A stretch of 64,000 bases of DNA from Nitrospirota bacterium (GTDB taxonomy: Bacteria; Nitrospirota; Leptospirillia; Leptospirillales; Leptospirillaceae), in assembly GCA_021810805.1 (NCBI GenBank), contig JAJZHW010000004.1:62001-126000 (forward strand), in the 5' to 3' direction. A program made the translations under genes and the position numbers. A model generated the notes under the pieces. The model did not search any database, was not told the origin of the DNA, and was given only the letters and a program-made list of their open reading frames with translations. Shown piece after piece: positions 1-64,000 of this stretch. Within the stretch, counting starts at the first letter, position 1. Every line of letters starts with the position of its first letter.

Positions 1-740
1 GATTTTCCCTTCGATGAGAGAGGAAGAGTCACGAGATAGGTTTCCCGCGTCTTTTTGGGATCATCCTGTGTCACGGTGAGCTGAAGGGAGAGGGAGGCCC
101 TGTCGACCAGGGCTTCGTTGAAAGGAATGTTGAAATACAGTAAGCCTCCGACCTTGCCGCCAGGGAGGATGGAGGCCTTGTCCGGAAAGGCCTTGTAGGC
201 AAGGTCCCGGCCAAAGGGAGACGAGGCGGGGGAGGGTTGGGAAAAAGGGGTCGGCAGGACCCAGATCATTGACCCCAGACCCAGTGTCACGATGGTGAAG
301 AGAATCAGTCCGGTGTAGTAAAGGGATTTCTTGATGTTCTGGTAAGGGACATTGGCCTGCCAGGCAATGTCAAAGGCTTCCGACGGTGAAATGTTTCGAT
401 AGGATTTGCCGACATAGTTGAGAAAAAGAGAGGTGGGCTCGACGTGAACGGATTGGCCCGGATGTGAGGAGGCGACCACAAGAAGGATCGGAAGAACATG
501 TTCCCTCCAGAGACCATGGGATCCGAACAGATTATGGGTGTCCTGAGCCAGGTGGTAGGAGCGGATTCCTAAGGTAATTCCGGTATGGGGAAGGATCCGG
601 ACGACGGGCAGAGTCTGCGGGTCGGGGTGGGAGAGCGGGCGGAAGTGGTAGAACGAGGAGCAAGAGGCCACAAGGAAGGTGAGAAGGGTCAGGAGGGACA
701 TCCCCCTGAAAAGGCGGACCTGCCGCCGGAAATCAGTCAT
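1..740 (-). CDS. Lipoprotein with a second membrane segment, partial
   Basis: The reading frame is open from an ATG at 738-740 to the window edge, about 246 codons, so the C-terminus is missing. The N-terminus has basic residues, a hydrophobic stretch and a lipobox (LVASC, Cys27), so lipid attachment and export are likely. A second hydrophobic segment (YYTGLILFTIVTLGLG) lies roughly at residues 145-160, followed by a Pro/Ser-rich linker and a beta-rich part. The ATG overlaps the 3' end of the PsiE-like gene by 8 bases, which implies translational coupling within the gltX operon. I do not recognise the family. The export signal is clear; function is unknown. Confidence 0.7.
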   Translation of the reverse strand, partial: MTDFRRQVRLFRGMSLLTLLTFLVASCSSFYHFRPLSHPDPQTLPVVRILPHTGITLGIRSYHLAQDTHNLFGSHGLWREHVLPILLVVASSHPGQSVHVEPTSLFLNYVGKSYRNISPSEAFDIAWQANVPYQNIKKSLYYTGLILFTIVTLGLGSMIWVLPTPFSQPSPASSPFGRDLAYKAFPDKASILPGGKVGGLLYFNIPFNEALVDRASLSLQLTVTQDDPKKTRETYLVTLPLSSKGK

Positions 741-1266
741 GCTGTCGATTCTCCGCTTCGTTGGCAAAGGATATCTTGACGAGAATGCTGTAGGCGTAGA
801 CCAAAAGTAGAACGATGACGACATAGAGAATAAGTTGAAGAGAGTGATAGGAGAACATCCCGAAGCGTTCGCTCTCCTTGTACGAGGACTGGGCTTCCAC
901 CAGAAGAATGCGGCGGATCGTGGAGATGATGCCGATCAGGATAAAGGAAGCGATAGGAAACCGCCGTCGACCCAAATAGCTCAGCATGATCCAGAGAAGC
1001 TCCAGGATGATCACCACAAAGAGCATGTCGTTGATGAGCTGCAGAACGGAATCAGTCGTCAGCGTGGTCAGGTTGAGGGCCGAGTGGACCAGGACGATAA
1101 CGGCTCCGGACATGAGAAAGATGGCTACGATCAGATGGATGAAGTCGTCGATCCGGAGAAGAACCTTCCGAAGCTTTTGGACAAATTCCAGATGTATGTC
1201 CTGGCGAGAGGTTGGGGTGTGTGGCGGGGAAGAGGTCTTGGAGGACGGGGAGGGAAGATCGGTCAT
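733..1266 (-). CDS. PsiE-like (phosphate-starvation-inducible E family) membrane protein
   Basis: A 177-residue protein with a Pro/Ser-rich cytoplasmic N-terminus (about 35 residues) and four hydrophobic segments (about 42-62, 75-97, 103-118, 140-162). The loop RRRFPIASFILIGIISTIRR between the second and third segments and the final helix fit the PsiE family. The biochemical role of this family is not established. The ATG overlaps the stop of gltX in an ATGA junction, and the downstream lipoprotein overlaps its own 3' end by 8 bases, so all three genes are probably one transcript. No Pho box was seen, so phosphate regulation is not supported here. Confidence 0.75.
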   Translation of the reverse strand: MTDLPSPSSKTSSPPHTPTSRQDIHLEFVQKLRKVLLRIDDFIHLIVAIFLMSGAVIVLVHSALNLTTLTTDSVLQLINDMLFVVIILELLWIMLSYLGRRRFPIASFILIGIISTIRRILLVEAQSSYKESERFGMFSYHSLQLILYVVIVLLLVYAYSILVKISFANEAENRQHD

Positions 1267-2801
1267 GGATGATCCTTTCTGGGGGAGGAGCTCTCCGGGG
1301 AGGGGGCCATGATGTTTTTTCGAAGCTCAGAGAGGGCCCCGGAAATGCGTGTGAGGGAGACCTCACGACCGAGAAGGATCAGAACGTCGAAAATCCCGGG
1401 GCTGACGGTCTTGCCGGTCAGCGCCACCCGAACGGGCTGGGCGAGATCGCCAAGCTTCCGGTTTTGGGCCTCTCCGATCTGAGTAAAGACGTTCTTCAAT
1501 GTCTCGGCGTTCCATTCCTGAAGAGAGCCCAGGGCGGTCAAAAGAGAGTCGAGGATGGGAATGCTATCCGTCCTAAGTGCCTTCTCCCGGGCTGCCGGGT
1601 CAATGGTCAAGGCGCGGTCGAGAAATGGGTGGGAGCTTTCGGCAAGCTCTGCGAGGGTGCGTGCACGTCCTTTGAGAAGTCCCATGACATGGGCCCGATA
1701 GTCAGGATCCGAACTTCCGGGGAGGGGCTCCTCGATCGGGGCGAGAAGCTCTGTGGCCAGAGGGGCAAGGGCTGCGTCGGGAGAGTTCTTGATATAGTGG
1801 GCATTGAGCCAGAGAAGCTTTTCCGGGTTGAAGACACTGGGGGAGGAGCCCACATGGTCGAGATCAAAAAGGGCGATCAGCTCTTCCCGGGAAAAAATTT
1901 CCTGATCCTTGTGGGACCATCCGAGGCGAACAAGATAGTTGGCCAGGGCATGGGGGAGATACCCCATGTCGCGGTAGGCCATGACCGAGGTCGCCCCGTG
2001 GCGTTTTGAGAGCTTTGTCCGGTCGGAACCAAAGATCATGGGAAGATGGGCGAAGAGGGGAATCTCTGCTCCCAGAGCCCGAAAGATGGCAATCTGCCGA
2101 GGGGTATTGTTGATGTGGTCGTCGCCGCGAATCACATGGGTAATCTTCATATCCGCGTCATCCACCACGACAGCAAAGTTGTAGGTGGGCATCCCGTCGG
2201 TCCGAAGGATCACGAGGTCGTCGAGAAGATTGCCGTCGAAGGAAAGGGGGCCCCGGATCAGGTCGGAGAAGGCGAAAATCTGATCTGGAGTGTTCCGAAA
2301 GCGGATGACATGGGGAGTCTCGGGGGAGACATGCCGGTCGCGGCAGCGGCCATCGTAGCGGGGGGGAAGGCCTTTGGCCTGGGCCTCCTTGCGACGCTCC
2401 TCAAGTTCATCCGGAGTGCAGGAACAGCGATAGGCGTGGCCACGGGCCATAAGGTCGAGGGCAACATCACGGTAACGGTCCAGTCGGCTGGTCTGATAGA
2501 TGGGACCCTCATCCCAGGTCAGGTCCAGCCAGCGCATTCCGTCGAGAATGGCGGCAATGGCCGAATCGGTGGAGCGTTCTCGGTCGGTATCCTCAATCCT
2601 TAAAAGAAAGACTCCCCGGTGGTGGCGTGCAAAAAGAAAATTGAAGAGGGCGGTCCGCGCCCCGCCCAGGTGGAGGTTCCCCGTAGGGCTCGGAGCAAAG
2701 CGGACACGTATGGGAGATGGTATGGTCTGAGAGGTCAACTGTCTGATCCAGAAATGGGGCCGAATCGTGGCCGGAATGGGGAGGATCTCGCCTCCGGACA
2801 A
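1263..2801 (-). CDS. gltX: Glutamyl-tRNA synthetase
   Basis: Class I aminoacyl-tRNA synthetase that charges tRNA-Glu (and possibly tRNA-Gln as a misacylating enzyme). The HIGH-type signature appears as PSPTGNLHLGG near residues 37-47 and the KMSKS-type loop as DRTKLSKRHG near residue 265. The C-terminal anticodon-binding part ends in a short Ser-rich tail. The frame is open to a TTG at 2799-2801, but most homologues begin only a few residues before the VRFAPSPTG block, so a second TTG at 2736-2738 is an alternative start. A sigma-70-like promoter sits just upstream. The stop overlaps the next gene (ATGA), making this the first gene of a three-gene operon. Confidence 0.95.
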   Translation of the reverse strand: MSGGEILPIPATIRPHFWIRQLTSQTIPSPIRVRFAPSPTGNLHLGGARTALFNFLFARHHRGVFLLRIEDTDRERSTDSAIAAILDGMRWLDLTWDEGPIYQTSRLDRYRDVALDLMARGHAYRCSCTPDELEERRKEAQAKGLPPRYDGRCRDRHVSPETPHVIRFRNTPDQIFAFSDLIRGPLSFDGNLLDDLVILRTDGMPTYNFAVVVDDADMKITHVIRGDDHINNTPRQIAIFRALGAEIPLFAHLPMIFGSDRTKLSKRHGATSVMAYRDMGYLPHALANYLVRLGWSHKDQEIFSREELIALFDLDHVGSSPSVFNPEKLLWLNAHYIKNSPDAALAPLATELLAPIEEPLPGSSDPDYRAHVMGLLKGRARTLAELAESSHPFLDRALTIDPAAREKALRTDSIPILDSLLTALGSLQEWNAETLKNVFTQIGEAQNRKLGDLAQPVRVALTGKTVSPGIFDVLILLGREVSLTRISGALSELRKNIMAPSPESSSPRKDHP

Positions 2802-2816
2802 GCAAATATTGAGGGT

Positions 2817-2846
2817 GATTATATCAGGTCTTCCTCGAAACGTAAA
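2817..2846 (-). promoter_or_regulatory. Probable sigma-70 promoter of gltX
   Basis: Read on the minus strand, TATAAT occupies 2822-2817 and TTTACG 2846-2841, separated by 18 bases. The predicted start lies near 2810, just before the first possible gltX start codon. Confidence 0.55.
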
Positions 2847-2893
2847 GGCAAAAATGAATGCAGGACTTGGATTTTCCTGAATTGAAAGAGTCT

Positions 2894-2923
2894 TTGACCT
2901 CTCCTCCGGGACCGGTCTATAAT
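2894..2923 (+). promoter_or_regulatory. Strong sigma-70-like promoter for the lipoprotein-nadB series
   Basis: TTGACC at 2894-2899 and a perfect TATAAT at 2918-2923 are spaced by 18 bases. Transcription would start near 2930, about 60 bases before the ATG at 2991. It lies back to back with the gltX promoter. Confidence 0.65.
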
Positions 2924-2990
2924 TTCATCCGGACGCGAGACCGACCAGGCGCCTGAAGGGTGACCGGATCGCGGCAGAAACGGGGGGGGC

Positions 2991-3569
2991 ATGACGCATT
3001 GTAAAAGCGAGAAGGATGTGGTGGCAGAATCGTCAAAAAAAAGATTCTCTCTCCGTTTTTTAGTTGGCATTCGACCATTCGTGGCAGTCGCTTGGCTGAC
3101 GCTGGCGGGAGTGATGCTCGTCGTCCTGGGAGGTTGCGGGGAGGTCAAGCCCCTGACTCCCGAACAACAATCCTTCATGGCGGCATGGAGGATCGGAAAG
3201 GATCTGGGGAAGGCCTTTGCCAAGGGAAATCCCCAAGCGGTCGAGGGCCTTCTGGGACCTCCTTTATCGGTGGACCCCAAGACCCATACTGGCCTGTTGG
3301 GGATCTTTGCCGTGCTGGACAAGATTGATCTCAGAATTGTGATGGATTCGGGAACGGTCGATGAGACGAGCCATGTCATGAACTTTCAGGGCCACTGGAC
3401 CATGTCGGCCATTTCCAAGGGGCCGCTCAAGGCGGGAACCCGGTATTTTCAGACAGGAGAGGCCCGATTTGTGGTCTCTTTGACAAAGCCTCCCGGAAAG
3501 CCAAGGCTCCTTTCTCTCTCCGGAGACACCTTCCTCCGGACCTCGATTGCGGCAAAGCCTCCGGGATGA
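2991..3569 (+). CDS. Putative lipoprotein
   Basis: A 192-residue protein with a long basic N-region, a hydrophobic core (about 28-46) and a lipobox VLGGC with Cys49, so export and lipidation are likely. The mature part is about 140 residues and resembles a small alpha/beta domain, but I do not recognise a family. A G-rich stretch precedes the ATG. The stop overlaps the nadB ATG (ATGA), so the two are co-transcribed; nothing in the sequence links its function to NAD synthesis. The unusually long N-region leaves the start slightly uncertain. Confidence 0.7.
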   Translation: MTHCKSEKDVVAESSKKRFSLRFLVGIRPFVAVAWLTLAGVMLVVLGGCGEVKPLTPEQQSFMAAWRIGKDLGKAFAKGNPQAVEGLLGPPLSVDPKTHTGLLGIFAVLDKIDLRIVMDSGTVDETSHVMNFQGHWTMSAISKGPLKAGTRYFQTGEARFVVSLTKPPGKPRLLSLSGDTFLRTSIAAKPPG

Positions 3570-5149
3570 GTCCGACGAGCGAACCACGCCGGATCGACAC
3601 CGACTTCCTGATCATTGGCGGAGGAATTGCCGGATATCAGACCGCGATCAACCTCCTTCCTCTGGGGAGCGTGACGCTGGCCTCCCGTGGGTCGATTGCC
3701 TCGGGGAGCTCCTACTACGCCCAAGGGGGTCTGGCGTTGCCGTGGGGCTTCAACCATGAGGCGGTGGAGTCCCATGTCTCCGACACACTTCGCGCCGGTG
3801 CGGGATTCTGTGATGCCGCGAATGTGAAAGTTCTTGTCGAGGGGGCGGAAGAGGCCTTCGCCACGCTGGTCTCCCTTGGCGTCCCATTTGACAGGGACAG
3901 TGGGGGAGATCTCTTGCTGACCCGGGAAGCCGCCCACTCCCGTCCTAGGATTATCCACGCCGGGGGAGACAAGACGGGCTCCCTGATCGTCAAGACTCTG
4001 GCACAGAATGTCCATGGCCATGAGAGATTCTCCTTTCTGACCCCCTTCCGCCTGCATCGCCTCCTCAAGGATGAGGACTCTCGTGTCGTGGGTGGGCTTT
4101 TTATGGGTGAAGAAGGGGAGGACTGGATAAGTGTTCGGGCTGGAGCCACCATTCTTGCAACGGGGGGATTCAGTGCCCTCTTTGCCCGAACGACGAATCC
4201 TCCCTCACAGGTGGGCGACGCCACAGCCGTGGCTTCGCAAGCCGGGGCGCGCTTGGAACGGCTGGCTTTTACCCAGTTTCACCCGACCGTTCTCGATATT
4301 CCCGGGCAGACCCCCTTTCTCCTCACCGAGGCCTTAAGAGGGGAGGGAGGGCATATTGTCGACCAGACGGGGCGACGCATCCTCTACCGCTATCATCCCG
4401 ACGGAGAGCTCGCTCCCCGGGACGTCGTCTCCCGCTCGCTCTGGCTTGAGACCCGTGAGCGTCCCGATGCGAAGATCTTTCTCAGCGTGGCGCACCTCTC
4501 GGGAGAGTATCTGCGGACACGCTTCCCGCAAGTCTACTATCACTGCCTTGATGCGGGGATCGATCTTGCGCGGGATCCTGCGCCGATCCGGCCGGCCGCT
4601 CACTTCCAGATGGGGGGGGTGCGGACCGATATGGATGGGCGAACAGACCTGCCGGGGCTTTATGCGGTGGGCGAGGTGGCCTCGACTCGCGTCCATGGAG
4701 CCAATCGCCTTGCCTCGAACTCCCTTCTCGAGGCCTTGGTGATGGGCCACCGGGTGGTCCGGGCCATTGCCGGGGAGAGGGAGGGATGGAGTCGAAAACC
4801 TCCGCTCCGGGGAGAAGAAGATCGTCCCGACAGGGGATGGACCTCCGAAGAAGAAGCGAGCGGCCACCTGACACTGGAGGATCTGAAGACACTCCTTTGG
4901 GAAAAGGCTGGAATTGTAAGAACATCCTCGCTTGTCGCCTCCGGAAAGGCCCAGGTTGCTGCGGCCTTGGAGGGAGGAAAAATGGGAAAAAGTCTCCCGA
5001 AGGAGGCCCTTCTCCACAACGCCCTGACCCTCGCCCGCCTTCTCTTTGAGGATCTCGAGACCGCCCCGCGGGTGGGGTCGAACTATTTTCTTGAGGATGG
5101 AACACCCGAACCCAAACCCATGAATTCAGCTCCAGGCTCGGGATCATAA
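3566..5149 (+). CDS. nadB: L-aspartate oxidase
   Basis: A 527-residue FAD protein that oxidises L-aspartate to iminoaspartate, the first step of de novo NAD synthesis, in the cytoplasm. The dinucleotide-binding motif IIGGGIAGYQ lies near residues 16-25; the substrate region SSYYAQGGLA, the TQFHPTV segment, APRDVVSR and the C-terminal GANRLASNSLLEALVMG block are all present, as in the fumarate reductase/succinate dehydrogenase flavoprotein superfamily. Length is normal. The ATG overlaps the stop of the upstream lipoprotein gene, and the dnaJ-type gene starts 16 bases downstream. No nadA or nadC is adjacent. Confidence 0.95.
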   Translation: MSPTSEPRRIDTDFLIIGGGIAGYQTAINLLPLGSVTLASRGSIASGSSYYAQGGLALPWGFNHEAVESHVSDTLRAGAGFCDAANVKVLVEGAEEAFATLVSLGVPFDRDSGGDLLLTREAAHSRPRIIHAGGDKTGSLIVKTLAQNVHGHERFSFLTPFRLHRLLKDEDSRVVGGLFMGEEGEDWISVRAGATILATGGFSALFARTTNPPSQVGDATAVASQAGARLERLAFTQFHPTVLDIPGQTPFLLTEALRGEGGHIVDQTGRRILYRYHPDGELAPRDVVSRSLWLETRERPDAKIFLSVAHLSGEYLRTRFPQVYYHCLDAGIDLARDPAPIRPAAHFQMGGVRTDMDGRTDLPGLYAVGEVASTRVHGANRLASNSLLEALVMGHRVVRAIAGEREGWSRKPPLRGEEDRPDRGWTSEEEASGHLTLEDLKTLLWEKAGIVRTSSLVASGKAQVAAALEGGKMGKSLPKEALLHNALTLARLLFEDLETAPRVGSNYFLEDGTPEPKPMNSAPGSGS

Positions 5150-5164
5150 GGAGAACAGAGACGG

Positions 5165-6022
5165 ATGGCCAAGGATTTCTACGAAAAGCTTGGAGTGTCG
5201 AAAAAGGCCTCGGCGGACGAAATCAAGAAGTCCTACAGGAAGCTGGCGCGCCAGTACCATCCTGACGTCAATCCCGGAAATCGGGAGGCAGAGCAGAAGT
5301 TCAAGGAGATCAACGAGGCCTACGAAATCCTTTCCGATCCTGCCAAGCGGGAGGAGTATGATGCCCTCGGGGACCGCCCCCAGGGGGCGACCCGGCCTCC
5401 GGGAGGGAGTCGGGGGGGAGAGAGCCCCTTTGAAGAGGAGCGGTTCGGCGACTTTTGGGACCTTTTTGGGGGAATGGGCGGGGGGTCCCTGTCGGAGGTC
5501 CATCTGACCCTCTCCTTTCGGGAGGCTGCCCAGGGAACCTCCCGGAACGTTCTTCTTCCGGGGGGACAGGGAGCCTCGCCCGAGAAGGTCTCCGTTCAGA
5601 TTCCCGCCGGAGTCGATGAAGGCATGACCTTCAATGTCTCCGTCGGCTCCAAGGGAAAATCCCGCATGGTTCGCGTGGTGATCGATGAGATCCAGCCCGA
5701 TCCCCTCTTTCGACGTCAGGGAGTTGATCTTCTTCTGGATTGCCCTGTGAAGCTCTCCGAGCTCCTGTTTGGGGCCTCGGTGGATGTTCCGACCCTCGAC
5801 GGAGTCTCCCGGCTGAAGATCCCTCCGGGAACGAAGGCGGGGCAGACCTTCAGACTCAAGGGAAAGGGACTTCGCTCCCCGATGTCCCACGAGACCGGCC
5901 ATCTTTATGTCAAGATCCTTCCGGTCCTCCCCCCGGTGGTTCCTCCCTCTCTTGAACCCTGTATCCGTGAGATCGATGCCCATTATCCTCCCGATTTTCG
6001 CTGGAAAGGACATGCGTCATGA
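5165..6022 (+). CDS. cbpA: DnaJ-class co-chaperone without zinc finger (CbpA type)
   Basis: A 285-residue J-domain protein that would stimulate DnaK ATPase activity. The J domain spans about residues 1-70 with the HPD motif at 32-34; a Gly/Arg/Pro-rich linker follows (about 70-105), then two C-terminal substrate-binding domains (about 110-270). The four CxxCxGxG zinc-finger repeats of DnaJ proper are absent, so it is a class B/CbpA-type protein. It lies directly upstream of a MerR-like gene and clpB, a common heat-shock arrangement. dnaK and grpE are not in the window. Confidence 0.9.
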
Positions 6023-6056
6023 TGTCTCGGGAGGCGAGTAAGCGGGAGGATCGAGG

Positions 6057-6377
6057 ATGAAGCGGAAGGACGGAATGAACGGGAGAGGGGTCGATGAAGT
6101 GATTCCCCTCGATCGCGTCGTGGAAATCTATCGGATCCCCAAGCGGACGATCCGGGCCCTGGTTCGGGAAGGGCTCCTTGAACTCGAGGCCGCTCCGGCC
6201 CCATCGCTGCGGCCGGAGATGGTGGAGAGGGTGAGGTTGATCGTCTCCCTGCGGCGGGATCTGGGCGTGAATATGGCCGGGGTGGAGGTCATCCTTCGCC
6301 TGCGCCACCAGCTGATCTGGACGCGTGAGCGAACGCGGACGGCCTTCTGTGAACCATGGATTGATGTCTCCGAGTAG
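6057..6377 (+). CDS. MerR-type regulator or chaperone modulator (HspR/CbpM-like)
   Basis: A 106-residue protein. The N-terminal half contains a winged-helix MerR-type segment (IPLDRVVEIYRIPKRTIRAL), followed by a helix with the REGLLEL and GVNMAGVEVILRLR blocks typical of HspR and CbpM. Lying between a CbpA-type gene and clpB, it could be the repressor of this heat-shock operon (HspR role) or a CbpM-like inhibitor of the J protein; the sequence alone does not separate these. I looked for an HspR inverted repeat (HAIR) in the nearby upstream DNA and saw none. A second ATG at 6075 is an alternative start. Confidence 0.75.
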   Translation: MKRKDGMNGRGVDEVIPLDRVVEIYRIPKRTIRALVREGLLELEAAPAPSLRPEMVERVRLIVSLRRDLGVNMAGVEVILRLRHQLIWTRERTRTAFCEPWIDVSE

Positions 6378-6416
6378 AGTCAGAAGTCGATCGATGAGCA
6401 TGAGAAAGGGCAAATC

Positions 6417-9020
6417 ATGGATGTGAACAAGCTGACCCAGAAATCCCAGGAAGCTCTCCAGCAGGCCGTGGATATGGCCCGGAGGGCAGGGAATACGGAA
6501 GTCGAACCTCTCCATCTCCTCCGGGCCCTCCTCTCCCAGGAGGGAGGCATCATTCCTCCCATCCTTCAGAAGATGGGAGTGGATCCGGCAGCTCTCCAGG
6601 CCAAGGTCGAAGAGCAGCTTAGCCTCCTTCCCCGCGTCGAGGGGGGATCCGGCGGTCCCTACCTGTCCCGGGCCACCTCTTCCCTCCTCGACAAGGCTTT
6701 GGAAGAGACCAAGCCCTTCAAGGATGACTTTGTCAGTACCGAACACCTCCTCCTGGCGATGGTCCAGGGTTCAGGGCCGGAGAGCAAGGTCTTCAAACCC
6801 TTCAAGATCAACAAGGAGAAGGTATTGGCGGCCCTGGCGGAAGTGCGGGGCAACCAGAGAGTCACCGACCAGAATCCGGAAGAGCGCTATCAGGCTCTGG
6901 AGAAGTTCGGAAAGGACATGACGGCTCTGGCCCGTCAGGGCAAGCTCGACCCGGTCATCGGCCGCGACGAGGAGATCCGTCGCGTCGTTCAGGTCCTTTC
7001 CCGGAGAACGAAAAACAATCCGGTGCTGATCGGGGATCCCGGCGTCGGGAAGACGGCCATTGTCGAAGGGTTGGCCCAACGCATCGTCGCGGGGGATGTC
7101 CCGGAAGGACTCAAGGACAAGACGATCTTTTCCCTCGATTTGGGGGCTCTTCTTGCCGGGGCCAAATACCGGGGAGACTTCGAGGAAAGGCTCAAGGCGG
7201 TGTTGAAGGAGATTACGGCCGCGGCCGGAACGATCATTCTCTTCATCGACGAGCTTCATACGATCGTTCGCGCCGGAGCCACCGAAGGGGCGATGGATGC
7301 CTCCAACCTTCTGAAGCCGGCCCTGGCCCGGGGAGAGCTTCGGGCCATCGGAGCCACGACCCTCGATGAATATCGCCAGTATATCGAAAAGGACGCGGCC
7401 CTCGAGCGGCGTTTTCAGCCGGTCTTTGTGGGAGAGCCCTCCGTCGAGGACACCATTGCGATCCTGCGCGGACTCAAGGACAAGTACGAGATTCACCATG
7501 GGGTCCGGATCAAGGACTCGGCGATCGTGGCCGCCGCCGTCCTTTCCCACCGATATATTTCGGGACGCTTTCTCCCGGACAAGGCCATCGACCTCATCGA
7601 CGAGTCGGCAGCTCGCCTCCGCGTCGCCATCGACAGCATGCCTCAGGAGCTCGACGAGGTGGACCGCAGGATTCGCCAGCTTGAAATAGAAAAGATGGCC
7701 CTCTCCCGGGAGGAGGATAGCGAAAGCCGGGAAAAGAAGGCAGGCGTGGAAAACGAGCTCGAGAGCCTCAAAAGCCGCTTTTCGGCCCTGAAGTCCCAGT
7801 GGGATGAGGAGAAGGGACGCATTCAGGAGGTCCAGAGCCTCAAGGCCAAGATCGAAGAGGCCAAAAAGGAGGCCGAGACTGCCTTGCGTGACGGCCAGTA
7901 TGAGAAGGCCTCGCAGATTACCTACGGCACCGTTCCGGGGCTTCAAAAATCGCTGGAGGCTGCCCAGGAAGCCATGGAGAAGGCGAGCGAGTCGGGAGTG
8001 CGCCTGCTCAAGGAAGAGGTCTCCGAAGAGGATGTCGCCCAGGTGGTCTCCCGATGGACGGGCATCCCGGTGAGCCGGATGATGGAGGGCGAGGTCCAGA
8101 AGCTCCTCAAGATGGAAGAGCGCCTCTCAAAGCGCGTGGTGGGGCAAAAGGAGGCGGTGGCCGCAGTCTCCAATGCGATCCGTCGGGCCCGGGCCGGGAT
8201 CCAGGATCCCAACCGTCCCTTGGGCTCTTTCTTTTTCCTGGGCCCCACGGGCGTGGGCAAGACCGAGCTTGCCAAGAGTCTGGCCGAATTTCTCTTTGAT
8301 GACGATCAGGCCATGATTCGCATCGACATGTCGGAGTATATGGAGAAGCACTCCGTGGCCCGACTGATCGGGGCCCCTCCGGGATATGTGGGGTACGAGG
8401 AGGGCGGTCAGCTCACCGAAGCCATCCGTCGCCGCCCCTATGCCGTCATTTTGCTCGACGAGATGGAGAAGGCCCACCCCGATGTCTTCAATGTTCTTCT
8501 CCAGGTGCTCGACGATGGACGCCTTACCGATGGGCAGGGGCGGATCGTCGACTTCAAGAACACGGTCATCATCATGACCTCCAATATTGCCTCCGACATC
8601 ATCCGTGACTCCGGGGGGGCTCCGCAGTCCGAGGTGAGACAGCGGGTGATGGATCTTCTGGGTCGGACCCTGAGACCCGAGTTCCTTAACCGGATCGACG
8701 AGATCATCCTGTTCCATCCCCTGTCGATGGGCGAGATCCTTCAGATCGTGGAGATCCAGATGGAGTCGGTAAATCGTCGCCTCAAGGACCAGAATCTCTC
8801 TTTGGATCTCACCGACCGGGCCAAGGAGGAGCTGGCTCAGGTGGGCTTCGATCCGGTCTATGGAGCACGTCCCTTGAAGCGGGCAATCCAGCAGTCGATT
8901 CTGAACCCGCTGGCGCGACGGATCCTCGACAGGACGGTGGCCAAAGGAGAGAAAGTTCAGGTGGACTGGGACGGGCAGGCCTTTCTCTTTGACGGGGTCG
9001 CGGAAGACGCCGCATCATGA
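6417..9020 (+). CDS. clpB: ATP-dependent chaperone ClpB
   Basis: An 867-residue Hsp100 disaggregase that works with the DnaK system to resolubilise aggregated proteins. It has an N-terminal Clp-N repeat domain (about 1-145), a first AAA+ module with Walker A GDPGVGKT near residue 204, the coiled-coil middle domain (about 405-520), and a second AAA+ module with GPTGVGKT near residue 610 followed by the D2-small domain. Length and order match the family. The ATG is preceded by AAAGGGCAAATC. The 3' end overlaps the Fis-like gene in an ATGA junction. Confidence 0.97.
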
Positions 9021-9577
9021 ACGGGACAAGTCTGGAGGGTCGAGAGTCGGCCTGTATCAAGGAGGGGATCCTTTTTACCAAAGATGGAAATCTCGCCGAC
9101 CGGATCCGTCGGGCTGTTCTCCACTGGCCGCTCGAGATAGAGGTGCGAGAGTGCTGGAGTGGGTGGGATGCACTTCCTCCCGGGGCACGCTTTATCCTTT
9201 TTGACAGAACATCGGTCGGTCCCGTCGATCTTCCGGACAGCTCTCTTCGTCTGATCCTTTCAGGGTCCGGCGACGAGCTTGTGGCGGCACTCGAGTCCTT
9301 TCTCTTTCTCCGTGAGCCCTTTTCCGTGGCCGTAGGTGTCGAGCACCTCCTCCATGCAAAGTGCCGACAATACCTTTCCGCCGTGAGCTCCCTTCGCGAT
9401 ACTGGTTCGGCCTATGCCTTTTTTGTTGGACTTCTCGACCGTCTTCTGCTTCCTGGCGCCCTTGAGGTGGCCCAGGGCAACCAGCATCGGGCCTCGAAGA
9501 TCCTGGGCATCAGCCGGACGACCTTCCGGAACAAGATGAAGATGCTCGAGCAGGGGGAGACTCCTTCGGGAGAGTGA
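9017..9577 (+). CDS. Fis-type helix-turn-helix protein
   Basis: A 186-residue protein. The last 35 residues match the Fis-type helix-turn-helix ([20 protein letters not shown], then TFRNKMKM), as at the C-terminus of sigma-54 activators and of Fis. The first 110 residues have alternating hydrophobic strands that could be a receiver-like fold, but there is no AAA+ module, so it cannot itself activate sigma-54 polymerase. Its ATG overlaps the clpB stop, so it is probably co-expressed with the chaperone genes. DNA binding is likely; targets are unknown. Confidence 0.7.
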
Positions 9578-9674
9578 TCGCTCATCTCATTGAAAAATAA
9601 AGGTTTTTTAGCGTCTTTCCTGTGAAGCTCCTTTTAGTGTTTGAAATTTTTTTTGAAAAAGTCTTGCAAGAATC

Positions 9675-9703
9675 TTGACAGAAGAGAATTTTCAGTGTAA
9701 TTT
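9675..9703 (+). promoter_or_regulatory. Probable promoter of the HU gene
   Basis: A perfect TTGACA at 9675-9680 is followed by TGTAAT at 9696-9701 (15-base spacer) or, less well, TAATTT at 9698-9703 (17 bases). The flanking 9590-9700 region is AT-rich compared with its surroundings. Confidence 0.5.
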
Positions 9704-9758
9704 CCCCGGTGGACGTAGTATTTTTCCTCATATCAACGCGAAAGGGGGGTAGCAGGCG

Positions 9759-10034
9759 ATGAAAAAATCGGAACTCGTGGACAAGATCTCCCAGGCAGCC
9801 AAAATCAACAAGACCCAGGCGAACGATGCACTCAACGCCGCCGTCGAGGCCATCAAGAAGAGCCTCAAGAAGGATGGCGAGCGCGTGACTCTTCCTGGCT
9901 TTGGGACCTTCTCCACGGCGAAGAGGAAAGCTCGGACCGGTCGGAATCCCCGTACGGGCCAGGCGATCAAGATTCCCGCAATGCGCGTTCCCAAGTTTAC
10001 TGCCGGAAAAGCCCTCAAGGCCGCCGTCAAGTAA
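9759..10034 (+). CDS. hup: Histone-like DNA-binding protein HU
   Basis: A 91-residue protein of the HU/IHF family that bends and compacts DNA. It begins MKKSELVDKISQAAKINKTQ and carries the beta-arm consensus GFGTFSTAKRKARTGRNPRTG (split here into its known blocks GFGTF and RTGRNPRTG), followed by the usual C-terminal lysine-rich helix. Length is typical. It has its own promoter and an intrinsic terminator, so it is monocistronic. HU rather than IHF is chosen from overall similarity, but no second subunit gene is nearby to test this. Confidence 0.95.
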   Translation: MKKSELVDKISQAAKINKTQANDALNAAVEAIKKSLKKDGERVTLPGFGTFSTAKRKARTGRNPRTGQAIKIPAMRVPKFTAGKALKAAVK

Positions 10035-10050
10035 GCTTCTTTCCGTTCTG

Positions 10051-10091
10051 TTGCGGAGTCTCTGATCCGGGCTCCGCAATCTCTTTTCCTT
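10051..10091 (+). terminator. Intrinsic terminator after HU
   Basis: TTGCGGAG (10051-10058) pairs with CTCCGCAA (10072-10079), giving an 8-bp stem with a 13-base loop followed by TCTCTTTTCCTT. Confidence 0.7.
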
Positions 10092-10096
10092 CAAAT

Positions 10097-10171
10097 AGGC
10101 ACGTAGCTCAGGGGTGGAGCGCTACCTTGACACGGTAGAGGTCGGCGGTTCGAAACCGCCCGTGCCTACCA
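10097..10171 (+). tRNA. tRNA-Val (GAC)
   Basis: A full cloverleaf can be drawn: acceptor stem AGGCACG/CGTGCCT, D stem GCTC/GAGC, anticodon stem CTACC/GGTAG with loop TTGACAC (anticodon GAC), and T stem GGCGG/CCGCC with loop TTCGAAA. The discriminator is A and CCA is encoded (10169-10171). Confidence 0.93.
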
Positions 10172-10354
10172 TTTCAAAAGACAATCCCTTAAAATATTTT
10201 TAGAATTCATTTCCAGGTTCTTTTCGTCATAAATAATCCCATGATTCCATCATAGCCCACGAAACACGCGAATGAACCCGTTCGCGGATTTTCGCCGGTG
10301 ATCCGGTAGCCGAGATCGCGGAAGAAGGATTTCCGTTCGTCTGGTGGTTCCTTC

Positions 10355-13024
10355 GTGGAGTATGTTCATGCCCGAGAAAACCTTGTGAACGCGACCCTCA
10401 GACTGACGCCCCTGGGACATTTGAAGTTCGAGGAGGCGAGCGATGCGCCGCCGATTCCCGACCCTCTTGCATCGAGATTGTCCAAAGCCTTTTCCGGGGG
10501 GGAGGGACGTGGCCTTGTCGCCTTGGGCGCCGGGGAGGCGACCACGGCGCTTCCTCCCGTTCTGGCCTTTTGGCGCGACTTTGCCGGTCGCTACATTACG
10601 GCTCTGACGGCGATCCCCGAGGATGGGCCCATCGATGTTCCTCTCCCCGAGCGGGAGATCCTCGAGCGCCTCTGTGTCGACTGCCCTCCGATGACGGGGG
10701 GGGAATATCTGACCCCGGAGATCTTGGAGATGTACTGGGGGCAGATGGCGTCGGTCGTGAAGGACGACGTGGCCACATCCGGAAAAGGTCTTCAGGAGTA
10801 TCTCAAGTCCATGCATCCGGGATGGAACCTCATCGGCCGGGTCCACTTCAATCTTGCCGAAAATCCCAAGGATCCCGAGGCGCCATTCGCCTTTCTCGCC
10901 ACCTATACCTCCCGTCTCGCAGCCCACGGAACAGCCCATCACCTTCCCCTCTCCCGAGCCCTGACCGAGTATTCCGGAGGAAAGAAGAACGCCCAGCTCC
11001 TCTCGCTGCTTCTCCCGGTGCAAAGGGCCGCCGAGCGCTGCGAATGGCTGGCGGAGATGGTGGCGGAGGGAGAGATCTACCACCCACTCCGATGGCAGGC
11101 GGGCGAGGTGGTACGCTTCCTCAAGGATGTTCCGGTGCTGGAGTCTTCGGGGATCGTCGTCAGGATGCCAAAGAGCTGGACGACTGGCCGGCCCTCCCGA
11201 CCCCGGGTCTCCGCATCGGTGGGCCAGAAGAACCCCTCGGTTCTCGGCATGGACTCTCTCCTGGACTTTTCCATGGCGGTCACCCTCGACGGAGAGCCGC
11301 TGACTCCCGAAGAGGTCCAGGCGCTCCTGGCCAGCGAAGAAGGCCTTCAGTGGATCCGGGGCCGGTGGGTCGAGGTGGATACCACCCGCCTGCAATCCCT
11401 CATCGACCGTTTCGAGGGGGTGGAGCGATCCTTCGACGGCGGGATTCCTTTTGCCCAGGCCTCTCGCCTCCTGGCGGGAGCCTCCTTGGATGATTCCGTT
11501 GCCTCAGATCCGGACTGGTCGGAGGTCGTGGCCGGAGACTGGCTGGCGACCTTCCTTGCCGAACTTCGAAGTCCCGAATCATTGTCCCGAGCTGATCCCG
11601 GATCGAGGCTTTCTGCCACCCTCCGCCCCTATCAGAAGGTCGGGGTGCGATGGCTCAATTTTCTAGTGCAGATGCGTCTGGGGGCCTGTCTGGCCGACGA
11701 CATGGGTCTTGGCAAGACGATCCAGGTTCTGGCGCTGCTGTTGACCCTCGAGAGGTCGCGCCCGAGCCTTCTGGTGGCTCCCGCCTCCCTTTTGGCCAAC
11801 TGGCAGCAGGAAGCCCGTCGCTTCGCTCCCTCGCTCAAGACCCTGGTCGCCCACCCCTCGGCCATGGATTCCGACGAACTCCGGACACTCGGAGAAGGAC
11901 GACTTAAGGACGTGGATCTTGTCGTCACGAGCTACGGGACGCTCATGCGTCTCCCCGACCTTCAGGCGGTCTCCTGGCATCTCGTGGTGGCCGACGAGGC
12001 CCAGGCCCTCAAGAACCCCGACGCGAAGCAGACCAAGGCCGTCAAGTCTCTCAAGACCGAGGCCCGCATCGCCCTCACCGGAACACCCGTCGAAAATCGC
12101 CTTTCCGACCTCTGGTCGCTCTTCGACTTCACCCATCCGGGCCTTCTGGGGTCCCGGAAGGCCTTCACCGAAGCGACGAAAAAGATGACCCACTACGGTC
12201 CCCTTCGCACCCTCGTGGCCCCGTATATTCTCCGCCGGCTCAAGAGCGACCGCTCCATCATCTCGGATCTTCCGGACAAGACGGAGGTTCTGGCCTGGTG
12301 CGGTCTGACCCGGACCCAGGCGGTTCTCTACCAGAAGGCGGTGAAGGAGCTCGAGGAGACCCTTGCGGAGGCGGAAGGGATCGGGCGCAAGGGAAAGGTT
12401 CTGACCACCCTGATGCGCCTCAAGCAGATCTGCAACCACCCCTCCCAGTGGCGGGGCGACGGCTCCTGGGATCCGGAGGAGAGCGGAAAATTTCAAAGGC
12501 TCGGCGAGATCGCCGAGACGATCGCCGCCAAGCAGGAGAAGATGCTTGTCTTTACCCAGTTCCAGGAGACGACGGGACCCCTGGCGGCCTTTTTGGGGGG
12601 AGTCTTCGGCCGGGAGGGGCTCGTCTTGCACGGAGGAACCCCGGTGGCGAAGCGACGGGAACTGGTCCGGCGCTTCCAGGAGGGAGAGGAGGCCCCCTTT
12701 TTCGTCCTCTCCCTCAAGGCCGGTGGCACGGGTCTCAACCTCACTGCCGCCTCCCATGTGGTCCACTTCGACCGCTGGTGGAACCCGGCAGTGGAGAACC
12801 AGGCCACCGACCGGGCCTGGAGGATCGGCCAGCACCGCAATGTCCTGGTGCACAAGTTCATCTGCCGGGGAACGGTCGAGGAGAGGATCGACGAACTTAT
12901 CCGATCTAAAGCAGAACTAGTTCGCGATCTCCTCGAGGGCGGGGGAGAGGTCAATCTGACCGAGCTTTCCGATGAGGAGCTCTTGGGCCTCGTGAAACTC
13001 GACATACATTCGATGGGAGAATAG
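10355..13024 (+). CDS. SNF2/Rad54-family DEAD-like helicase (HepA/RapA-like)
   Basis: An 889-residue protein. The first 430 residues form the accessory region seen in bacterial SNF2 proteins; the ATPase part follows, with Walker A DMGLGKTIQ near residue 450, the DEAQ box (VVADEAQALKN) near residue 548, and the helicase C block GGTGLNLTAASHVV and NPAVENQATDRAWRIGQ near 795-830. Such proteins translocate on duplex DNA and remodel protein-DNA complexes. The start is a GTG; no clear in-frame ATG lies near. A SWIM-domain gene begins 3 bases after its stop, a pairing seen repeatedly with bacterial SNF2 genes. Confidence 0.93.
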   Translation: MEYVHARENLVNATLRLTPLGHLKFEEASDAPPIPDPLASRLSKAFSGGEGRGLVALGAGEATTALPPVLAFWRDFAGRYITALTAIPEDGPIDVPLPEREILERLCVDCPPMTGGEYLTPEILEMYWGQMASVVKDDVATSGKGLQEYLKSMHPGWNLIGRVHFNLAENPKDPEAPFAFLATYTSRLAAHGTAHHLPLSRALTEYSGGKKNAQLLSLLLPVQRAAERCEWLAEMVAEGEIYHPLRWQAGEVVRFLKDVPVLESSGIVVRMPKSWTTGRPSRPRVSASVGQKNPSVLGMDSLLDFSMAVTLDGEPLTPEEVQALLASEEGLQWIRGRWVEVDTTRLQSLIDRFEGVERSFDGGIPFAQASRLLAGASLDDSVASDPDWSEVVAGDWLATFLAELRSPESLSRADPGSRLSATLRPYQKVGVRWLNFLVQMRLGACLADDMGLGKTIQVLALLLTLERSRPSLLVAPASLLANWQQEARRFAPSLKTLVAHPSAMDSDELRTLGEGRLKDVDLVVTSYGTLMRLPDLQAVSWHLVVADEAQALKNPDAKQTKAVKSLKTEARIALTGTPVENRLSDLWSLFDFTHPGLLGSRKAFTEATKKMTHYGPLRTLVAPYILRRLKSDRSIISDLPDKTEVLAWCGLTRTQAVLYQKAVKELEETLAEAEGIGRKGKVLTTLMRLKQICNHPSQWRGDGSWDPEESGKFQRLGEIAETIAAKQEKMLVFTQFQETTGPLAAFLGGVFGREGLVLHGGTPVAKRRELVRRFQEGEEAPFFVLSLKAGGTGLNLTAASHVVHFDRWWNPAVENQATDRAWRIGQHRNVLVHKFICRGTVEERIDELIRSKAELVRDLLEGGGEVNLTELSDEELLGLVKLDIHSMGE

Positions 13025-13027
13025 AAG

Positions 13028-14197
13028 ATGAGCTATTACGGCTTCAGACCCTATGTTCCGGTGGCCCAACGCCGAGAGAAGGCCCTCAAGGAGGCCCGGA
13101 AGGCCCAGAAGGCCGGCAAGACCCTGAGCCCTGTCCACGTGGAGGGACGAAAGATCGCCAAAACCGTCTGGGGCCAGGCATGGTGCGACAACCTGGAGTC
13201 CTACAGCGACTACGAAAATCGCCTCCCTCGGGGGAGAGCCTATGTCCGGAACGGGTCGGTCATCGATCTTGCCATCGAGCCGGGCAAGGTGCGGGCCCAG
13301 GTGATGGGTTCCTCCCTCTACCGGATCGAGATCACCGTGGCTCCGGCGGCGAAGGAGCGGTGGAGCCGGCTCGTCGCGGAGGTCACCGGCTCCATCGCCT
13401 CCCTCGTCGAGCTCCTGCAGGGGAAATTTTCGAAAGGGGTCATGGAGAAAATTTGCCATCCCGATTCGGGGCTCTTTCCCTCTCCCAAGGAGATCACGCT
13501 CTCCTGCTCCTGTCCCGACTGGGCCTCGATGTGCAAGCATGTGGCGGCAACCCTCTACGGTGTGGGTGCCCGTCTCGATGACTCCCCCGAGCTTCTCTTT
13601 ACCCTCCGGAATGTGGCCGCCTCCGACCTGATTGCCGAAGCCGCCAAGGTCCCGTCCGAGTCGAAAAAGTCTCCGGCCAGGGGCAGGGCCCTGGAGACGG
13701 AAGGGCTCGACGAGCTCTTCGGGATCGAACTGGAAAAGAACGCGGAGGAGGAGCCGACACCTCCACGTCGAAGGCCCGGGAGACCCTCCCGGGAAGAGAG
13801 TGCGAAGACAGTCAAGACGACAGTGAAAAAGCCGGCTCCACCGAGAAAATCTGAAGAAGAACCCACCTTGTCCAGGAAGAGGGGCCCGACAACGAAAAAG
13901 ACCGCCGTAAAGACGAAGGTGGCCACACGTCCCGGGAAGGCCGCCCTTGCTTCAAGTCGTGCTCCGGTAAAGGTGACGTCCCCAATCTCCCAGGGGGAAA
14001 AGGCCGGTGGGGCCGGCATGAGAAAAACAGCCGAGAAAAAGGGGGGGACGACGAGGAAAAAAGCCTCTTCCGTCTCAGCAAAGGTGCTGCCCGTTCAGGG
14101 GGAGAAGAAAAAACCTCAACGCGGGCGACCTCCAGGAAAGTCCCCTACGGCCCGAAAGTCCTCTGGTTCGAAGACACGAAAGGGACCCACTCAATAA
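13028..14197 (+). CDS. SWIM zinc-finger protein with basic AT-hook-like tail
   Basis: A 389-residue protein. Residues about 155-185 hold the SWIM signature CxCx(n)CxH (CSCPDWASMCKHV), a zinc-binding module thought to bind DNA or protein and a usual partner of bacterial SNF2 ATPases. From about residue 235 the protein is a long, low-complexity Lys/Arg/Pro/Thr tail with AT-hook-like cores (RRRPGRPSRE near 240 and RGRPPGK near 365). The ATG is 3 bases after the SNF2 stop, so the two are co-translated. The tail looks built for non-specific DNA binding; that is an inference. Confidence 0.85.
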   Translation: MSYYGFRPYVPVAQRREKALKEARKAQKAGKTLSPVHVEGRKIAKTVWGQAWCDNLESYSDYENRLPRGRAYVRNGSVIDLAIEPGKVRAQVMGSSLYRIEITVAPAAKERWSRLVAEVTGSIASLVELLQGKFSKGVMEKICHPDSGLFPSPKEITLSCSCPDWASMCKHVAATLYGVGARLDDSPELLFTLRNVAASDLIAEAAKVPSESKKSPARGRALETEGLDELFGIELEKNAEEEPTPPRRRPGRPSREESAKTVKTTVKKPAPPRKSEEEPTLSRKRGPTTKKTAVKTKVATRPGKAALASSRAPVKVTSPISQGEKAGGAGMRKTAEKKGGTTRKKASSVSAKVLPVQGEKKKPQRGRPPGKSPTARKSSGSKTRKGPTQ

Positions 14198-14431
14198 ATC
14201 CTGGATCATTGGGTCAACAAGAAATCCCCGCGGGGAGAAATAGGCAGTGGATTGTTTCCCGGATGAAGCATGAAACAGTCTCATTGGGAAAAGTGTTTCT
14301 CGAGTGAAACGATCCGCCTTCCCTCATGGATCTCAGCGAAAAGGGACCATTGTTTGAATGCGAACGGTTAATCTTTTTGTCACAATATCTTGAGATGGCT
14401 GAAATGTCATCGGAATGAGTCCTGAAAGATC

Positions 14432-14448
14432 TTGGCACGGGGAATGCA
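14432..14448 (+). promoter_or_regulatory. Putative sigma-54 (-24/-12) promoter
   Basis: TTGGCACGGGGAATGCA matches the sigma-54 consensus at nearly every position. The invariant GG (14434-14435) and GC (14446-14447) are exactly 12 bases apart. The start would fall near 14459, about 75 bases before the barrel-protein ATG. The remainder of 14198-14532 holds a palindrome (TCCCCGCGGGGA, 14225-14236) but no gene that I can support. Confidence 0.6.
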
Positions 14449-14532
14449 TAGATGAGGAGTATCGCCGCCCGAAGGATCGGGTGGCACTGGGGGAGTCTCC
14501 TCCCGTGACTCAATATTTCAGGAGGTTCTGTT

Positions 14533-15375
14533 ATGGCTAAAGAGGGAACTCTGTCGTTGTTCCAGGAATCGTCCCGTCGTTTCGTGAAAAGCTCCGTCCT
14601 CTCCGTGGCCCTTCTGTCGGCCGCCTTCGTTGCGGCGCCCGCCTTTGCCGGCGAAGCGCTGACGCCTCCCACGGCCTCCTCCACCGCAGGGCTTCCCACC
14701 TCCTCCAATCCCGCCACCTCCTCCACTGCCGGCCAGATGATGGCGATGCAGCAGGCGGTGATGGCAGGCGGTGCGAGCGGTAACTCCTCCTTCGACGGCA
14801 ACGTGCCCAAGTCGACTTCGCTCTCGGCGAACTTTGGGTGGATGGATACCTTTGATAACAGCGTCTTCAACGGAGGCTACGGCGGGGGTGTCACGGCCAC
14901 CCACTGGATCACCTCAAAATTTGCTCTCCAGGCCTCCATCGAGATCGAGTCGTTTGGGTTGTCTCAGCTCAATATGGCAGTTAGAAATGTTCTCCACGCC
15001 AATACGAGTCAAGCCGGAACTCCCGTGATCCCGATTACCTTGGGTGGACTCTACGACTTTACTGGCGGCAAAAGTTGGGTCAATCCCCAGATTTTTATCG
15101 ATGGTGGTCCTGCCGTTTCTCTCGATGGGACGACGATGCCCCTTTATGCCGACATCGGAGCCGGGGTGACGACGCCTCTAGCCAAACTCTCCGACGCACT
15201 GGCTGGGATCGACCTCTTCGCCAATATCCGCATGGCCTACCTCTCCAATATGGGGGGACTGGCTGACTCGGCATCATATATCGCAGGGAGTGGGAGCTAT
15301 GGCAATCTAGTTGGCGGCAACAACCAGGACATGTTCTACATGCCTATCGAGTTCGGCGCCACCTTCGTATTCTAG
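14533..15375 (+). CDS. Outer-membrane beta-barrel protein
   Basis: A 280-residue exported protein. A long signal peptide ends at AFA|GEA (after about residue 39). A Ser/Thr/Pro/Ala-rich linker follows (about 40-90), then alternating amphipathic strands with frequent Gly and aromatic residues, closing on a terminal Phe (FGATFVF) typical of BAM-assembled barrels. A likely sigma-54 promoter precedes it and a strong intrinsic terminator follows, so it is transcribed alone. No specific transporter or adhesin family is recognised. Regulated expression of a surface protein is the simplest reading. Confidence 0.75.
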   Translation: MAKEGTLSLFQESSRRFVKSSVLSVALLSAAFVAAPAFAGEALTPPTASSTAGLPTSSNPATSSTAGQMMAMQQAVMAGGASGNSSFDGNVPKSTSLSANFGWMDTFDNSVFNGGYGGGVTATHWITSKFALQASIEIESFGLSQLNMAVRNVLHANTSQAGTPVIPITLGGLYDFTGGKSWVNPQIFIDGGPAVSLDGTTMPLYADIGAGVTTPLAKLSDALAGIDLFANIRMAYLSNMGGLADSASYIAGSGSYGNLVGGNNQDMFYMPIEFGATFVF

Positions 15376-15391
15376 GTTTTTGTTCACTTGG

Positions 15392-15428
15392 GAGGGGCGG
15401 GATCCCGCCCCTCTCTCTTCGTTCTCTT
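15392..15428 (+). terminator. Intrinsic terminator after the barrel gene
   Basis: GAGGGGCGG (15392-15400) and CCGCCCCTC (15405-15413) form a perfect 9-bp stem with a GATC loop, followed by a pyrimidine-rich run with several Ts. The next 240 bases up to 15675 hold no gene I can support. Confidence 0.75.
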
Positions 15429-15675
15429 GATCGGCCGTTTGTCCTCCTGGCTCCGTTTTTACTCGTCTTTTTATGTCTTCTCTTGCTTCTCCAATCCCTG
15501 CTGTTTTTTGTGTGCCATCGTCTTCCTTCGGGGCAGAGCGTGCGCATGATCTCCGTCATAACGTCCTTTGGGGAAAGCCTGCCAAAGTAATTCAATCCAC
15601 GAAGGAGAGCGGGGCAATGGATCGGAGATCCGAAACAGGGAGGAATAAGATGATCGAGCGGAGGCAGAAGAACCG

Positions 15676-16269
15676 ATGACGCGGGAGGAGTTTCTCGGGT
15701 GGCGGGTCCAGGGGCGTCGGGGGTGGGAAGGCGAGGATCTTTCCGGCCTTGACCTTTCGGGACTCGATCTGGCCGGGTGCAACCTGACGGGCGCCGATCT
15801 TTCGGGAACGATGCTCCGGGGGGCGCGCCTCATTCGGGCGGTTCTCTCCCGGGCCACCCTCACCAGGGCGGATCTCTCAGAGGCCGACCTTTCCTTTTCC
15901 CGGATCGTCGGGGCCGAGCTGTCCGGAAGTTTGTTCGAGGCGGCCTCTCTCTACGAGGCGATTCTCTCCCGAAGCCGGATCGTGGGCGCCAACCTCTCCT
16001 TTTCCAACCTGACCCGGGCCACTCTCCGCCGGACCGACCTCACCGAGAGCGATCTCACCGGGGCGGTCCTGATCGGAGGGGATCTGTCGGGGGCCACCCT
16101 GACCCGGGTTCGCCTTGCCGGGGCGATCCTTTCCCGGACCAACCTCGAGGGGACCCACCTCGATCCCAAGATCCTCAAAACCGCCCGAACGGGACGTCGC
16201 CCGGTCGGGGGCTCTCCCTCCCGGCTCTCCCGGGCCCTTCGAACCGCTCCCGCCTCCTTCACCGGATAG
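15676..16269 (+). CDS. Pentapeptide-repeat protein
   Basis: A 197-residue protein built almost wholly of A(D/N)LXX pentapeptide repeats from about residue 20 to 160 (LSGLDLSGLDLAGCNL, TRADLSEADLSFSRI and so on), which fold as a right-handed quadrilateral beta-helix. Some members mimic DNA and protect gyrase; most have no known role. There is no signal peptide or membrane segment, so it is probably cytoplasmic. The C-terminus is a basic Arg/Pro/Ser tail. It converges on yaiI with only 12 bases between the stops. Confidence 0.88.
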   Translation: MTREEFLGWRVQGRRGWEGEDLSGLDLSGLDLAGCNLTGADLSGTMLRGARLIRAVLSRATLTRADLSEADLSFSRIVGAELSGSLFEAASLYEAILSRSRIVGANLSFSNLTRATLRRTDLTESDLTGAVLIGGDLSGATLTRVRLAGAILSRTNLEGTHLDPKILKTARTGRRPVGGSPSRLSRALRTAPASFTG

Positions 16270-16281
16270 GGAGCGGCCCTC

Positions 16282-16764
16282 TTATCCTTTCCTGGACTCT
16301 TCCTCCCGTTTTCTCCGGAGTCGATCCCTTTCGAGGATGCCGTTCAGGGCATTGGCGAAGGCTTCGCGGTCGCGGGGACCGAAGGGGGGAGGACCGCCCG
16401 TCGCCAGCCCCCCCGAGCGCATCTCCGCCATGAAGTTCCTCACCGACAATCGCTCCCCCACCGTCTCCTCGTCCAGGATCTCGCCGTGAGGAGAGAGGGC
16501 CAGGGCCCCCTTCTCCACGACCTTCGCCGCCAGCGGGATATCCTCGGTAACGACGAGATCTCCCGGGGCGCAGATCTCGTAGATCGTCGCGTCGGCCACG
16601 TCCAGGCCCGCCCCTACCACGATGCGGGAAAAGAGGGGCCCGTCGGGAAGACGCAGGGGGCGATTGGCCACGAGGACGAGAGGAGTCTTCGTCCGCTCCG
16701 CCGCCCGGAAGAGGATTTCCTTGACCGCTCCGGGGGAGCCGTCGGCATCGAGCAGGATCTTCAG
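16282..16764 (-). CDS. yaiI: YaiI/YqxD family protein (DUF188), apparent CTG start
   Basis: The conserved N-terminus of the family, LKILLDADGSPGAVKEIL then ERTKTPLVLVANRP, is encoded upstream of the first ATG/GTG-type start (a GTG at 16669-16671), so the gene must begin earlier. The only credible start is CTG at 16762-16764, preceded by AGGAG with a 6-base gap; there is no in-frame ATG, GTG or TTG between it and the conserved block. The resulting protein has 160 residues, normal for the family, with the DAD motif of its PIN-like fold. Molecular function is not established. Confidence 0.8.
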   Translation of the reverse strand: MKILLDADGSPGAVKEILFRAAERTKTPLVLVANRPLRLPDGPLFSRIVVGAGLDVADATIYEICAPGDLVVTEDIPLAAKVVEKGALALSPHGEILDEETVGERLSVRNFMAEMRSGGLATGGPPPFGPRDREAFANALNGILERDRLRRKREEESRKG

Positions 16765-16990
16765 GGGAGTCTCCTGGAAAAGTGAGGGTGAGTATGAAGG
16801 GGGCGGTCGCCCGGAGAAGCCGGACGAAAGACGGGAGCCACTCCGCGGGTCTGTCTGTTCACCCTACACAAAGAGACCACCGGGGGCAAGGGGCGGAGGG
16901 TCCGTTCGGAAAGAGGAGCGGAAGATGGCCACCTCAGGAAAAAGGCGGGGCCGAAGAGAGGAATCCCCTTCGGCCGGAGGAGGTGGGAGG

Positions 16991-17494
16991 CTAGCGTGCG
17001 GCCCAGACCAGGTCGGGCTGGGAGCCGATGCGGGAGACAAGAAGGGAGAGGGCCCGCGGAAGGGGAATGTCCCGGGTCCGGTTCGTGGAGAAGCGCCGGA
17101 TCCGGAGGACCATGGCGTGGGAGGAGGCAGAGGCTTTGAAGATGCCCAGAATCTGGATGCGCTCCTCCTTGTGGTAAAGGGCCCGGGAGAGAACCTCGTC
17201 GATCGGGCCCTGATCGAAGAGGCCATGGTGCAGGAGGCGGCCCTGGGCATCATAGCTTTTGACGATGACCCCCACGAAGAACTTGGGGGAGCCTAGGAAG
17301 CGGAAGACCATCCGGTGGCTGCCGGCGAAGGCCAGTGTTCTGGGCACAGAAATCCCGGTGCCGGGGTGGGTCGAGTCGATCTCGAGGGTCCGGAGATCGA
17401 CGGGGCCCGACCCTTCCGCCCGGACGGGGGAGGGAAGGGCGAGGACAAGGGCGACGAGAAGGGCCGGAAAAAGACGGAGGGGGCATCGTGACAC
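16991..17494 (-). CDS. Secreted protein of unknown function
   Basis: A 167-residue protein with a clear signal peptide (basic start, hydrophobic core, cleavage after about Ala26 in PVRA). The mature part has a VFRFLGSPKFFVGVIVKSYDAQGRL segment pattern resembling chalcone-isomerase-like or lipid-binding periplasmic folds, but the match is only by general appearance. It is transcribed towards yaiI with about 225 bases between them. No active-site motif is seen. Confidence 0.6.
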   Translation of the reverse strand: MSRCPLRLFPALLVALVLALPSPVRAEGSGPVDLRTLEIDSTHPGTGISVPRTLAFAGSHRMVFRFLGSPKFFVGVIVKSYDAQGRLLHHGLFDQGPIDEVLSRALYHKEERIQILGIFKASASSHAMVLRIRRFSTNRTRDIPLPRALSLLVSRIGSQPDLVWAAR

Positions 17495-17676
17495 GGGAAG
17501 GCTCCTTGGTTTTGAGGGACGTCACATGAGGTTTGGGGCACCCGTCCCATTCAAAGCAATCCTTGTGCCAAAGAGTTTTTTGGGATTGAGGCGAACGGGG
17601 CGGTTCTTTTTGGGGAGGGTGGAGGGATCCTGAGTCGGGGGATATTTCAGGGAAGAAACATTTTTCGGGTATTTGG

Positions 17677-17800
17677 ATTTTGTGATTGATTTTCGTTTTT
17701 AAAAATCACGCAGTCATGGAGTCATAATTTAAAATTTGTGATTGACATTTCGAAATCGGCTCTATTATCTTGATTTGGAATTTTTGATTGATTTCAATTT
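17677..17800 (+). repeat. Three direct repeats in an AT-rich leader
   Basis: The core TTTGTGATTGA with a following T-rich segment occurs around 17679 and 17735, and as TTTTTGATTGA around 17781 (GATTGA at 17684, 17740, 17786). The stretch 17640-17826 is markedly AT-rich against the flanks. It may hold operator sites of the ORF6N gene that follows. Confidence 0.45.
17742..17770 (+). promoter_or_regulatory. Probable promoter of the ORF6N gene
   Basis: TTGACA at 17742-17747 and TTATCT at 17765-17770 are separated by 17 bases. The second direct repeat overlaps the -35 box. Confidence 0.5.
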
Positions 17801-17826
17801 TCCTTCTTTCAACTTTTGAGGAGCCT

Positions 17827-18356
17827 ATGTCCGGACTCTTTCCTTCCGTTCCTGTTGAATCCATTACCTCCCGGATCTTTCTCGTGCGCGGTCAGAAGAT
17901 CATGCTCGATTCTGACCTAGCCGAACTGTACGGGGTTTCCACCAGTCGTTTGAATGAGCAGGTTCGCAGAAACATCGACCGTTTTCCGAACGATTTCATG
18001 TTTCAACTGACAGACTCGGAATTTTCGAACTTGAAATCGCAAATTGCGACATCAAGTTGGGGCGGTCGACGGAAACTCCCACTGGTATTCACGTAACAGG
18101 GAGTGTCAATGCTCTCCAGTGTGCTGCACAGCGAACGGGCCATCCGAGTCAATATTGCCATCATGCGGGCCTTTTCCAGCTTCGGGAGATGCTGTCCGCC
18201 CACAAGGAACTGGCCCACAAGCTTTCGGAACTGGAACGGAAGGTCGGGATTCATGATCAAACCATCGTCCAACTGATCGAGGCGATCCGCAATATTATGG
18301 AAACGCCTGTTCGAGAAACAAAACCGATCGGGTTCATCTCCGACAGCAAAGCATGA
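17827..18356 (+). pseudogene. ORF6N-domain protein, broken by a stop and a frameshift
   Basis: From an ATG at 17827 with a GAGGAG ribosome site, the frame encodes an ORF6N domain (ITSRIFLVRGQKIMLDSDLA, then FPNDFMFQLT, TSSWGGRRKLP), a DNA-binding module of phage and mobile-element proteins. After RRKLPLVFT a TAA (18094-18096) stands where relatives have Glu; read-through continues with QGVSMLSSVLHSERAIRVNI and MRAF, then a one-base deletion around 18172-18177 shifts the frame into QLREMLSAHKELAHKL and a coiled tail ending at 18356. Both lesions lie within recognisable homology, so this is a decayed gene. Confidence 0.85.
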
Positions 18357-18396
18357 GGGGTTGGATTCGTCGCTTCCCTTCGACAGGAAATCGAAT

Positions 18397-18918
18397 ATGA
18401 CAGATCATCACTATGTTTTTGACGGGACAAAAGAGCAGGCAGAACTGGATCGTCTGCGCCTCCTCGAATCGTCCTTCGATCCCAAAGCCCGACAACGTCT
18501 GGAGAATGTCGGGGTCAGCGATGGCTGGCACTGTCTGGAAGTTGGCGCGGGTGCCGGTTCGATCATGAACTGGATTTCGGAAAAGGTCGGGTCCACAGGA
18601 ACAGTCGTCGCCGTCGATACCGATACCCGATTCCTTCTGTCGTCGGTTTCCTCCAATACCGTGATCGTGAAAGGAGATATCCGCACTGTGGACTTGGGCC
18701 GATCCCGCTTCGATCTGGTCCATGGACGGTATATCCTGCTCCATATCCCCGAATTCGCGTCCGTTCTGGAGAAAATGCTTCTTCTTTTTAAACCGGGGGG
18801 CTGGCTTGTCTTCGAAGAGCCGGATTTCTCTGCCGCACGGTGTCTGGTCGGTTCGGAAGACGCACTTCTGGCCTTCGACCGGGTGACGAGTGCGGTCGAA
18901 ACCATTACAAAGCCATAG
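18397..18918 (+). CDS. Class I SAM-dependent methyltransferase, possibly truncated
   Basis: A 173-residue protein from the ATG at 18397 (ribosome site AGGAA); an upstream TTG at 18361 would add 12 residues. Motif I CLEVGAGAGSI and motif II VVAVDTDTR mark the Rossmann SAM-binding site, followed by motif IV FDLVHGRYILLHIP and motif VI LKPGGWLVFEEP-like sequence. Related UbiE-like enzymes usually continue for about 80-100 more residues, so the C-terminal substrate part appears missing. In the next frame, 18903-18983 stays open as a conserved-looking tail (HYKAIGINHTAGLKIPK) to TAA, hinting at a frameshift or fusion near the 3' end. Confidence 0.6.
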   Translation: MTDHHYVFDGTKEQAELDRLRLLESSFDPKARQRLENVGVSDGWHCLEVGAGAGSIMNWISEKVGSTGTVVAVDTDTRFLLSSVSSNTVIVKGDIRTVDLGRSRFDLVHGRYILLHIPEFASVLEKMLLLFKPGGWLVFEEPDFSAARCLVGSEDALLAFDRVTSAVETITKP

Positions 18919-19182
18919 GCATCAACCACACGGCCGGCCTCAAGATCCCCAAGGCTCTGTCGGCATTAACCCGACTTTCGTAAAAAATCGACGAATTTCA
19001 GAAAAAACGGCAATTTTCCCCCTCGAAGTTGGCGCCAGTTCTGGAAGCTGATTGTGATTTCGCTAAAAAGCAACTGAATTTTTTAAGAATATCACTTGGC
19101 ATCAGATTCTTCTCCTGCCATACTTCTTCCTTGGAATTTCTCCCTGCTGACAAAGTGTTAACCATCCTTTTCCGGAGCGTCC

Positions 19183-21132
19183 GTGTACATTCGCGAATCC
19201 CGGGTCACAAACAAAAAGACCGGCGCGGTTTATGTGTCCCATCAGCTCGTCGAGACCGTTCAGACCGACAAGGGCCCCCGCAATCGCGTCCTGTTCCATC
19301 TCGGACGCCTCTCTCTCGATCCTGCCCAAAGAAAGACTCTCGCCGATCTGTTAGCTGCCCGCCTTGAGGGGCAATCGTCTCTTCCGGGTCTCGACAATCC
19401 GGAGCTTGTGGCCATCGTCGATGCGGCCGTCCGGGACAACAAGATTCACCAGAAGAAGCGCGGACCCAAAAAGGACCCGGCGGCCTCCCGTCCTCGGGGA
19501 ACGGCCGTTCTGTCCCCCGACAGCCTTGTTGTGTCGGACAGCCGCTCGGCCGGTCCCGAGATCGCCGCCTATACCGCCTGGGAGCAGCTGGGCATGGACG
19601 AGATCCTTCTGTCGGCCGGCTTCTCCCGCCGGGAACTCCGTCTGGCGTGTGCCGTCGTCATCGGACGCCTCGTGGCTCCTGGAAGCGATCTCTCGACCAA
19701 CCGGTGGCTGACCTCCCGATCGAGCGTGCCGGAGATGATCGGAGGCGAACTCGAGACCGTCGGCAAGGATCCCCTTTATGCCATGACCGACCGTCTCTGG
19801 AGCGTGAAAGAGGTCGTCGAACGACAACTGGTCGAAAACAGCCAGGCGCTGGCGGGGTCCCCCGAGGCGGTGCTCCTCTACGACATGAGCAATACCTATT
19901 TCGAGGGCACCTGTCGGGGCAATGGCATGGCCCGGCGGGGGCACTCCAAGGAGAAGCGAAGCGATTGCCCTCTCGTCAGCTTCTCGCTGGTGCTGGACCG
20001 GTCCGGTCGTCCCGTCGCCAGCCGGATCGATCCCGGGAACCAGTCCGAACCCGAGACCCTCGTCTCGGTTCTCGACCGTCTCGACGCCCTTCTTCCCGCG
20101 ACCCTTCACGGGATGACCTTCCCCAAACCCACCCTTGTCATGGACCGAGGGATCGCCACGCGTTCCAATATCCTTCTGATGAAGGCGCGCGGCTTCCCCT
20201 ACTGCATCGTCGAACGCCGCCCCGTCGAAAAGGAGTACCGGAAGGAGTTCGAGACGGCCAGGGAGACGTTTGAATGGTTCCCTCCGGACCCGGAGTCTCC
20301 GGACGCCGGTGTCTGGCTCAAGAAGGTCTCTCTTGCCGAGGACCCCTCTGTCGTCCGGGCCCTGGTTCTCTCGGAAAGCCGGAAGCTCAAGGAGGAGGGC
20401 ATGGACACGCTCAAGGAGACCCGCTATCTGGGGGCGCTGGAACGCCTTCGGGCCTCCCTCCGTAAGGGCACGATCTCGCAGGCGGAGACGCTCTTCAAGA
20501 GGCTCGGTCGGCTCGAGGCTTCCTACTCCTCCGTGGCCCGCCACTACACGGTCGCTCCGGTCTATGAAACGCCCGTTCCCTCTCCGATCTCCCGAGGGAA
20601 GAAAAAGGCCGGCCCGTCCCTTGCGTCTCCCCGGATCGTCGACCTTGTCTGGGAGAAGTCTCCTTGGCGTCAGCTCCGGACAACCCTCACCGGCGCCTAT
20701 GTGATCGAAACGACCCACACGGAACTCTCCGCCTCCGGGATCTGGTCCCTCTATACCACCCTGACCCAGGTCGAGGGGGCCTTCCGTGCCCTCAAGAGCG
20801 ATCTGGGAGTGCGGCCGGTCTTTCATCAGACCGCCGACCGAACGCGAGCGCATCTCTTTGTCTCTGTCTTGGCCTATTTTCTGCTCTCCCACATCGAGAG
20901 CCGCTTCCGGAAGGCCCGCGACACCCGCTCCTGGCGAACCCTCCGGGAGACTCTCGAGACCTATACCCGCGTGACGGTGAGCGGCTCCGATCCCCATACC
21001 GGATACCGCTACGAGATCCGGGACTTCGTCGAGCCGGAAGCCGCTCACAAGGAGATCTTCAGGATCCTGGAGTCCTCCTCCCCCTGCCGCCGCACCCAGC
21101 GTCGATTCAAGCCGGAGGCCGTCCAAATGTAG
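19183..21132 (+). CDS. IS1634-type (IS4 superfamily) DDE transposase
   Basis: A 649-residue transposase that appears intact. The N-terminal part (YIRESRVTNKKTGAVYVSHQ) and the catalytic triad regions fit IS1634 elements: first Asp in LLYDMSNTYFEG (about residue 235), second Asp in LVMDRGIAT (about 322), Glu in the TQVEGAFRALKSDLGVRPVFHQ block (about 531), followed by HLFVSVLAYFL. It would cut and paste its own element. Start codon is GTG with TTTTCCGGAGCGTCC upstream. It sits between a decayed ORF6N gene plus methyltransferase and the Rpn nuclease gene. Confidence 0.92.
   Translation: MYIRESRVTNKKTGAVYVSHQLVETVQTDKGPRNRVLFHLGRLSLDPAQRKTLADLLAARLEGQSSLPGLDNPELVAIVDAAVRDNKIHQKKRGPKKDPAASRPRGTAVLSPDSLVVSDSRSAGPEIAAYTAWEQLGMDEILLSAGFSRRELRLACAVVIGRLVAPGSDLSTNRWLTSRSSVPEMIGGELETVGKDPLYAMTDRLWSVKEVVERQLVENSQALAGSPEAVLLYDMSNTYFEGTCRGNGMARRGHSKEKRSDCPLVSFSLVLDRSGRPVASRIDPGNQSEPETLVSVLDRLDALLPATLHGMTFPKPTLVMDRGIATRSNILLMKARGFPYCIVERRPVEKEYRKEFETARETFEWFPPDPESPDAGVWLKKVSLAEDPSVVRALVLSESRKLKEEGMDTLKETRYLGALERLRASLRKGTISQAETLFKRLGRLEASYSSVARHYTVAPVYETPVPSPISRGKKKAGPSLASPRIVDLVWEKSPWRQLRTTLTGAYVIETTHTELSASGIWSLYTTLTQVEGAFRALKSDLGVRPVFHQTADRTRAHLFVSVLAYFLLSHIESRFRKARDTRSWRTLRETLETYTRVTVSGSDPHTGYRYEIRDFVEPEAAHKEIFRILESSSPCRRTQRRFKPEAVQM
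19183..21132 (+). mobile_element. Insertion sequence of the IS1634 type, ends unresolved
   Basis: The transposase defines the element. I could not find convincing terminal inverted repeats or a target duplication in 19020-19182 or 21133-21200, so only the coding core is given. True ends should lie within about 150 bases on each side. Confidence 0.6.
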
Positions 21133-21469
21133 TACTAAATTTCACCAGGTCGACTTCGTAAGGCACCACTGCGTCTCAATATTTTTTGAGAATACGAAAG
21201 ATGGGTTAAGTCCCCCTTTTGATTTCTTTGCCGAAGGGAAGAGGACCTTGAGGATCCGAAAGACGATGCGAAAAAGTCTCCCGGGATAAAAATGGAGAGG
21301 GAGAATGCCCTCCTCAGCCCCTCCGTTCAGGAAACCAGTGGCGATGTTCGGGAGCTGAGGGCGGAGGAGACGGATCTCCTCATTCCACTTGCAATCATCC
21401 ATAGATCTGAGGATAATTGATAAAAATTTTTCCGATTTTATATTGCAATCAACAGATGAAAGATGATCG
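21133..21469. other. Stretch without a recognisable gene
   Basis: 337 bases between the transposase and the Rpn gene. Open frames here are short and resemble no family I know. It probably contains the right end of the insertion sequence and the promoter of the Rpn gene. AT content rises towards 21420-21470. Confidence 0.4.
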
Positions 21470-22432
21470 ATGAATGACATCGCCCTGCATGACCGTTTTT
21501 TCAAGTCCACACTGGGGCGACCGGACCGAATGGGAAAGGTGCTCAAGGCCTTTCTTCCTCCGGGGATTTCCTCGTCTCTCGACCCTGGCTCTCTCGTTCC
21601 CCTGGCGACGGAATCCGTGGGAGAGGGCCTCGATGCCTCCCTCATGGACCTGGCTTTCTCGGCACGATTCGGCGACCAGGAGACCCGGATCCACCTGATC
21701 GTGGAGCACAAGAGCTCCCCGGACGACGGGGTTCACTTCCAGATTGCCCATTACCTCTGTGGTCTCTGGGCTCGGGAGAGAAAGGAGAGGCGACCGCTCC
21801 TTCCTCTCCTTCCCATCCTCTTCTACCACGGAGGGCGACCCTGGTCACTCCCCGGAAGGCTCTCCGACGTGCTGAAGCCTCCCCCGGAGCTTCTTGCGGT
21901 CACTCCCGACTTTCTCCTTCCCGTCATCGATCTTCACCGGATCGAGGATGAGGAGATCCGGAGCCGGTTCGACGATGTCGAGGCTGTGCTGGCGCTTCTT
22001 TCTCTCAAACATATCTTCGACGGCATCGAGACATGTGCACGACTTCTCCTTCGCGAGATCTGGGAGCGAAAAGCCCCCTATGGTATACTCAAACCGGAGA
22101 TGGACTATATGGGCAGCATGCATGGGATCCGCAGTCCCCTGGAGATGAAACGGATTCTCGATCCCATCGCCAAGGAGGTAGGAATGGCTCAAAGCATCGT
22201 CGATACCTGGATGGAGGAATGGCTTCAGCAGGGAATAGAGCAGGGAATCCGGCAAGGGGTCCAGCAAGGAATCCAGCAGGGGGTCCAGCAAGGCGTTCGG
22301 CAGAATCAGGAACAGATGATTGACCGTCTACTGCAGCGGGGTGGGTTTTCTCACGAGGAGATTGCCTCGCTCGTCAATGTCGACATCGTCCGCGTTCGGG
22401 AGATTGCGGAGAGCTTAGGCAAAGGATCCTGA
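21470..22432 (+). CDS. Rpn-family PD-(D/E)XK nuclease (recombination-promoting nuclease, transposase_31)
   Basis: A 320-residue protein beginning MNDIALHDRFFKSTLG, the usual start of Rpn proteins. The nuclease core is intact: Asp60 in SLMDLAFSAR and Glu79-x-Lys81 in LIVEHKSS. After a central helical region, the C-terminus has MAQSIVDTWMEEWLQQG, six imperfect 4-residue units of the form G(I/V)xQ, and a helical end (FSHEEIASLVNVDIVRVREI). Rpn proteins cleave DNA; some act in phage defence and are restrained by a short protein made from an internal start. Such a start is visible here at 22184. The last part is duplicated just downstream. Confidence 0.9.
   Translation: MNDIALHDRFFKSTLGRPDRMGKVLKAFLPPGISSSLDPGSLVPLATESVGEGLDASLMDLAFSARFGDQETRIHLIVEHKSSPDDGVHFQIAHYLCGLWARERKERRPLLPLLPILFYHGGRPWSLPGRLSDVLKPPPELLAVTPDFLLPVIDLHRIEDEEIRSRFDDVEAVLALLSLKHIFDGIETCARLLLREIWERKAPYGILKPEMDYMGSMHGIRSPLEMKRILDPIAKEVGMAQSIVDTWMEEWLQQGIEQGIRQGVQQGIQQGVQQGVRQNQEQMIDRLLQRGGFSHEEIASLVNVDIVRVREIAESLGKGS
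22184..22432 (+). CDS. Internal start: predicted short C-terminal Rpn product (RpnS-like antitoxin)
   Basis: Inside the Rpn gene, in the same frame, an ATG (22184-22186, Met239 of the long protein) is preceded by AAGGAGGT at 22172-22179, an almost perfect Shine-Dalgarno sequence at good distance, much better than that of the long protein itself. It would make an 82-residue protein comprising MAQSIVDTWMEEW, the 4-residue repeats and the C-terminal helices. In characterised Rpn genes an internal product of this kind blocks the nuclease. That this one is made and acts so is inferred. Confidence 0.6.
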   Translation: MAQSIVDTWMEEWLQQGIEQGIRQGVQQGIQQGVQQGVRQNQEQMIDRLLQRGGFSHEEIASLVNVDIVRVREIAESLGKGS

Positions 22433-22683
22433 GATCTGACCGCTCCTCGGCAAAGTCGGAGGCTGGGAATGGCTCAAAGCATCGTCGATACCTGGATGGA
22501 GGAATGGCTTCAGCAGGGAATACAGCAGGGGATTCAGCAAGGGGTCCAGCAGGGAGTCCAGCAAGGCGTTCGGCAGAATCAGGAACAGATGATCGACCGT
22601 CTACTGCAGCGGGGAGGGTTTTCTCACGAGGAGATTGCCTCGCTCGTCAATGTCGACATCGTCCGCGTTCGGGAGATTGCGGG
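22184..22683 (+). repeat. Tandem 3'-end duplication, 285-bp period
   Basis: 22184-22409 and 22469-22683 are nearly identical, with the copies differing by one 12-base repeat unit (one GVQQ-type block) and a few substitutions. About 60 bases of unique DNA lie between them. The inner 12-base units are themselves tandem repeats that can expand and contract. Confidence 0.85.
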
Positions 22684-22696
22684 AGAGATTGACTAA
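22469..22696 (+). CDS. Free-standing duplicate of the Rpn C-terminal domain
   Basis: A 75-residue frame that repeats the short internal product of the preceding gene almost word for word: same MAQSIVDTWMEEWLQQG start, same RQNQEQMIDRLLQRGGFSHE block, ending AGEID in place of AESLGKGS. It has five 4-residue units instead of six. Its ATG lies at the same codon as the internal start of the long gene and has its own ribosome site, GGAGG at 22458-22462. It contains no nuclease residues. It is either a stand-alone antitoxin-like protein or the 3' remnant of a second copy. Confidence 0.65.
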   Translation: MAQSIVDTWMEEWLQQGIQQGIQQGVQQGVQQGVRQNQEQMIDRLLQRGGFSHEEIASLVNVDIVRVREIAGEID

Positions 22697-22932
22697 GGGA
22701 TCCAATGATCTTCCCGAAGAATAACCACGGACCTTGATCGACGGCTTTGCGCGATAAAGTCCGGGGGGCATCGACGGTTCTTTCTTTAGGGGCCCCTCCG
22801 AACCTTTCCGGTCCTTTTTTCCATGCGCTCCTCCCTCAGCCCCTTCCTGTCGTCTCTCCCACGTCGGGGAATCTTTCGGCCCCAACCAAGGCTCTCCCCC
22901 TTAGGTCTGGCTCTTGTGATCCCCCTACTCCC

Positions 22933-24315
22933 TCAATCTCCGGCGATGCGGAGCCCTTCCACGAGGAGGGAGGGGGAGTTGATCGACGATCGAATTTCAA
23001 GATCCGACCCCCGATCGACAATATTCTGGTAGACCTCGTCGAGGGTTCCCGCCAGGGTGATCTCCGAGACGGGATGGAGGATCGCCCCGTCCTCAAACCA
23101 GTAGCCGAAGGCCCCGCGGGAATAGTCTCCCGTCACGGTGCTCACCCCAAATCCGATCAGCTCCGTCACAAGAAGCCCTTTTCCGGCCTTTTTCATGAGA
23201 TCTTCGAGGGAGGATGTTCCGGGAACAACGATCAGGTTCGAGATCCCCACCCCCGGCCCGTCTCCCAGGGAGCGCACCGCGTTGGCGGTGGACTGTCGCC
23301 CCAGCTTCCGGGCCGAATAGGTGTCGAAGAGGAAGGTCTGGAGAACGCCCTCGTCGACCAGGGTCTTCTTGCGGGTGGGGAGACCCTCTCCGTCGAAGGG
23401 ACGGCTTCCTGGCGCTCCGGGGAGAAAGGGGTCCTCCCGGAGGGTCATGCAGGCGTTCATCACCGGAGTCCCCTCGCGTCCCTTGAGGTAGGTGGCGTTT
23501 CTGTAGAGGGCGGAGCCGGAGACGGCTCCGGCGAAGTGGCCGATCAGACTGCGGGCGGTCTCGGGGTCGAAGATGACCGGATAGCTCCCGGTCTTGATCC
23601 GACGGGCCCCCAGTCTCCTGACGGTGCGGGAGGCGGCCTTTTTTCCGATCCCCTCTGCGTCAGAGGTCTTCTCCCAGAGCGGCCCCGTCACGTACCAATA
23701 GTCCCGCTCCATCTGATCTCCCGAGGTGGCGATGACCGAGCAGGAAAGGGCATAGGAGCTCTTCCGGTATCCGTGAAGGAACCCCAGGCTGTTGCCGAAG
23801 ACGATGTGGGAGTGGGAGCGGGAGCATTCAGCTCCTTCCGAGTTCGTGATCCGGGGATCATAGGAAAGGGCGGCCTTCTCGGTGGCCAGAGCCCGTTCCA
23901 CCAGTTCGTCGCGGGAAGGGGAATGGCTCTCTTCGGGAAAGAGCTTTGCAGGGTCGATGGCCGGGGGAAGGATCCGGTCGGGAAGTCCCGCGTAGGGGTC
24001 TTCCGCGGTGTGCTGGGCCATGGCCACGGCTCGCGCCACGAGGGTCCTGAGATGGTCGGGGGAGAGATCCCGGGTGGCAACGCTGGACTGGCGGGTTCCG
24101 GCAAAGACCCGGATTCCGATGCCCCGGCTCTGGGCGGCCTGGACCTTCTCGATCTCACCCTTTCTCACTCCTACCGTCTCTTCGACTCCTGAGATGAAGA
24201 GGGCATCGGCAGAGGTGGCTCCGGCCGAGCGGGCGGCTTCGAGAATGAATCGGATAGCCTCTTCCCCATCTTCAAAGCTTTTTGAGGGGAGGTTTTGGGA
24301 GGGGACAACGTTCAA
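22933..24315 (-). CDS. pmbA: TldE/PmbA, partner subunit of the TldD protease
   Basis: TldE forms a heterodimer with TldD, a zinc metalloprotease that degrades unfolded peptides and processes some modified peptides; TldE lacks the zinc motif. This frame shows the family blocks RSAGATSADALFI, RGIGIRVFAG, the SGSALYRNATYLKG and KKTLVDEGVLQTFLFDTYSARKLG-type regions and the C-terminal GDYSRGAFGYWFEDG. Start is a TTG at 24313-24315 with AGGAGA 7 bases upstream (460 residues, normal); a longer frame to 24387 would overlap tldD by 50 bases. It follows tldD by 19 bases. Confidence 0.9.
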   Translation of the reverse strand: MNVVPSQNLPSKSFEDGEEAIRFILEAARSAGATSADALFISGVEETVGVRKGEIEKVQAAQSRGIGIRVFAGTRQSSVATRDLSPDHLRTLVARAVAMAQHTAEDPYAGLPDRILPPAIDPAKLFPEESHSPSRDELVERALATEKAALSYDPRITNSEGAECSRSHSHIVFGNSLGFLHGYRKSSYALSCSVIATSGDQMERDYWYVTGPLWEKTSDAEGIGKKAASRTVRRLGARRIKTGSYPVIFDPETARSLIGHFAGAVSGSALYRNATYLKGREGTPVMNACMTLREDPFLPGAPGSRPFDGEGLPTRKKTLVDEGVLQTFLFDTYSARKLGRQSTANAVRSLGDGPGVGISNLIVVPGTSSLEDLMKKAGKGLLVTELIGFGVSTVTGDYSRGAFGYWFEDGAILHPVSEITLAGTLDEVYQNIVDRGSDLEIRSSINSPSLLVEGLRIAGD

Positions 24316-24334
24316 GGGGCGATCTCCTGTCTGT

Positions 24335-25771
24335 CTAATTTGTTCCACCGACGGTGAGGGCGTCGACACGGATTGTGGGAAGGCCAACCCCTACCGGGAC
24401 CGACTGGCCGTCCTTGCCGCAGGTGCCGACGCCGGTGTCGAGGGACATGTCCGTTCCCACCATGCGGACCTTGGTGAGGACGTCGGGACCATTGCCGATC
24501 AGGGTGGCACCCTTGACGGGGTGAAGGATCTTCCCCTTCTCGACGTAGTAGGCCTCCGACATCGAGAAGACGAACTTGCCCGAGGTGATGTCCACCTGTC
24601 CGCCGCCGAAGTTGACGGCATAGATTCCCCGATCGAGGGAGGCCAGAACCTCGGCCGGGTCACTCTCCCCGGGGAGCATGACGGTGTTGGTCATCCGGGG
24701 CATGACAGGGTGGGCGTAGGACTCTCGGCGGCCGTTGCCGGTAGAGTGGGTGCCCATAAGCCGGGCATTCTGGCGGTCCTGAAGATAGCCCCGGAGGATC
24801 CCATTTTCGATGAGCACTGTCCGCTGAGTGGGTGTCCCTTCGTCATCGACGTTCAAGGATCCGCGGCGACCAGGAAGGGTGCCGTCGTCGATGATGGTGC
24901 ACAGCGGGGAAGCGACCCGCTGGCCGATTCGCCCCGAGAAGGCCGAGGTGCCCTTGCGGTTGAAGTCCCCCTCGAGACCGTGGCCGATGGCTTCGTGCAG
25001 GAGAATGCCTGGCCAGCCGGGCCCCAGGACCACGTCCATCGTTCCCGACGGGCAGGGACGAGCCTCAAGGTTCACGAGGGCCTGCCTCACGGCCTCGCGG
25101 CAGGCCTGAGCCAAGCGCTCCGGCGAGACGATTCCGGAAAAGTCCGTGCGTCCTCCCCATCCGTAGGAGCCGGTCTGACGGTTGGATCCCTCCTGGGCGA
25201 TGACAGAGACGTTGAGGCGCGTCAGGGGGATCCTGTCCACCACCACCTGACCATCGGAGCGGACAATCTGGACCGTCTTGTCCTCGAAGGCCAGGGAGGC
25301 CATTACCTGGACGACCTTAGAGCTCTCCTGCCGGCAGAGGCGATCGATGGTTTCAAGAATCCCGATCTTGTCGGGCACCGGGCGGTCGAAGGCCAGATCG
25401 GTCGTGGGATAGAGGTTGTGCTGGGGACGACCAGGGCGCGAGAGGGCCAGCGGGCGGCCGGAGCCGGGACCCTGTGCGATCCTCCGGGCCGACTCCAGAG
25501 CCTGGGCGATCTGCCTCGGGGAAAACTCTTCGGTAAAGGCAAAGCCCGTCCGCTCCCCGGAGACGATCCGGGCGCCCACTCCCTGGCTGACATCCTGGCC
25601 GGCCTTTTTGACCATCCCGTCCTCGACGCTGTAGTGCTCGCGGAGGGTGTGTTCGAAGTAGAGGTCGGCGTCGTCCACGGTGGATGGGAGGGCCACATGG
25701 GCGAGAGCCGACTGGAGACTCTCGGTAGTGCTTTCGACGCGGTCTTCAAAAAATCGGACAATATCCGGCAC
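24335..25771 (-). CDS. tldD: TldD metalloprotease subunit
   Basis: The catalytic half of the TldD/TldE protease. The zinc-binding HExxxH is present as LLHEAIGHGLEGD, with the further conserved NDDEGTPTQRT-like and GNGRRESYAHPVMPRMTNT segments downstream. The frame runs upstream to 26050, but the family begins at the IVRFFEDRVES block, and a GTG at 25769-25771 has AGGAGG 9 bases upstream, giving 478 residues, which is the normal length. It is followed closely by pmbA; both subunits are therefore made together. Confidence 0.93.
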   Translation of the reverse strand: MPDIVRFFEDRVESTTESLQSALAHVALPSTVDDADLYFEHTLREHYSVEDGMVKKAGQDVSQGVGARIVSGERTGFAFTEEFSPRQIAQALESARRIAQGPGSGRPLALSRPGRPQHNLYPTTDLAFDRPVPDKIGILETIDRLCRQESSKVVQVMASLAFEDKTVQIVRSDGQVVVDRIPLTRLNVSVIAQEGSNRQTGSYGWGGRTDFSGIVSPERLAQACREAVRQALVNLEARPCPSGTMDVVLGPGWPGILLHEAIGHGLEGDFNRKGTSAFSGRIGQRVASPLCTIIDDGTLPGRRGSLNVDDEGTPTQRTVLIENGILRGYLQDRQNARLMGTHSTGNGRRESYAHPVMPRMTNTVMLPGESDPAEVLASLDRGIYAVNFGGGQVDITSGKFVFSMSEAYYVEKGKILHPVKGATLIGNGPDVLTKVRMVGTDMSLDTGVGTCGKDGQSVPVGVGLPTIRVDALTVGGTN

Positions 25772-25882
25772 GATGCGTGTCCTCCTGGTTGTCTGGCCCG
25801 TTAAAATCACGGGGAAAGAATTTCCCGGGGACCGGGGGGGAACTCTCTTTGGGGAGATTGTATGATCTGAGATCCTCCGTTC

Positions 25883-25958
25883 ATTATACAGGGGGGGAGA
25901 GCTGTGATCTATCGGATCTTCTGAAAGAAAATTCAGAGGGGGGACGCCAGAACCCCCC
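25883..25958 (-). promoter_or_regulatory. Possible tldD promoter box and nearby hairpin
   Basis: On the minus strand a perfect TATAAT occupies 25888-25883, about 110 bases before the tldD GTG, but no good -35 box is visible. GGGGGG (25938-25943) and CCCCCC (25953-25958) could form a hairpin. The divergent spacer 25772-26032 shows nothing else. Confidence 0.3.
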
Positions 25959-26032
25959 TTCAGACCCCCGAAAGACAAGGGAAAAATCGCGGAGACAGCC
26001 TGAAGGCTGAAGACCAGCAAGAGAGGAGAGGG

Positions 26033-27130
26033 ATGGGGCGGGGAGCGCAAGGGGTCAGGGAGATGATGGAGGCCGGGTGCCGGGAGGGGATCTTTCCCGG
26101 CGGGGTCGTCCTTTGGGGGAACCGGCGGGAGATCCGGGGAGAGGTGGCCGTGGGCGTGGGGCGGGTGACTCCTCCGGAGCCCTTGCCTTTGGTGACCCCC
26201 GCCACCCTTTTCGATCTGGCCTCGCTCACCAAGCCCCTGGTCACCGGGGCCCTGGTGCTACTTGCCGTCGCCGAGGGAAGGACGACGCTGGACTCCCCCC
26301 TCTCCGACAGTCTCCCCGTGTCCCGAGGTTCCCGATGGGGAGAGGCCCCCCTGCGGGAGCTCCTTACTCATTCCTCCGGTCTTCCGGCCTGGGCTCCCCT
26401 CTACCAGAAAATCGATGAAACTCTCCCCGGAGAGGAGAGGAAGAGACGGCTTCTCCGGGAGATCCTCGCCCTTTCCCCGGCGGGGGAGAGGGGAAAGGCC
26501 TCCCTCTATAGCGACTTTGGCTTCATGCTCCTGGGGTGGGCGCTGGAGGAGATCTTCGGAGAGGGCCTCGATCGCCTCTACCGCAAACGTGTCGCCGCTC
26601 CCCTGGGACTTGATGGAGTGGACTTCCTCTCGGAGGGATCCTCCCTGCCCTGGCAGGAGCCCGACCGCGACCGCCACTTTGCCGCCACTGAGGTCGATTC
26701 GGAAAGCGGAGAACCATGGGTGGGGGTCGTTCACGACGAGCATGCCCGGATCCTGGGAGGGGTCTCCGGCCATGCCGGCCTCTTTGGAACGGCTCGGGGA
26801 GTTTGGTCGCTGGCCCGGCCCTGGATGGCACAGAAGGGAGAGGGGGGGATTTTCCCTGAGGAGCTTTTGCAGGAGTTCACCCGGAGGCAGGAGCCGCTGG
26901 AGTGGGCGCTGGGATTCGATACCCCGACCGCGGGATCCTCCAGCGGGACGAAGATGACTCCGGGGGCCTCCATCGGCCATCTGGGCTATGCCGGCACCTC
27001 CGTCTGGATGGATCGGGCCCGGGACAGGATCATCGTGCTTTTGACGAATCGGGTCCACCCCACCCGGACCAACAACCGGATCCGGGAGTTCCGTCCCCGG
27101 CTTCACGATCGGGTGGACGAGGCCTTTTAG
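26033..27130 (+). CDS. Beta-lactamase-like serine hydrolase (class C / esterase B type)
   Basis: A 365-residue protein of the penicillin-binding/class C beta-lactamase fold. The nucleophile motif SxxK is SLTK at residues 64-67, the second motif is YSD in ASLYSDFGFMLLG in place of YxN, and the third is HLGYAGTS near the C-terminus in place of KTG. No signal peptide is present, suggesting a cytoplasmic esterase or peptidase rather than a periplasmic beta-lactamase. Substrate unknown. It starts divergently from tldD and converges on hpnC, whose stop overlaps its own. Confidence 0.85.
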   Translation: MGRGAQGVREMMEAGCREGIFPGGVVLWGNRREIRGEVAVGVGRVTPPEPLPLVTPATLFDLASLTKPLVTGALVLLAVAEGRTTLDSPLSDSLPVSRGSRWGEAPLRELLTHSSGLPAWAPLYQKIDETLPGEERKRRLLREILALSPAGERGKASLYSDFGFMLLGWALEEIFGEGLDRLYRKRVAAPLGLDGVDFLSEGSSLPWQEPDRDRHFAATEVDSESGEPWVGVVHDEHARILGGVSGHAGLFGTARGVWSLARPWMAQKGEGGIFPEELLQEFTRRQEPLEWALGFDTPTAGSSSGTKMTPGASIGHLGYAGTSVWMDRARDRIIVLLTNRVHPTRTNNRIREFRPRLHDRVDEAF

Positions 27131-28095
27131 GGGGAGAGGGGAGCGCGTCCCTCGGCTTGGGACTGGTAGACGGCCCGCCCCCGGCGATAAAGCTCCCGAG
27201 CCTCTTCGGGAGAGGAGAATCTCCCCAGGGGGGATTCAAGGCGGCCTAGGGTCACAGGGCGGAGCAGGGAGCCCATCCATGTCCCCCGGGTCAGCACCGG
27301 GCGAAGGGTCACCGGTCGTCCTGGCGCCTGGCCCTTTTCGAGGATGGTGACGCCGCCCCGCAGAACCAGGGCGAGCTCGATGCCGATCCGACCTCCCACC
27401 GCCCGGGGAAGGGGCACCCCCGTGGAGAAAAGACCGGCCGTGTAGGCGAAGAGTCGATCCTTGAGGCGCTGGTGGCGGCGGGCGGCCTCCGGGTTTTTGT
27501 CGCTGGCAAAGAGACTGGTTTCGTCGAGCCCCGAGGCCCGAAGTTCGGCAAGGGGAACATAGAGGCGACCCTTCTCCCGGTCCACGGAGATGTCCTGCCA
27601 GAAATTGGCGAGCTGAAGGGCGGTGCAGACCGCATCCGACATGGCGAAGAGCCTCTCGTCGCGGTATCCGTTGATCCACAGCAGAAGACGGCCCACTGGG
27701 TTGGCCGAGAGGGTGGAATAAAAGATGAGATCCTCGAAGCCTTCGTGGCGAACCACCGTCCGGTCCCGTTCGAAGGCCTGGATCAGGCGGTCGAGCCAGA
27801 GGACCGGAAGGTCGAATCGTTGAATCGTGTCGGCCAGGGCCCGGAAGACGGGATGGTCCACGGGGCCTTCTTCGGCCTTCAGAAGCAGCTCTCTCCACCC
27901 GGCAAGAAGAGAGAGGGAGGTCTCGGTGTCGGGGACTTCGTCGGACATGTCGTCGGCGGCCCGGGCGAAGGCGTAGAGTGCCGCAATGGCCGGGCGGGTT
28001 CGGGCCGGCATGAGCAGGGAGGCCACGGGGAAGTTTTCGTAGTGGCCGGCCACCACCTCCTGGCAGTGGCGATAGGAGTCCTCGAGGGAAATCAT
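27127..28095 (-). CDS. hpnC: Hydroxysqualene synthase HpnC
   Basis: A 322-residue squalene/phytoene-synthase-fold enzyme. In the three-step bacterial squalene route HpnD makes presqualene diphosphate, HpnC converts it to hydroxysqualene and HpnE reduces that to squalene. The two Asp-rich motifs are ARAADDMSDE (about residues 44-53) and NFWQDISVD (about 165-173). The N-terminal HYENFPVASLLMPARTRP block is characteristic of HpnC over HpnD. ATG overlaps the hpnE stop by 4 bases. It is the last gene of the operon. Confidence 0.92.
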   Translation of the reverse strand: MISLEDSYRHCQEVVAGHYENFPVASLLMPARTRPAIAALYAFARAADDMSDEVPDTETSLSLLAGWRELLLKAEEGPVDHPVFRALADTIQRFDLPVLWLDRLIQAFERDRTVVRHEGFEDLIFYSTLSANPVGRLLLWINGYRDERLFAMSDAVCTALQLANFWQDISVDREKGRLYVPLAELRASGLDETSLFASDKNPEAARRHQRLKDRLFAYTAGLFSTGVPLPRAVGGRIGIELALVLRGGVTILEKGQAPGRPVTLRPVLTRGTWMGSLLRPVTLGRLESPLGRFSSPEEARELYRRGRAVYQSQAEGRAPLSP

Positions 28096-29555
28096 GCCGG
28101 GATCGCGTTCCCGGTTTCTCCCGGGAGAAGCGTCGCCCGGGAGGAGTGGCCCGCGGTGTCCGACAGGATCGCCTCGGCGGCGACCACTCCGGCCCGGACC
28201 GCGCTCTCCATGGTGGCAGGAAGTCCGGTATCGGCGGTGTCGCCTGCCATGAAGAGGTTGTCGAAGGAGGTGCGGGCCTCCGGACGAAGGGAGCTCTGCC
28301 CGGTGCCGAGAACGGGGGTGGCAAAGCGGTCTCGGACGGCCACGATGCCTTTGGGTGAGGCGGTATTTTTGGGGTCCAGAAGTCGCAGGTGATCTCCCAC
28401 GAGGCGGGCCAGCTCCTCGTCAGGAGTCTCAAGGAGGGTCTCCGCTCCGGAAACGGTGGCACTGACCATGTGGGTGGGCAGGAGGTCGTCCTCTCTGTCT
28501 CCCGACCAGTCGAACCACGGCCGGGTCTCGGGGATGAGCCGCTGCTCCATGGCGTCCTTGTTGAAGACCCAATGGATGGGGGACTGGTGGAATCCCGCGA
28601 TCAGGGGGATTCGGACAGGACTGTCGTAGTGGAGGTGGATCGAGAGAATGGGGGAGGCATAGGAGAGACGGTTGATCCTGTCCACCAGCGGGGTCTCCTG
28701 CCAGTCGAGAGGAACGATCTTCTCGAAGGACCAGGGGGGAAGGGCGACGATGACCCGGTCCTCCGAAGAGAGCGGGATCTCGCCTCGGGAGGTGGAGAGG
28801 GAGACGATGCGGCCCTGAGTTTCGGCGATCGACGTGATTCGGGTCTTGGTGCGTACCGAGACGCCTCGTGCCCGAAAGAGCCGCATGGCCGGAAGGACAA
28901 AGAGCTCGGTCAGGGGGACGGCATTATAGCCCGGGCGGGCGGCATGGCCTCCGGACAGGAGAGACTCCTTCAGGATCCGCACGAGAAGGGCCGCGCTCAC
29001 CGACCGGGAAGGAAGGTTGGTCGCCGAGAGGATGACAAGCTCCCAGAATCGGTCGATCACTCCTTCGGGTTGCCCGGCCCTTTTCAGAAATTCATGGGCA
29101 CTGAGGTGGTCCACATCGGAGTCGACCTTGGGCATCGCCCGCGCCACCGAGAGGAAGGCAAGTCTTTGGGAGAAGGGAAGGCCTTCATACTGGAGGAGGC
29201 CCCCGGCGGCCGAGAGCTGGCTTTTGTTTCCCGGGACGTCAAGGGGGTGGAGCCCCCGTTCCGGGTCCCAGAGAGGGATGTAGAGGCGGTCGAAGAAGAC
29301 GACCCCCGATCTTGTCCCGAGCCGGTCGAGAAGGGAGAGGGTCCCGGTATAGCAGGAAAGAAAGAGATGCTGCCCGGTGTCGATCTCCCGACGGGCCCGG
29401 GTATCGAAATACGATCCGGTTCGTCCTCCCAGATGGGGACGGGCCTCGAGGAGAACCACCTCGAACGGGGACTCGGGATCCCGGGAGAGGCGCTCGGCGG
29501 CGGCGATTCCCGAAAGTCCTCCCCCCAGGATATAAACGTGGGGACGCCCGCTCAT
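28092..29555 (-). CDS. hpnE: Hydroxysqualene dehydroxylase HpnE
   Basis: A 487-residue FAD enzyme of the amine-oxidase/phytoene-desaturase type that removes the hydroxyl group of hydroxysqualene to give squalene. The nucleotide-binding motif YILGGGLSGIAAAERL opens the protein, ending in the typical DTADTGLPATMESAVRAG block near the C-terminus. The position between hpnD and hpnC with 4-base overlaps on both sides secures the assignment. Confidence 0.92.
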   Translation of the reverse strand: MSGRPHVYILGGGLSGIAAAERLSRDPESPFEVVLLEARPHLGGRTGSYFDTRARREIDTGQHLFLSCYTGTLSLLDRLGTRSGVVFFDRLYIPLWDPERGLHPLDVPGNKSQLSAAGGLLQYEGLPFSQRLAFLSVARAMPKVDSDVDHLSAHEFLKRAGQPEGVIDRFWELVILSATNLPSRSVSAALLVRILKESLLSGGHAARPGYNAVPLTELFVLPAMRLFRARGVSVRTKTRITSIAETQGRIVSLSTSRGEIPLSSEDRVIVALPPWSFEKIVPLDWQETPLVDRINRLSYASPILSIHLHYDSPVRIPLIAGFHQSPIHWVFNKDAMEQRLIPETRPWFDWSGDREDDLLPTHMVSATVSGAETLLETPDEELARLVGDHLRLLDPKNTASPKGIVAVRDRFATPVLGTGQSSLRPEARTSFDNLFMAGDTADTGLPATMESAVRAGVVAAEAILSDTAGHSSRATLLPGETGNAIPA

Positions 29556-30451
29556 AGCCCTGCCGCCTTCCGTTCCCGCCAGAGCCGCAGGAGAACGCCG
29601 GCCTTTTCCAGCGGGCCGAGACCCACCCGTTGACGGTAGACGTCAAAGCCTGTCTTGCGGATCTTTTTGTGAATGGCATGGTAGACCGTCTCCATGGCCC
29701 GGGCGGCGATCATGGTCCTTTGGTCGGCGGGGTCGGAGAGAAGTTGCCGGGCCTTGTCATAGTCCTCCTCGGAGCGGATCCAGATCTCGGTCAGGAGAGC
29801 GCGCATCCGGTCGTGGAGGCGTCCCGTCAGGACATCCTCGTCGGTCACGCCATAGTGGCTCATGCGATCGGCCGGGAGATAGATCCGGTCACGGGCGGCA
29901 TCCTGGGCGAGGTCCCGAAGGATGTTGGTGAGCTGGAAGGCCTCTCCCAGAAGGTCGGCATAGGGGCCGAGCCGGTCGAGGTCTCCGCCGAAGATGGGGA
30001 TGCAGATGCGTCCCACGGCTCCGGCGGCACGGTAGCAATAGCGAAGGAGGGCGGGTGTGTCGGGGATCCTCACCCGGGTGAGGTCATCCTGCATTCCCCG
30101 GACGATGTCCGCATAAAGGGAGGCGGGGATCCTGCGTTTTTTTGCGATCTCGACGGTCCGAAGAAAGAAGGGAGCCTCCTCCCAGCCGGAAGGAGCAGAA
30201 AAGTCATGGGCAAAGCTCCAGGCCCAGGCGTCCAGATGGGCTCGGACGTCGATATCGGTGCGGGGCTCGTCGGCCAGATCGTCCACCACCCGGCAAAAGA
30301 CGTAGAAATCATAGAGATCGGCTCGGTTATCGGGGGCAAGAAGAGAGAAGGAACGATAGAAGGAGCTGCCGCGGACTCCGGCCCGGGCTCGCTCGAGGCC
30401 TTCGGTGTCAAAGGAGAGAGGCGAGGCAGGGGAGAAGGGGGAATCCGTCAA
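29552..30451 (-). CDS. hpnD: Presqualene diphosphate synthase HpnD
   Basis: A 299-residue enzyme that joins two farnesyl diphosphates. The Asp-rich motifs are FCRVVDDLADE and TNILRDLAQD; SSFYRSFSLL before the first motif and the YCYRAAGAVG segment fit HpnD. An open frame reaches 30619, but that would run through the promoter and into the cytochrome gene; a TTG at 30449-30451 with GGGAG 7 bases upstream gives the normal length. First gene of hpnD-hpnE-hpnC. No squalene-hopene cyclase is in the window. Confidence 0.9.
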   Translation of the reverse strand: MTDSPFSPASPLSFDTEGLERARAGVRGSSFYRSFSLLAPDNRADLYDFYVFCRVVDDLADEPRTDIDVRAHLDAWAWSFAHDFSAPSGWEEAPFFLRTVEIAKKRRIPASLYADIVRGMQDDLTRVRIPDTPALLRYCYRAAGAVGRICIPIFGGDLDRLGPYADLLGEAFQLTNILRDLAQDAARDRIYLPADRMSHYGVTDEDVLTGRLHDRMRALLTEIWIRSEEDYDKARQLLSDPADQRTMIAARAMETVYHAIHKKIRKTGFDVYRQRVGLGPLEKAGVLLRLWRERKAAGL

Positions 30452-30510
30452 GAAAAAGCTCCCGTGGGGAGGTTTGTCGTCCTGGCCGAAGAGGAGATCA
30501 TCATGGACAA

Positions 30511-30539
30511 ATGATACCCTGTCGGACAGAAGAGGGCAA
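30511..30539 (-). promoter_or_regulatory. Probable promoter of hpnDEC
   Basis: On the minus strand, TTGCCC (30539-30534) and TATCAT (30516-30511) are spaced by 17 bases. The predicted start lies about 55 bases before the hpnD TTG. Confidence 0.5.
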
Positions 30540-30560
30540 ACGATTCCCCGGGGGTAACGC

Positions 30561-31361
30561 TCAGGACTTCTTTCGCGGATCGGCCGGGCGGGGCTGAGAG
30601 TCGACATAGGCAGCCACATCCCAGGCGTCCCGGTCGCTCAGGGAATCGCCCTTGGAGAGCGGCATGTTCATCTTGATGAATCCGGCGAGCTTTCCGACCT
30701 TGGCCAGTCCGGCCCCTTTGTTGTAGGAGCGGGGTCCCCAGACGGGAGGAAAGCCGATCTCTCCCCCGGAGACGGTTCCCAGACCGTCGGCGCCATGGCA
30801 CAGCGCACATCGGGCTTCGTATACCTTTTTCCCATGGAAGGGATCGGGTTTGTGCGGGGAGGGAGGCAGGTGGTACATGCCAGTGCCAACAAGCGGGGTT
30901 CCCACGGGGGCCCCCTTGGCCATCCAGAAGCTGTAGGCCACGATGGAGCGAATGGTGTCCCCTTCGAGGGGAGGGGCGACCCCGTTCATGGAGAATCGGA
31001 AACACCCCTGGATTCGCTCTCCCAGCCGGCTGACCTTCATGTTTTTGCTCCGGAAGCGCGGGTAGCTGACATAGGCTCCCCACAGGGGGGCGGCATATGG
31101 TTTGCGGCCGCGGTCAAGGTGGCAGGACTCGCAGGTCAGGTCATTTCCCACATATTTTCCGGCGTATTTGCCCGTCTGGGTGAAGATTCGCTCCCCTTTC
31201 CGGACAAGATCTCCGAAGGGGCCTGAAGGGATTTTCCGATCAGGCGGAGGACTAAATGAGACGGGAGGGGCAGGGATCTCCTGCCCCGTGGCGACCAGCG
31301 GGCCCAGGGGAAGTAGCGCGCCCAGGAGAGACGCAAGTGCAAGAGAGAGCGGATGTCTCAT
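30561..31361 (-). CDS. tsdA: TsdA-like dihaem cytochrome c (thiosulfate dehydrogenase family)
   Basis: A 266-residue exported dihaem cytochrome. Haem sites are CESCH (Cys77, Cys80, His81) and CALCH (Cys185, Cys188, His189). TsdA marks are the Cys120 in RIQGCFRFSMNG, matching the unusual cysteine axial ligand of haem 1, and an adjacent Lys230-Met231 pair in FIKMNMPL, matching the alternative haem 2 ligands. The ending AAYVDSQPRP is also typical. TsdA interconverts thiosulfate and tetrathionate in the periplasm. A TsdB-like gene precedes it with a 4-base overlap. Activity direction cannot be told from sequence. Confidence 0.8.
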   Translation of the reverse strand: MRHPLSLALASLLGALLPLGPLVATGQEIPAPPVSFSPPPDRKIPSGPFGDLVRKGERIFTQTGKYAGKYVGNDLTCESCHLDRGRKPYAAPLWGAYVSYPRFRSKNMKVSRLGERIQGCFRFSMNGVAPPLEGDTIRSIVAYSFWMAKGAPVGTPLVGTGMYHLPPSPHKPDPFHGKKVYEARCALCHGADGLGTVSGGEIGFPPVWGPRSYNKGAGLAKVGKLAGFIKMNMPLSKGDSLSDRDAWDVAAYVDSQPRPADPRKKS

Positions 31362-32080
31362 GGAGAGGCCTTTCGCGAGGAAGGAGGGTCGGGTTGTCCG
31401 TCGGCCGGCGGGGGGGGAAGGCTCGCGAAGTATTCGGCGACGGCTTGGCGCTCCTTCTGCGAGAGCCTTCGGGCGATGCCCCGCATCAGCCCCTGGGGGT
31501 CGTCGGCCCGTTTCAGGAAGGCAAAAGAGATGAGCTGGCGAAGAATATATCCCTTATTCTGCCCTTTGATATAGGGAAAATGAGGGGGGATTCCCCGTCC
31601 TTCGGGGCCGTGACAGAGGACGCAGGCGGGGACGTTCTTCTTCCACCGACCCTTGAGGGCAATGCGTTTTCCCAAGGCCACCAGGGAGGGGTCGTAGGGA
31701 GAGACGTCCGGAAGCTTGGGGGTGCGGACGGAGGCGTACCAGGCTGCCACCGCCCGAATGTCCTTTTGACTCAGATTGTTGACAACCCCTGCCATGATCG
31801 GGGCATAGCGCGTTCCCGCCTTGACTCCCAGAATCTCGTGTTCGATGTAGGTCTTGGTTTGTCCCGCGATGCGAGGGGATCCGATGAGAGGCATCCCCCC
31901 TCCATGGAGGCGATGGCATTCCATGCAGGCGGTGCTCCCCGGAAGCCCGTTTCCTTCCTGGGCAATCTTTTTTCCTCTCTCGATCAGATTCCCCGCATGG
32001 GCAGGGGAGAAAATCCCTAAGGAGAGAAGGAGGAAAATCGGGAGGACGAGAGGGCGCATGGCGGAACGTGATCGGTCCAT
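31358..32080 (-). CDS. tsdB: TsdB-like dihaem cytochrome c
   Basis: A 240-residue exported protein with two class I cytochrome c domains in tandem (cytochrome c4-like). The signal peptide ends near PAHA|GN (residue 29); haem sites are CMECH (Cys52, Cys55, His56) and CVLCH (Cys153, Cys156, His157). In other bacteria TsdB is the electron acceptor of TsdA, carrying electrons onward to the terminal oxidase. The overlapping tsdA-like gene downstream supports that role; a general c4 cytochrome is the alternative. Met8 is a second possible start. Confidence 0.75.
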   Translation of the reverse strand: MDRSRSAMRPLVLPIFLLLSLGIFSPAHAGNLIERGKKIAQEGNGLPGSTACMECHRLHGGGMPLIGSPRIAGQTKTYIEHEILGVKAGTRYAPIMAGVVNNLSQKDIRAVAAWYASVRTPKLPDVSPYDPSLVALGKRIALKGRWKKNVPACVLCHGPEGRGIPPHFPYIKGQNKGYILRQLISFAFLKRADDPQGLMRGIARRLSQKERQAVAEYFASLPPPPADGQPDPPSSRKASP

Positions 32081-32335
32081 GGAGAGGCTCCTTCCAGAGT
32101 GGTTGAGACTATCTTAGCGGAAAAACGACCGATCTCTCCAATGAGGAAAACTTTTCTTCGGGATAAGAGGAGGTGGGGAGAAAGGGATCAGAAAAAAAAG
32201 GAGGTGACGGGAGGTGTCTTTTACCCGATGATCGTGATATGGCAAATATGGCCCAAGAGGGCACTATAAGAAAGTTTCCGTTAGAGGGTACACTCTTTAC
32301 GAGGACTGAGAACGCATCTGAGAAAGGATTTCCCC

Positions 32336-33031
32336 ATGGTGGATATTCGCAAGGGTGGGGATCGTGGCCATGCCAACCATGGATGGCTCGACACCTACCA
32401 TACATTTTCCTTTGCCGACTACTATGATCCGAACCAAACCCAGTTCGGAAGCCTGCGGGTGATCAACGAGGATCGGGTTCAGCCGGGACAAGGGTTCGGA
32501 ACCCATGGCCATCGGGACATGGAAATCATCAGCTATGTTCTCGCAGGGGCCTTGAGCCATCGGGACAGTATGGGAAAGGAGTCCGTTATCCGCCCCGGGG
32601 ATGTGCAGAAGATGAGCGCTGGGACGGGGGTGACCCATAGCGAATCCAATGGCTCTAAAACGGAGGGGGTGCATTTTCTGCAAATATGGATCCTGCCCAG
32701 GGTCAAGGGGCTCTCTCCGGGATACGAACAAAAGCATTTTTCCCTGAATGACAAACGCAACCGTCTCTGTCTCGTGGCCTCCCCAGACGGCCGCGAAGGC
32801 TCAGTCTCGGTTTGTCAGGATGTCTTTCTTTATGCGAGCGTTCTGGAAGACGGGTCGACTCTCTCCCATCCTCTGTCGGGGCGGAGAGGATACGTCCATG
32901 TGGCATCGGGGAGCATTGACCTCAACGGGCAAACTCTCACGGGAGGGGACGGGGCCCGTGTCACGGAGGAGCCAATGATTGTCGTGACGGGGAAACCAGG
33001 TGCAGAGGTGCTTCTCTTCGACATGGCCTGA
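32336..33031 (+). CDS. Pirin-like bicupin protein (YhhW type)
   Basis: A 231-residue protein of two cupin domains. The metal-binding block GTHGHRDMEIISYVL in the N-terminal cupin and VTHSESNGS further on carry the His/Glu ligands of pirins; YhaK/YhhW-type relatives can oxidise quercetin, but in most bacteria the role is unknown. The N-terminus RGHANHGWLDTYHTFSFADY is the family signature. It is followed by an FMN reductase and a TMEM175-like channel at short distances, possibly one transcript responding to redox stress. Confidence 0.92.
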   Translation: MVDIRKGGDRGHANHGWLDTYHTFSFADYYDPNQTQFGSLRVINEDRVQPGQGFGTHGHRDMEIISYVLAGALSHRDSMGKESVIRPGDVQKMSAGTGVTHSESNGSKTEGVHFLQIWILPRVKGLSPGYEQKHFSLNDKRNRLCLVASPDGREGSVSVCQDVFLYASVLEDGSTLSHPLSGRRGYVHVASGSIDLNGQTLTGGDGARVTEEPMIVVTGKPGAEVLLFDMA

Positions 33032-33049
33032 AGAATAAGGAAAAAACAA

Positions 33050-33640
33050 ATGGTGAATATCGTGGGCATTTCGGGAAGTCTGAGGAGCGGATCATTGAAC
33101 ACGGCCCTGCTCAAGGCCTCCTCCGCCCTCGTTCCTTCAGGGGTAAGACTCGATCTTGCCTCGATCAAGAACATCCCTCTTTATGATGGGGACATTGAAG
33201 AGCGCGAGGGACTTCCTTCGGCGGTCAAGTCCCTGAAGAGTCAGATTGTGCATGGGCAGGGGCTCCTGCTGGTCACTCCCGAATACAACAACTCCATTCC
33301 CGGGGTCCTCAAAAATGCCATCGATTGGCTCTCTCGCCCTCCTGACGATGTGGCCCGGCTCTTCGGAGGAAGGCCCGTGGCGATCATGGGGGCCTCTACC
33401 GGGGGATTCGGCACTCTCTCGGCGCAGAACGCCTGGTTGCCTGTCCTGAAGTCGCTGGGGATGATACCCTGGTTTGGAAAGGCTCTCCATGTGTCCCGGG
33501 CCGGAAAGGTGTTCAATGAAAAGGGGGAAATCGTGGATGAAAAAGTGAGGGAGCAATTGCGACGCTTCCTTCACGGTTTTGCAGACTTCGTCCAATCGCA
33601 ACGATTCTCGGATTCCGCTGCGGGGGGAACAGGTCCTTGA
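33050..33640 (+). CDS. NAD(P)H-dependent FMN reductase (ChrR/YieF-like)
   Basis: A 196-residue flavodoxin-like oxidoreductase. The phosphate-binding loop GISGSLRSGSLNTALL (about 6-21), the TPEYNNSIPGVLKNAIDWLS block (about 77-96) and the GASTGGFGT segment that caps the flavin are intact. Relatives reduce quinones, chromate or azo dyes by two-electron transfer, limiting oxidative stress. Start is ATG, 18 bases after the pirin stop. Its natural substrate cannot be told from sequence. Confidence 0.92.
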   Translation: MVNIVGISGSLRSGSLNTALLKASSALVPSGVRLDLASIKNIPLYDGDIEEREGLPSAVKSLKSQIVHGQGLLLVTPEYNNSIPGVLKNAIDWLSRPPDDVARLFGGRPVAIMGASTGGFGTLSAQNAWLPVLKSLGMIPWFGKALHVSRAGKVFNEKGEIVDEKVREQLRRFLHGFADFVQSQRFSDSAAGGTGP

Positions 33641-33656
33641 CGGAGGTGCCTTTTCG

Positions 33657-34232
33657 ATGAAGACAAATCGACTGGAGGCTTTCAGCGATGGGGTGATTGC
33701 CATCATTATCACCATCATGGTCCTGGAGCTCAAGATTCCCATAGGAGAGGGCTTCCTTGCCCTTAAGCCCCTCATTCCGGTCTTCCTGAGCTACGTCCTC
33801 AGCTTTGTCTACATTGGAATATATTGGAACAACCACCACCATATGCTCCATGCGACGCAGAAGGTGACCGGGCCTATATTGTGGGCGAACATGCACTTGC
33901 TCTTTTGGCTTTCGTTGATCCCCTTTGCCACCGGATGGATGGGGGAAAATCATTTTTCTGCGCCACCCTCGGCCCTCTATGGGGTCGTCCTTCTCATGGC
34001 ATCAATTGCCTACTGGATATTGCAGCAACGTATCATTGCCTCGCAAGGCGCGGACTCCCTCCTGAGGAGGGCGGTGGGGAGGGACTGGAAAGGGAAACTC
34101 TCTCCCATCCTCTATCTCCTCGCAATATTTGCAGCATTTTTATCCCAGTGGATCTCTCAGTGTCTTTATGTTCTGGTGGCCCTTTTGTGGCTTGTTCCGG
34201 ATAGGCGCATCGAAAGGACCCTCCAGGATTAA
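33657..34232 (+). CDS. TMEM175-family (DUF1211) potassium-channel-like membrane protein
   Basis: A 191-residue membrane protein with six hydrophobic segments and, in the first, the family motif RLEAFSDGVIAIIITIMVLEL-like (here FSDGVIAIIITIMVLEL in two parts) that lines the pore of bacterial TMEM175 K+ channels. Start is the ATG at 33657 with GGAGGT 9 bases upstream; a longer open frame starting at 33579 overlaps the reductase gene and lacks support. Probably co-transcribed with pirin and the reductase. Confidence 0.88.
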   Translation: MKTNRLEAFSDGVIAIIITIMVLELKIPIGEGFLALKPLIPVFLSYVLSFVYIGIYWNNHHHMLHATQKVTGPILWANMHLLFWLSLIPFATGWMGENHFSAPPSALYGVVLLMASIAYWILQQRIIASQGADSLLRRAVGRDWKGKLSPILYLLAIFAAFLSQWISQCLYVLVALLWLVPDRRIERTLQD

Positions 34233-34311
34233 AAGGGCCGGGAGTCGTAGGGTCTGAGAACACGGAGAGAGCGACCGCAACTTCCCGCGATCTGGATCTA
34301 TAAAAAAAGAT

Positions 34312-35745
34312 TCAGCGACCTTGCGAAGCTTCGAGACGGATAATTTCAAGATGGTTGCTTTCTCCGGGAGTCTTGGGCCCGGGTCCCCGCGTCAAAACAA
34401 TCACGCCCCTTTCGATCCCGGAGTCCTTGAGGATCTTTCGAGCTGTCTCTTCCCAGGACATTCCCTCGACCTTGACCGGCCAGACTCCCCGCGTGAGGCA
34501 CAACTTCTGGCAGACATCCTCCTGCGGACAGAGGGCGAGGATCCAAGGAGAGAGACGAAAGCGAGCGATTCGGGAGGCTGTTCTTCCCGTTTCGGTCGGT
34601 GTCACAACAAGGAGGGGCGACAGAGTCCTGACCGCTGTGCGGACTCCATAAGCGACCACCTCCTCCACCGGGATGGGGGTGCGAGGAATCTCCTCTTGGT
34701 GCATATGGCGAATTGCGGGAGAGGTTTCGGTGACACTGGCAATCCGGGAGAGCATGGCAACGGCCGCCACCGGGTGGTCCCCCATGGCGGATTCTTCCGA
34801 GAGCATGATGGCGTCGGTCCCGTCGATGATGGCGTTGGAGACATCAGTCACTTCGGCGCGCGTGGGCTTGGCATTGTGCACCATGGACTCCAGCATCTGG
34901 GTGGCTGTGATGACCGGTTTTCCTGCGGCGACTGCTTTGTGGATGAGCTCTTTCTGATAGAGAGCGATACGTTCTAGGGGAACCTCCACCCCAAGATCTC
35001 CCCGGGCCACCATGATGCCATCAGCACTCTCAAGAATGGCGTCGATGTTTTTGAGCGCCTGTCGCCGCTCGATCTTGGCCACAAGGAAAGGGTCGTATCC
35101 CAAACGTCGGGACTCTCGACGAACGGCCTCGACATCGTCTGCGGAGTTGACAAAAGAGACGCTCACTGCCTCCACGCCGGCACCCAGGGCAAACTCCAGT
35201 AGGTTTCTATCCAGGGAGGTAAAGGCGCCCTCCAAGGTCATGAGTCCGGGAAGGTTGACCCCCTTCCGGGAGGTCAGAACTCCCCCCGCGATGACCCGGC
35301 AAAGAAGCGTGTTCCCTCGTGGCTCCACGACTTTCAAGGAGACAGAACCATCACTTAAGGTCATCCGGTCTCCGGGGCGAAGGGGGCGGAGAAGAGGGGG
35401 GAGATCCAGAGGGACAACCGCAGGATGGCCTTCAACTTCCGAGGGGCCGTCGGGGGAGAGAATGAGACGCCCTCCCCGACGGAGGGTCAAGGGGGCTGAG
35501 AGATTTCCCAGCCGAATCTTGGGCCCGGGAAGGTCGGCGAGAATGAGAACTCGATGCCCAGTGTTCCGGGAGGCCTCCCGGATCCGTTCGATTCGAGCCC
35601 GATGTTCGTCGGGGCTTCCATGGGCCAGGTTCAGACGGGCCACACTCATTCCTTTCCGGATCATCTCCCTCAGGACCAGAGGGGAATCGGAGGCAGGTCC
35701 GATGGTGCAGACAATCTTGGTATGGTGGGTGGGAAGATGTTTCAT
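34312..35745 (-). CDS. pyk: Pyruvate kinase
   Basis: A 477-residue enzyme catalysing phosphoenolpyruvate + ADP to pyruvate + ATP. It starts TKIVCTIGPASDSP and shows the beta-barrel substrate residues in ARLNLAHGSP, ADLPGPKIRLGN, and the signature MVARGDLGVEVPLERI with the TDVSNAIIDGTDAIMLSEESA block, then the C-terminal allosteric domain. Transcribed alone on the minus strand, converging on the TMEM175-like gene. In an autotroph it would operate mainly for glycolytic flux or be held inactive during carbon fixation. Confidence 0.96.
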   Translation of the reverse strand: MKHLPTHHTKIVCTIGPASDSPLVLREMIRKGMSVARLNLAHGSPDEHRARIERIREASRNTGHRVLILADLPGPKIRLGNLSAPLTLRRGGRLILSPDGPSEVEGHPAVVPLDLPPLLRPLRPGDRMTLSDGSVSLKVVEPRGNTLLCRVIAGGVLTSRKGVNLPGLMTLEGAFTSLDRNLLEFALGAGVEAVSVSFVNSADDVEAVRRESRRLGYDPFLVAKIERRQALKNIDAILESADGIMVARGDLGVEVPLERIALYQKELIHKAVAAGKPVITATQMLESMVHNAKPTRAEVTDVSNAIIDGTDAIMLSEESAMGDHPVAAVAMLSRIASVTETSPAIRHMHQEEIPRTPIPVEEVVAYGVRTAVRTLSPLLVVTPTETGRTASRIARFRLSPWILALCPQEDVCQKLCLTRGVWPVKVEGMSWEETARKILKDSGIERGVIVLTRGPGPKTPGESNHLEIIRLEASQGR

Positions 35746-36000
35746 CGAGATCTCCAGTGAGCACAGTGATGGATGGGTTGGTGAATTATGGAAGAGAGAA
35801 GATTTGTTTTGAAAAAATTTTCAGGTGGTCAGGACGATGGCGGCAGAGTCTCCCCATCCTGGCCGACGGTATGACAGGCGCTCCTCCCTGTCCCATCATA
35901 GCCCGAAAAGAAGGATCGACCAATCGGTCGCCGGGAGAACGAAAGAGAGTCAATGACAGGTGCGTGGGCATTGCAGAGTCGGTTTTTTCCCGGGTTGCGC

Positions 36001-36029
36001 TTGACCTCGGAAGGCCGCCTCTTTAGAAT
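36001..36029 (+). promoter_or_regulatory. Sigma-70-like promoter of the first PorE-like gene
   Basis: TTGACC (36001-36006) and TAGAAT (36024-36029) are spaced by 17 bases. The predicted start near 36036 leaves a leader of about 215 bases before the GTG at 36251. The rest of 35746-36000 shows no gene I can support. Confidence 0.6.
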
Positions 36030-36081
36030 GAAAAAACTTGGTGAAACTTTGAAGTCCCTCTGAAGGACAAATAGTGTCGCA

Positions 36082-36129
36082 CCCTAAAAATCCGCTCGCC
36101 TGTGACTTTTTAGGGGGCATCCCCCCCTA
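36082..36129 (+). promoter_or_regulatory. Leader with two mutually exclusive hairpins
   Basis: CCCTAAAAA (36082-36090) can pair with TTTTTAGGG (36107-36115). The same TAGGG can instead join TAGGGGG (36111-36117) pairing with CCCCCTA (36123-36129). Only one can form at a time. No U-run follows either, so this is not a classic attenuator; no known riboswitch class is recognised. Confidence 0.4.
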
Positions 36130-36250
36130 GGGCCATGGTGGGATGAGGAACGCAGGTGTTGTGCGCCCAGAAACATAAGGAAGTTCTGACCTGAATCAGG
36201 AGGGGCATCGACCTCCCCCGGCCCAGTCGCCGGAAACGAAGGGATTGCTC

Positions 36251-36832
36251 GTGTCAAACTATCGCGTCAAGCCAGGCCCAGAAGCGTTTCTTCCTCCCGC
36301 AGCTGCCATGATGGGGATCTCCCTTCCCGACCCGGGACAGGGACATATTGAAGGGGCCCTCGTTCCCCAGGATCAGGCGATCGAAGAGAGCGCCCGGATC
36401 CTCTCTCGGGCCAAGGTCCCGACCTTCTTCCCCGGTCCGCTTGTTCTTTGGAAGTGGAACGAAAAGTCAGCAAAAATGGCAGCAGCCATCAAGAACGCTG
36501 CCGTGGAAGGTGGGATCAAGATCATCCCCATGTCTGACTACCGTCCGAAGTATCCGAAGATCGATCCCGAGACGGAGATCAATCCAAACCATCCGAACCT
36601 GACCATCTGGCACAACAAGATTGACGCCTGTCTTTTTGTCGGTGTCCATTGCCATCAGGCCAATCTCGCACTGAAGATTATCCGCGGTGGTACCGACTGC
36701 TATACGATGGCCTTCTGTTCGATGTCCGGACATGAAGATGCGAATCTCTCCGTGAGGGATACGTCCCCGGAAACCTTCGTCAAGCTCACAGAGGCTCTCA
36801 AGAAGATGAAGACGAACTCCCGCGGATTCTAG
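36251..36832 (+). CDS. CO dehydrogenase beta/ACS epsilon-like protein, candidate PorE/ForE subunit (copy 1)
   Basis: A 193-residue protein from a GTG at 36251 (AAGGG 7 bases upstream). Blocks KVPTFFPGPLVLW, PNHPNLTIWHNKIDACLFVGVHCH and GGTDCYTMAFCSMSGHEDANL resemble the CO_dh family (FAD/NAD-type Rossmann fold), whose members in Aquificota and Nitrospirota serve as the fifth subunit of pyruvate or 2-oxoglutarate:ferredoxin oxidoreductase in the reductive TCA cycle. None of the other oxidoreductase subunits is in the window. A second copy, similar throughout, lies at 46763. Own promoter, long leader and terminator show it is transcribed alone. Assignment to PorE rather than ForE is open. Confidence 0.7.
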   Translation: MSNYRVKPGPEAFLPPAAAMMGISLPDPGQGHIEGALVPQDQAIEESARILSRAKVPTFFPGPLVLWKWNEKSAKMAAAIKNAAVEGGIKIIPMSDYRPKYPKIDPETEINPNHPNLTIWHNKIDACLFVGVHCHQANLALKIIRGGTDCYTMAFCSMSGHEDANLSVRDTSPETFVKLTEALKKMKTNSRGF

Positions 36833-36845
36833 CGGGAGCTTTTCG
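36817..36845 (+). terminator. Intrinsic terminator overlapping the PorE-like stop
   Basis: CTCCCGC (36817-36823) pairs with GCGGGAG (36832-36838), followed by CTTTTCG. The stop codon lies within the loop/stem. It separates this gene from the dab genes. The following 36846-37137 contains an inverted repeat GGAAC-N5-GTTCC at 37070-37084 and no gene I can support. Confidence 0.6.
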
Positions 36846-37137
36846 TTGACCCGGATCGGGTGAGCCGGAGACTTCTTATCCCAGGATTTTTAAGCGTTGA
36901 GCCAAGGGGTATTCGGTCTCACCTCTTCCCACCCACCGGACCGGGGAGCTCCCGTGTCCCCGTCATGGCTCCGGTCTTCCAACGACAACAATCGACCTTT
37001 TTTCCGCTCCATTCTCGGAGGTTCCTGTTCGTGCCCCGACCTGAGGGTCGGATTCCCGAGATATATGTTGGAACGGAATGTTCCCTTTCTCGATCCGAAG
37101 GCACCCCGAGGAAGAAGGGTCGACCCGGGGGGATGGC

Positions 37138-38850
37138 ATGCAGAATGAAGCGGCGGTTATTCTGCCGGCACTTCCCCTTTTTGGGGGGATCGCTCTCTTT
37201 CTCATCGACGCAGTCTGGTCCGTGGGGGGGCGCTCTCCTCGCTATGCCCTCCTTTCCGTTGTGCCCACAGCCCTTTCCTTCCTGGCGGGGCTCCTCATTC
37301 TCTGGGAGGTGGTGGAAAGAGGGCCCATGACCCTCTCCCTTCCCTTTTCCCTTCCTGGCATCGCCGAGCCCACCCTATGGGGAGTCGATCGCCTTTCCGC
37401 CATCATGGTCCTCCTCATTACCGGGGTCAGCACCGTCGTCCAGGGGTATTCCCTCCGCTATCTTCTGGGAGAGGCCGATTACGCCCGCTTCTTCTCCCTG
37501 GTCGCCATCGAAACCTCGATTCTCGTCATGCTGGTCACCAGCCGCAATCTCCTCCTGATATTCCTCTTCTGGCAGCTCATGAGCCTTGGCCTCTACCTCC
37601 TCATGGCCCACAACCGGAAAAGACGCTCCTCCGTCGACGCCGCCGCCAAGACCTTTCTGGTTCACCGCCTGGGAGACATGTTCTTCCTGGGAGGTCTCCT
37701 CATCGCTTGGCAAAGTTTCCACACCCTTGACCTTGACCGGATGGCCGAGATCCTTCGGAATGCCCCCACCCTTGTCTCCCAAGGGACCCTGTCGGCCCTT
37801 GTGCTTTGCCTCTTTGCGGGATGCATGGCCAAATCGGCCCAGTTTCCCTTCCACTTCTGGCTCCCCGATACGATGGAGACACCCACCCCCGTCTCGGCCC
37901 TCATGCATGCGGGGATCGTCAATGCCGGGGGCTATCTCATGAACCGGACCTCGATCCTCTTTGCCCACTCCCCGCTGACAATGCACATCGTCTTCATTGT
38001 GGGCTTCGTGACGGCGCTTTTTGGCTCTTCAACGATGCTGACCCAAAGTGATGTCAAGAGGAAGCTCGGGTTCTCCACCATGGGCCAGATGGGATACATG
38101 ACGATGGAATGCGGTCTGGGAGCCTTCTCCCTGGCGGTGTTTCACCTGATTGCCCATGGGATATTCAAGGCCACCCTCTTTCTTGAGTCGGGAACGGCGA
38201 TCGGGATTGCGAGGTCGGAGCCGACCCTTCCTCGGCAATCGGCGGAAGAGTCGAGGGTCCCAGAAGGATTTCATCTTTCCCGAGTTCTTCCGGTGGCACT
38301 TGTGACCCTGGTGCTCCCCCTGGTGATTGTCCTTGGGGCCCACCAGCTGGCCAACATACACCTCTCAAAGGAGGAAGGCACCGTTGTCTTTCTCTTTTTC
38401 AGCTGGGTGACCGTTTCCCAGGTGACCATCAGTCTCACCCGGGCGCGACTCTTCGACTCCTTTACGGCCGCCATCCCCTGGACGGCCGTTCTCGTTCTCT
38501 TCGTCTACGGCTATATCGGAGCGGCCCACAAGTTCAATCTCTTTCTCTATCCGGATTCCTCCGACCGCGCCCTGTTCTTTTCCTCCGGCGGGGTGGGCTG
38601 GAGCATGTTCACTCCCATCGTTCTTCTCCTGACCGCCATCATCGTAGGGGGCTGGGTTGTCGCCTTTTTTCGGGGGATCCGGGGCCGCCAGATCCTTCCC
38701 GCCTGGATCCTGTCGCGGCAGGAATCCCTTTATCTTTTCTTTCTGAACCGGGGTTCGGTGGAACACATTCTTCTCCACCGCCTTGTGGAACCCATCGACC
38801 GTCTCCTTTGGCGCCTCCGGGAGATCTTTGATGGAAAGGAGCGGACGTGA
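37138..38850 (+). CDS. dabB: DabB: NuoL/ND5-like membrane subunit of the DAB inorganic-carbon pump
   Basis: A 570-residue membrane protein with about 15 hydrophobic segments and the proton-channel blocks of the NuoL/Mrp family (FWQLMSLGLYLLMAHNRKRR, KSAQFPFHFWLPDTMETPTPVSALMHAG in overlapping pieces, and DVKRKLGFSTMGQMGYM). In DAB systems DabB uses the cation gradient to energise DabA, which hydrates CO2 to trap bicarbonate in the cell. Start is the ATG at 37138 after GGGGGG; an upstream in-frame start at 37078 is less likely. The stop overlaps the next gene in a GTGA junction. Confidence 0.9.
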   Translation: MQNEAAVILPALPLFGGIALFLIDAVWSVGGRSPRYALLSVVPTALSFLAGLLILWEVVERGPMTLSLPFSLPGIAEPTLWGVDRLSAIMVLLITGVSTVVQGYSLRYLLGEADYARFFSLVAIETSILVMLVTSRNLLLIFLFWQLMSLGLYLLMAHNRKRRSSVDAAAKTFLVHRLGDMFFLGGLLIAWQSFHTLDLDRMAEILRNAPTLVSQGTLSALVLCLFAGCMAKSAQFPFHFWLPDTMETPTPVSALMHAGIVNAGGYLMNRTSILFAHSPLTMHIVFIVGFVTALFGSSTMLTQSDVKRKLGFSTMGQMGYMTMECGLGAFSLAVFHLIAHGIFKATLFLESGTAIGIARSEPTLPRQSAEESRVPEGFHLSRVLPVALVTLVLPLVIVLGAHQLANIHLSKEEGTVVFLFFSWVTVSQVTISLTRARLFDSFTAAIPWTAVLVLFVYGYIGAAHKFNLFLYPDSSDRALFFSSGGVGWSMFTPIVLLLTAIIVGGWVVAFFRGIRGRQILPAWILSRQESLYLFFLNRGSVEHILLHRLVEPIDRLLWRLREIFDGKERT

Positions 38851-40181
38851 TTTTGTCGCTCTCCCCGGAAGTTATTGCTATTCTTGCTCTTCCCCTCATC
38901 TCCCCCCTCCTGCGTCCGCTCTTTCCATCCGGACGAAAAAAAAGTATGGCAACGATCCTTCCGGTGGTTCTCTTTCTCCTTCTCTTGCTCCTGCGTCTTC
39001 TGGGGGAGGCAGGGGAGACCTCTGGCTCGCGGCTCCCGGTGGAGGGACTTCTCCTGACACTCTGTCTGGGCGCTCTTCTTTTGCCGATTCTGCTCATTCT
39101 TCCGGAGCGACCGGCTGCCCCTCATGCCGGCCGGCTTCCCGCCGTCTGGCTTCCCTGCCTCATGGTGTCTGGGGGAGGGGTCGCCTTTTTGGGGCAGGGA
39201 CCAGGGAGGAATCTGGGAGGAGGAGCCGGTCTGATATTTTTGCTTTTGCTGGGAGCGTTGGTTCTTGACGGGGCCTTCCCCGGCGCCTACCGGAGACTCT
39301 TCCTCCTGCGGCTTCTCTTTTCCGGGGTCGTTTCCTTAGGCTTCGCCCTTTGGCCCCACCTTCTTGGACTGCCTGCCGGAGAGGCCATTTTTCTTGGGGC
39401 CTTACTTCTCCTCTTCCCCGCTCCCCTCTCCCGACGAACCGAGCGGGTCGTCTCTCCGGAATTTTTGAAGATGGACCTGCTGTTCTTTCAGTGCGTTCCT
39501 CCTCTCCTGATCTTTCAGCTTTTGAGGAGCGCCCCCTCGCTCTTCTCCGGATCCTTTCTCCTCTTTGGAGGGGCAAGCCTTGTCTGGGGGCTCTTGGGGC
39601 TTTTCAGGGCAAAGACGGCCCACTATGTTCAGGAGTCGGCCGATGGTCTGGTGGCGGCCGGAATGGCGGCCATGGTGGGCGGTCTGATGAGCGGAACCCC
39701 CCACGGGCGGGCAGGGGGTTTTTTCATGGCGATGCTTCTCCCTCAGGCCGCCCTTCTGGGGGGTCTGGTCCTTACGTCGCTGGTGCTTCGATATCGAGTC
39801 CGGACGGTGGCCGGGCTTTCGGGGGCGGGGACCATGATTGCCCCCTTGAGATTGGCCTTCCTTCTGGCGAGCTTTCAGGGGATGAGCCTTCCGCTCGTGG
39901 GGGGCTTCTTGGGGGAGTGGCGCCTCCTCCTTGGAATCTGGTCTCTTTCTCCCCTTTTGGGAGTGGGCGTCGTGGCAGGGCTCTTCTTTTCCTTTTCCCT
40001 CGTTCTGGCCTTCCTCCGGAGCCTCTTCTCCGGTGACGGGCCAGCCCTCTCCAGAGGGGACGGGGAGATTGTGAGAACCCTCTGGCCGGGAGAGTTGTTG
40101 GCCTTTGGAACCGCCTCCTTTTTTCTCTTGCTGACCGATCTGGCCGCCACGACCGGGAGTCTTTTCGAGGGGGCTCCATGA
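38847..40181 (+). CDS. Second ND-like membrane subunit of the DAB locus
   Basis: A 444-residue, very hydrophobic protein with about 12 membrane segments, starting GTG in a 4-base overlap with dabB and overlapping dabA by 4 bases. The block FQGMSLPLVGGFLGEWRLL near residue 350 resembles the NuoM/NuoN segment GLPxxxxFxGE, and HYVQESADGLVAAGMAAMVG resembles a discontinuous proton-channel helix. It looks like a divergent proton-translocating antiporter subunit lacking several charged residues of the canonical fold. The well-studied DabAB has no such third membrane subunit. I recognise the type, not the exact family. Confidence 0.65.
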   Translation: MILSLSPEVIAILALPLISPLLRPLFPSGRKKSMATILPVVLFLLLLLLRLLGEAGETSGSRLPVEGLLLTLCLGALLLPILLILPERPAAPHAGRLPAVWLPCLMVSGGGVAFLGQGPGRNLGGGAGLIFLLLLGALVLDGAFPGAYRRLFLLRLLFSGVVSLGFALWPHLLGLPAGEAIFLGALLLLFPAPLSRRTERVVSPEFLKMDLLFFQCVPPLLIFQLLRSAPSLFSGSFLLFGGASLVWGLLGLFRAKTAHYVQESADGLVAAGMAAMVGGLMSGTPHGRAGGFFMAMLLPQAALLGGLVLTSLVLRYRVRTVAGLSGAGTMIAPLRLAFLLASFQGMSLPLVGGFLGEWRLLLGIWSLSPLLGVGVVAGLFFSFSLVLAFLRSLFSGDGPALSRGDGEIVRTLWPGELLAFGTASFFLLLTDLAATTGSLFEGAP

Positions 40182-43100
40182 AAACGATTTTCTCCTCGGT
40201 GGCTCGGGAAGGAAAATGGGACCTCTCTGCCATTTCCGACGGGCAGAGGATTGGTCTGCGCTCCCACGTGGAGCTCGCCTCCGAATCACTTTCCTTCGTC
40301 TACCGGATGACCACATTCATCCACCATAACCCGCTTCACGAACTAGAAGAACTTCCATTTTTTGAAGCCATTCGCAAGGCGGGGGCCCTATTCGGGGGGC
40401 GAACCTCCATCGATCCTGACAGCTGGCGGGATCTTTACCGGCGAGGGAGAATCGAACGGGGGCATTTGCTCTCGATTCTCCAGGGGGAGGCGATGACGTT
40501 GGGGCTCTGCCTCGGGGGAGAGGGGATCTCCCACGAGACGGTGCGATTTCTGGGACGCCCCCTGGTGGAGCTTCTGGAAGGGCATCTGCTGCACGAGTGG
40601 GACCGGCCGTTGCCCTCGGACCCCATCATGACCGAGGGGCGTCCTGCCTTCTTCCGTCTCCGTCGAGACCTCGCCTCTTCGGTGCGCGCCCGCCATGAAA
40701 GCCATTTTGAACGGGAGGGCGAGGAGGGATACTGCGCTCGCCTCTGGGATGCTTGCCGGCAGTTTGCCTCCGACCGTCTCCCCGGAGCCGCGTGGTCGGA
40801 CCCATCCGCCTCCTTTCTTCCCCGGCCGGGTCCCTCGCTGACCCTCCTCGAGTGGGTCGACATCTTTTGCGGGGGGATTTGGAAAAAACGGGTCGACCGC
40901 CTGATGGTCAAATGGCTCTCAGCCTTCCTCGATGAAGGGATTTCGACGTGGAACCTCCCCCATCGGGAGAGGGGGTTCTATCGGGTGTGGCGCAGCATGG
41001 CCGAAAAGGATCGGGAGATTCTCTTCTGGGGGCTGGAGGCGGCCCATCGGGAGATCCCTGAACTTCCGGACAATCCCGAAGACACCCTGATGGGGTCGCT
41101 TGTCGCAATGGAGATCCCACGGGCGGGGCTGACCGACTATCTCGAACGCCATGCCACGGCTCTTCCGGGGTGGACGGGGTATGTGAAGTGGAGAAACTCG
41201 AAGAGCGACGATGTCTGGTCGAGAACCTACCCCATCGACCTTGTCATGGTATTGGCGGTGCGTCTTTTTTACGAGCAGGCGGTGGTCGCCCATGTCTGTG
41301 AGACGATGCTGGGAATTCCCGGGACGGTCCCGGCGATCGGGGAATGGATCGAGGCGCACCGCCCGGAGATGCTCGCCCGAAGTTATGCGGCGCGATATGG
41401 GACCCCGATGGTCTGGGGGGCCCGCCTGGGCGCTCTGGCCGACCGCTTCCCCGACCCCGGAGATCCACGATGGCAGAAAATCTCCCGGGTCCACGAGGAG
41501 TGGCTCGAATCCCTGCGGGCGGAAGGGGGAAGCCGAAGCCGGGCCGGACGCCTTTACCACATGGCCCAGACACTGGGGTGGTCCCCCTCGGAGATCTCGG
41601 AGCTCGATCCTCGGGATTGGGAACGCCTCGAGGCCGCCCTCGACACCCTCGACTCTCCCAAACGCCATGAAATCTGGCAGCGGGCTCTTGAAGATGGCTC
41701 CGATCAGGAAGCACTCTCCCTGTTTGCTCCCTGGACCGAGAGGCATGAAGAGCCAGGAGGCCTCCCCGTCGAGGCAAGACCCGCCGCCCAGATGTTCTTT
41801 TGTATCGATGTCCGCTCCGAACTTCTCCGGCGCCACATTGAATCTCTGGGAGGGTATGCCACCTACGGAATTGCCGGCTTCTTCGGGGTTCCCTTCCGAT
41901 TTCAGCCCTACCAGAAGGAGGGAACCCAGGTTCAGGCACCGGTGCTCCTCTCGCCCCGCCACCGGGTTCGGGAGATCCCGCGCGCCTATGAGATCGAGCG
42001 CGCCGATCGCCATTTCCGCCGCCACCAGAAGACCCGCTCCCTCGTCCACCTCTTCCATGAGCTCAAGGATCATGTGATCACCCCCTACGTTCTGGTCGAG
42101 GCGTTGGGGTGGTTCTATCTCCTTCCCTTCCTCGGCCGGACCTTTCTTCCTGCAACCTTCGAAAGGGTCCGGGATTTTTTTCGGGGGCTCATCCTTCCCG
42201 AGATCGCCACCGCCCTGACGGTCGCCCGGGTGGGAGAGGCGGAAGCTCAGGCCATGATCGAGGCGGAGCAGCACGTCAAGATTCGCAAGGCTCTTCTCGA
42301 TGTGGTGGGATCTCATACGCGACAGGTCAGCCCCTCAACCGTCGAGGAGGTGCGGCAAGCCGCCCTCTCCGATTCCCGATTCTCCCAGGGTTTTTCTCTC
42401 AGGGCCCGGGAGGAACTTCTTCTGACCGCCCCGGGGGAGGCCGATCTCATCAAAAAGCTTCGAACGCTCTATACCATCAACATGCGACGCACCCGTGTCC
42501 TTCTTGAGACCATCATGACGGTGGGGTTCGGAACGGAAGAGCAGGCCTATTACGTGGAGAACAGCCTCAGGACGATCGGGCTCACCCGGAATTTCGCCCG
42601 TCTTGTCCTGGTTTGCGGCCACGGGTCGGAGTCCTTCAACAACCCCTTCGAGTCGGCTCTCGATTGTGGGGCCTGCGGCGGGAATCGGGGAATCTCCAAT
42701 GCCAGGGTCTTTGTGGAGATGGCCAACAATCCTGCCGTTCGTGATCTTTTGAAAAAACGGGGGATCGAGATTCCCTACGATACGCATTTTCTTTCGGGGG
42801 AACACAATACCACCACAGACAGGATCGTCTTCTACGATCTCGAATCCGTTCCCCTGACCCACAGGAGAGATCTCAAGCGGCTGTGGCGAGACCTCGAGGA
42901 GGCGGGTCTGAGATCGGCCGAAGAACGTCAGGCCCGACTCCCCTCCTTCGAAACACCCTCAGGCCCCCGGGAATCCTCCCGGGCCGTCTTCCGGCGCTCC
43001 TGCGATGCGGCCGAAGTCCGCCCCGAATGGGGCCTCTCCCGGAACTCCTGGTTTATTGTCGGCAACAAGGAGCTCCTGGGGACGGCGGATCTTGCGGGCC

Positions 43101-43576
43101 GGGCCTTCCTCCATTCCTATGATCCCGTTCGCGACCCCGACGGCCGGCTCCTTGAGGCCATCTTGACCGGCCCACTTGTGGTTGGGCAGTGGATCAATGC
43201 CGAGCACTACTTCTCCCTTCTCGATCCCGAGCGTTATGGAGGGGGCAACAAGATCTATCACAATGTGGCGGGGGCGGTGGGCATCATGTGGGGCAACGAG
43301 AGCGATCTTCTTCCAGGTCTGCCCGCCCAGACTCTGATGGATGGGGATCGACTTTACCACGAACCGTTGCGTCTTCTTGTCGTTGTGCAGGCAGGGAGGG
43401 AGCGGATCGATCGGGTCGTCTCCAACAATCCTCCTCTTCGCCGTCTCCTCGTCAACGGATGGGTCCGTCTTGTGGCGGCGGATCCCGGAGAGCGGGCCTT
43501 TTTCCGCATGAAGGCTCCTGGGGATTGGTCTCCTGTCAATGCGACAACTCTCTCCCAATACGAAAGGACACTCTGA
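40178..43576 (+). CDS. dabA: DabA (DUF2309/UPF0753), beta-carbonic-anhydrase-like CO2-trapping subunit
   Basis: A 1132-residue cytoplasmic protein. Zinc ligands of a beta-carbonic-anhydrase-type site are visible: Cys542 and Asp544 in FFCIDVRSE, and His815 and Cys830 in VCGHGSESFNNPFESALDCGAC. The 2- and 15-residue spacings equal those of characterised DabA. The gap between the pairs is about 100 residues longer, and the protein is longer than the roughly 830-residue type, so it carries insertions. DabA-DabB couples CO2 hydration to a cation gradient. The ATG overlaps the upstream gene and the stop overlaps the PII-like gene (TGATG). Confidence 0.92.
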   Translation: MKTIFSSVAREGKWDLSAISDGQRIGLRSHVELASESLSFVYRMTTFIHHNPLHELEELPFFEAIRKAGALFGGRTSIDPDSWRDLYRRGRIERGHLLSILQGEAMTLGLCLGGEGISHETVRFLGRPLVELLEGHLLHEWDRPLPSDPIMTEGRPAFFRLRRDLASSVRARHESHFEREGEEGYCARLWDACRQFASDRLPGAAWSDPSASFLPRPGPSLTLLEWVDIFCGGIWKKRVDRLMVKWLSAFLDEGISTWNLPHRERGFYRVWRSMAEKDREILFWGLEAAHREIPELPDNPEDTLMGSLVAMEIPRAGLTDYLERHATALPGWTGYVKWRNSKSDDVWSRTYPIDLVMVLAVRLFYEQAVVAHVCETMLGIPGTVPAIGEWIEAHRPEMLARSYAARYGTPMVWGARLGALADRFPDPGDPRWQKISRVHEEWLESLRAEGGSRSRAGRLYHMAQTLGWSPSEISELDPRDWERLEAALDTLDSPKRHEIWQRALEDGSDQEALSLFAPWTERHEEPGGLPVEARPAAQMFFCIDVRSELLRRHIESLGGYATYGIAGFFGVPFRFQPYQKEGTQVQAPVLLSPRHRVREIPRAYEIERADRHFRRHQKTRSLVHLFHELKDHVITPYVLVEALGWFYLLPFLGRTFLPATFERVRDFFRGLILPEIATALTVARVGEAEAQAMIEAEQHVKIRKALLDVVGSHTRQVSPSTVEEVRQAALSDSRFSQGFSLRAREELLLTAPGEADLIKKLRTLYTINMRRTRVLLETIMTVGFGTEEQAYYVENSLRTIGLTRNFARLVLVCGHGSESFNNPFESALDCGACGGNRGISNARVFVEMANNPAVRDLLKKRGIEIPYDTHFLSGEHNTTTDRIVFYDLESVPLTHRRDLKRLWRDLEEAGLRSAEERQARLPSFETPSGPRESSRAVFRRSCDAAEVRPEWGLSRNSWFIVGNKELLGTADLAGRAFLHSYDPVRDPDGRLLEAILTGPLVVGQWINAEHYFSLLDPERYGGGNKIYHNVAGAVGIMWGNESDLLPGLPAQTLMDGDRLYHEPLRLLVVVQAGRERIDRVVSNNPPLRRLLVNGWVRLVAADPGERAFFRMKAPGDWSPVNATTLSQYERTL

Positions 43577-43929
43577 TGGAGAAAGCCCGTCTCACCCCCA
43601 TGAAAAAGGTGGACATCATCGTGAGCGGAGAACGGATTCCCTTTGTGCGGGATCTTCTCGCTCGGGTGCGCGTCACGGGGTACACGATCATTCCCAATGT
43701 CTCCGGTATGGGACACAGCGGCTTTTACGAAGGGAACCTGATCTACAACGAGACCTCGACACTCGTTCTCCTCATGACCGTTGTGAATGAGGAAAAGGTG
43801 GAGCTCATTCTGGAGGGCCTCACGCCCCTCTTCGAGCGTTACTCGGGCATCATGTATGTCTCTGATGTGGGGGTAAGCCGCCAGGATCACTTTGTCCATA
43901 GCCCCGGAGAGAATGAGCCCCCTGTCTGA
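43576..43929 (+). CDS. PII-like signalling protein of the DAB locus
   Basis: A 117-residue protein of PII fold and length. It begins MKKVDIIVSGERIPFVRDLLARVRV after a short leader, with a T-loop region PNVSGMGHSGFYEGNLIYNET unlike that of GlnB/GlnK (no uridylylated Tyr site), and the final strand YSGIMYVSDVGVSR. PII-like proteins beside bicarbonate transporters (SbtB, CPII) bind adenine nucleotides and tune transport; the same role is likely here. The ATG overlaps the dabA stop, so it is made with the pump. A binding partner within the locus is inferred only from position. Confidence 0.8.
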   Translation: MEKARLTPMKKVDIIVSGERIPFVRDLLARVRVTGYTIIPNVSGMGHSGFYEGNLIYNETSTLVLLMTVVNEEKVELILEGLTPLFERYSGIMYVSDVGVSRQDHFVHSPGENEPPV

Positions 43930-44062
43930 AGGGACCAGTATTTCCCGGGCGTAAGGAACATGGCCTCTCTGACACCTTGACGTCTCCACTGGCGATTGGG
44001 CGCTTCTGTGGTAGCCTTAACCGGAGGATATCTCCTGTGGAGAGGACAAAGGAGAAGGACTG

Positions 44063-45448
44063 ATGGAGCGAACCCGAAATCCTGCGGTGGCTGGCCTCTT
44101 CTATCCGAAAGACAAGGAGTCTCTCGGAACATTGGTCGACACTCTCCTCTCTCGGGCCCGGACGGAAGGAGCTCCGGGTGGCAAGAGACTCCCGAAGGCC
44201 CTGATCGTTCCCCATGCGGGCTATGTCTACTCGGGGCCGGTGGCGGCCCGGGGCTATTCCCTGCTTCTCCCCGGCCGCGACCGGATAACCCGCGTCGTTC
44301 TTTTGGGACCCTCCCACCGGGTCTTTTTGCAGGGGCTCGCCCTCCCCGGAGCGGATTTTTTCCGGACCCCCCTTGGAACTGTTCCTGTGGATCCGGATCT
44401 CGTCCGTCGCGTGGTATCCCTTCCTCAAGTCTGCGAGCGTCCCGAGGCCCATCGCGACGAGCACTCGCTCGAGGTACAGCTTCCCTTCCTGCAGAGAGTC
44501 CTTGGCTCCTTTACCCTGCTCCCCCTTGTTGTGGGAGAAGCCTCACCCTGGGAGGTTTGCGAGGTTCTCGAGGCGGTCCGTGGAGGACCCGAGACTCTCG
44601 TGCTTGTCAGCTCCGACCTCTCCCATTACCTCTCGTCCGGGGAGGCTCAGCGTGCCGACCGGGCCACCGCCGACCAGGTCCTCTCTCTCGATCCCTCTGT
44701 CCTGCCGGAGTTTGCCTGCGGGGCCTTTCCCATCAACGGACTTCTTCTGGCTGCCCAAAGGTGGCCGCTTTCCCCCACTCTGGTGGCGATGAAGAATTCC
44801 GGCGAGACCGCTGGGCCCTCAGACCGGGTGGTGGGATACGGCGCCTTCGCCTTCTATGAAGGGGAATCACCCGAGGCCTCCCTTGAGAAAATGGCCGAGG
44901 AAAGCCCAGATGGAGAGCTTCTGTTGGTTCTGGCCCGGGAAGAGGTAGAGAAGACGTTGGGGGTCGTGACATCGTCACGACCCCGCGGATTCCCCCCTTG
45001 GCTTCTCGCTCCGGGCGCCACCTTTGTGACCCTCAAAGAACGAGGGCAGTTGCGGGGATGCATCGGAAGTCTGGAGGCCCGCCGCCCCCTTCTTGAGGAT
45101 CTTCGTGCCAACGCCCGGGCTGCGGCCTTCGAGGATCCCCGCTTTCCCCCGGTCACTGTCGATGAGCTCCGGGAGCTGAGATTTGAAATCTCGCTCCTGT
45201 CGCCTTCCGAGCCGCTCCCCGTAACGTCGGAAGAGGATCTTCTGGCGATTCTTCGGCCGGGGACAGATGGGGTGGTGCTTGCCCGGGGGAGCCATCGGGG
45301 GACCTTTCTTCCCCAGGTTTGGGAGGATCTGCCGGACCCCCGGGACTTCGTCCGCCACCTCAAAGTCAAGGCGGGGCTCCCCGCTGTCGGATGGCCGGAT
45401 GGCATGGCTGTCTCGCGCTATACCGTCAAAAAGTGGTCGGAGCCATGA
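44063..45448 (+). CDS. MEMO-AMMECR1 fusion (AmmeMemoRadiSam proteins B and A)
   Basis: A 461-residue protein joining two families usually encoded apart. Residues about 1-270 are MEMO-like (RNPAVAGLFYP, IVPHAGYVYSGPVAARGY, LGPSHRV, DEHSLEVQLPFLQ, SSDLSHYL with the iron-binding His residues); residues about 285-461 are AMMECR1-like with the signature LRGCIGSLEARRPL. These, with a radical SAM enzyme, form the AmmeMemoRadiSam group, whose reaction is unproven. The partner gene follows with an ATGA overlap. AAGGAG precedes the ATG. Confidence 0.9.
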   Translation: MERTRNPAVAGLFYPKDKESLGTLVDTLLSRARTEGAPGGKRLPKALIVPHAGYVYSGPVAARGYSLLLPGRDRITRVVLLGPSHRVFLQGLALPGADFFRTPLGTVPVDPDLVRRVVSLPQVCERPEAHRDEHSLEVQLPFLQRVLGSFTLLPLVVGEASPWEVCEVLEAVRGGPETLVLVSSDLSHYLSSGEAQRADRATADQVLSLDPSVLPEFACGAFPINGLLLAAQRWPLSPTLVAMKNSGETAGPSDRVVGYGAFAFYEGESPEASLEKMAEESPDGELLLVLAREEVEKTLGVVTSSRPRGFPPWLLAPGATFVTLKERGQLRGCIGSLEARRPLLEDLRANARAAAFEDPRFPPVTVDELRELRFEISLLSPSEPLPVTSEEDLLAILRPGTDGVVLARGSHRGTFLPQVWEDLPDPRDFVRHLKVKAGLPAVGWPDGMAVSRYTVKKWSEP

Positions 45449-46530
45449 CGGGCCCGGGGGAGGCCAGGTGGTGGCATGCTGAAGACGATGGACGAATCGT
45501 CTGCGACCTCTGTCCTCGAGACTGTCGCCTCCTTCCCGACCAGCGGGGTCTCTGCTTCGTCCGCCGCCGGGAGGGGAACCGGATGGTCCTCGATGCCTGG
45601 GGCCGCTCCAGCGGCTTCTGCCTTGACCCCATCGAAAAGAAACCGCTTTTCCATTTTTATCCCGGATCTTCGGTTCTCTCCTTTGGAACGGCCGGGTGCA
45701 ACCTCTCCTGCCAGTTCTGTCAGAACTGGGACATCTCCCGGGCCCGGGAGACTCACCGCCTCACCGATCGGGCCCTTCCGGAGGAAATCGCCGAGGCCGC
45801 CGCATCACGAGGGGCGATGAGTGTCGCCTTCACCTACAATGATCCTGTGGTCTTTGCCGAGTATGCCATCGACGTGGCCCTGGCCTGTCGCGAAAAGGGG
45901 ATACGGACGGTAGCGGTGACTGCGGGCTATATCCGCGAGACACCTCGGCGGGAACTCTTTGCCGTGATGGATGCGGCCAATGTCGACCTCAAATCCTTTT
46001 CTGAAGACTTTTACTTTCGTCTCACCGGGGGGCATCTGGCTCCCGTCCTGGAGACCCTCTCTTTTCTTCGGCACGAAACATCCGTCTGGTTCGAAATCAC
46101 CACCCTCCTGATTCCGGGGCACAACGACGAAGAGTCCGAAATTGAGGCGATGTGCGAGTGGATTCTCCAGGAGCTCGGTCCCGATGTCCCCCTCCACTTC
46201 ACGGCCTTTCATCCCGACTATCGGATGTCGGAGTTGAGTCCGACCCCTCCCCAAACCCTCTTGATGGCCCGGAGAAGGGCCCTTCAGATGGGGCTTCGAT
46301 ATGTCTATACGGGAAACATCCGGGACCCCGAGGGCTCCCGGACCCTTTGCCCCGGATGCCGGACCCCTTTGATCGAAAGGGACGGGTACCGCATCGATCG
46401 CATGGGAGTGGGCCCCTCCGGTCTCTGTCCTGCGTGTGGTCAAAGAGTCCCTGGCAGATTTCAGGAGACGACATCCCTTCCTTCTTTCGGAAACCGACGG
46501 ATCCCGGTCCATCTCCGTCCAGGCGTGTGA
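45445..46530 (+). CDS. amrS: AmmeMemoRadiSam radical SAM enzyme
   Basis: A 361-residue radical SAM protein. The [4Fe-4S] ligands are Cys85, Cys89 and Cys92 in CNLSCQFCQNWDIS; an N-terminal CDLCPRDCRLLPDQRGLC region and a C-terminal CPGCRTPL plus CPACGQRV pair suggest extra metal binding. The family resembles pyruvate formate-lyase-activating enzymes. Start is the ATG overlapping the MEMO-AMMECR1 stop. The gene pair is tight, so the complete three-component system is present in two genes. Substrate unknown. Confidence 0.92.
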   Translation: MTGPGEARWWHAEDDGRIVCDLCPRDCRLLPDQRGLCFVRRREGNRMVLDAWGRSSGFCLDPIEKKPLFHFYPGSSVLSFGTAGCNLSCQFCQNWDISRARETHRLTDRALPEEIAEAAASRGAMSVAFTYNDPVVFAEYAIDVALACREKGIRTVAVTAGYIRETPRRELFAVMDAANVDLKSFSEDFYFRLTGGHLAPVLETLSFLRHETSVWFEITTLLIPGHNDEESEIEAMCEWILQELGPDVPLHFTAFHPDYRMSELSPTPPQTLLMARRRALQMGLRYVYTGNIRDPEGSRTLCPGCRTPLIERDGYRIDRMGVGPSGLCPACGQRVPGRFQETTSLPSFGNRRIPVHLRPGV

Positions 46531-46613
46531 GAGGAGCGTCAGGGGGGGGATTTCGGCCGTTATGCCTTCCTCCTTCAACTCGGTCGGGCCGCTTGTTGGG
46601 CCTATAGTTGGGA

Positions 46614-46643
46614 TTGACCTGTAAAGCGAGGACATGGTAGGAT
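46614..46643 (+). promoter_or_regulatory. Sigma-70-like promoter of the second PorE-like gene
   Basis: TTGACC (46614-46619) and TAGGAT (46638-46643) are spaced by 18 bases. The -35 box is the same as for the first copy. The leader would be about 113 bases. Confidence 0.55.
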
Positions 46644-46762
46644 TTCACATCGCATTTGCGTGAAGGTTCCCCACGCTGACGAATCACCGGCCCGTCTCGT
46701 TCGGGAAGGGTGCGTTCCGGAGCGGCTTGTCCCAGAGAGGCTTATTCCAGAGAGGAGTTTTT

Positions 46763-47341
46763 GTGACGACCTATAAAGTTCTTCCCGGACCTGAAGGTAT
46801 TCTTCCCCCGGCCGCCATCTCCATGGGAGTGGCTCCCCCCGAACCGGGATTTTCCCTGATCGAGGGTGTGCCTGCCTCGGAAGAGGAGGCCATTGAAACG
46901 GCGGCCCGGAAGCTTGCCACGGCGAAGGTTCCCACCTTCTTTCCTGGACCCATGGTTCTCTGGGAGTGGTCGGCCAAGACCCGCAAGGTGGCTGATGCTG
47001 TTCTTCGGTGCGCCGAGTCGAACAACATCCGGATCATCCCCATGGCGGACTACCGCCCCAAATACCCGAAGATTGAGCCCGAGCTCGAGATCAATCCAAA
47101 CCACCCGAACCTGACGATCTGGCACAACAAGATCGATGCCTGTCTCTTCGTGGGGGTCCACTGCCACTATGCCAATCTTTCCCTGAAGATCATCCGGGGA
47201 GGAACGAGCTGCTATACCATGGCCTTTTGTTCCTATGCGGGACATGAAGACGCCAATCTGACCATCCGCGACAACAGCGCGGAAAAATTCGACCTCCTGT
47301 CGGCCGCCATCAAGAAGATGAAGACCAACAGCCGCCGCTAG
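46763..47341 (+). CDS. CO dehydrogenase beta/ACS epsilon-like protein, candidate PorE/ForE subunit (copy 2)
   Basis: A 192-residue paralogue of the protein at 36251, aligned end to end without large gaps: it shares KVPTFFPGPMVLWEW, DYRPKYPKIEPELEINPNHP and VGVHCHYANLSLKIIRGGT, and ends in the same MKTNSR. Start is a GTG at 46763 with AGAGGAG 5 bases upstream, matching the start of copy 1. It has its own promoter and a strong terminator. The two copies may belong to different 2-oxoacid:ferredoxin oxidoreductases (pyruvate and 2-oxoglutarate); that is inferred. Confidence 0.7.
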   Translation: MTTYKVLPGPEGILPPAAISMGVAPPEPGFSLIEGVPASEEEAIETAARKLATAKVPTFFPGPMVLWEWSAKTRKVADAVLRCAESNNIRIIPMADYRPKYPKIEPELEINPNHPNLTIWHNKIDACLFVGVHCHYANLSLKIIRGGTSCYTMAFCSYAGHEDANLTIRDNSAEKFDLLSAAIKKMKTNSRR

Positions 47342-47420
47342 AACGATCTTTATATTTCCATGCGAAACAAGGCCGATTCATGGACGCGGCCGCATGAAAA
47401 CAAGAGAATGAAATGACCAT

Positions 47421-47455
47421 AAAGAGGCAGGGGAAACCCTGCCTCTTTTGTTTTT
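47421..47455 (+). terminator. Strong intrinsic terminator
   Basis: AAAGAGGCAGGG (47421-47432) pairs perfectly with CCCTGCCTCTTT (47437-47448) around a GAAA loop, followed by TGTTTTTG. It ends the second PorE-like transcript. Confidence 0.9.
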
Positions 47456-47497
47456 GATGGACTGCAGGCGGAGTTGTCCTGTGGTCAGGAGGTCTCT

Positions 47498-49000
47498 GTG
47501 GTAAAAAAAGTGATCGTCGCCGCTTTCTCCCTTCTTTCTCTTGCCCTTGCCGCCGGTCTCCCCGGAGCCGTCTTCTCTGCCGATTTCGACAATTCCTGGA
47601 GCGTTCCGGTAGCTCCGGGAGGTCCGTTTTCCCGAGTCACTCTCCCCCAGAATGCCCCGATCGGCCTCGACAAGACCTTCGGCGCCACCCGGTGGCTTCA
47701 GATGAACAGGAATGGGCGCCACAATGCGGCCGTAGAGATTCCTTCGGGGGGACCTGCATGGTTCCGGGAGGGGGTCTTCTGGCGGTATGCCGAGGCCCGG
47801 GCCTGGCCGCTGGAGAGGCGCCATCCCTTTGGAACCCGAACCGACGGAGAGACGGAGGCGGGGGCCGTGCAGACACAGTTCTACGGGAACGCCCTTGGGG
47901 TCACGGTGGTGGACGGGGTGGTCTATGCCGAAAGCGACGACATGTTTGCCTATGCCCTGAACGCCCGGACGGGTCAGCTGATCTGGCGAACGAGCCCCGT
48001 GGGGAACAATCTCATGGGAAACCCCCTTGTCACTCGCCACACGGTCTATCTGGCGGCCGGAGGGGTGGGGTTCAACTTTGCAAATGTGGTGGCGTATGCC
48101 AAAAAGGGGAGAGCTATCCGGGGAATGGATGTCAGCTACAACGGGATCTATGCCCTGGATCGGGAGACAGGTCGTCTTCTCTGGCACGCCGGATCGGTGG
48201 GGGAGGCCATGCCCACGCCTGCGATACACGGCAACATTCTGTATTTCGCTACCGGCTCCGGTGCGGTCCACGCCCTCGATCGCCGAACGGGGAAGGCCGT
48301 GTGGACGGTGAGGCTGGGGGGCAACGACAACATGTCGAGCCTGGCCTATTCCCGGGGGCGACTCTACCTGGCCATGGCCTCTCCGCCGCGCCTTTTCTGC
48401 CTTGATGCGGCGACAGGCCGCACCCTCTGGCAGGGGAGCATCCCTGGAGCGGCCAATACCGGCATGGGGGACGTCAGTCCGGCGGTGGGCTCCGGGGTGG
48501 TGGTCATGGATACGGTGACCCGTCCCAAAAGGATAAACGGGCAGCCCACCCTTGAGGCGGTGGTTCGGGCCTTCGACGCTCGAACGGGACGGGTCCTCTG
48601 GACGGTCTCCACCGGCCGCGGCCCCAAGCCCCCCGCCTTCAAGGGAGGGGTCCCCCTTATTCACGGGAAGACCGTCTATGTCGGATCGCCCGTGACCGGT
48701 CGCTATGTGGCCCTCGATCTTCGCACGGGGCGCCAGATCTGGTCTTGGAAAAAGGTGGTGGCCGCCCGAAGCGCTCCCACCTATGCCGGAGGGAGCCTGT
48801 TTGTTGCCGGGGGGGACAGCCTCTACCGCCTCGATCCGACCACGGGGAAGGAGATGGGGTCGGTTCGCATTGGAGGCCGCATGGGGATCATCTCTCCCAC
48901 CATCGTCGGAGGAACGGCCTATCTGGCAAACTCCTACGACTGGATTGTGGCCGTCCCGCTTTCGACGTTGACCTCGCGCAAAGAAAGAAATGCGCACTAA
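47498..49000 (+). CDS. Exported PQQ-type beta-propeller protein (BamB/quinoprotein-like)
   Basis: About 500 residues from a GTG at 47498 with AGGAGG upstream. A signal peptide (KKVIVAAFSLLSLALAAG) is followed by repeated blades with the consensus (A/G)LDxxTGxxxW, for example ALNARTGQLIWRT, ALDRETGRLLWHA, ALDRRTGKAVWTV and AFDARTGRVLWTV. Such propellers are found in PQQ dehydrogenases and in BamB. No PQQ-dehydrogenase disulfide or catalytic Asp could be confirmed, and BamB is usually about 390 residues with a lipobox, absent here. Periplasmic scaffold or dehydrogenase-like protein; function open. Confidence 0.8.
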   Translation: MVKKVIVAAFSLLSLALAAGLPGAVFSADFDNSWSVPVAPGGPFSRVTLPQNAPIGLDKTFGATRWLQMNRNGRHNAAVEIPSGGPAWFREGVFWRYAEARAWPLERRHPFGTRTDGETEAGAVQTQFYGNALGVTVVDGVVYAESDDMFAYALNARTGQLIWRTSPVGNNLMGNPLVTRHTVYLAAGGVGFNFANVVAYAKKGRAIRGMDVSYNGIYALDRETGRLLWHAGSVGEAMPTPAIHGNILYFATGSGAVHALDRRTGKAVWTVRLGGNDNMSSLAYSRGRLYLAMASPPRLFCLDAATGRTLWQGSIPGAANTGMGDVSPAVGSGVVVMDTVTRPKRINGQPTLEAVVRAFDARTGRVLWTVSTGRGPKPPAFKGGVPLIHGKTVYVGSPVTGRYVALDLRTGRQIWSWKKVVAARSAPTYAGGSLFVAGGDSLYRLDPTTGKEMGSVRIGGRMGIISPTIVGGTAYLANSYDWIVAVPLSTLTSRKERNAH

Positions 49001-49084
49001 TCGGGAGTTATGAATTGTCGAGACGCCTTTTACACCATGAATAGGGCGGCGCGACAACGATAATACGTCGGGGCTTTCGGGGAT

Positions 49085-51190
49085 CTAGAGGAGGGGAATC
49101 TCGGGAAGGGGGCGTCCGATGCCGTACCCCTGGGCCAGGGTCAGCCCATAACGACGAACCTCTTCGAGGATCTCGGGCGACTCCACCGATTCGGCGACGG
49201 TCTGGATGCCGATCTCGCGGGTGAGCGTGGCGATGGAGGCGACGATGGCCCGGTCGATGGAGCCCGTCTGCGGAAGGTTGCGGATGAAGTCTCCCTCCAC
49301 CTTGAGAAAATCCACGGAAAATCGCTTGAGATAGGTCATGGAGGAGAAGCCCGATCCGAAATCGTCGATGGCGAACCGGGAGCCGTCGGACTTGAGCTCG
49401 GAGATGAAGATCTCGAGAAGGGTCGCGTTTCTCACCGTCTCCCGCTCGGTGATCTCGAAGACGATCTGCCTCGGATCGATCCCCGTGTTCCGGATGGTTT
49501 TCCGGATGGTGGGGATGAAGTCGGCGGTGACGATGGCCTTGGGGGAGAGGTTGATGAAGAGAAGGCCCTTGAAGTTTCTTTCCGCGGCATGGAGAAAGGC
49601 CTTTTCCATGACGATGAAGTCGAGGGCGGAGATGAGACCGCTCTCTTCGGCAATTTCGATAAACTCTCCGGCCGGAAGGATCTTGTCCCGGTACATGATG
49701 CGCATCAGGACCTCGTAGGCCTCCACGGTGCCTTGTGTGGCGGAGACGATGGGCTGGAAGTAGGGAAGAATGGAGCGATCCTCGATGGCCTTCTGAAGGA
49801 GGACGTACTTCTCGCTGACGCTTCGCAGAACCTCCACCACGTCGGCGTCGGTGGGCAGGCAGTGGCTGTTCTTTCCCTGGGCCTTGGCCCGGTACATCAT
49901 GTTGTCGGCCACCAAAAAGAGGTCTTTGGGCTCCCGGGCATGCTCCGGCCAGGAGGCGATTCCGATGGAGACCGAGCTTTTGGCCCGGACCCCCTCGGGG
50001 CTTTCGAGGAAAAAGCCCTGAAATCCGTCCTTGATCCGTTTGGCCATGGCAGCGGCATGCTCCGAGGCAGCCTCGGGGAGGATCACCGCGAACTCGTCAC
50101 CCCCGTAGCGGGCCACGATATCCTCCTTGCGGGCCGCAGCCCGGATCAGCTCGGCGATCTTCTGGAGGAACTCGTCTCCGAAGGTGTGGCCAAAGGTGTC
50201 GTTGATCTTCTTGAAGTCGTCCACGTCGATGATCATGATCGAGAAGGGCTGATTGCCGTGGCGCTGGCTCCGGCCGATCTCGTAAGTGAGGAGCTCCCAG
50301 AAGACCCTCTGGTTGAACAGTCCGGTGAGGGGGTCGCGAACCGCGTAGTACTCGAGGTCTTTGGTATAGCGGTAAATGGCCTTGACCGATCCCACGACGT
50401 TCAGGATGCTGGTGATGATGCTTTCGATCACCAGCACCTTGATCGGATGCTCCGCGGTGGCATAGTTGATGCCCACCCCCACGACACCTCCCACCTGCGG
50501 ACGGTCGAGATAGAGGCTCTTGGTGGAAAGGGAGAGAGACTCCTGGGAGAGGGGGGGAAGATTTTTTCCGTGGTCGGAGATGTTGTGGACGATGCGGGGG
50601 TCGACGGTGGCATCGTAGCCCTCAATCGTTTGGAGCCTTTCCGTGACGAGGGTCTCCAAAAGGTGTCGGGAGTCGGGATGGGGGACTCCGGTCCAGAAGA
50701 CCTCGATCTCGTAGCCGTTGTCTCCGACGTGAAAGAGGGAAAAGAGGAAATAGACCTCGACGACGGAGTTGATGTCGTCGAGCATCGTGCGGATGTGCTC
50801 CTTCCAGTCGTGGATCACGTCGGAGGTGATGATGAAGCGTTCGAGGAGGCGGATCTCGAAGGAGAGAACCGAGATGTCGGCGGTGGTGCGTTCTAATGTC
50901 CGGAGGGTTTCGAGGGAGTCGGCGAGGCTCTCTTTCAGCAGCTCGAGATGAACGCGCTTCTGTTCGGCCTGCCGGGCGAGGAGGGCGTCCATCATGGCGA
51001 GGGTCGCGGTAAGGCGGGATACCAGAGAGCCAGTCTCCTGGACCGGTGAGTCCGGGAGAAGGGCTGATTGAATGGCCTGCCGGGCTCCGGCCAGAAGAGA
51101 GGACTCTTCGAGACTCTGTTCGAGGACCGTTCCGATGCGGGTGGCGATCTTCTTCCGAGCCTCCTCGAAGGAGGGGGTCGTCTCAGTCAT
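49085..51190 (-). CDS. GGDEF-EAL protein (c-di-GMP synthesis/breakdown)
   Basis: A 701-residue protein. The first 320 residues are a helical, possibly GAF-like sensory region without membrane segments. GGDEF is intact (ARYGGDEF, about residue 363) with a product-inhibition I-site RKED five residues before it. The EAL domain has EVL in place of EAL (AYEVLMRI, about 490) but keeps FEITERE, AIDDFGSGFSS, the KVEGD lysine and LAQGYGIGRPLP, so hydrolysis may be possible. Start at 51190 (ATG) overlaps the upstream ODP gene by 8 bases, so the two are a unit and probably sense a common signal. Confidence 0.93.
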   Translation of the reverse strand: MTETTPSFEEARKKIATRIGTVLEQSLEESSLLAGARQAIQSALLPDSPVQETGSLVSRLTATLAMMDALLARQAEQKRVHLELLKESLADSLETLRTLERTTADISVLSFEIRLLERFIITSDVIHDWKEHIRTMLDDINSVVEVYFLFSLFHVGDNGYEIEVFWTGVPHPDSRHLLETLVTERLQTIEGYDATVDPRIVHNISDHGKNLPPLSQESLSLSTKSLYLDRPQVGGVVGVGINYATAEHPIKVLVIESIITSILNVVGSVKAIYRYTKDLEYYAVRDPLTGLFNQRVFWELLTYEIGRSQRHGNQPFSIMIIDVDDFKKINDTFGHTFGDEFLQKIAELIRAAARKEDIVARYGGDEFAVILPEAASEHAAAMAKRIKDGFQGFFLESPEGVRAKSSVSIGIASWPEHAREPKDLFLVADNMMYRAKAQGKNSHCLPTDADVVEVLRSVSEKYVLLQKAIEDRSILPYFQPIVSATQGTVEAYEVLMRIMYRDKILPAGEFIEIAEESGLISALDFIVMEKAFLHAAERNFKGLLFINLSPKAIVTADFIPTIRKTIRNTGIDPRQIVFEITERETVRNATLLEIFISELKSDGSRFAIDDFGSGFSSMTYLKRFSVDFLKVEGDFIRNLPQTGSIDRAIVASIATLTREIGIQTVAESVESPEILEEVRRYGLTLAQGYGIGRPLPEIPLL

Positions 51191-51917
51191 AAAGATCCAT
51201 GCCGCACTGAAGGTCGAAAAGCCATCGGAGAAGGTCCTCCCGGGCCTTTCCGCGATAGAGGGGGCCATGCTGGGGGGCGATGACCTCTACATCGTGCTTC
51301 TCGACCTCCCGAACCCACTGGCGAAGGGCTCTGTTGCCCGCCATATATCGTCGATGGAAGGGTTCGATGTGCGGGCGGTGTTCCGCAAAGTCGTCGATGT
51401 AGATCTTGCCGTTGGAACGTTCGGCCGCTCCGATGTCTCCGGTAAAGAGAATCCTCGAGATGGGGTCGTAGACATTGATCTGTCCGGGGGAGTGAAGAAA
51501 GTGCGCGGGGACGGTGACAAGGGAAAATCCCGGAGCGACCTCGACGGTGGACCCAGGGTCGGAAACGGCGAGAAGCCGGTCGGGGTGGACAAGGTCCATG
51601 TGGGGCATGAACCGGGTCCAGAGTCGGGAGAGATGGACCCGGGCACCCGTGACCTCCATCCAGACGTTGAGGCCGGCACTGACGTCGGGATCCTGATGGG
51701 AGAGGAATATCCCCCGGATCCGGGTCAGGTCGATAAAGTTGGCGATGCGGGCAGAGAGCACAGGAAAAAGCCCCGAGCCTCCCGGATCGAAGATCGCTCC
51801 GTCGCTGCCGTGAACGACGAGATATTGGTTGGAGGGAATCCCCTCCTCCCGGGTGGACTCGCCGAACCCCAGCAGAATGAACTTGTGGGGTCCATCGTCA
51901 TAGAGAACTTCCGTCAC
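51183..51917 (-). CDS. ODP-type metallo-beta-lactamase-fold protein (oxygen/redox sensor candidate)
   Basis: A 244-residue protein from a GTG at 51915-51917 (AAAGGA 6 bases upstream). The metal-binding residues are HQDPD (in place of HxExD), His in FLHSPGQI, Asp in LFTGDIGAA and His in PQHGPLY, as in the diiron oxygen-reducing domain of flavodiiron proteins. It lacks a flavodoxin part. Such stand-alone ODP domains paired with GGDEF proteins have been proposed as diiron oxygen sensors. The overlap with the GGDEF-EAL gene supports joint action. Confidence 0.8.
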   Translation of the reverse strand: MTEVLYDDGPHKFILLGFGESTREEGIPSNQYLVVHGSDGAIFDPGGSGLFPVLSARIANFIDLTRIRGIFLSHQDPDVSAGLNVWMEVTGARVHLSRLWTRFMPHMDLVHPDRLLAVSDPGSTVEVAPGFSLVTVPAHFLHSPGQINVYDPISRILFTGDIGAAERSNGKIYIDDFAEHRPHIEPFHRRYMAGNRALRQWVREVEKHDVEVIAPQHGPLYRGKAREDLLRWLFDLQCGMDLYD

Positions 51918-52176
51918 AGAGGATCCTTTCCGGGGGCAAACCTTTGTCCACATAAATTTTTAAGGAAAAAAAATCTCTTTTTGGCCTTTTTCGGAATGAT
52001 ATGCTTTTAGATGAATCATTTCAAGACGAAGGCGGGAGAATTTCTTTCCTGATTTTCTTGGAGAATTTTACGGGCGGCTGCCCCTGTCAAATTCGGTCAG
52101 ATTGGCTTAATATTGTTCTTGTAGAGTGAGAATTTTTAGAGTGATCAGGAAGTTTGACGGGAGACGGGGATAAAAG

Positions 52177-52902
52177 ATGCAAATTGCGCAGACAAATTGG
52201 CCGGAGGTTGAAAAGAGGATTCGCGCTTCCTCTCTTCTGATTCTTCCCGTGGGGTCGGTGGAGCAGCACGGACCCAACGGGCTCATTGGAACCGACCACC
52301 TGGTCGCCGAGGCCCTGGCACGGTCTGTGGGAGAGGATCTGGGGGAGCTGGTGGCGCCCACCCTGGCCTACGGAATGTCCCACCACCACCTGGGATTTCC
52401 CGGGACCGCATCCCTCTCTCCCCGGACACTGATCCTTTTGGTGTGCGACATCCTTGCCAGCTTCTACCGAAATGGTTTCCGGAGGTTCTACTTCGTCAAT
52501 GGCCATGGGGGCAATGACTCCTCCCTCAAGGCCGCCTTTTCCGAATTTCTTCTGGGCCATCCCGAGGCGCGCACCGCCCTGTCCAACTGGTGGCTCCTTC
52601 CCGAGGTGACCGAACAGGAGAAGCTCTTCTTCGGGGACTCCAACGGGTATCATGCCACCTGCGGTGAGGTGGCGGTAACATGGCATCTTTTTCCGCATCT
52701 GGAGCGTCCGATCGCTCCGGGACGAGCCCCCGATCCCCATCATGAATGGCCTTTGGGACCCGAGCGGTTCCGGTCCCTCTATCCCGACGGTCGCATGGGC
52801 TCCGACCCCTCTCTCTCGACCGCCGAAAAGGGCAAGATTCTTTATGAAATTGCCCGCCGGACGATCGGGGACAAGGTGCGGGAGTTCGCCTCGGCCCCCT
52901 GA
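52177..52902 (+). CDS. Creatininase-family amidohydrolase
   Basis: A 241-residue metal hydrolase. The family blocks LPVGSVEQHGPNGLIGTDH (metal-binding Glu, His and Asp), YFVNGHGGN and ATCGEVAVTW are intact. Members open cyclic amides (creatinine) or act in cofactor synthesis, for example formamide hydrolases such as MftE-like and FAPy deformylase-like enzymes. Creatine metabolism is unlikely here. It heads a run of plus-strand genes with the ParA-like gene starting 64 bases after its stop. Confidence 0.9.
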   Translation: MQIAQTNWPEVEKRIRASSLLILPVGSVEQHGPNGLIGTDHLVAEALARSVGEDLGELVAPTLAYGMSHHHLGFPGTASLSPRTLILLVCDILASFYRNGFRRFYFVNGHGGNDSSLKAAFSEFLLGHPEARTALSNWWLLPEVTEQEKLFFGDSNGYHATCGEVAVTWHLFPHLERPIAPGRAPDPHHEWPLGPERFRSLYPDGRMGSDPSLSTAEKGKILYEIARRTIGDKVREFASAP

Positions 52903-52966
52903 TCCGGCCAAGAACGGGAGGGTGGATGCGTCGAAGGAATCGGCAAGTGCAGGAGAGGAGCGAAAG

Positions 52967-53608
52967 GTGATCATCGTGGTGGCCAACCAGAAGGGGGGAT
53001 GTGGAAAGACCACCACCTCCATGAATCTGGCGGGAGTCTTTGCCCGTCGGGGGATGGAGGTCCTCCTGGTCGACTCCGATCCTCAGGGCTCGGCCATGAA
53101 ATGGCGCGGCCTTTCCCAGGGGGCCTTTCCTGTGGGGGTGATCGCCCTTCCCATGCCGGTTCTGGATCAGGAGCTTCCCCGCCTCGCCAAGAAGTATGAT
53201 TTGGTGATCGTCGATTCCCCCCCCGGGATGGAGACCATCACCCGATCGGCCCTGGTGGTGGCCGATCTTGCCATTGTTCCCCTTCAGCCCAGCCCTCTCG
53301 ACCTCTGGTCGGGAACGGAGATTGTCTCGCTGATTCGTCGGGCCGAACAGATCAACCGGGGGTTGGTGACCCGGCTCCTTCTGAACCGAAAGATCCAGGG
53401 AACCCGACTCTCCCGGGAGTCGGTCGAGGCCCTCCGGGAGTTTCCCTACCCGCTCTTCGAGACGGCAATCTACCAAAGAATTGCCCTGGCTGAGGCGGTG
53501 ACGGCGGGGCAGACGATCATCGACTTTTTTCCAGATGGTCCCTCGTCGGGGGAATATATGGCCCTGGCGGAAGAGATTCTCTCCATTGACCTCGGGAGCT
53601 CCCCATGA
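52967..53608 (+). CDS. ParA-type (ParF-like) partition ATPase
   Basis: A 213-residue P-loop ATPase from a GTG at 52967 with GGAGAGGAG upstream; a longer open frame back to 52742 overlaps the creatininase gene and is rejected. The deviant Walker A is NQKGGCGKTTT at the very N-terminus, Walker A' LLVDSDPQGSA and Walker B LVIVDSPPG follow. The small size without an N-terminal helix-turn-helix places it with ParF/type Ib plasmid partition proteins rather than chromosomal Soj. The RHH gene that follows overlaps it by 4 bases and is a likely partner. Confidence 0.9.
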   Translation: MIIVVANQKGGCGKTTTSMNLAGVFARRGMEVLLVDSDPQGSAMKWRGLSQGAFPVGVIALPMPVLDQELPRLAKKYDLVIVDSPPGMETITRSALVVADLAIVPLQPSPLDLWSGTEIVSLIRRAEQINRGLVTRLLLNRKIQGTRLSRESVEALREFPYPLFETAIYQRIALAEAVTAGQTIIDFFPDGPSSGEYMALAEEILSIDLGSSP

Positions 53609-53847
53609 AAGCCCCTCGCCCCACGCTGCGGGAGATTGTTCGGCCTCCCGCCGTTTCCGACTTCATCGACCGGGGGGTGGTCCCCGAGTCCACGGCCGAG
53701 GCCCCACCACCGGAAGATGGCCGTCTTCTCCTTGGGATTCCCGAGGAGCTTTCGGAGGCCCTTCGTCTGAAAATGGAGGAGCGGGGACTCGACCTCGACA
53801 ACGCCGTCCGGGAGATGGTTCTGGACTTTCTCATGAAGGACGGGTAG
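53605..53847 (+). CDS. Small ribbon-helix-helix protein (ParG-like partner)
   Basis: An 80-residue protein. The first 40 residues are Pro-rich and probably flexible; the last 40 (GRLLLGIPEELSEALRLKME then RGLDLDNAVREMVLDFLM) have the strand-helix-helix pattern of Arc/MetJ-type DNA-binding proteins. A mobile tail plus RHH is the layout of ParG, which binds centromere repeats and stimulates ParF. The ATG overlaps the ParA-like stop. I found no obvious centromere-like repeat upstream. Confidence 0.65.
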   Translation: MKAPRPTLREIVRPPAVSDFIDRGVVPESTAEAPPPEDGRLLLGIPEELSEALRLKMEERGLDLDNAVREMVLDFLMKDG

Positions 53848-53853
53848 CCGTCC

Positions 53854-54798
53854 TTGCCGCTCCTTCGTCGACCGACCCGCCCCCTCCACCGGGGTGATCG
53901 CATTCTCCTCCCCCGACCCTCCCTGGGGAGTTCCTTTCCTGAATGGGAGACTGTCCGTCGTCGTCTCGAAGGGGTGGGCCTTCTCCCCGAACTTTTTGGG
54001 GAGGAAGTCTCTGGGTCTTCCCCGTACATCGCGGGGGACCGGGAGAGGGCCCGCGACTTCGCTCGCGCCCTTTCCTCCGGAGCTGCCGGAGTCCTGGCCT
54101 ATCGGGCGGGATCGGGGGCGATCCGTCTCCTGGGAGAATGGGTATCTCCCTCCTTTTCCCCCTCTGAGTGTCTTCCTCTCTTTTGTGGATTTTCCGATGC
54201 GACCTATCTCCATGCGGCGCTCTGGCGACAGTGCGGCCTTGCGACCTTCTGGGGGCCCACGGCCCGCGAGCTGGTCTCAGAGGAGAGCTTCTCCCTCTGG
54301 TGGTCAATGGTCTCAGGGGATTGGAGAGAGGGAGGATCTCTCCCCCTGGGCGAGAGCAGAACGGTCCGTCCGGGAAGGGCTGTGGGAAGGCTTTTGGGAG
54401 GAAATCTCGAGTCCTTGGCCCATCTTTCAGGAACGCCCTTTATGCCGGATCTGGCCGGGGCTCTCCTCCTCCTTGAGGATGTGGACGAGCCGCTTTATGC
54501 GGTGGACCGGGCTCTTCGGACGCTGGCGCTTTCGGGGGCGTTGACGGATCTTGCGGGGGTGGTGGTAGGGCCGTTCCTGAGGTCGTCTCCCCGGGAGGAT
54601 GATCCGGCAGTCTCGGCGGAGGAGCTCATTCTTTCCGTCGTGGGAGAGGTTCCCATCCTCTTTTCCCCACTTCCGGGACATGGACGACCAATGGCCACTT
54701 GGCCGATGGGACTCTCCCTCGAAATGGACTGTCCTCCCCCCCACTCCGGAATGCTTCCCACCCTTCGCCTTCTCGAGTCCCCCTTCGAATCGGTCTGA
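53854..54798 (+). CDS. LD-carboxypeptidase (MccF-like, S66 family)
   Basis: A 314-residue serine peptidase. The nucleophile elbow is CGFSDATYLHAAL, the second catalytic residue is Glu in LLLEDVDEPLYAVDR, and the His is in LPGHGRPMATWP, as in S66 enzymes that trim murein tetrapeptides or inactivate microcin C-type compounds. The start is a TTG at 53854 in the spacer after the RHH gene; the ribosome site is weak (AAGGA about 12 bases upstream), so expression may depend on coupling. No signal peptide, so it acts in the cytoplasm. Confidence 0.88.
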   Translation: MPLLRRPTRPLHRGDRILLPRPSLGSSFPEWETVRRRLEGVGLLPELFGEEVSGSSPYIAGDRERARDFARALSSGAAGVLAYRAGSGAIRLLGEWVSPSFSPSECLPLFCGFSDATYLHAALWRQCGLATFWGPTARELVSEESFSLWWSMVSGDWREGGSLPLGESRTVRPGRAVGRLLGGNLESLAHLSGTPFMPDLAGALLLLEDVDEPLYAVDRALRTLALSGALTDLAGVVVGPFLRSSPREDDPAVSAEELILSVVGEVPILFSPLPGHGRPMATWPMGLSLEMDCPPPHSGMLPTLRLLESPFESV

Positions 54799-54865
54799 CT
54801 CTTGAGCCTGAATTAGCCGGCTCTTCCCTCTCCCCGGAGATTGGGACTTTGCCGTCCTCAGTCCG

Positions 54866-56434
54866 TCAATTGGCCTCGTCGGAGGGCTTTTCTGAGGAGC
54901 CGAACCCGTTCCCCATCAGGGAGAGGATGGTTCCGGGGGGGAGCAGGAGCGAGGAGTGGACATCGTTGGGGAAGGCCCGACGGTTCCGGAAGGTGAGGTT
55001 GAGGAGGTCGACCGAGCCCAGAAGGTCTCCGATGGCCAGAAGTCCGTTGCGGTAGGAGAGCTGCACCGGCTCGATTCCGGTATCCCCTGCCGGAGTGGGT
55101 GTGGTGGCGGTATGGGGGCGCCGCCGGGAGTTCCCGGCGATGGAGACGATCTCTCCGGGGGCCACCGTAAGCTTTCGGTAGGCGCCGTGTCTCATGAGAG
55201 GAAGGTCGAGAGGCCTGTCGGAGACGTTGACGGCCAGAACCCTTCCGGCCTGATGGGTTTCCTCGATATCTCCGATATAGAGAAATCCTCGGGGATCATA
55301 GGTCAGGGAGTGGGGGCGGATCATGGCTCCCAGGGCGGGCAGAGGGGTAAAGCCGACGAAATGGGTTCCGCCTCCGGCGATTCGAAGGACCATCCCCGGC
55401 TCGAGAGTCCGGGGAGAGGATTCTCCGGGAGCCCCCGGAAGGGTCACCGGGTGGGTGGTCAGGTTGATCATATCGATGTTGCCATCCTGGTCGGCGGTGA
55501 AGATCTGCCCCCCAGAAGCAATAATCGTGGTGGGGTTCATGGCGGAGGAGAGGGCCGGGATGGGGTCCGGTCCCGGTCGAAGGTCGTGGACTTCTCCCCG
55601 GCTCGCCACCAGAAAGATCTCTCCTGGCCGCACGGTGACGATTCGTGTGGAGAGCCCCTCCCGAACGGGAATGTCATGGGGAGATCCTGTATTGTTGATG
55701 TAAAGAATGTGTCCCGTCTCACCCACCATGTAGATTCCCTCAGAGTCGACCGAGACACCGATGGGGCTGATTCGTGCTCGCAGTGCATCGAGGGGAGTCT
55801 TGTCGGGAGGGGTCGCTCCTCCTCCCGCCACCACGGAGATCTTTCCCGGGTCGAGGGGGAGAGTCGTGGCCATCCCCAAAAGCTTGCCCATGGTTGGGGA
55901 GTGCTTGAGGAGCTTTGAGATGTGGGCCCCCGCATTCAGACGGATCTTCGAGTCGGGGATGACGATGATGTCGTGCGTCTGGGATTCGAGGTTGAGGGCG
56001 TCGATGCGGCCGCTGGCGTCGGCAATGTAGAGGATCCCGTTCGCCTCCGAGATGGAGAGGGGATCGATGCCGACGGAGAGGGCCGGCACGGGAATCTCCG
56101 CAGGAATCGGGGCGGTGTGGGTATTCCCCGCCACGACCGTCGCCTGCCCGGAAGATAATCCGACAGAGGTGGAGGTGCCCTCGATTTGGGGAACTGTTTC
56201 CGGGAGACCGCTGACATTGACAAAGACGATCGTGTGGCGGGTGTCGGAGACGAGGATGTTGTTGTTCCGGAAGAGGAGGGAGACCGTCTCTATTTCGAGC
56301 TGGGAGGCATATTGGGGACTTGTGGACGGGTAGTAGCGATGGCTTCTCGACCCTCCGAATCCCGCACCCGGGCTGAGGAGGACGAAAAGGAGTGCCATGG
56401 CGCCGGCAACTCTCTTAAAAGAATAAGATGGCAT
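54866..56434 (-). CDS. Exported beta-propeller-like protein of unknown function
   Basis: A 522-residue protein from an ATG at 56432-56434 with GAGGAG about 12 bases upstream. A signal peptide (KRVAGAMALLFVLLSPGAGFGG) leads into repeats of the form SVDSEGIYMVGETGHILYIN, SYDPRGFLYIGDIEETHQAG and ISEANGILYIADASGRIDALN, which resemble NHL/YncE-type propeller blades, alternating with (P/V)xPGEIxxVAG turns. It probably folds as a periplasmic or surface propeller. No enzyme motif or lipobox is seen. The frame is open upstream but without signal or homology. Confidence 0.65.
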   Translation of the reverse strand: MPSYSFKRVAGAMALLFVLLSPGAGFGGSRSHRYYPSTSPQYASQLEIETVSLLFRNNNILVSDTRHTIVFVNVSGLPETVPQIEGTSTSVGLSSGQATVVAGNTHTAPIPAEIPVPALSVGIDPLSISEANGILYIADASGRIDALNLESQTHDIIVIPDSKIRLNAGAHISKLLKHSPTMGKLLGMATTLPLDPGKISVVAGGGATPPDKTPLDALRARISPIGVSVDSEGIYMVGETGHILYINNTGSPHDIPVREGLSTRIVTVRPGEIFLVASRGEVHDLRPGPDPIPALSSAMNPTTIIASGGQIFTADQDGNIDMINLTTHPVTLPGAPGESSPRTLEPGMVLRIAGGGTHFVGFTPLPALGAMIRPHSLTYDPRGFLYIGDIEETHQAGRVLAVNVSDRPLDLPLMRHGAYRKLTVAPGEIVSIAGNSRRRPHTATTPTPAGDTGIEPVQLSYRNGLLAIGDLLGSVDLLNLTFRNRRAFPNDVHSSLLLPPGTILSLMGNGFGSSEKPSDEAN

Positions 56435-56578
56435 GGTCAGCAACGCTCCTCTGTATGAATAAGGAATTTTTTCCTCCGGCCTTTTTTCGATGATACAATA
56501 TTGTGTCGGGAATGTCCCAGCCCGGTGGTGCCTCCACAGAGGCGACGGGACAAATGTCTGCGAAAATCGGGAGGATTC

Positions 56579-57046
56579 ATGGGAAGACGGTGGGTGTCGA
56601 TCATCTTGGGGGGAGCTCTTCTTGTGGCCCTTGTGTTCACGATGGTCAGGATCTCGGGGCCGTCTCCGGGCTCCACCGGTCTTTCTGGACAGAGACATCG
56701 GGAGGCGGAGCTCGCCCTCGACGCCGGCCGGATTGTCACCGCCCTTGGTTCGAGTCTTCCCCCGGGGAAGGGGTTGGTTCTCGAGGGGGAGTCGCTGCGT
56801 TTCGGCGGCCAGGTGCTGCGGGTGACGGTCGGTCCGGGATGGCAAGCGCTCTCCCCGGAAGATCGGGGCCGGCTTCTGGATTCCCTTTTTGCGAACTATA
56901 CCCGGTCCTGGCAGAGGATTATGAAGAGCCACGGCGTTCCGGCGGTGAGCCTCAGGGATGGAACCCATCGGGTGGGGCTTTATACCTCCATGGACCGATG
57001 GGTGCGCCCAACAGAGGAAGCGCTTGCTCCCGGATCGTCAAAATAG
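56579..57046 (+). CDS. Small membrane-anchored protein of unknown function
   Basis: A 155-residue protein from an ATG at 56579 with GGGAGG 4 bases upstream. An N-terminal hydrophobic segment (VSIILGGALLVALVFTMV) is an uncleaved anchor or signal. The rest is soluble, with a conserved-looking part (LDSLFANYTRSWQRIMKSHG) and a possible beta-hairpin. I recognise no family. It precedes the DUF502 gene by about 50 bases in the same direction and may belong to the same transcript. Confidence 0.55.
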   Translation: MGRRWVSIILGGALLVALVFTMVRISGPSPGSTGLSGQRHREAELALDAGRIVTALGSSLPPGKGLVLEGESLRFGGQVLRVTVGPGWQALSPEDRGRLLDSLFANYTRSWQRIMKSHGVPAVSLRDGTHRVGLYTSMDRWVRPTEEALAPGSSK

Positions 57047-57097
57047 GTAGGATAGTCCCGGTGTCAGGTTGCCGGGAAAATCAGGAAGGGGGCCCCT

Positions 57098-57745
57098 TTG
57101 GGGTGGATCCAGTCAAGCGGTGACCGGTTACGGGCCACCCTCAAGACCCAGTTCATCACCGGGCTCGTCATCGTTTTGCCCGTGGCCCTGTCCAGTTATA
57201 TCTTCTATCGTATTTTTCTCTTTCTCGACTCCCTTCTCGACCCTGTGGTCACCCTTGTGGTGGGCCGTCCCATCCCCGGTTTGGGGGTCGCCGTCCTCCT
57301 CGCCATCATCTTTCTGACCGGTATTATTGCCACCAATGTCATCGGTCGGAAGATCCTGCTTCTTTTCGAGGGGCTGCTCAACCATATCCCGATTTTCAAA
57401 AAGCTCTATACGGCGGTCAAGACGATTCTGGACGCCTTCTCTCCCTCCGGAGGAAAAGGCTTCCGGAAGGTTGTTCTGGCGGAGTATCCGAAGGCAGGGG
57501 CCTACACGATGGGCTTTCTGACCCAATGGGTGATCCTTGACGGAGATCCGGTGCGCTACGCCTCGATCTTCTTCCCCAGCAACAACCTCTATATCGGCGT
57601 GCAGGCCTTTGTTCCGGAGCCCCTGGTCCTTGAGACGGGGATTCCCGTGGAGGAGGGGATCCGGATGATTCTGTCGGGAGGTCTCGGCATGCCGGAGAAC
57701 CTTCCGGTAATGAGGGGGGCGGACGAGGTCTATCATGATCATTGA
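57098..57745 (+). CDS. DUF502-family membrane protein
   Basis: A 215-residue protein with two membrane segments near the N-terminus (TGLVIVLPVALSSYIFYRIF and GLGVAVLLAIIFLTGIIATN) and a soluble C-terminal domain with the family blocks HIPIFKKLYTAVKTILDAF, GFLTQWVI and IFFPSNNLYIGVQAFVP-like. DUF502 proteins have no proven function. Start is taken as TTG at 57098 with AGGAAGGGGG upstream. The 3' end overlaps glmU by 11 bases, linking it to the cell-wall precursor genes. Confidence 0.85.
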   Translation: MGWIQSSGDRLRATLKTQFITGLVIVLPVALSSYIFYRIFLFLDSLLDPVVTLVVGRPIPGLGVAVLLAIIFLTGIIATNVIGRKILLLFEGLLNHIPIFKKLYTAVKTILDAFSPSGGKGFRKVVLAEYPKAGAYTMGFLTQWVILDGDPVRYASIFFPSNNLYIGVQAFVPEPLVLETGIPVEEGIRMILSGGLGMPENLPVMRGADEVYHDH

Positions 57746-59168
57746 CGGGGTGCTCCTTGCCGCCGGCTCCGGCACCCGAATGCGCTCGCCTGTGCCCAAG
57801 GTCCTCTCTCCGATTCTGGGGACCCCCCTCCTCTCCTACCCTTACCGGGCCCTGGCAGGGCTTGGTTCTCTCCTCTCAAGCATCCATGTCATCGTCCCCC
57901 CGGGAGGCCTTCCCGTGGAGAGTGTGCATGCGGGGAGGGAGGCGCCCCCCCTGCAACCGGTCATTCAGGAGTCTCCCGACGGAACATGGGGCGCCTGTGA
58001 GGCCCTCTTCTCCTCCCGGATCTTTCTCGAGGGGCCGGCGACACACTTTCTGGTGTTAAACGGCGATGGCCCTCTGGTAGAGACGGCGTTGCTCGAGGCA
58101 CTGGTGGCTCTGGGACGAGAGGATCCGGAGGCCCTGATCCTTACGACTTCCCTCCTTGATAACCCTTTTGGATATGGGCGGATCCTTCGGAATTCTGCGG
58201 GACGTGTGACCGGAATCCGGGAGGAAAAAAACACCTCGACCGAAGAGAGGGCGATCCGCGAGGTGAATGCCGGACTCTACCTGATTCCCCGGGGCATTCT
58301 TCATGAGGCCCGAGGGAAGATTACCGCCGACCCCCGCAAGGGGGAACGGTACCTGACCGACCTGGTCGCCCGGGTCGTAGCGCAGGGGGGGAGTGTGCGG
58401 ACCCATGAGGCCCATCCTGATTCAATGCGAGGGGTCAACACACAGGAGGAGCTCTCCCGGGTGACGGCACTCCTGCGGGAAAGGATCAATCGGGGCCATA
58501 TGGAGCGGGGGGTGACCTTTCAGGATCCCACCCGGACCGATGTGGGGCCCGATGTGGAGATCGGGGCGGGAACGATTCTTCTTCCTCAAAGCTTCCTCGA
58601 GGGGCGGACTCGGGTGGGATCCGGCTGCCGCATCGGGATGGGGGTCCACCTCCTCGACACCGGCGTAGGGGATGGCGTGACCGTTCGCGACTATGTGGTG
58701 GCGACGGAGGCCGTGATAGGCCCGGGAGCGGTGGTCGGCCCCTTTGCCCATCTTCGTCCCGGGACGATTGTGGGCCGGGAGGCCCATCTGGGGAATTTCG
58801 TCGAGACAAAAAAGGCGGTGCTGGGAGAGCGGGCCAAGGCCAACCATCTCTCCTATCTTGGGGATGTCACGGTGGGAGACCGCACCAATATCGGGGCGGG
58901 GACCATCACCTGCAACTACGACGGCTATGAGAAATTCAACACCGCCATTGGCTCCGATGTCTTTGTGGGAAGCGATACCCAGCTCGTTGCCCCGGTGTCG
59001 GTGGGAGACGGGGCGGTCATCGCCGCCGGATCGACGGTGGTGAAGGATGTTCCCCCCGGAGCCCTCTACCTTTCCCGACCCGTTCCCGAGAGCCGTCCGG
59101 AGGGGGGGAGCCGGTACCACAGCCGACGGGAGCAAAAGAAAAACTCAAGGAAAAAGGAATCGATCTGA
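57735..59168 (+). CDS. glmU: Bifunctional UDP-GlcNAc pyrophosphorylase / GlcN-1-P acetyltransferase
   Basis: A 477-residue enzyme making UDP-GlcNAc for peptidoglycan and lipopolysaccharide. The uridyltransferase signature LLAAGSGTRMRSPVPKVL opens the N-terminal half (about 1-230); the C-terminal half is a left-handed beta-helix of hexapeptide repeats with GDVTVGDRTNIGAGTITCNYDG-type block and acetyl-CoA region. It ends with a basic Lys/Arg tail. Stop overlaps the glmS ATG (TGATG), so the two consecutive steps are co-translated. Confidence 0.96.
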   Translation: MIIDGVLLAAGSGTRMRSPVPKVLSPILGTPLLSYPYRALAGLGSLLSSIHVIVPPGGLPVESVHAGREAPPLQPVIQESPDGTWGACEALFSSRIFLEGPATHFLVLNGDGPLVETALLEALVALGREDPEALILTTSLLDNPFGYGRILRNSAGRVTGIREEKNTSTEERAIREVNAGLYLIPRGILHEARGKITADPRKGERYLTDLVARVVAQGGSVRTHEAHPDSMRGVNTQEELSRVTALLRERINRGHMERGVTFQDPTRTDVGPDVEIGAGTILLPQSFLEGRTRVGSGCRIGMGVHLLDTGVGDGVTVRDYVVATEAVIGPGAVVGPFAHLRPGTIVGREAHLGNFVETKKAVLGERAKANHLSYLGDVTVGDRTNIGAGTITCNYDGYEKFNTAIGSDVFVGSDTQLVAPVSVGDGAVIAAGSTVVKDVPPGALYLSRPVPESRPEGGSRYHSRREQKKNSRKKESI

Positions 59169-60988
59169 TGTGCGGAATCATCGGCTATATCGGTCCAGAG
59201 GAACCTGTCTCCCTTGTTCTCGAGGCGCTGTCTCGCCTGGAGTACCGGGGATATGACTCGGCGGGGGTGGCCTACTTCGACAGGGAGGCCAAGGTCGATG
59301 TGGTCCGGGCCTCCGGAAAGCTCTCCAACCTCGCGGCTCTTTGCCAGGGGCGAGCGGGGCTTCCCGGACCGGCCATCGGACATATTCGGTGGGCCACCCA
59401 TGGGGCGCCCACCGAGGAGAATGCCCATCCCCATCGCTCCGGTCCGATCGTTGTCGTCCACAACGGCATTATCGAAAACGATCGGGAACTCAGAAAAAGC
59501 CTCTCTTCCGAAGGCTTTTCATTTTCCTCCGAAACGGATACCGAGGTGGTGGCCCATCTGGTCCACCGACATTATCGGACGACGGGTTCCCTTCCTGAGG
59601 CGGTGCGCCTGGCGCTTCGGGAGATTGCAGGAAGCTATGCCTTGGCCGTCCTTTGCGAAGAGCGGCCCGGAGAGCTTGTGGGGGTGAGACGGGGGGCGCC
59701 CCTGCTGTTGGGGGAGGGGGAAAACGCCTATTTTCTGGCCTCCGATGTTCCCGCCTTTCTGAAGTGGACCCGGAAGATGATGCCCCTTCCCCCCGACGTC
59801 ATCGCCGCCATCGGTCCGGATGGCCTGGCGCTTCTCCCCGTGGACGGCTCCCCCCCGCTCGTTCCCCTCTTTGAGGAGGTTCCCTGGGACCCTGTGGCCG
59901 CCGAAAAGGGACACTATCGGCATTTCATGGAAAAGGAGATCTTTGAAGGGCCCCGGGCCATCATGGATACCCTGGAAGGGCGCATCGCGCCGGGACACGG
60001 ACGGGTCATGCTCTCCGAGCTCGCCCGACTGGGGCCCTCCCCTCCCGAACTCGTCTTTGTGGCCTGCGGAACCTCCTACCATGCCGCCCTTCTTGGCCGT
60101 CAGTTCATCGAATCCCTCTCCGACATCCCGGTGCGGGTGGAGATCGCCTCGGAGTTCCGCTATCGCCCCCTCCGGATCCGGAAGGGAGCCTGGGTCGTGG
60201 GGATCACCCAGTCGGGGGAGACGGCCGACACTCTGGGGGCTCTGGACCATGCCCGACGGGAGGGCTATCTGACCTTGGCGGTGACCAATGTCCCCGGCTC
60301 CTCGATCACCCGGGAGGCCAGTGCGACCCTTCTCACCCGGGCGGGACCCGAGATCGGGGTCGCCTCCACCAAGGCCTTTGTCGCCCAGATAACGGCCGTA
60401 TGGCTCCTGGCCCTTCATCTGGCCCGTCGCACGGCGCTCAGGGAGGAGGAAGGGTCAAAAAAGGCCCTTGAGATCCTTCTCAAGTCTCCGGCCCGTCTTG
60501 AGGGCTTTCTGGGGGCGCTGGATCTTGGAACCATCGACGGGCTGGCGGAGAAGGTGGCGGCCTCCCGGTTTGTCATCTTTATCGGCCGGGGGCTCGACTA
60601 TCCCCTGGCCATCGAGGGAGCCCTCAAACTCAAGGAGATCACCTATCGGCCGGCCGATGGCTATCCCGGAGGGGAGCTCAAGCATGGTCCGATCGCCCTC
60701 ATCGAGCCCGGGGTCCTGGTGGTGGCCCCCCTTGTGGATCCCGACCTTTCTGCCAAGGAGTGGTCCAATATCCGGGAGGTGGAGGCCCGGGGGGGAACAG
60801 TTTTGACCATTGCCTCCCCGGAAACGGCCCCCGTTCTTCCGGCCTATCCCCTCCCGGCAACCGAGGGGTGGGAGGGTGTGTTTTTTGCCACCGCCATTCT
60901 CCAGCTCCTGAGCTATCGCACCGCCGTCCTGATGGGAAACGATGTCGACCAGCCGAGAAATCTTGCCAAGTCTGTCACCGTCGAATAG
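59168..60988 (+). CDS. glmS: Glutamine-fructose-6-phosphate aminotransferase
   Basis: A 606-residue enzyme forming glucosamine-6-phosphate. The N-terminal nucleophile Cys2 is present (MCGIIGYIG), with YRGYDSAG, GHIRWATHGAPTEENAHPH and the glutaminase block; the isomerase half has two SIS domains (about 280-420 and 450-590) with CGTSYHAALLG, GITQSGETADT and the C-terminal PRNLAKSVTVE ending. No glmS ribozyme is possible here, as the gene follows glmU without a leader. Length is normal. Confidence 0.97.
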   Translation: MCGIIGYIGPEEPVSLVLEALSRLEYRGYDSAGVAYFDREAKVDVVRASGKLSNLAALCQGRAGLPGPAIGHIRWATHGAPTEENAHPHRSGPIVVVHNGIIENDRELRKSLSSEGFSFSSETDTEVVAHLVHRHYRTTGSLPEAVRLALREIAGSYALAVLCEERPGELVGVRRGAPLLLGEGENAYFLASDVPAFLKWTRKMMPLPPDVIAAIGPDGLALLPVDGSPPLVPLFEEVPWDPVAAEKGHYRHFMEKEIFEGPRAIMDTLEGRIAPGHGRVMLSELARLGPSPPELVFVACGTSYHAALLGRQFIESLSDIPVRVEIASEFRYRPLRIRKGAWVVGITQSGETADTLGALDHARREGYLTLAVTNVPGSSITREASATLLTRAGPEIGVASTKAFVAQITAVWLLALHLARRTALREEEGSKKALEILLKSPARLEGFLGALDLGTIDGLAEKVAASRFVIFIGRGLDYPLAIEGALKLKEITYRPADGYPGGELKHGPIALIEPGVLVVAPLVDPDLSAKEWSNIREVEARGGTVLTIASPETAPVLPAYPLPATEGWEGVFFATAILQLLSYRTAVLMGNDVDQPRNLAKSVTVE

Positions 60989-61015
60989 AGACCGTTCTTC
61001 GAGGAGTTTTTTGCC

Positions 61016-62347
61016 ATGACGAGAAAGTGGAGCATCGAAACAGAGGAAATCCTGCCAGGAAAGGTTGAGGCGGTCGTTCCCACCTATTCTCCCGATGGGA
61101 CAAAGATTGCCTGTGTCCGACTCACCGATCCCGATACCATTCATGAGACGCGGGATCTCGGGTGTCTCACCGTCATTGACGCCTCAACCCGGGAGATCCT
61201 CCACGACGTGGGGAACAACCTTGTGGCCGTCAACTATCGGGAGCGGGGGCGGGGAGCGAACGAGCTTCTTCCCGTCTGGAGCCCGGACGGACGCTACGTG
61301 ACCTTTCACATGGACCGCAAGAAATGGGAGCATTTCGGCTCTCAATGGATGCTGACCCGCCTCGATACCGAGACCGGAGAGATTGTCTCCTTTCCCTTCG
61401 ACGCCGATGCGATCCGCCCCCAGTCCTTTTTGATCTCCCCTTCGGGGCGCCATCTGGCCATCCATACCCGCCAGCGCTGGAAACCATACACCCGCAAGGT
61501 TCTCTGGAAGACGACCCGCCACATCGTCATGGGCGATCAGCTCACCGTTTGCGGTCCTCTGGGGGAGAACAGAATCGATGTCATCGACTGGCCCGCCTCC
61601 CGCCACAAGCACGAGGAGAGTCTGGGGGATTTCCATTGGCTTCCCGACGGCGAGCGTCTGGCCTATATCGTCCGATTCAAGGAGGGACGATTCCGGGAGG
61701 AGTCCCTGCTCTATCTGTGGTCCCGGAGCGAGGGGTCCCGGGAGCTCTTCCGCACCTCCGAACACCTCGATCACTTTTCGGTCTCCCCCGATGGGGAGTC
61801 GATCTGGTTTCATACGAGGGATCGCCGCATCGAGAATCCCGCTCGCCGCAACACCCTCGTCCGGATCGATCTGCGGACGGGAGAGGCCACCCCGCTGCTC
61901 CTCCATCGGGAGTTCTTCTATCCGCTGGTCTCTCCTTCCGGGGGCAACATCCTGATGGAGATGCAGGCAGAGGCGGGGGGCCGAGGTCTTGCCCTGCTTC
62001 GGGAGGGAGCGGAGGATCCGACCCCGGTGGTCAAGACCGGCTACAGTCTCTATCCCCTCTGGAGCCCTCGGGGAGACTCCTTCCTGTACCTCCGGACCCG
62101 TCCCGACTCCAAGCCCTTCTGGACATGGCCGACCGAACCCCTCCTGCAGAACGTCGAGGGGGGGAGCCCCAACAAGATCCTTCCCGTGGATGCGACGGCC
62201 CGGCTCGTGAACTGCCGTCCCTCCTTTTCCCCCTCGGGTCGGGAGGTCGTCTTCGTGGCCAGAGACGAGGCGGAGGAGGCTAATGCAAGATTTGCCGGGA
62301 TCTGGCGCTCCCGAATCCTTGAAGGGGAAGGATCGGACGAGGGGTGA
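61016..62347 (+). CDS. TolB-like (PD40) beta-propeller protein
   Basis: A 443-residue protein with repeated PD40/WD40-like blades: PTYSPDGTKIAC, PVWSPDGRYVTFH, LISPSGRHLAIH, SVSPDGESIWFH and PSFSPSGREVVFV. No signal peptide is visible, so unlike TolB it seems cytoplasmic; it also lacks the Pal-binding N-terminus. Function is unknown; it may be a scaffold or a peptidase-associated propeller. It begins 28 bases after glmS and overlaps the helicase gene in a GTGA junction. Confidence 0.75.
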   Translation: MTRKWSIETEEILPGKVEAVVPTYSPDGTKIACVRLTDPDTIHETRDLGCLTVIDASTREILHDVGNNLVAVNYRERGRGANELLPVWSPDGRYVTFHMDRKKWEHFGSQWMLTRLDTETGEIVSFPFDADAIRPQSFLISPSGRHLAIHTRQRWKPYTRKVLWKTTRHIVMGDQLTVCGPLGENRIDVIDWPASRHKHEESLGDFHWLPDGERLAYIVRFKEGRFREESLLYLWSRSEGSRELFRTSEHLDHFSVSPDGESIWFHTRDRRIENPARRNTLVRIDLRTGEATPLLLHREFFYPLVSPSGGNILMEMQAEAGGRGLALLREGAEDPTPVVKTGYSLYPLWSPRGDSFLYLRTRPDSKPFWTWPTEPLLQNVEGGSPNKILPVDATARLVNCRPSFSPSGREVVFVARDEAEEANARFAGIWRSRILEGEGSDEG

Positions 62348-64000
62348 GCGTCATCGAATCAGGCAACACCCGTCCGGTCCCGGAGCCCAAGGTGGACCCG
62401 GGTCTCAACCCTGAACAGAAAATGGCGGTGATCCACGAAGGGGGGCCCCTCCTCGTTCTGGCCCCGGCGGGCTCGGGGAAGACCCGGGTCGTCATCGAAC
62501 GCCTTCTCTTCCTGATCGGGCGGAGCGGTCGGGGGGGGGAGAGCTTTTTCGTGGCGACATTCACGCGCAAGGCTGCCCGGGAGCTTGTGGAGCGCATCTC
62601 TCACCGACTCCCCGAGGCCCGGCTCCCCTACGTGGGGACCTTTCACTCCCTCTCGGCCCGCCTTCTCCGGAGGCTGGCGATCCGGGCCGATCTTCCTCCG
62701 GACTTTACCGTCTCAGATAGCGGAGACCAGAGGGCGCTGGTAAGGGAGATCATGCGCCGCCACAAGGTCTCCGAGGAGGATGTTCCTCCCCAGGAGATCC
62801 TTAGGCAGATCAGCCGTTGGAAGAATGCCCGGCAACCCCCTGGCACCCAGCTCGCCCAGAGGCTCTTCGGCTCGTGGCGTTTCATGGCGACTTGCTATGC
62901 CGAGTACGAGGAGGGCCTCAAAAAAAATCGCTCTCTCGATTATGACGACCTGCTCTGTCGCCTGGTGGCCCTTCTTTCCTCCCAGCCCGATGTCGCCGAC
63001 TCCCTTCGCCAGGAGTTTCACCATATCCTGGTCGACGAATACCAGGATACGAATCCGCTTCAGGAGGAGCTCATCCGCCTTCTCTCCCGGGACCGGAGAA
63101 ACGTGACGGTGGTGGGTGACGACGATCAGAGCATCTACCGGTTCCGCGGGGCGGAGGTCGCCCACATCCAGCGATTCTCCGATCATTATCCCGGAGCCGG
63201 TCGGGTCCTTCTGTCCCGAAACTATCGATCGACTTCCGCCATTGTAGACTCGGCGACCTCCGTAATCCGTCAAAACGATGGCCGCTACATGAAAAGCGTG
63301 ACGGCGGTGCGGGGTGGGGGAAGTCCGGTCATCCTGTCCGAGTTCCCGGATGAAGAGTCCGAAGCCCGGGGTATCGCCGGGATCCTCCGGGAGTGGATCG
63401 CCGGAGGGGGACGGCCCTCCCGTGCAGCGGTGCTCTTCCGGACCAATGCCCAGTCCCTGCCCCTGGAGAGGGCCATGGCCTCCGCCGGGGTACCCTTCTT
63501 CAAGCCGGGAGGGGGAGGGCTCCTGGAGAGCCGGGAGGTCCGGGATCTCGTTGCCTATCTGAGGCTCCTGGTCAACCCCTTTGATCGACTGAGCCTGTCG
63601 CGGATCCTGAATGTTCCCCCTCGAGGACAGGGAGAGGAGGCGGTGGAGGAGCTGTCGACTCTCGCCGAGTCCAGTCCGGACCTTCCTGTGGTGGAGCTTC
63701 TCCAGCGCCTGGCAGAGCGGGGGGGGCGAAGGGAACCTCTCGCCAAGCTGGCCGCCCTCCTACTCGAAGGAGGGGAGGCGGCCACCCGGGGGGAGCACCC
63801 GCTCAGTCTTCTTGATCGGGTCGTGGCCTCCACCGGCTATCGGGAGTGGGTGGCCCGGGAAAAGGATGAGGAGATCCGTCGGCGAAGGATGGAGACCGTC
63901 GACGAGTTCCGGAGCCTGGCCGGGGAGTTCGGCCCCGGGCGCGATGGGGAGGGAGCGGTCCCACTCTCGGCCTTTCTCGAGGATCTGACCCTCTCTCGGG
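62344..64000 (+). CDS. uvrD: UvrD/PcrA-type DNA helicase, partial
   Basis: 552 codons run from a GTG at 62344 (overlapping the preceding stop) to the window edge, so the 3' part is missing. Superfamily I motifs are in order: Q-motif LNPEQKMAV, motif I APAGSGKTR, Ia FTRKAARELVERI, II ILVDEYQDTN, III VVGDDDQSIYRFRGA and IV NYRS. These 3'-5' helicases act in nucleotide-excision and mismatch repair and clear stalled complexes. UvrD and PcrA cannot be told apart from this part. Confidence 0.93.
   Translation, partial: MSVIESGNTRPVPEPKVDPGLNPEQKMAVIHEGGPLLVLAPAGSGKTRVVIERLLFLIGRSGRGGESFFVATFTRKAARELVERISHRLPEARLPYVGTFHSLSARLLRRLAIRADLPPDFTVSDSGDQRALVREIMRRHKVSEEDVPPQEILRQISRWKNARQPPGTQLAQRLFGSWRFMATCYAEYEEGLKKNRSLDYDDLLCRLVALLSSQPDVADSLRQEFHHILVDEYQDTNPLQEELIRLLSRDRRNVTVVGDDDQSIYRFRGAEVAHIQRFSDHYPGAGRVLLSRNYRSTSAIVDSATSVIRQNDGRYMKSVTAVRGGGSPVILSEFPDEESEARGIAGILREWIAGGGRPSRAAVLFRTNAQSLPLERAMASAGVPFFKPGGGGLLESREVRDLVAYLRLLVNPFDRLSLSRILNVPPRGQGEEAVEELSTLAESSPDLPVVELLQRLAERGGRREPLAKLAALLLEGGEAATRGEHPLSLLDRVVASTGYREWVAREKDEEIRRRRMETVDEFRSLAGEFGPGRDGEGAVPLSAFLEDLTLSR

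Follow-up and report, generated by a model that had tools for sequence, protein, structure and literature searches.

An rpn-like toxin gene that is followed directly by a second copy of its own C-terminal tail raises the question of what such a free-standing copy could contribute to the locus. Zhong et al. (2023) have described that the short protein, RpnS, can be expressed either from inside rpn or from a gene of its own (PMC10327210). In the window analysed here (the whole stretch of 64,000 nucleotides from a Nitrospirota bacterium, in which all positions are given unless another locus is named), candidates for both forms lie one behind the other, and the free copy could be a plain spare, an antitoxin of altered specificity or a by-product of duplication.

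The long gene and its internal start

The long gene (21470..22432, + strand) encodes a 320 aa protein, RpnL, organised as a nuclease domain of PD-(D/E)XK type followed by a helical tail holding six four-residue units. RpnL matches PF04754 (Rpn/YhgA-like nuclease) with 106.9 bits and E=1.4e-30 at a curated cut-off of 21, and lies below the cut-off of NCBIfam TIGR01784 (44.7 vs 52.1 bits, E=1.4e-11); as the PF04754 membership is clear, the TIGR01784 shortfall lowers the subfamily label alone. D60 and E79-H-K81 are present without exception in two alignments of relatives and, as expected, would fit a PD-(D/E)XK active site. In the predicted structure of RpnL (mean pLDDT 84) these residues are located on two adjacent strands, 58-67 and 70-79. 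AlphaFold2 applied to 14 tails gave, for the free RpnS, a long helix (4-48) that contains all repeat units, followed by two short helices (53-60 and 64-74), with a mean pLDDT of 71 that rises to near 90 in the C-terminal part; this model agrees with the three-helix structure of RpnA-S (PDB 7TH0 as cited in PMC10327210). Searching the PDB with the folds of RpnL and the free tail returned no significant match, the weak hits being to DNA-binding and nuclease proteins, and a sequence search of the PDB gave no match. The window locus thus shares with the Rpn family (COG5464/PF04754, RpnA-S) the nuclease domain, the variable helical tail, the four-residue repeats in helix 1 and the internal start, but differs in that RpnL scores under the TIGR01784 cut-off and in that there is no sequence or fold match to the solved RpnS.

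The start codon of RpnL (ATG 21470) is not preceded by a Shine-Dalgarno-like sequence (AGATGAAAGATGATCG-ATG), whereas the in-frame ATG at 22184 is preceded by a putative internal ribosome-binding site, AAGGAGGT (22172..22179, + strand), which bears out the claim of the earlier note that the internal start is the better equipped of the two. Among the 235 internal in-frame ATGs in the 37 long open reading frames of the window, three exhibit GGAGG at -16..-5, and AAGGAGGT occurs before a single one, ATG 22184. Translation from this codon would yield an intragenic RpnS of 82 aa with all six four-residue units (22184..22432, + strand); its start, Met239 of RpnL, is invariant in 9 relatives and is of the same type as in E. 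coli Rpn. As in RpnL/RpnS genes, the in-frame start with its ribosome-binding site lies just 5' of the repeat helix, and the four-residue repeats stand near the start of the tail and vary in number (six, five). The identification as an Rpn gene that contains a start of RpnS type, based on the PF04754 match and on AAGGAGGT-ATG 22184, therefore stands, and the toxin gene probably carries its own antitoxin as a gene within a gene.

Two promoter-like sites are found 5' of the RpnL gene (21389..21444, + strand; TTGCAA-17-GATAAT and TTGATA-16-TATATT), identified by a consensus scan: two sites compare with 0.4 expected in shuffled sequences, and function is not implied. The locus is flanked by a DDE transposase gene (PF01609, 19183-21132) and by a convergent pair of PmbA/TldD type (22933-26050). 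Full-length RpnL matches Rpn genes at ~25% identity on plasmids, among them those of Leptospira, Providencia and Serratia; no plasmid match was found with the tail, and no RpnL relative was found on viral contigs. The same genome harbours a 66% relative of the window RpnL (L024, G000:C2, ORF 2570-3403, + strand), in which a stop shortly past the repeat helix removes the last two helices while the internal start is intact. A further rpn gene of this genome (L025, G000:C5, 2152-3133, - strand) is split across two frames near residue 200, as would result from a frameshift, and its tail reading frame appears intact.

The free-standing tail gene and its precedents

The second copy of the tail starts 36 bases past the RpnL stop codon (22469..22696, + strand; 75 aa, five four-residue units) and is preceded by a putative ribosome-binding site of its own, GGAGG at 22458..22462 (+ strand). 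The earlier note had described exactly this: a duplicated tail as a separate 75-codon gene with its own GGAGG, 285 bases between the starts at 22184 and 22469, and unequal repeat numbers, and all three points were recovered. In a local alignment 22160-22443 pairs with 22442-22717, and the single gap of 12 bases falls inside the repeat: the internal tail reads QQGI EQGI RQGV QQGI QQGV QQGV (six units) and the free tail QQGI QQGI QQGV QQGV QQGV (five units), one 12-base unit fewer. Outside the repeat the coding parts of the pair are 97% identical, compared with 52% identity upstream (-65..-16) and 49% downstream. DUF4351 (PF14261), the name under which separate RpnS genes of some species are listed, is not matched at E values up to 1; since a scan of K-12 ypaA at E values up to 0.1 does not list DUF4351 either, this label is not required. 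The PADLOC hit (C3a178) and the FliH hits obtained with the tails are driven by the repeat region and were not accepted as homology. With a tail-only gene carrying its own ribosome-binding site directly 3' of an rpn gene, we hold with high confidence that the locus is of Rpn type and that its free RpnS gene is real.

An assembly artefact producing the tandem copy had been named beforehand as a possible refutation. The source genome is indeed a 32-contig assembly in which several other rpn loci lie at contig ends; the locus in question, however, is at about 83.5-84.7 kb of C18, well within this contig of 153.6 kb, the two copies differ by substitutions, by one 12-base unit and by distinct flanks, and other assemblies show this layout again at independent loci, as do finished chromosomes of E. 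coli. The flanks, the substitutions and the recurrence argue against a false product of assembly to the extent that we regard this explanation as extremely improbable and rejected it.

The suggestion that a duplicated stand-alone antitoxin was undescribed proved wrong, as ypaA (rpnES) lies behind rpnE, with its product detected by tagging, and a second free tail gene, rpnCS, lies behind rpnC in some strains (PMC10327210). In the K-12 sequence (NC_000913 2356904-2358001) rpnE has an internal ribosome-binding site and ATG, and right past its stop the AAAAGGAGAGATTA-ATG element (ribosome-binding site and start) repeats and the tail is re-encoded with an extra KLEG unit, so that, as in the window, the two tails are unequal in four-residue units. 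In its arrangement K-12 ypaA is thus an exact parallel, judged from the sequences, and the window locus presents the same layout in another phylum. The pairs also differ: the last 20 residues of the rpnE and ypaA tails have diverged and ~21-24% of core bases differ, in contrast to the 97% identity of the window pair, and RpnE is annotated as inactive in K-12, whereas the window RpnL retains E-x-K. The rpnC-rpnCS pair also consists of an rpn gene and a free tail gene that differs from the internal tail in repeat number and sequence; rpnCS, however, starts with a changed sequence (MEIKTRRETRQ) and is preceded by a spacer of its own, 68 bases long, whereas the free copy of the window has the same start as the internal one.

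Recurrence, selection and exchange of tail copies

The survey of related genomes proposed in the earlier note did reveal tail-only copies beside rpn genes: these are present at at least 11 loci of the window's genus, the window included, and occur in runs of two to four. The genome of the window itself has two tail copies behind rpn on C11 (L020), two behind an rpn tail on C20 (L021) and single tails at contig ends, on C16 and on C2. Elsewhere in the genus, other species have tail-only reading frames behind rpn at L057, L059, L067, L068, L069 (two copies), L070 and L071, and L066 (G002:C66, 1685-2806, - strand) exhibits four consecutive tail reading frames at a contig end. Tail pairs beyond the eleven loci were found at L058 and L063, and other rpn loci of the genus have no tail-only copies. 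Outside the phylum, tail-only copies are also present at L199 and L203, in genomes of one gammaproteobacterial class. No published report of runs of several free tails was found in the literature covered, which includes the main text of PMC10327210.

Some of these loci show additional features. In L066 each tail starts 96 bases past the preceding stop codon, and the linkers comprise 34, 26, 30 and 30 residues. The tail-only reading frame of L203 (G199:C1) starts ~400 bases past the rpn stop, with other tails upstream; here and at L162 (G062:C51), of the gammaproteobacterial class, several rpn tails or genes lie side by side. None of the reading frames picked at L161, L179, L198, L204 and L206 is a complete Rpn tail. 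At L022 (G000:C13, from 498) the spacer 3' of rpn opens like that of the C20 array and then diverges, which looks like a loss of free copies.

For 13 pairs of the genus at 10 loci, the non-repeat parts of internal and free tails gave a pooled pN/pS of 0.22 (0.10-0.33 by bootstrap over loci), a value based on ~34 synonymous and 24 nonsynonymous changes in intact reading frames only, with some pairs sharing an internal copy. For an unconstrained free copy a ratio nearer one half is expected; the estimate together with its upper bound lies under the value for one neutral copy. The free copies also retain the ribosome-binding site, with the sequence just 5' of it being lost. On these grounds the free tail copies look selected.

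The repeat number of internal and free tail is unequal in 12 of the 13 genus pairs and in all seven distinct rpnE alleles, and was also unequal in the rpnC alleles examined (n=6); in the genus the linker differences are always multiples of four residues. A universal mismatch is contradicted by one pair of equal linker length (L021), and selection for mismatch is unsupported, as random re-pairing of the tails is equally mismatched (P 0.88 for no more than one match among the genus pairs; P 0.48 for none in rpnE). What the comparison does show is that the free copy does not follow the adjacent toxin in its repeat number: the two are uncoupled.

The cores behave differently from the leaders in the subfamily of tails starting with MYTVID, which we compared in three species with the leader taken as the 45 bases before the free start. 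The leaders of free copies are 69-100% alike across genomes, and free and internal leaders are 40-49% alike (full-length stretches only). Free and internal cores of the same locus share 97-100% of their bases, apart from the second free copy of C20 with 94%, compared with 77-92% for cores between genomes. As leaders cluster by copy type and cores by genome, the MYTVID subfamily shows concerted evolution: the free genes either predate the split of the species or have moved together with their leader, and homogenisation with the tail of the resident rpn gene has since affected their cores. Single-tailed rpnE alleles are numerous in E. coli, where 5,391 genomes gave an rpnE match, and the three that were examined (L144, L216, L217) end like ypaA and not like the internal rpnE tail. 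One-tail alleles with a C-terminus of ypaA type indicate that tail fusion has happened, such fusions being mentioned by Zhong et al. (PMC10327210), and such chimeric alleles are what would be expected from deletion by recombination between two tails. Taken with the concerted evolution, this suggests recombination between tails as a route of change.

Role of the free-standing copy

The anatomy of the locus, the conserved ribosome-binding site and start, the selection on the cores, the repeated occurrence within the genus as well as in E. coli, and the concerted cores of one subfamily can be read from the sequences themselves. In the account that we propose, the long gene would encode the nuclease RpnL, and translation from the internal start at 22184 would yield the C-terminal tail on its own, as the antitoxin RpnS, which would dimerise. 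The second, free-standing RpnS at 22469 would have arisen when the segment of ribosome-binding site, internal start, tail and stop was duplicated in tandem; it is probably read from the same mRNA as RpnL, and both short proteins would be made. Recombination between internal and free tails would keep helices 2-3 matched to the resident toxin, whilst the twelve-base units could grow and shrink independently of the cores; free RpnS would then be an expressed antitoxin of shifted pairing specificity that may also replace the tail of the toxin by recombination. This account as a whole, of an Rpn toxin-antitoxin locus with an extra antitoxin cistron working in this manner, we consider slightly more likely than not, and the shifted-specificity role of the free copy itself is proposed tentatively, at a little short of even.

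The evidence on specificity comes from RpnC, for which alone an effect of repeat number has been demonstrated: one repeat added to RpnC-S or RpnC-L abolishes inhibition (PMC10327210). If this is general, more than a mere doubling of the antitoxin is to be expected from the free copy. One alternative is a cognate spare, in which the repeat difference is tolerated and free RpnS raises the ratio of antitoxin to toxin. The core helices, almost identical to those of the resident tail, under purifying selection and homogenised within the genome, are compatible with such a role, as are the operon-like layout 36 bases past the stop and the detection of the ypaA product in E. coli. Against this, neither the genus nor E. 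coli shows coupling of repeat number between the free copy and the toxin next to it, and inhibition in RpnC is lost by a change of one repeat. Of the two roles that the earlier note had raised, a spare and protection against a related Rpn, these observations together favour altered specificity over a simple spare, which we rate as rather unlikely. Given the loss of RpnC inhibition on addition of one repeat, the free copy appears more likely to be a variant-specificity antitoxin or a tail donor than a plain spare.

Less probable still is that the free copies are only transient tandem duplicates arising at a repetitive tail, with no role as proteins and at most able to re-tail RpnL. The many local duplications and losses, the chimeric one-tail rpnE alleles, the spacer start without a free copy on G000:C13 and the concerted evolution of the cores could all be explained in this manner. 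Against this, the pooled pN/pS (0.22, upper bound 0.33) lies under the expectation for one neutral copy; moreover, the ribosome-binding site and ATG are retained while the upstream sequence is lost, and the leaders of the free copies are conserved between species. Our preferred reading is an expressed antitoxin of shifted specificity that would also exchange sequence with the tail of the toxin.

The findings add to the known picture that tail-only copies are common in this genus, that they appear to be under selection, that in one subfamily their cores evolve in concert and that their repeat numbers are uncoupled from those of the adjacent toxin. As a speculative and in our judgement improbable extension, rows of free RpnS genes might serve as a bank of tails, from which recombination would swap the specificity of antitoxin and toxin in one step, the free variants also forming a set of antitoxins against foreign or sister RpnL of other repeat number; if true, toxin and antitoxin would be diversified together by a system of cassette type. 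How the twelve-base repeats change and how extra downstream RpnS genes come about are open questions according to Zhong et al. (PMC10327210). In this genus, internal and free tails that differ in repeat number but hardly in their cores occur together naturally, and such matched proteins would make specificity versus dosage directly testable.
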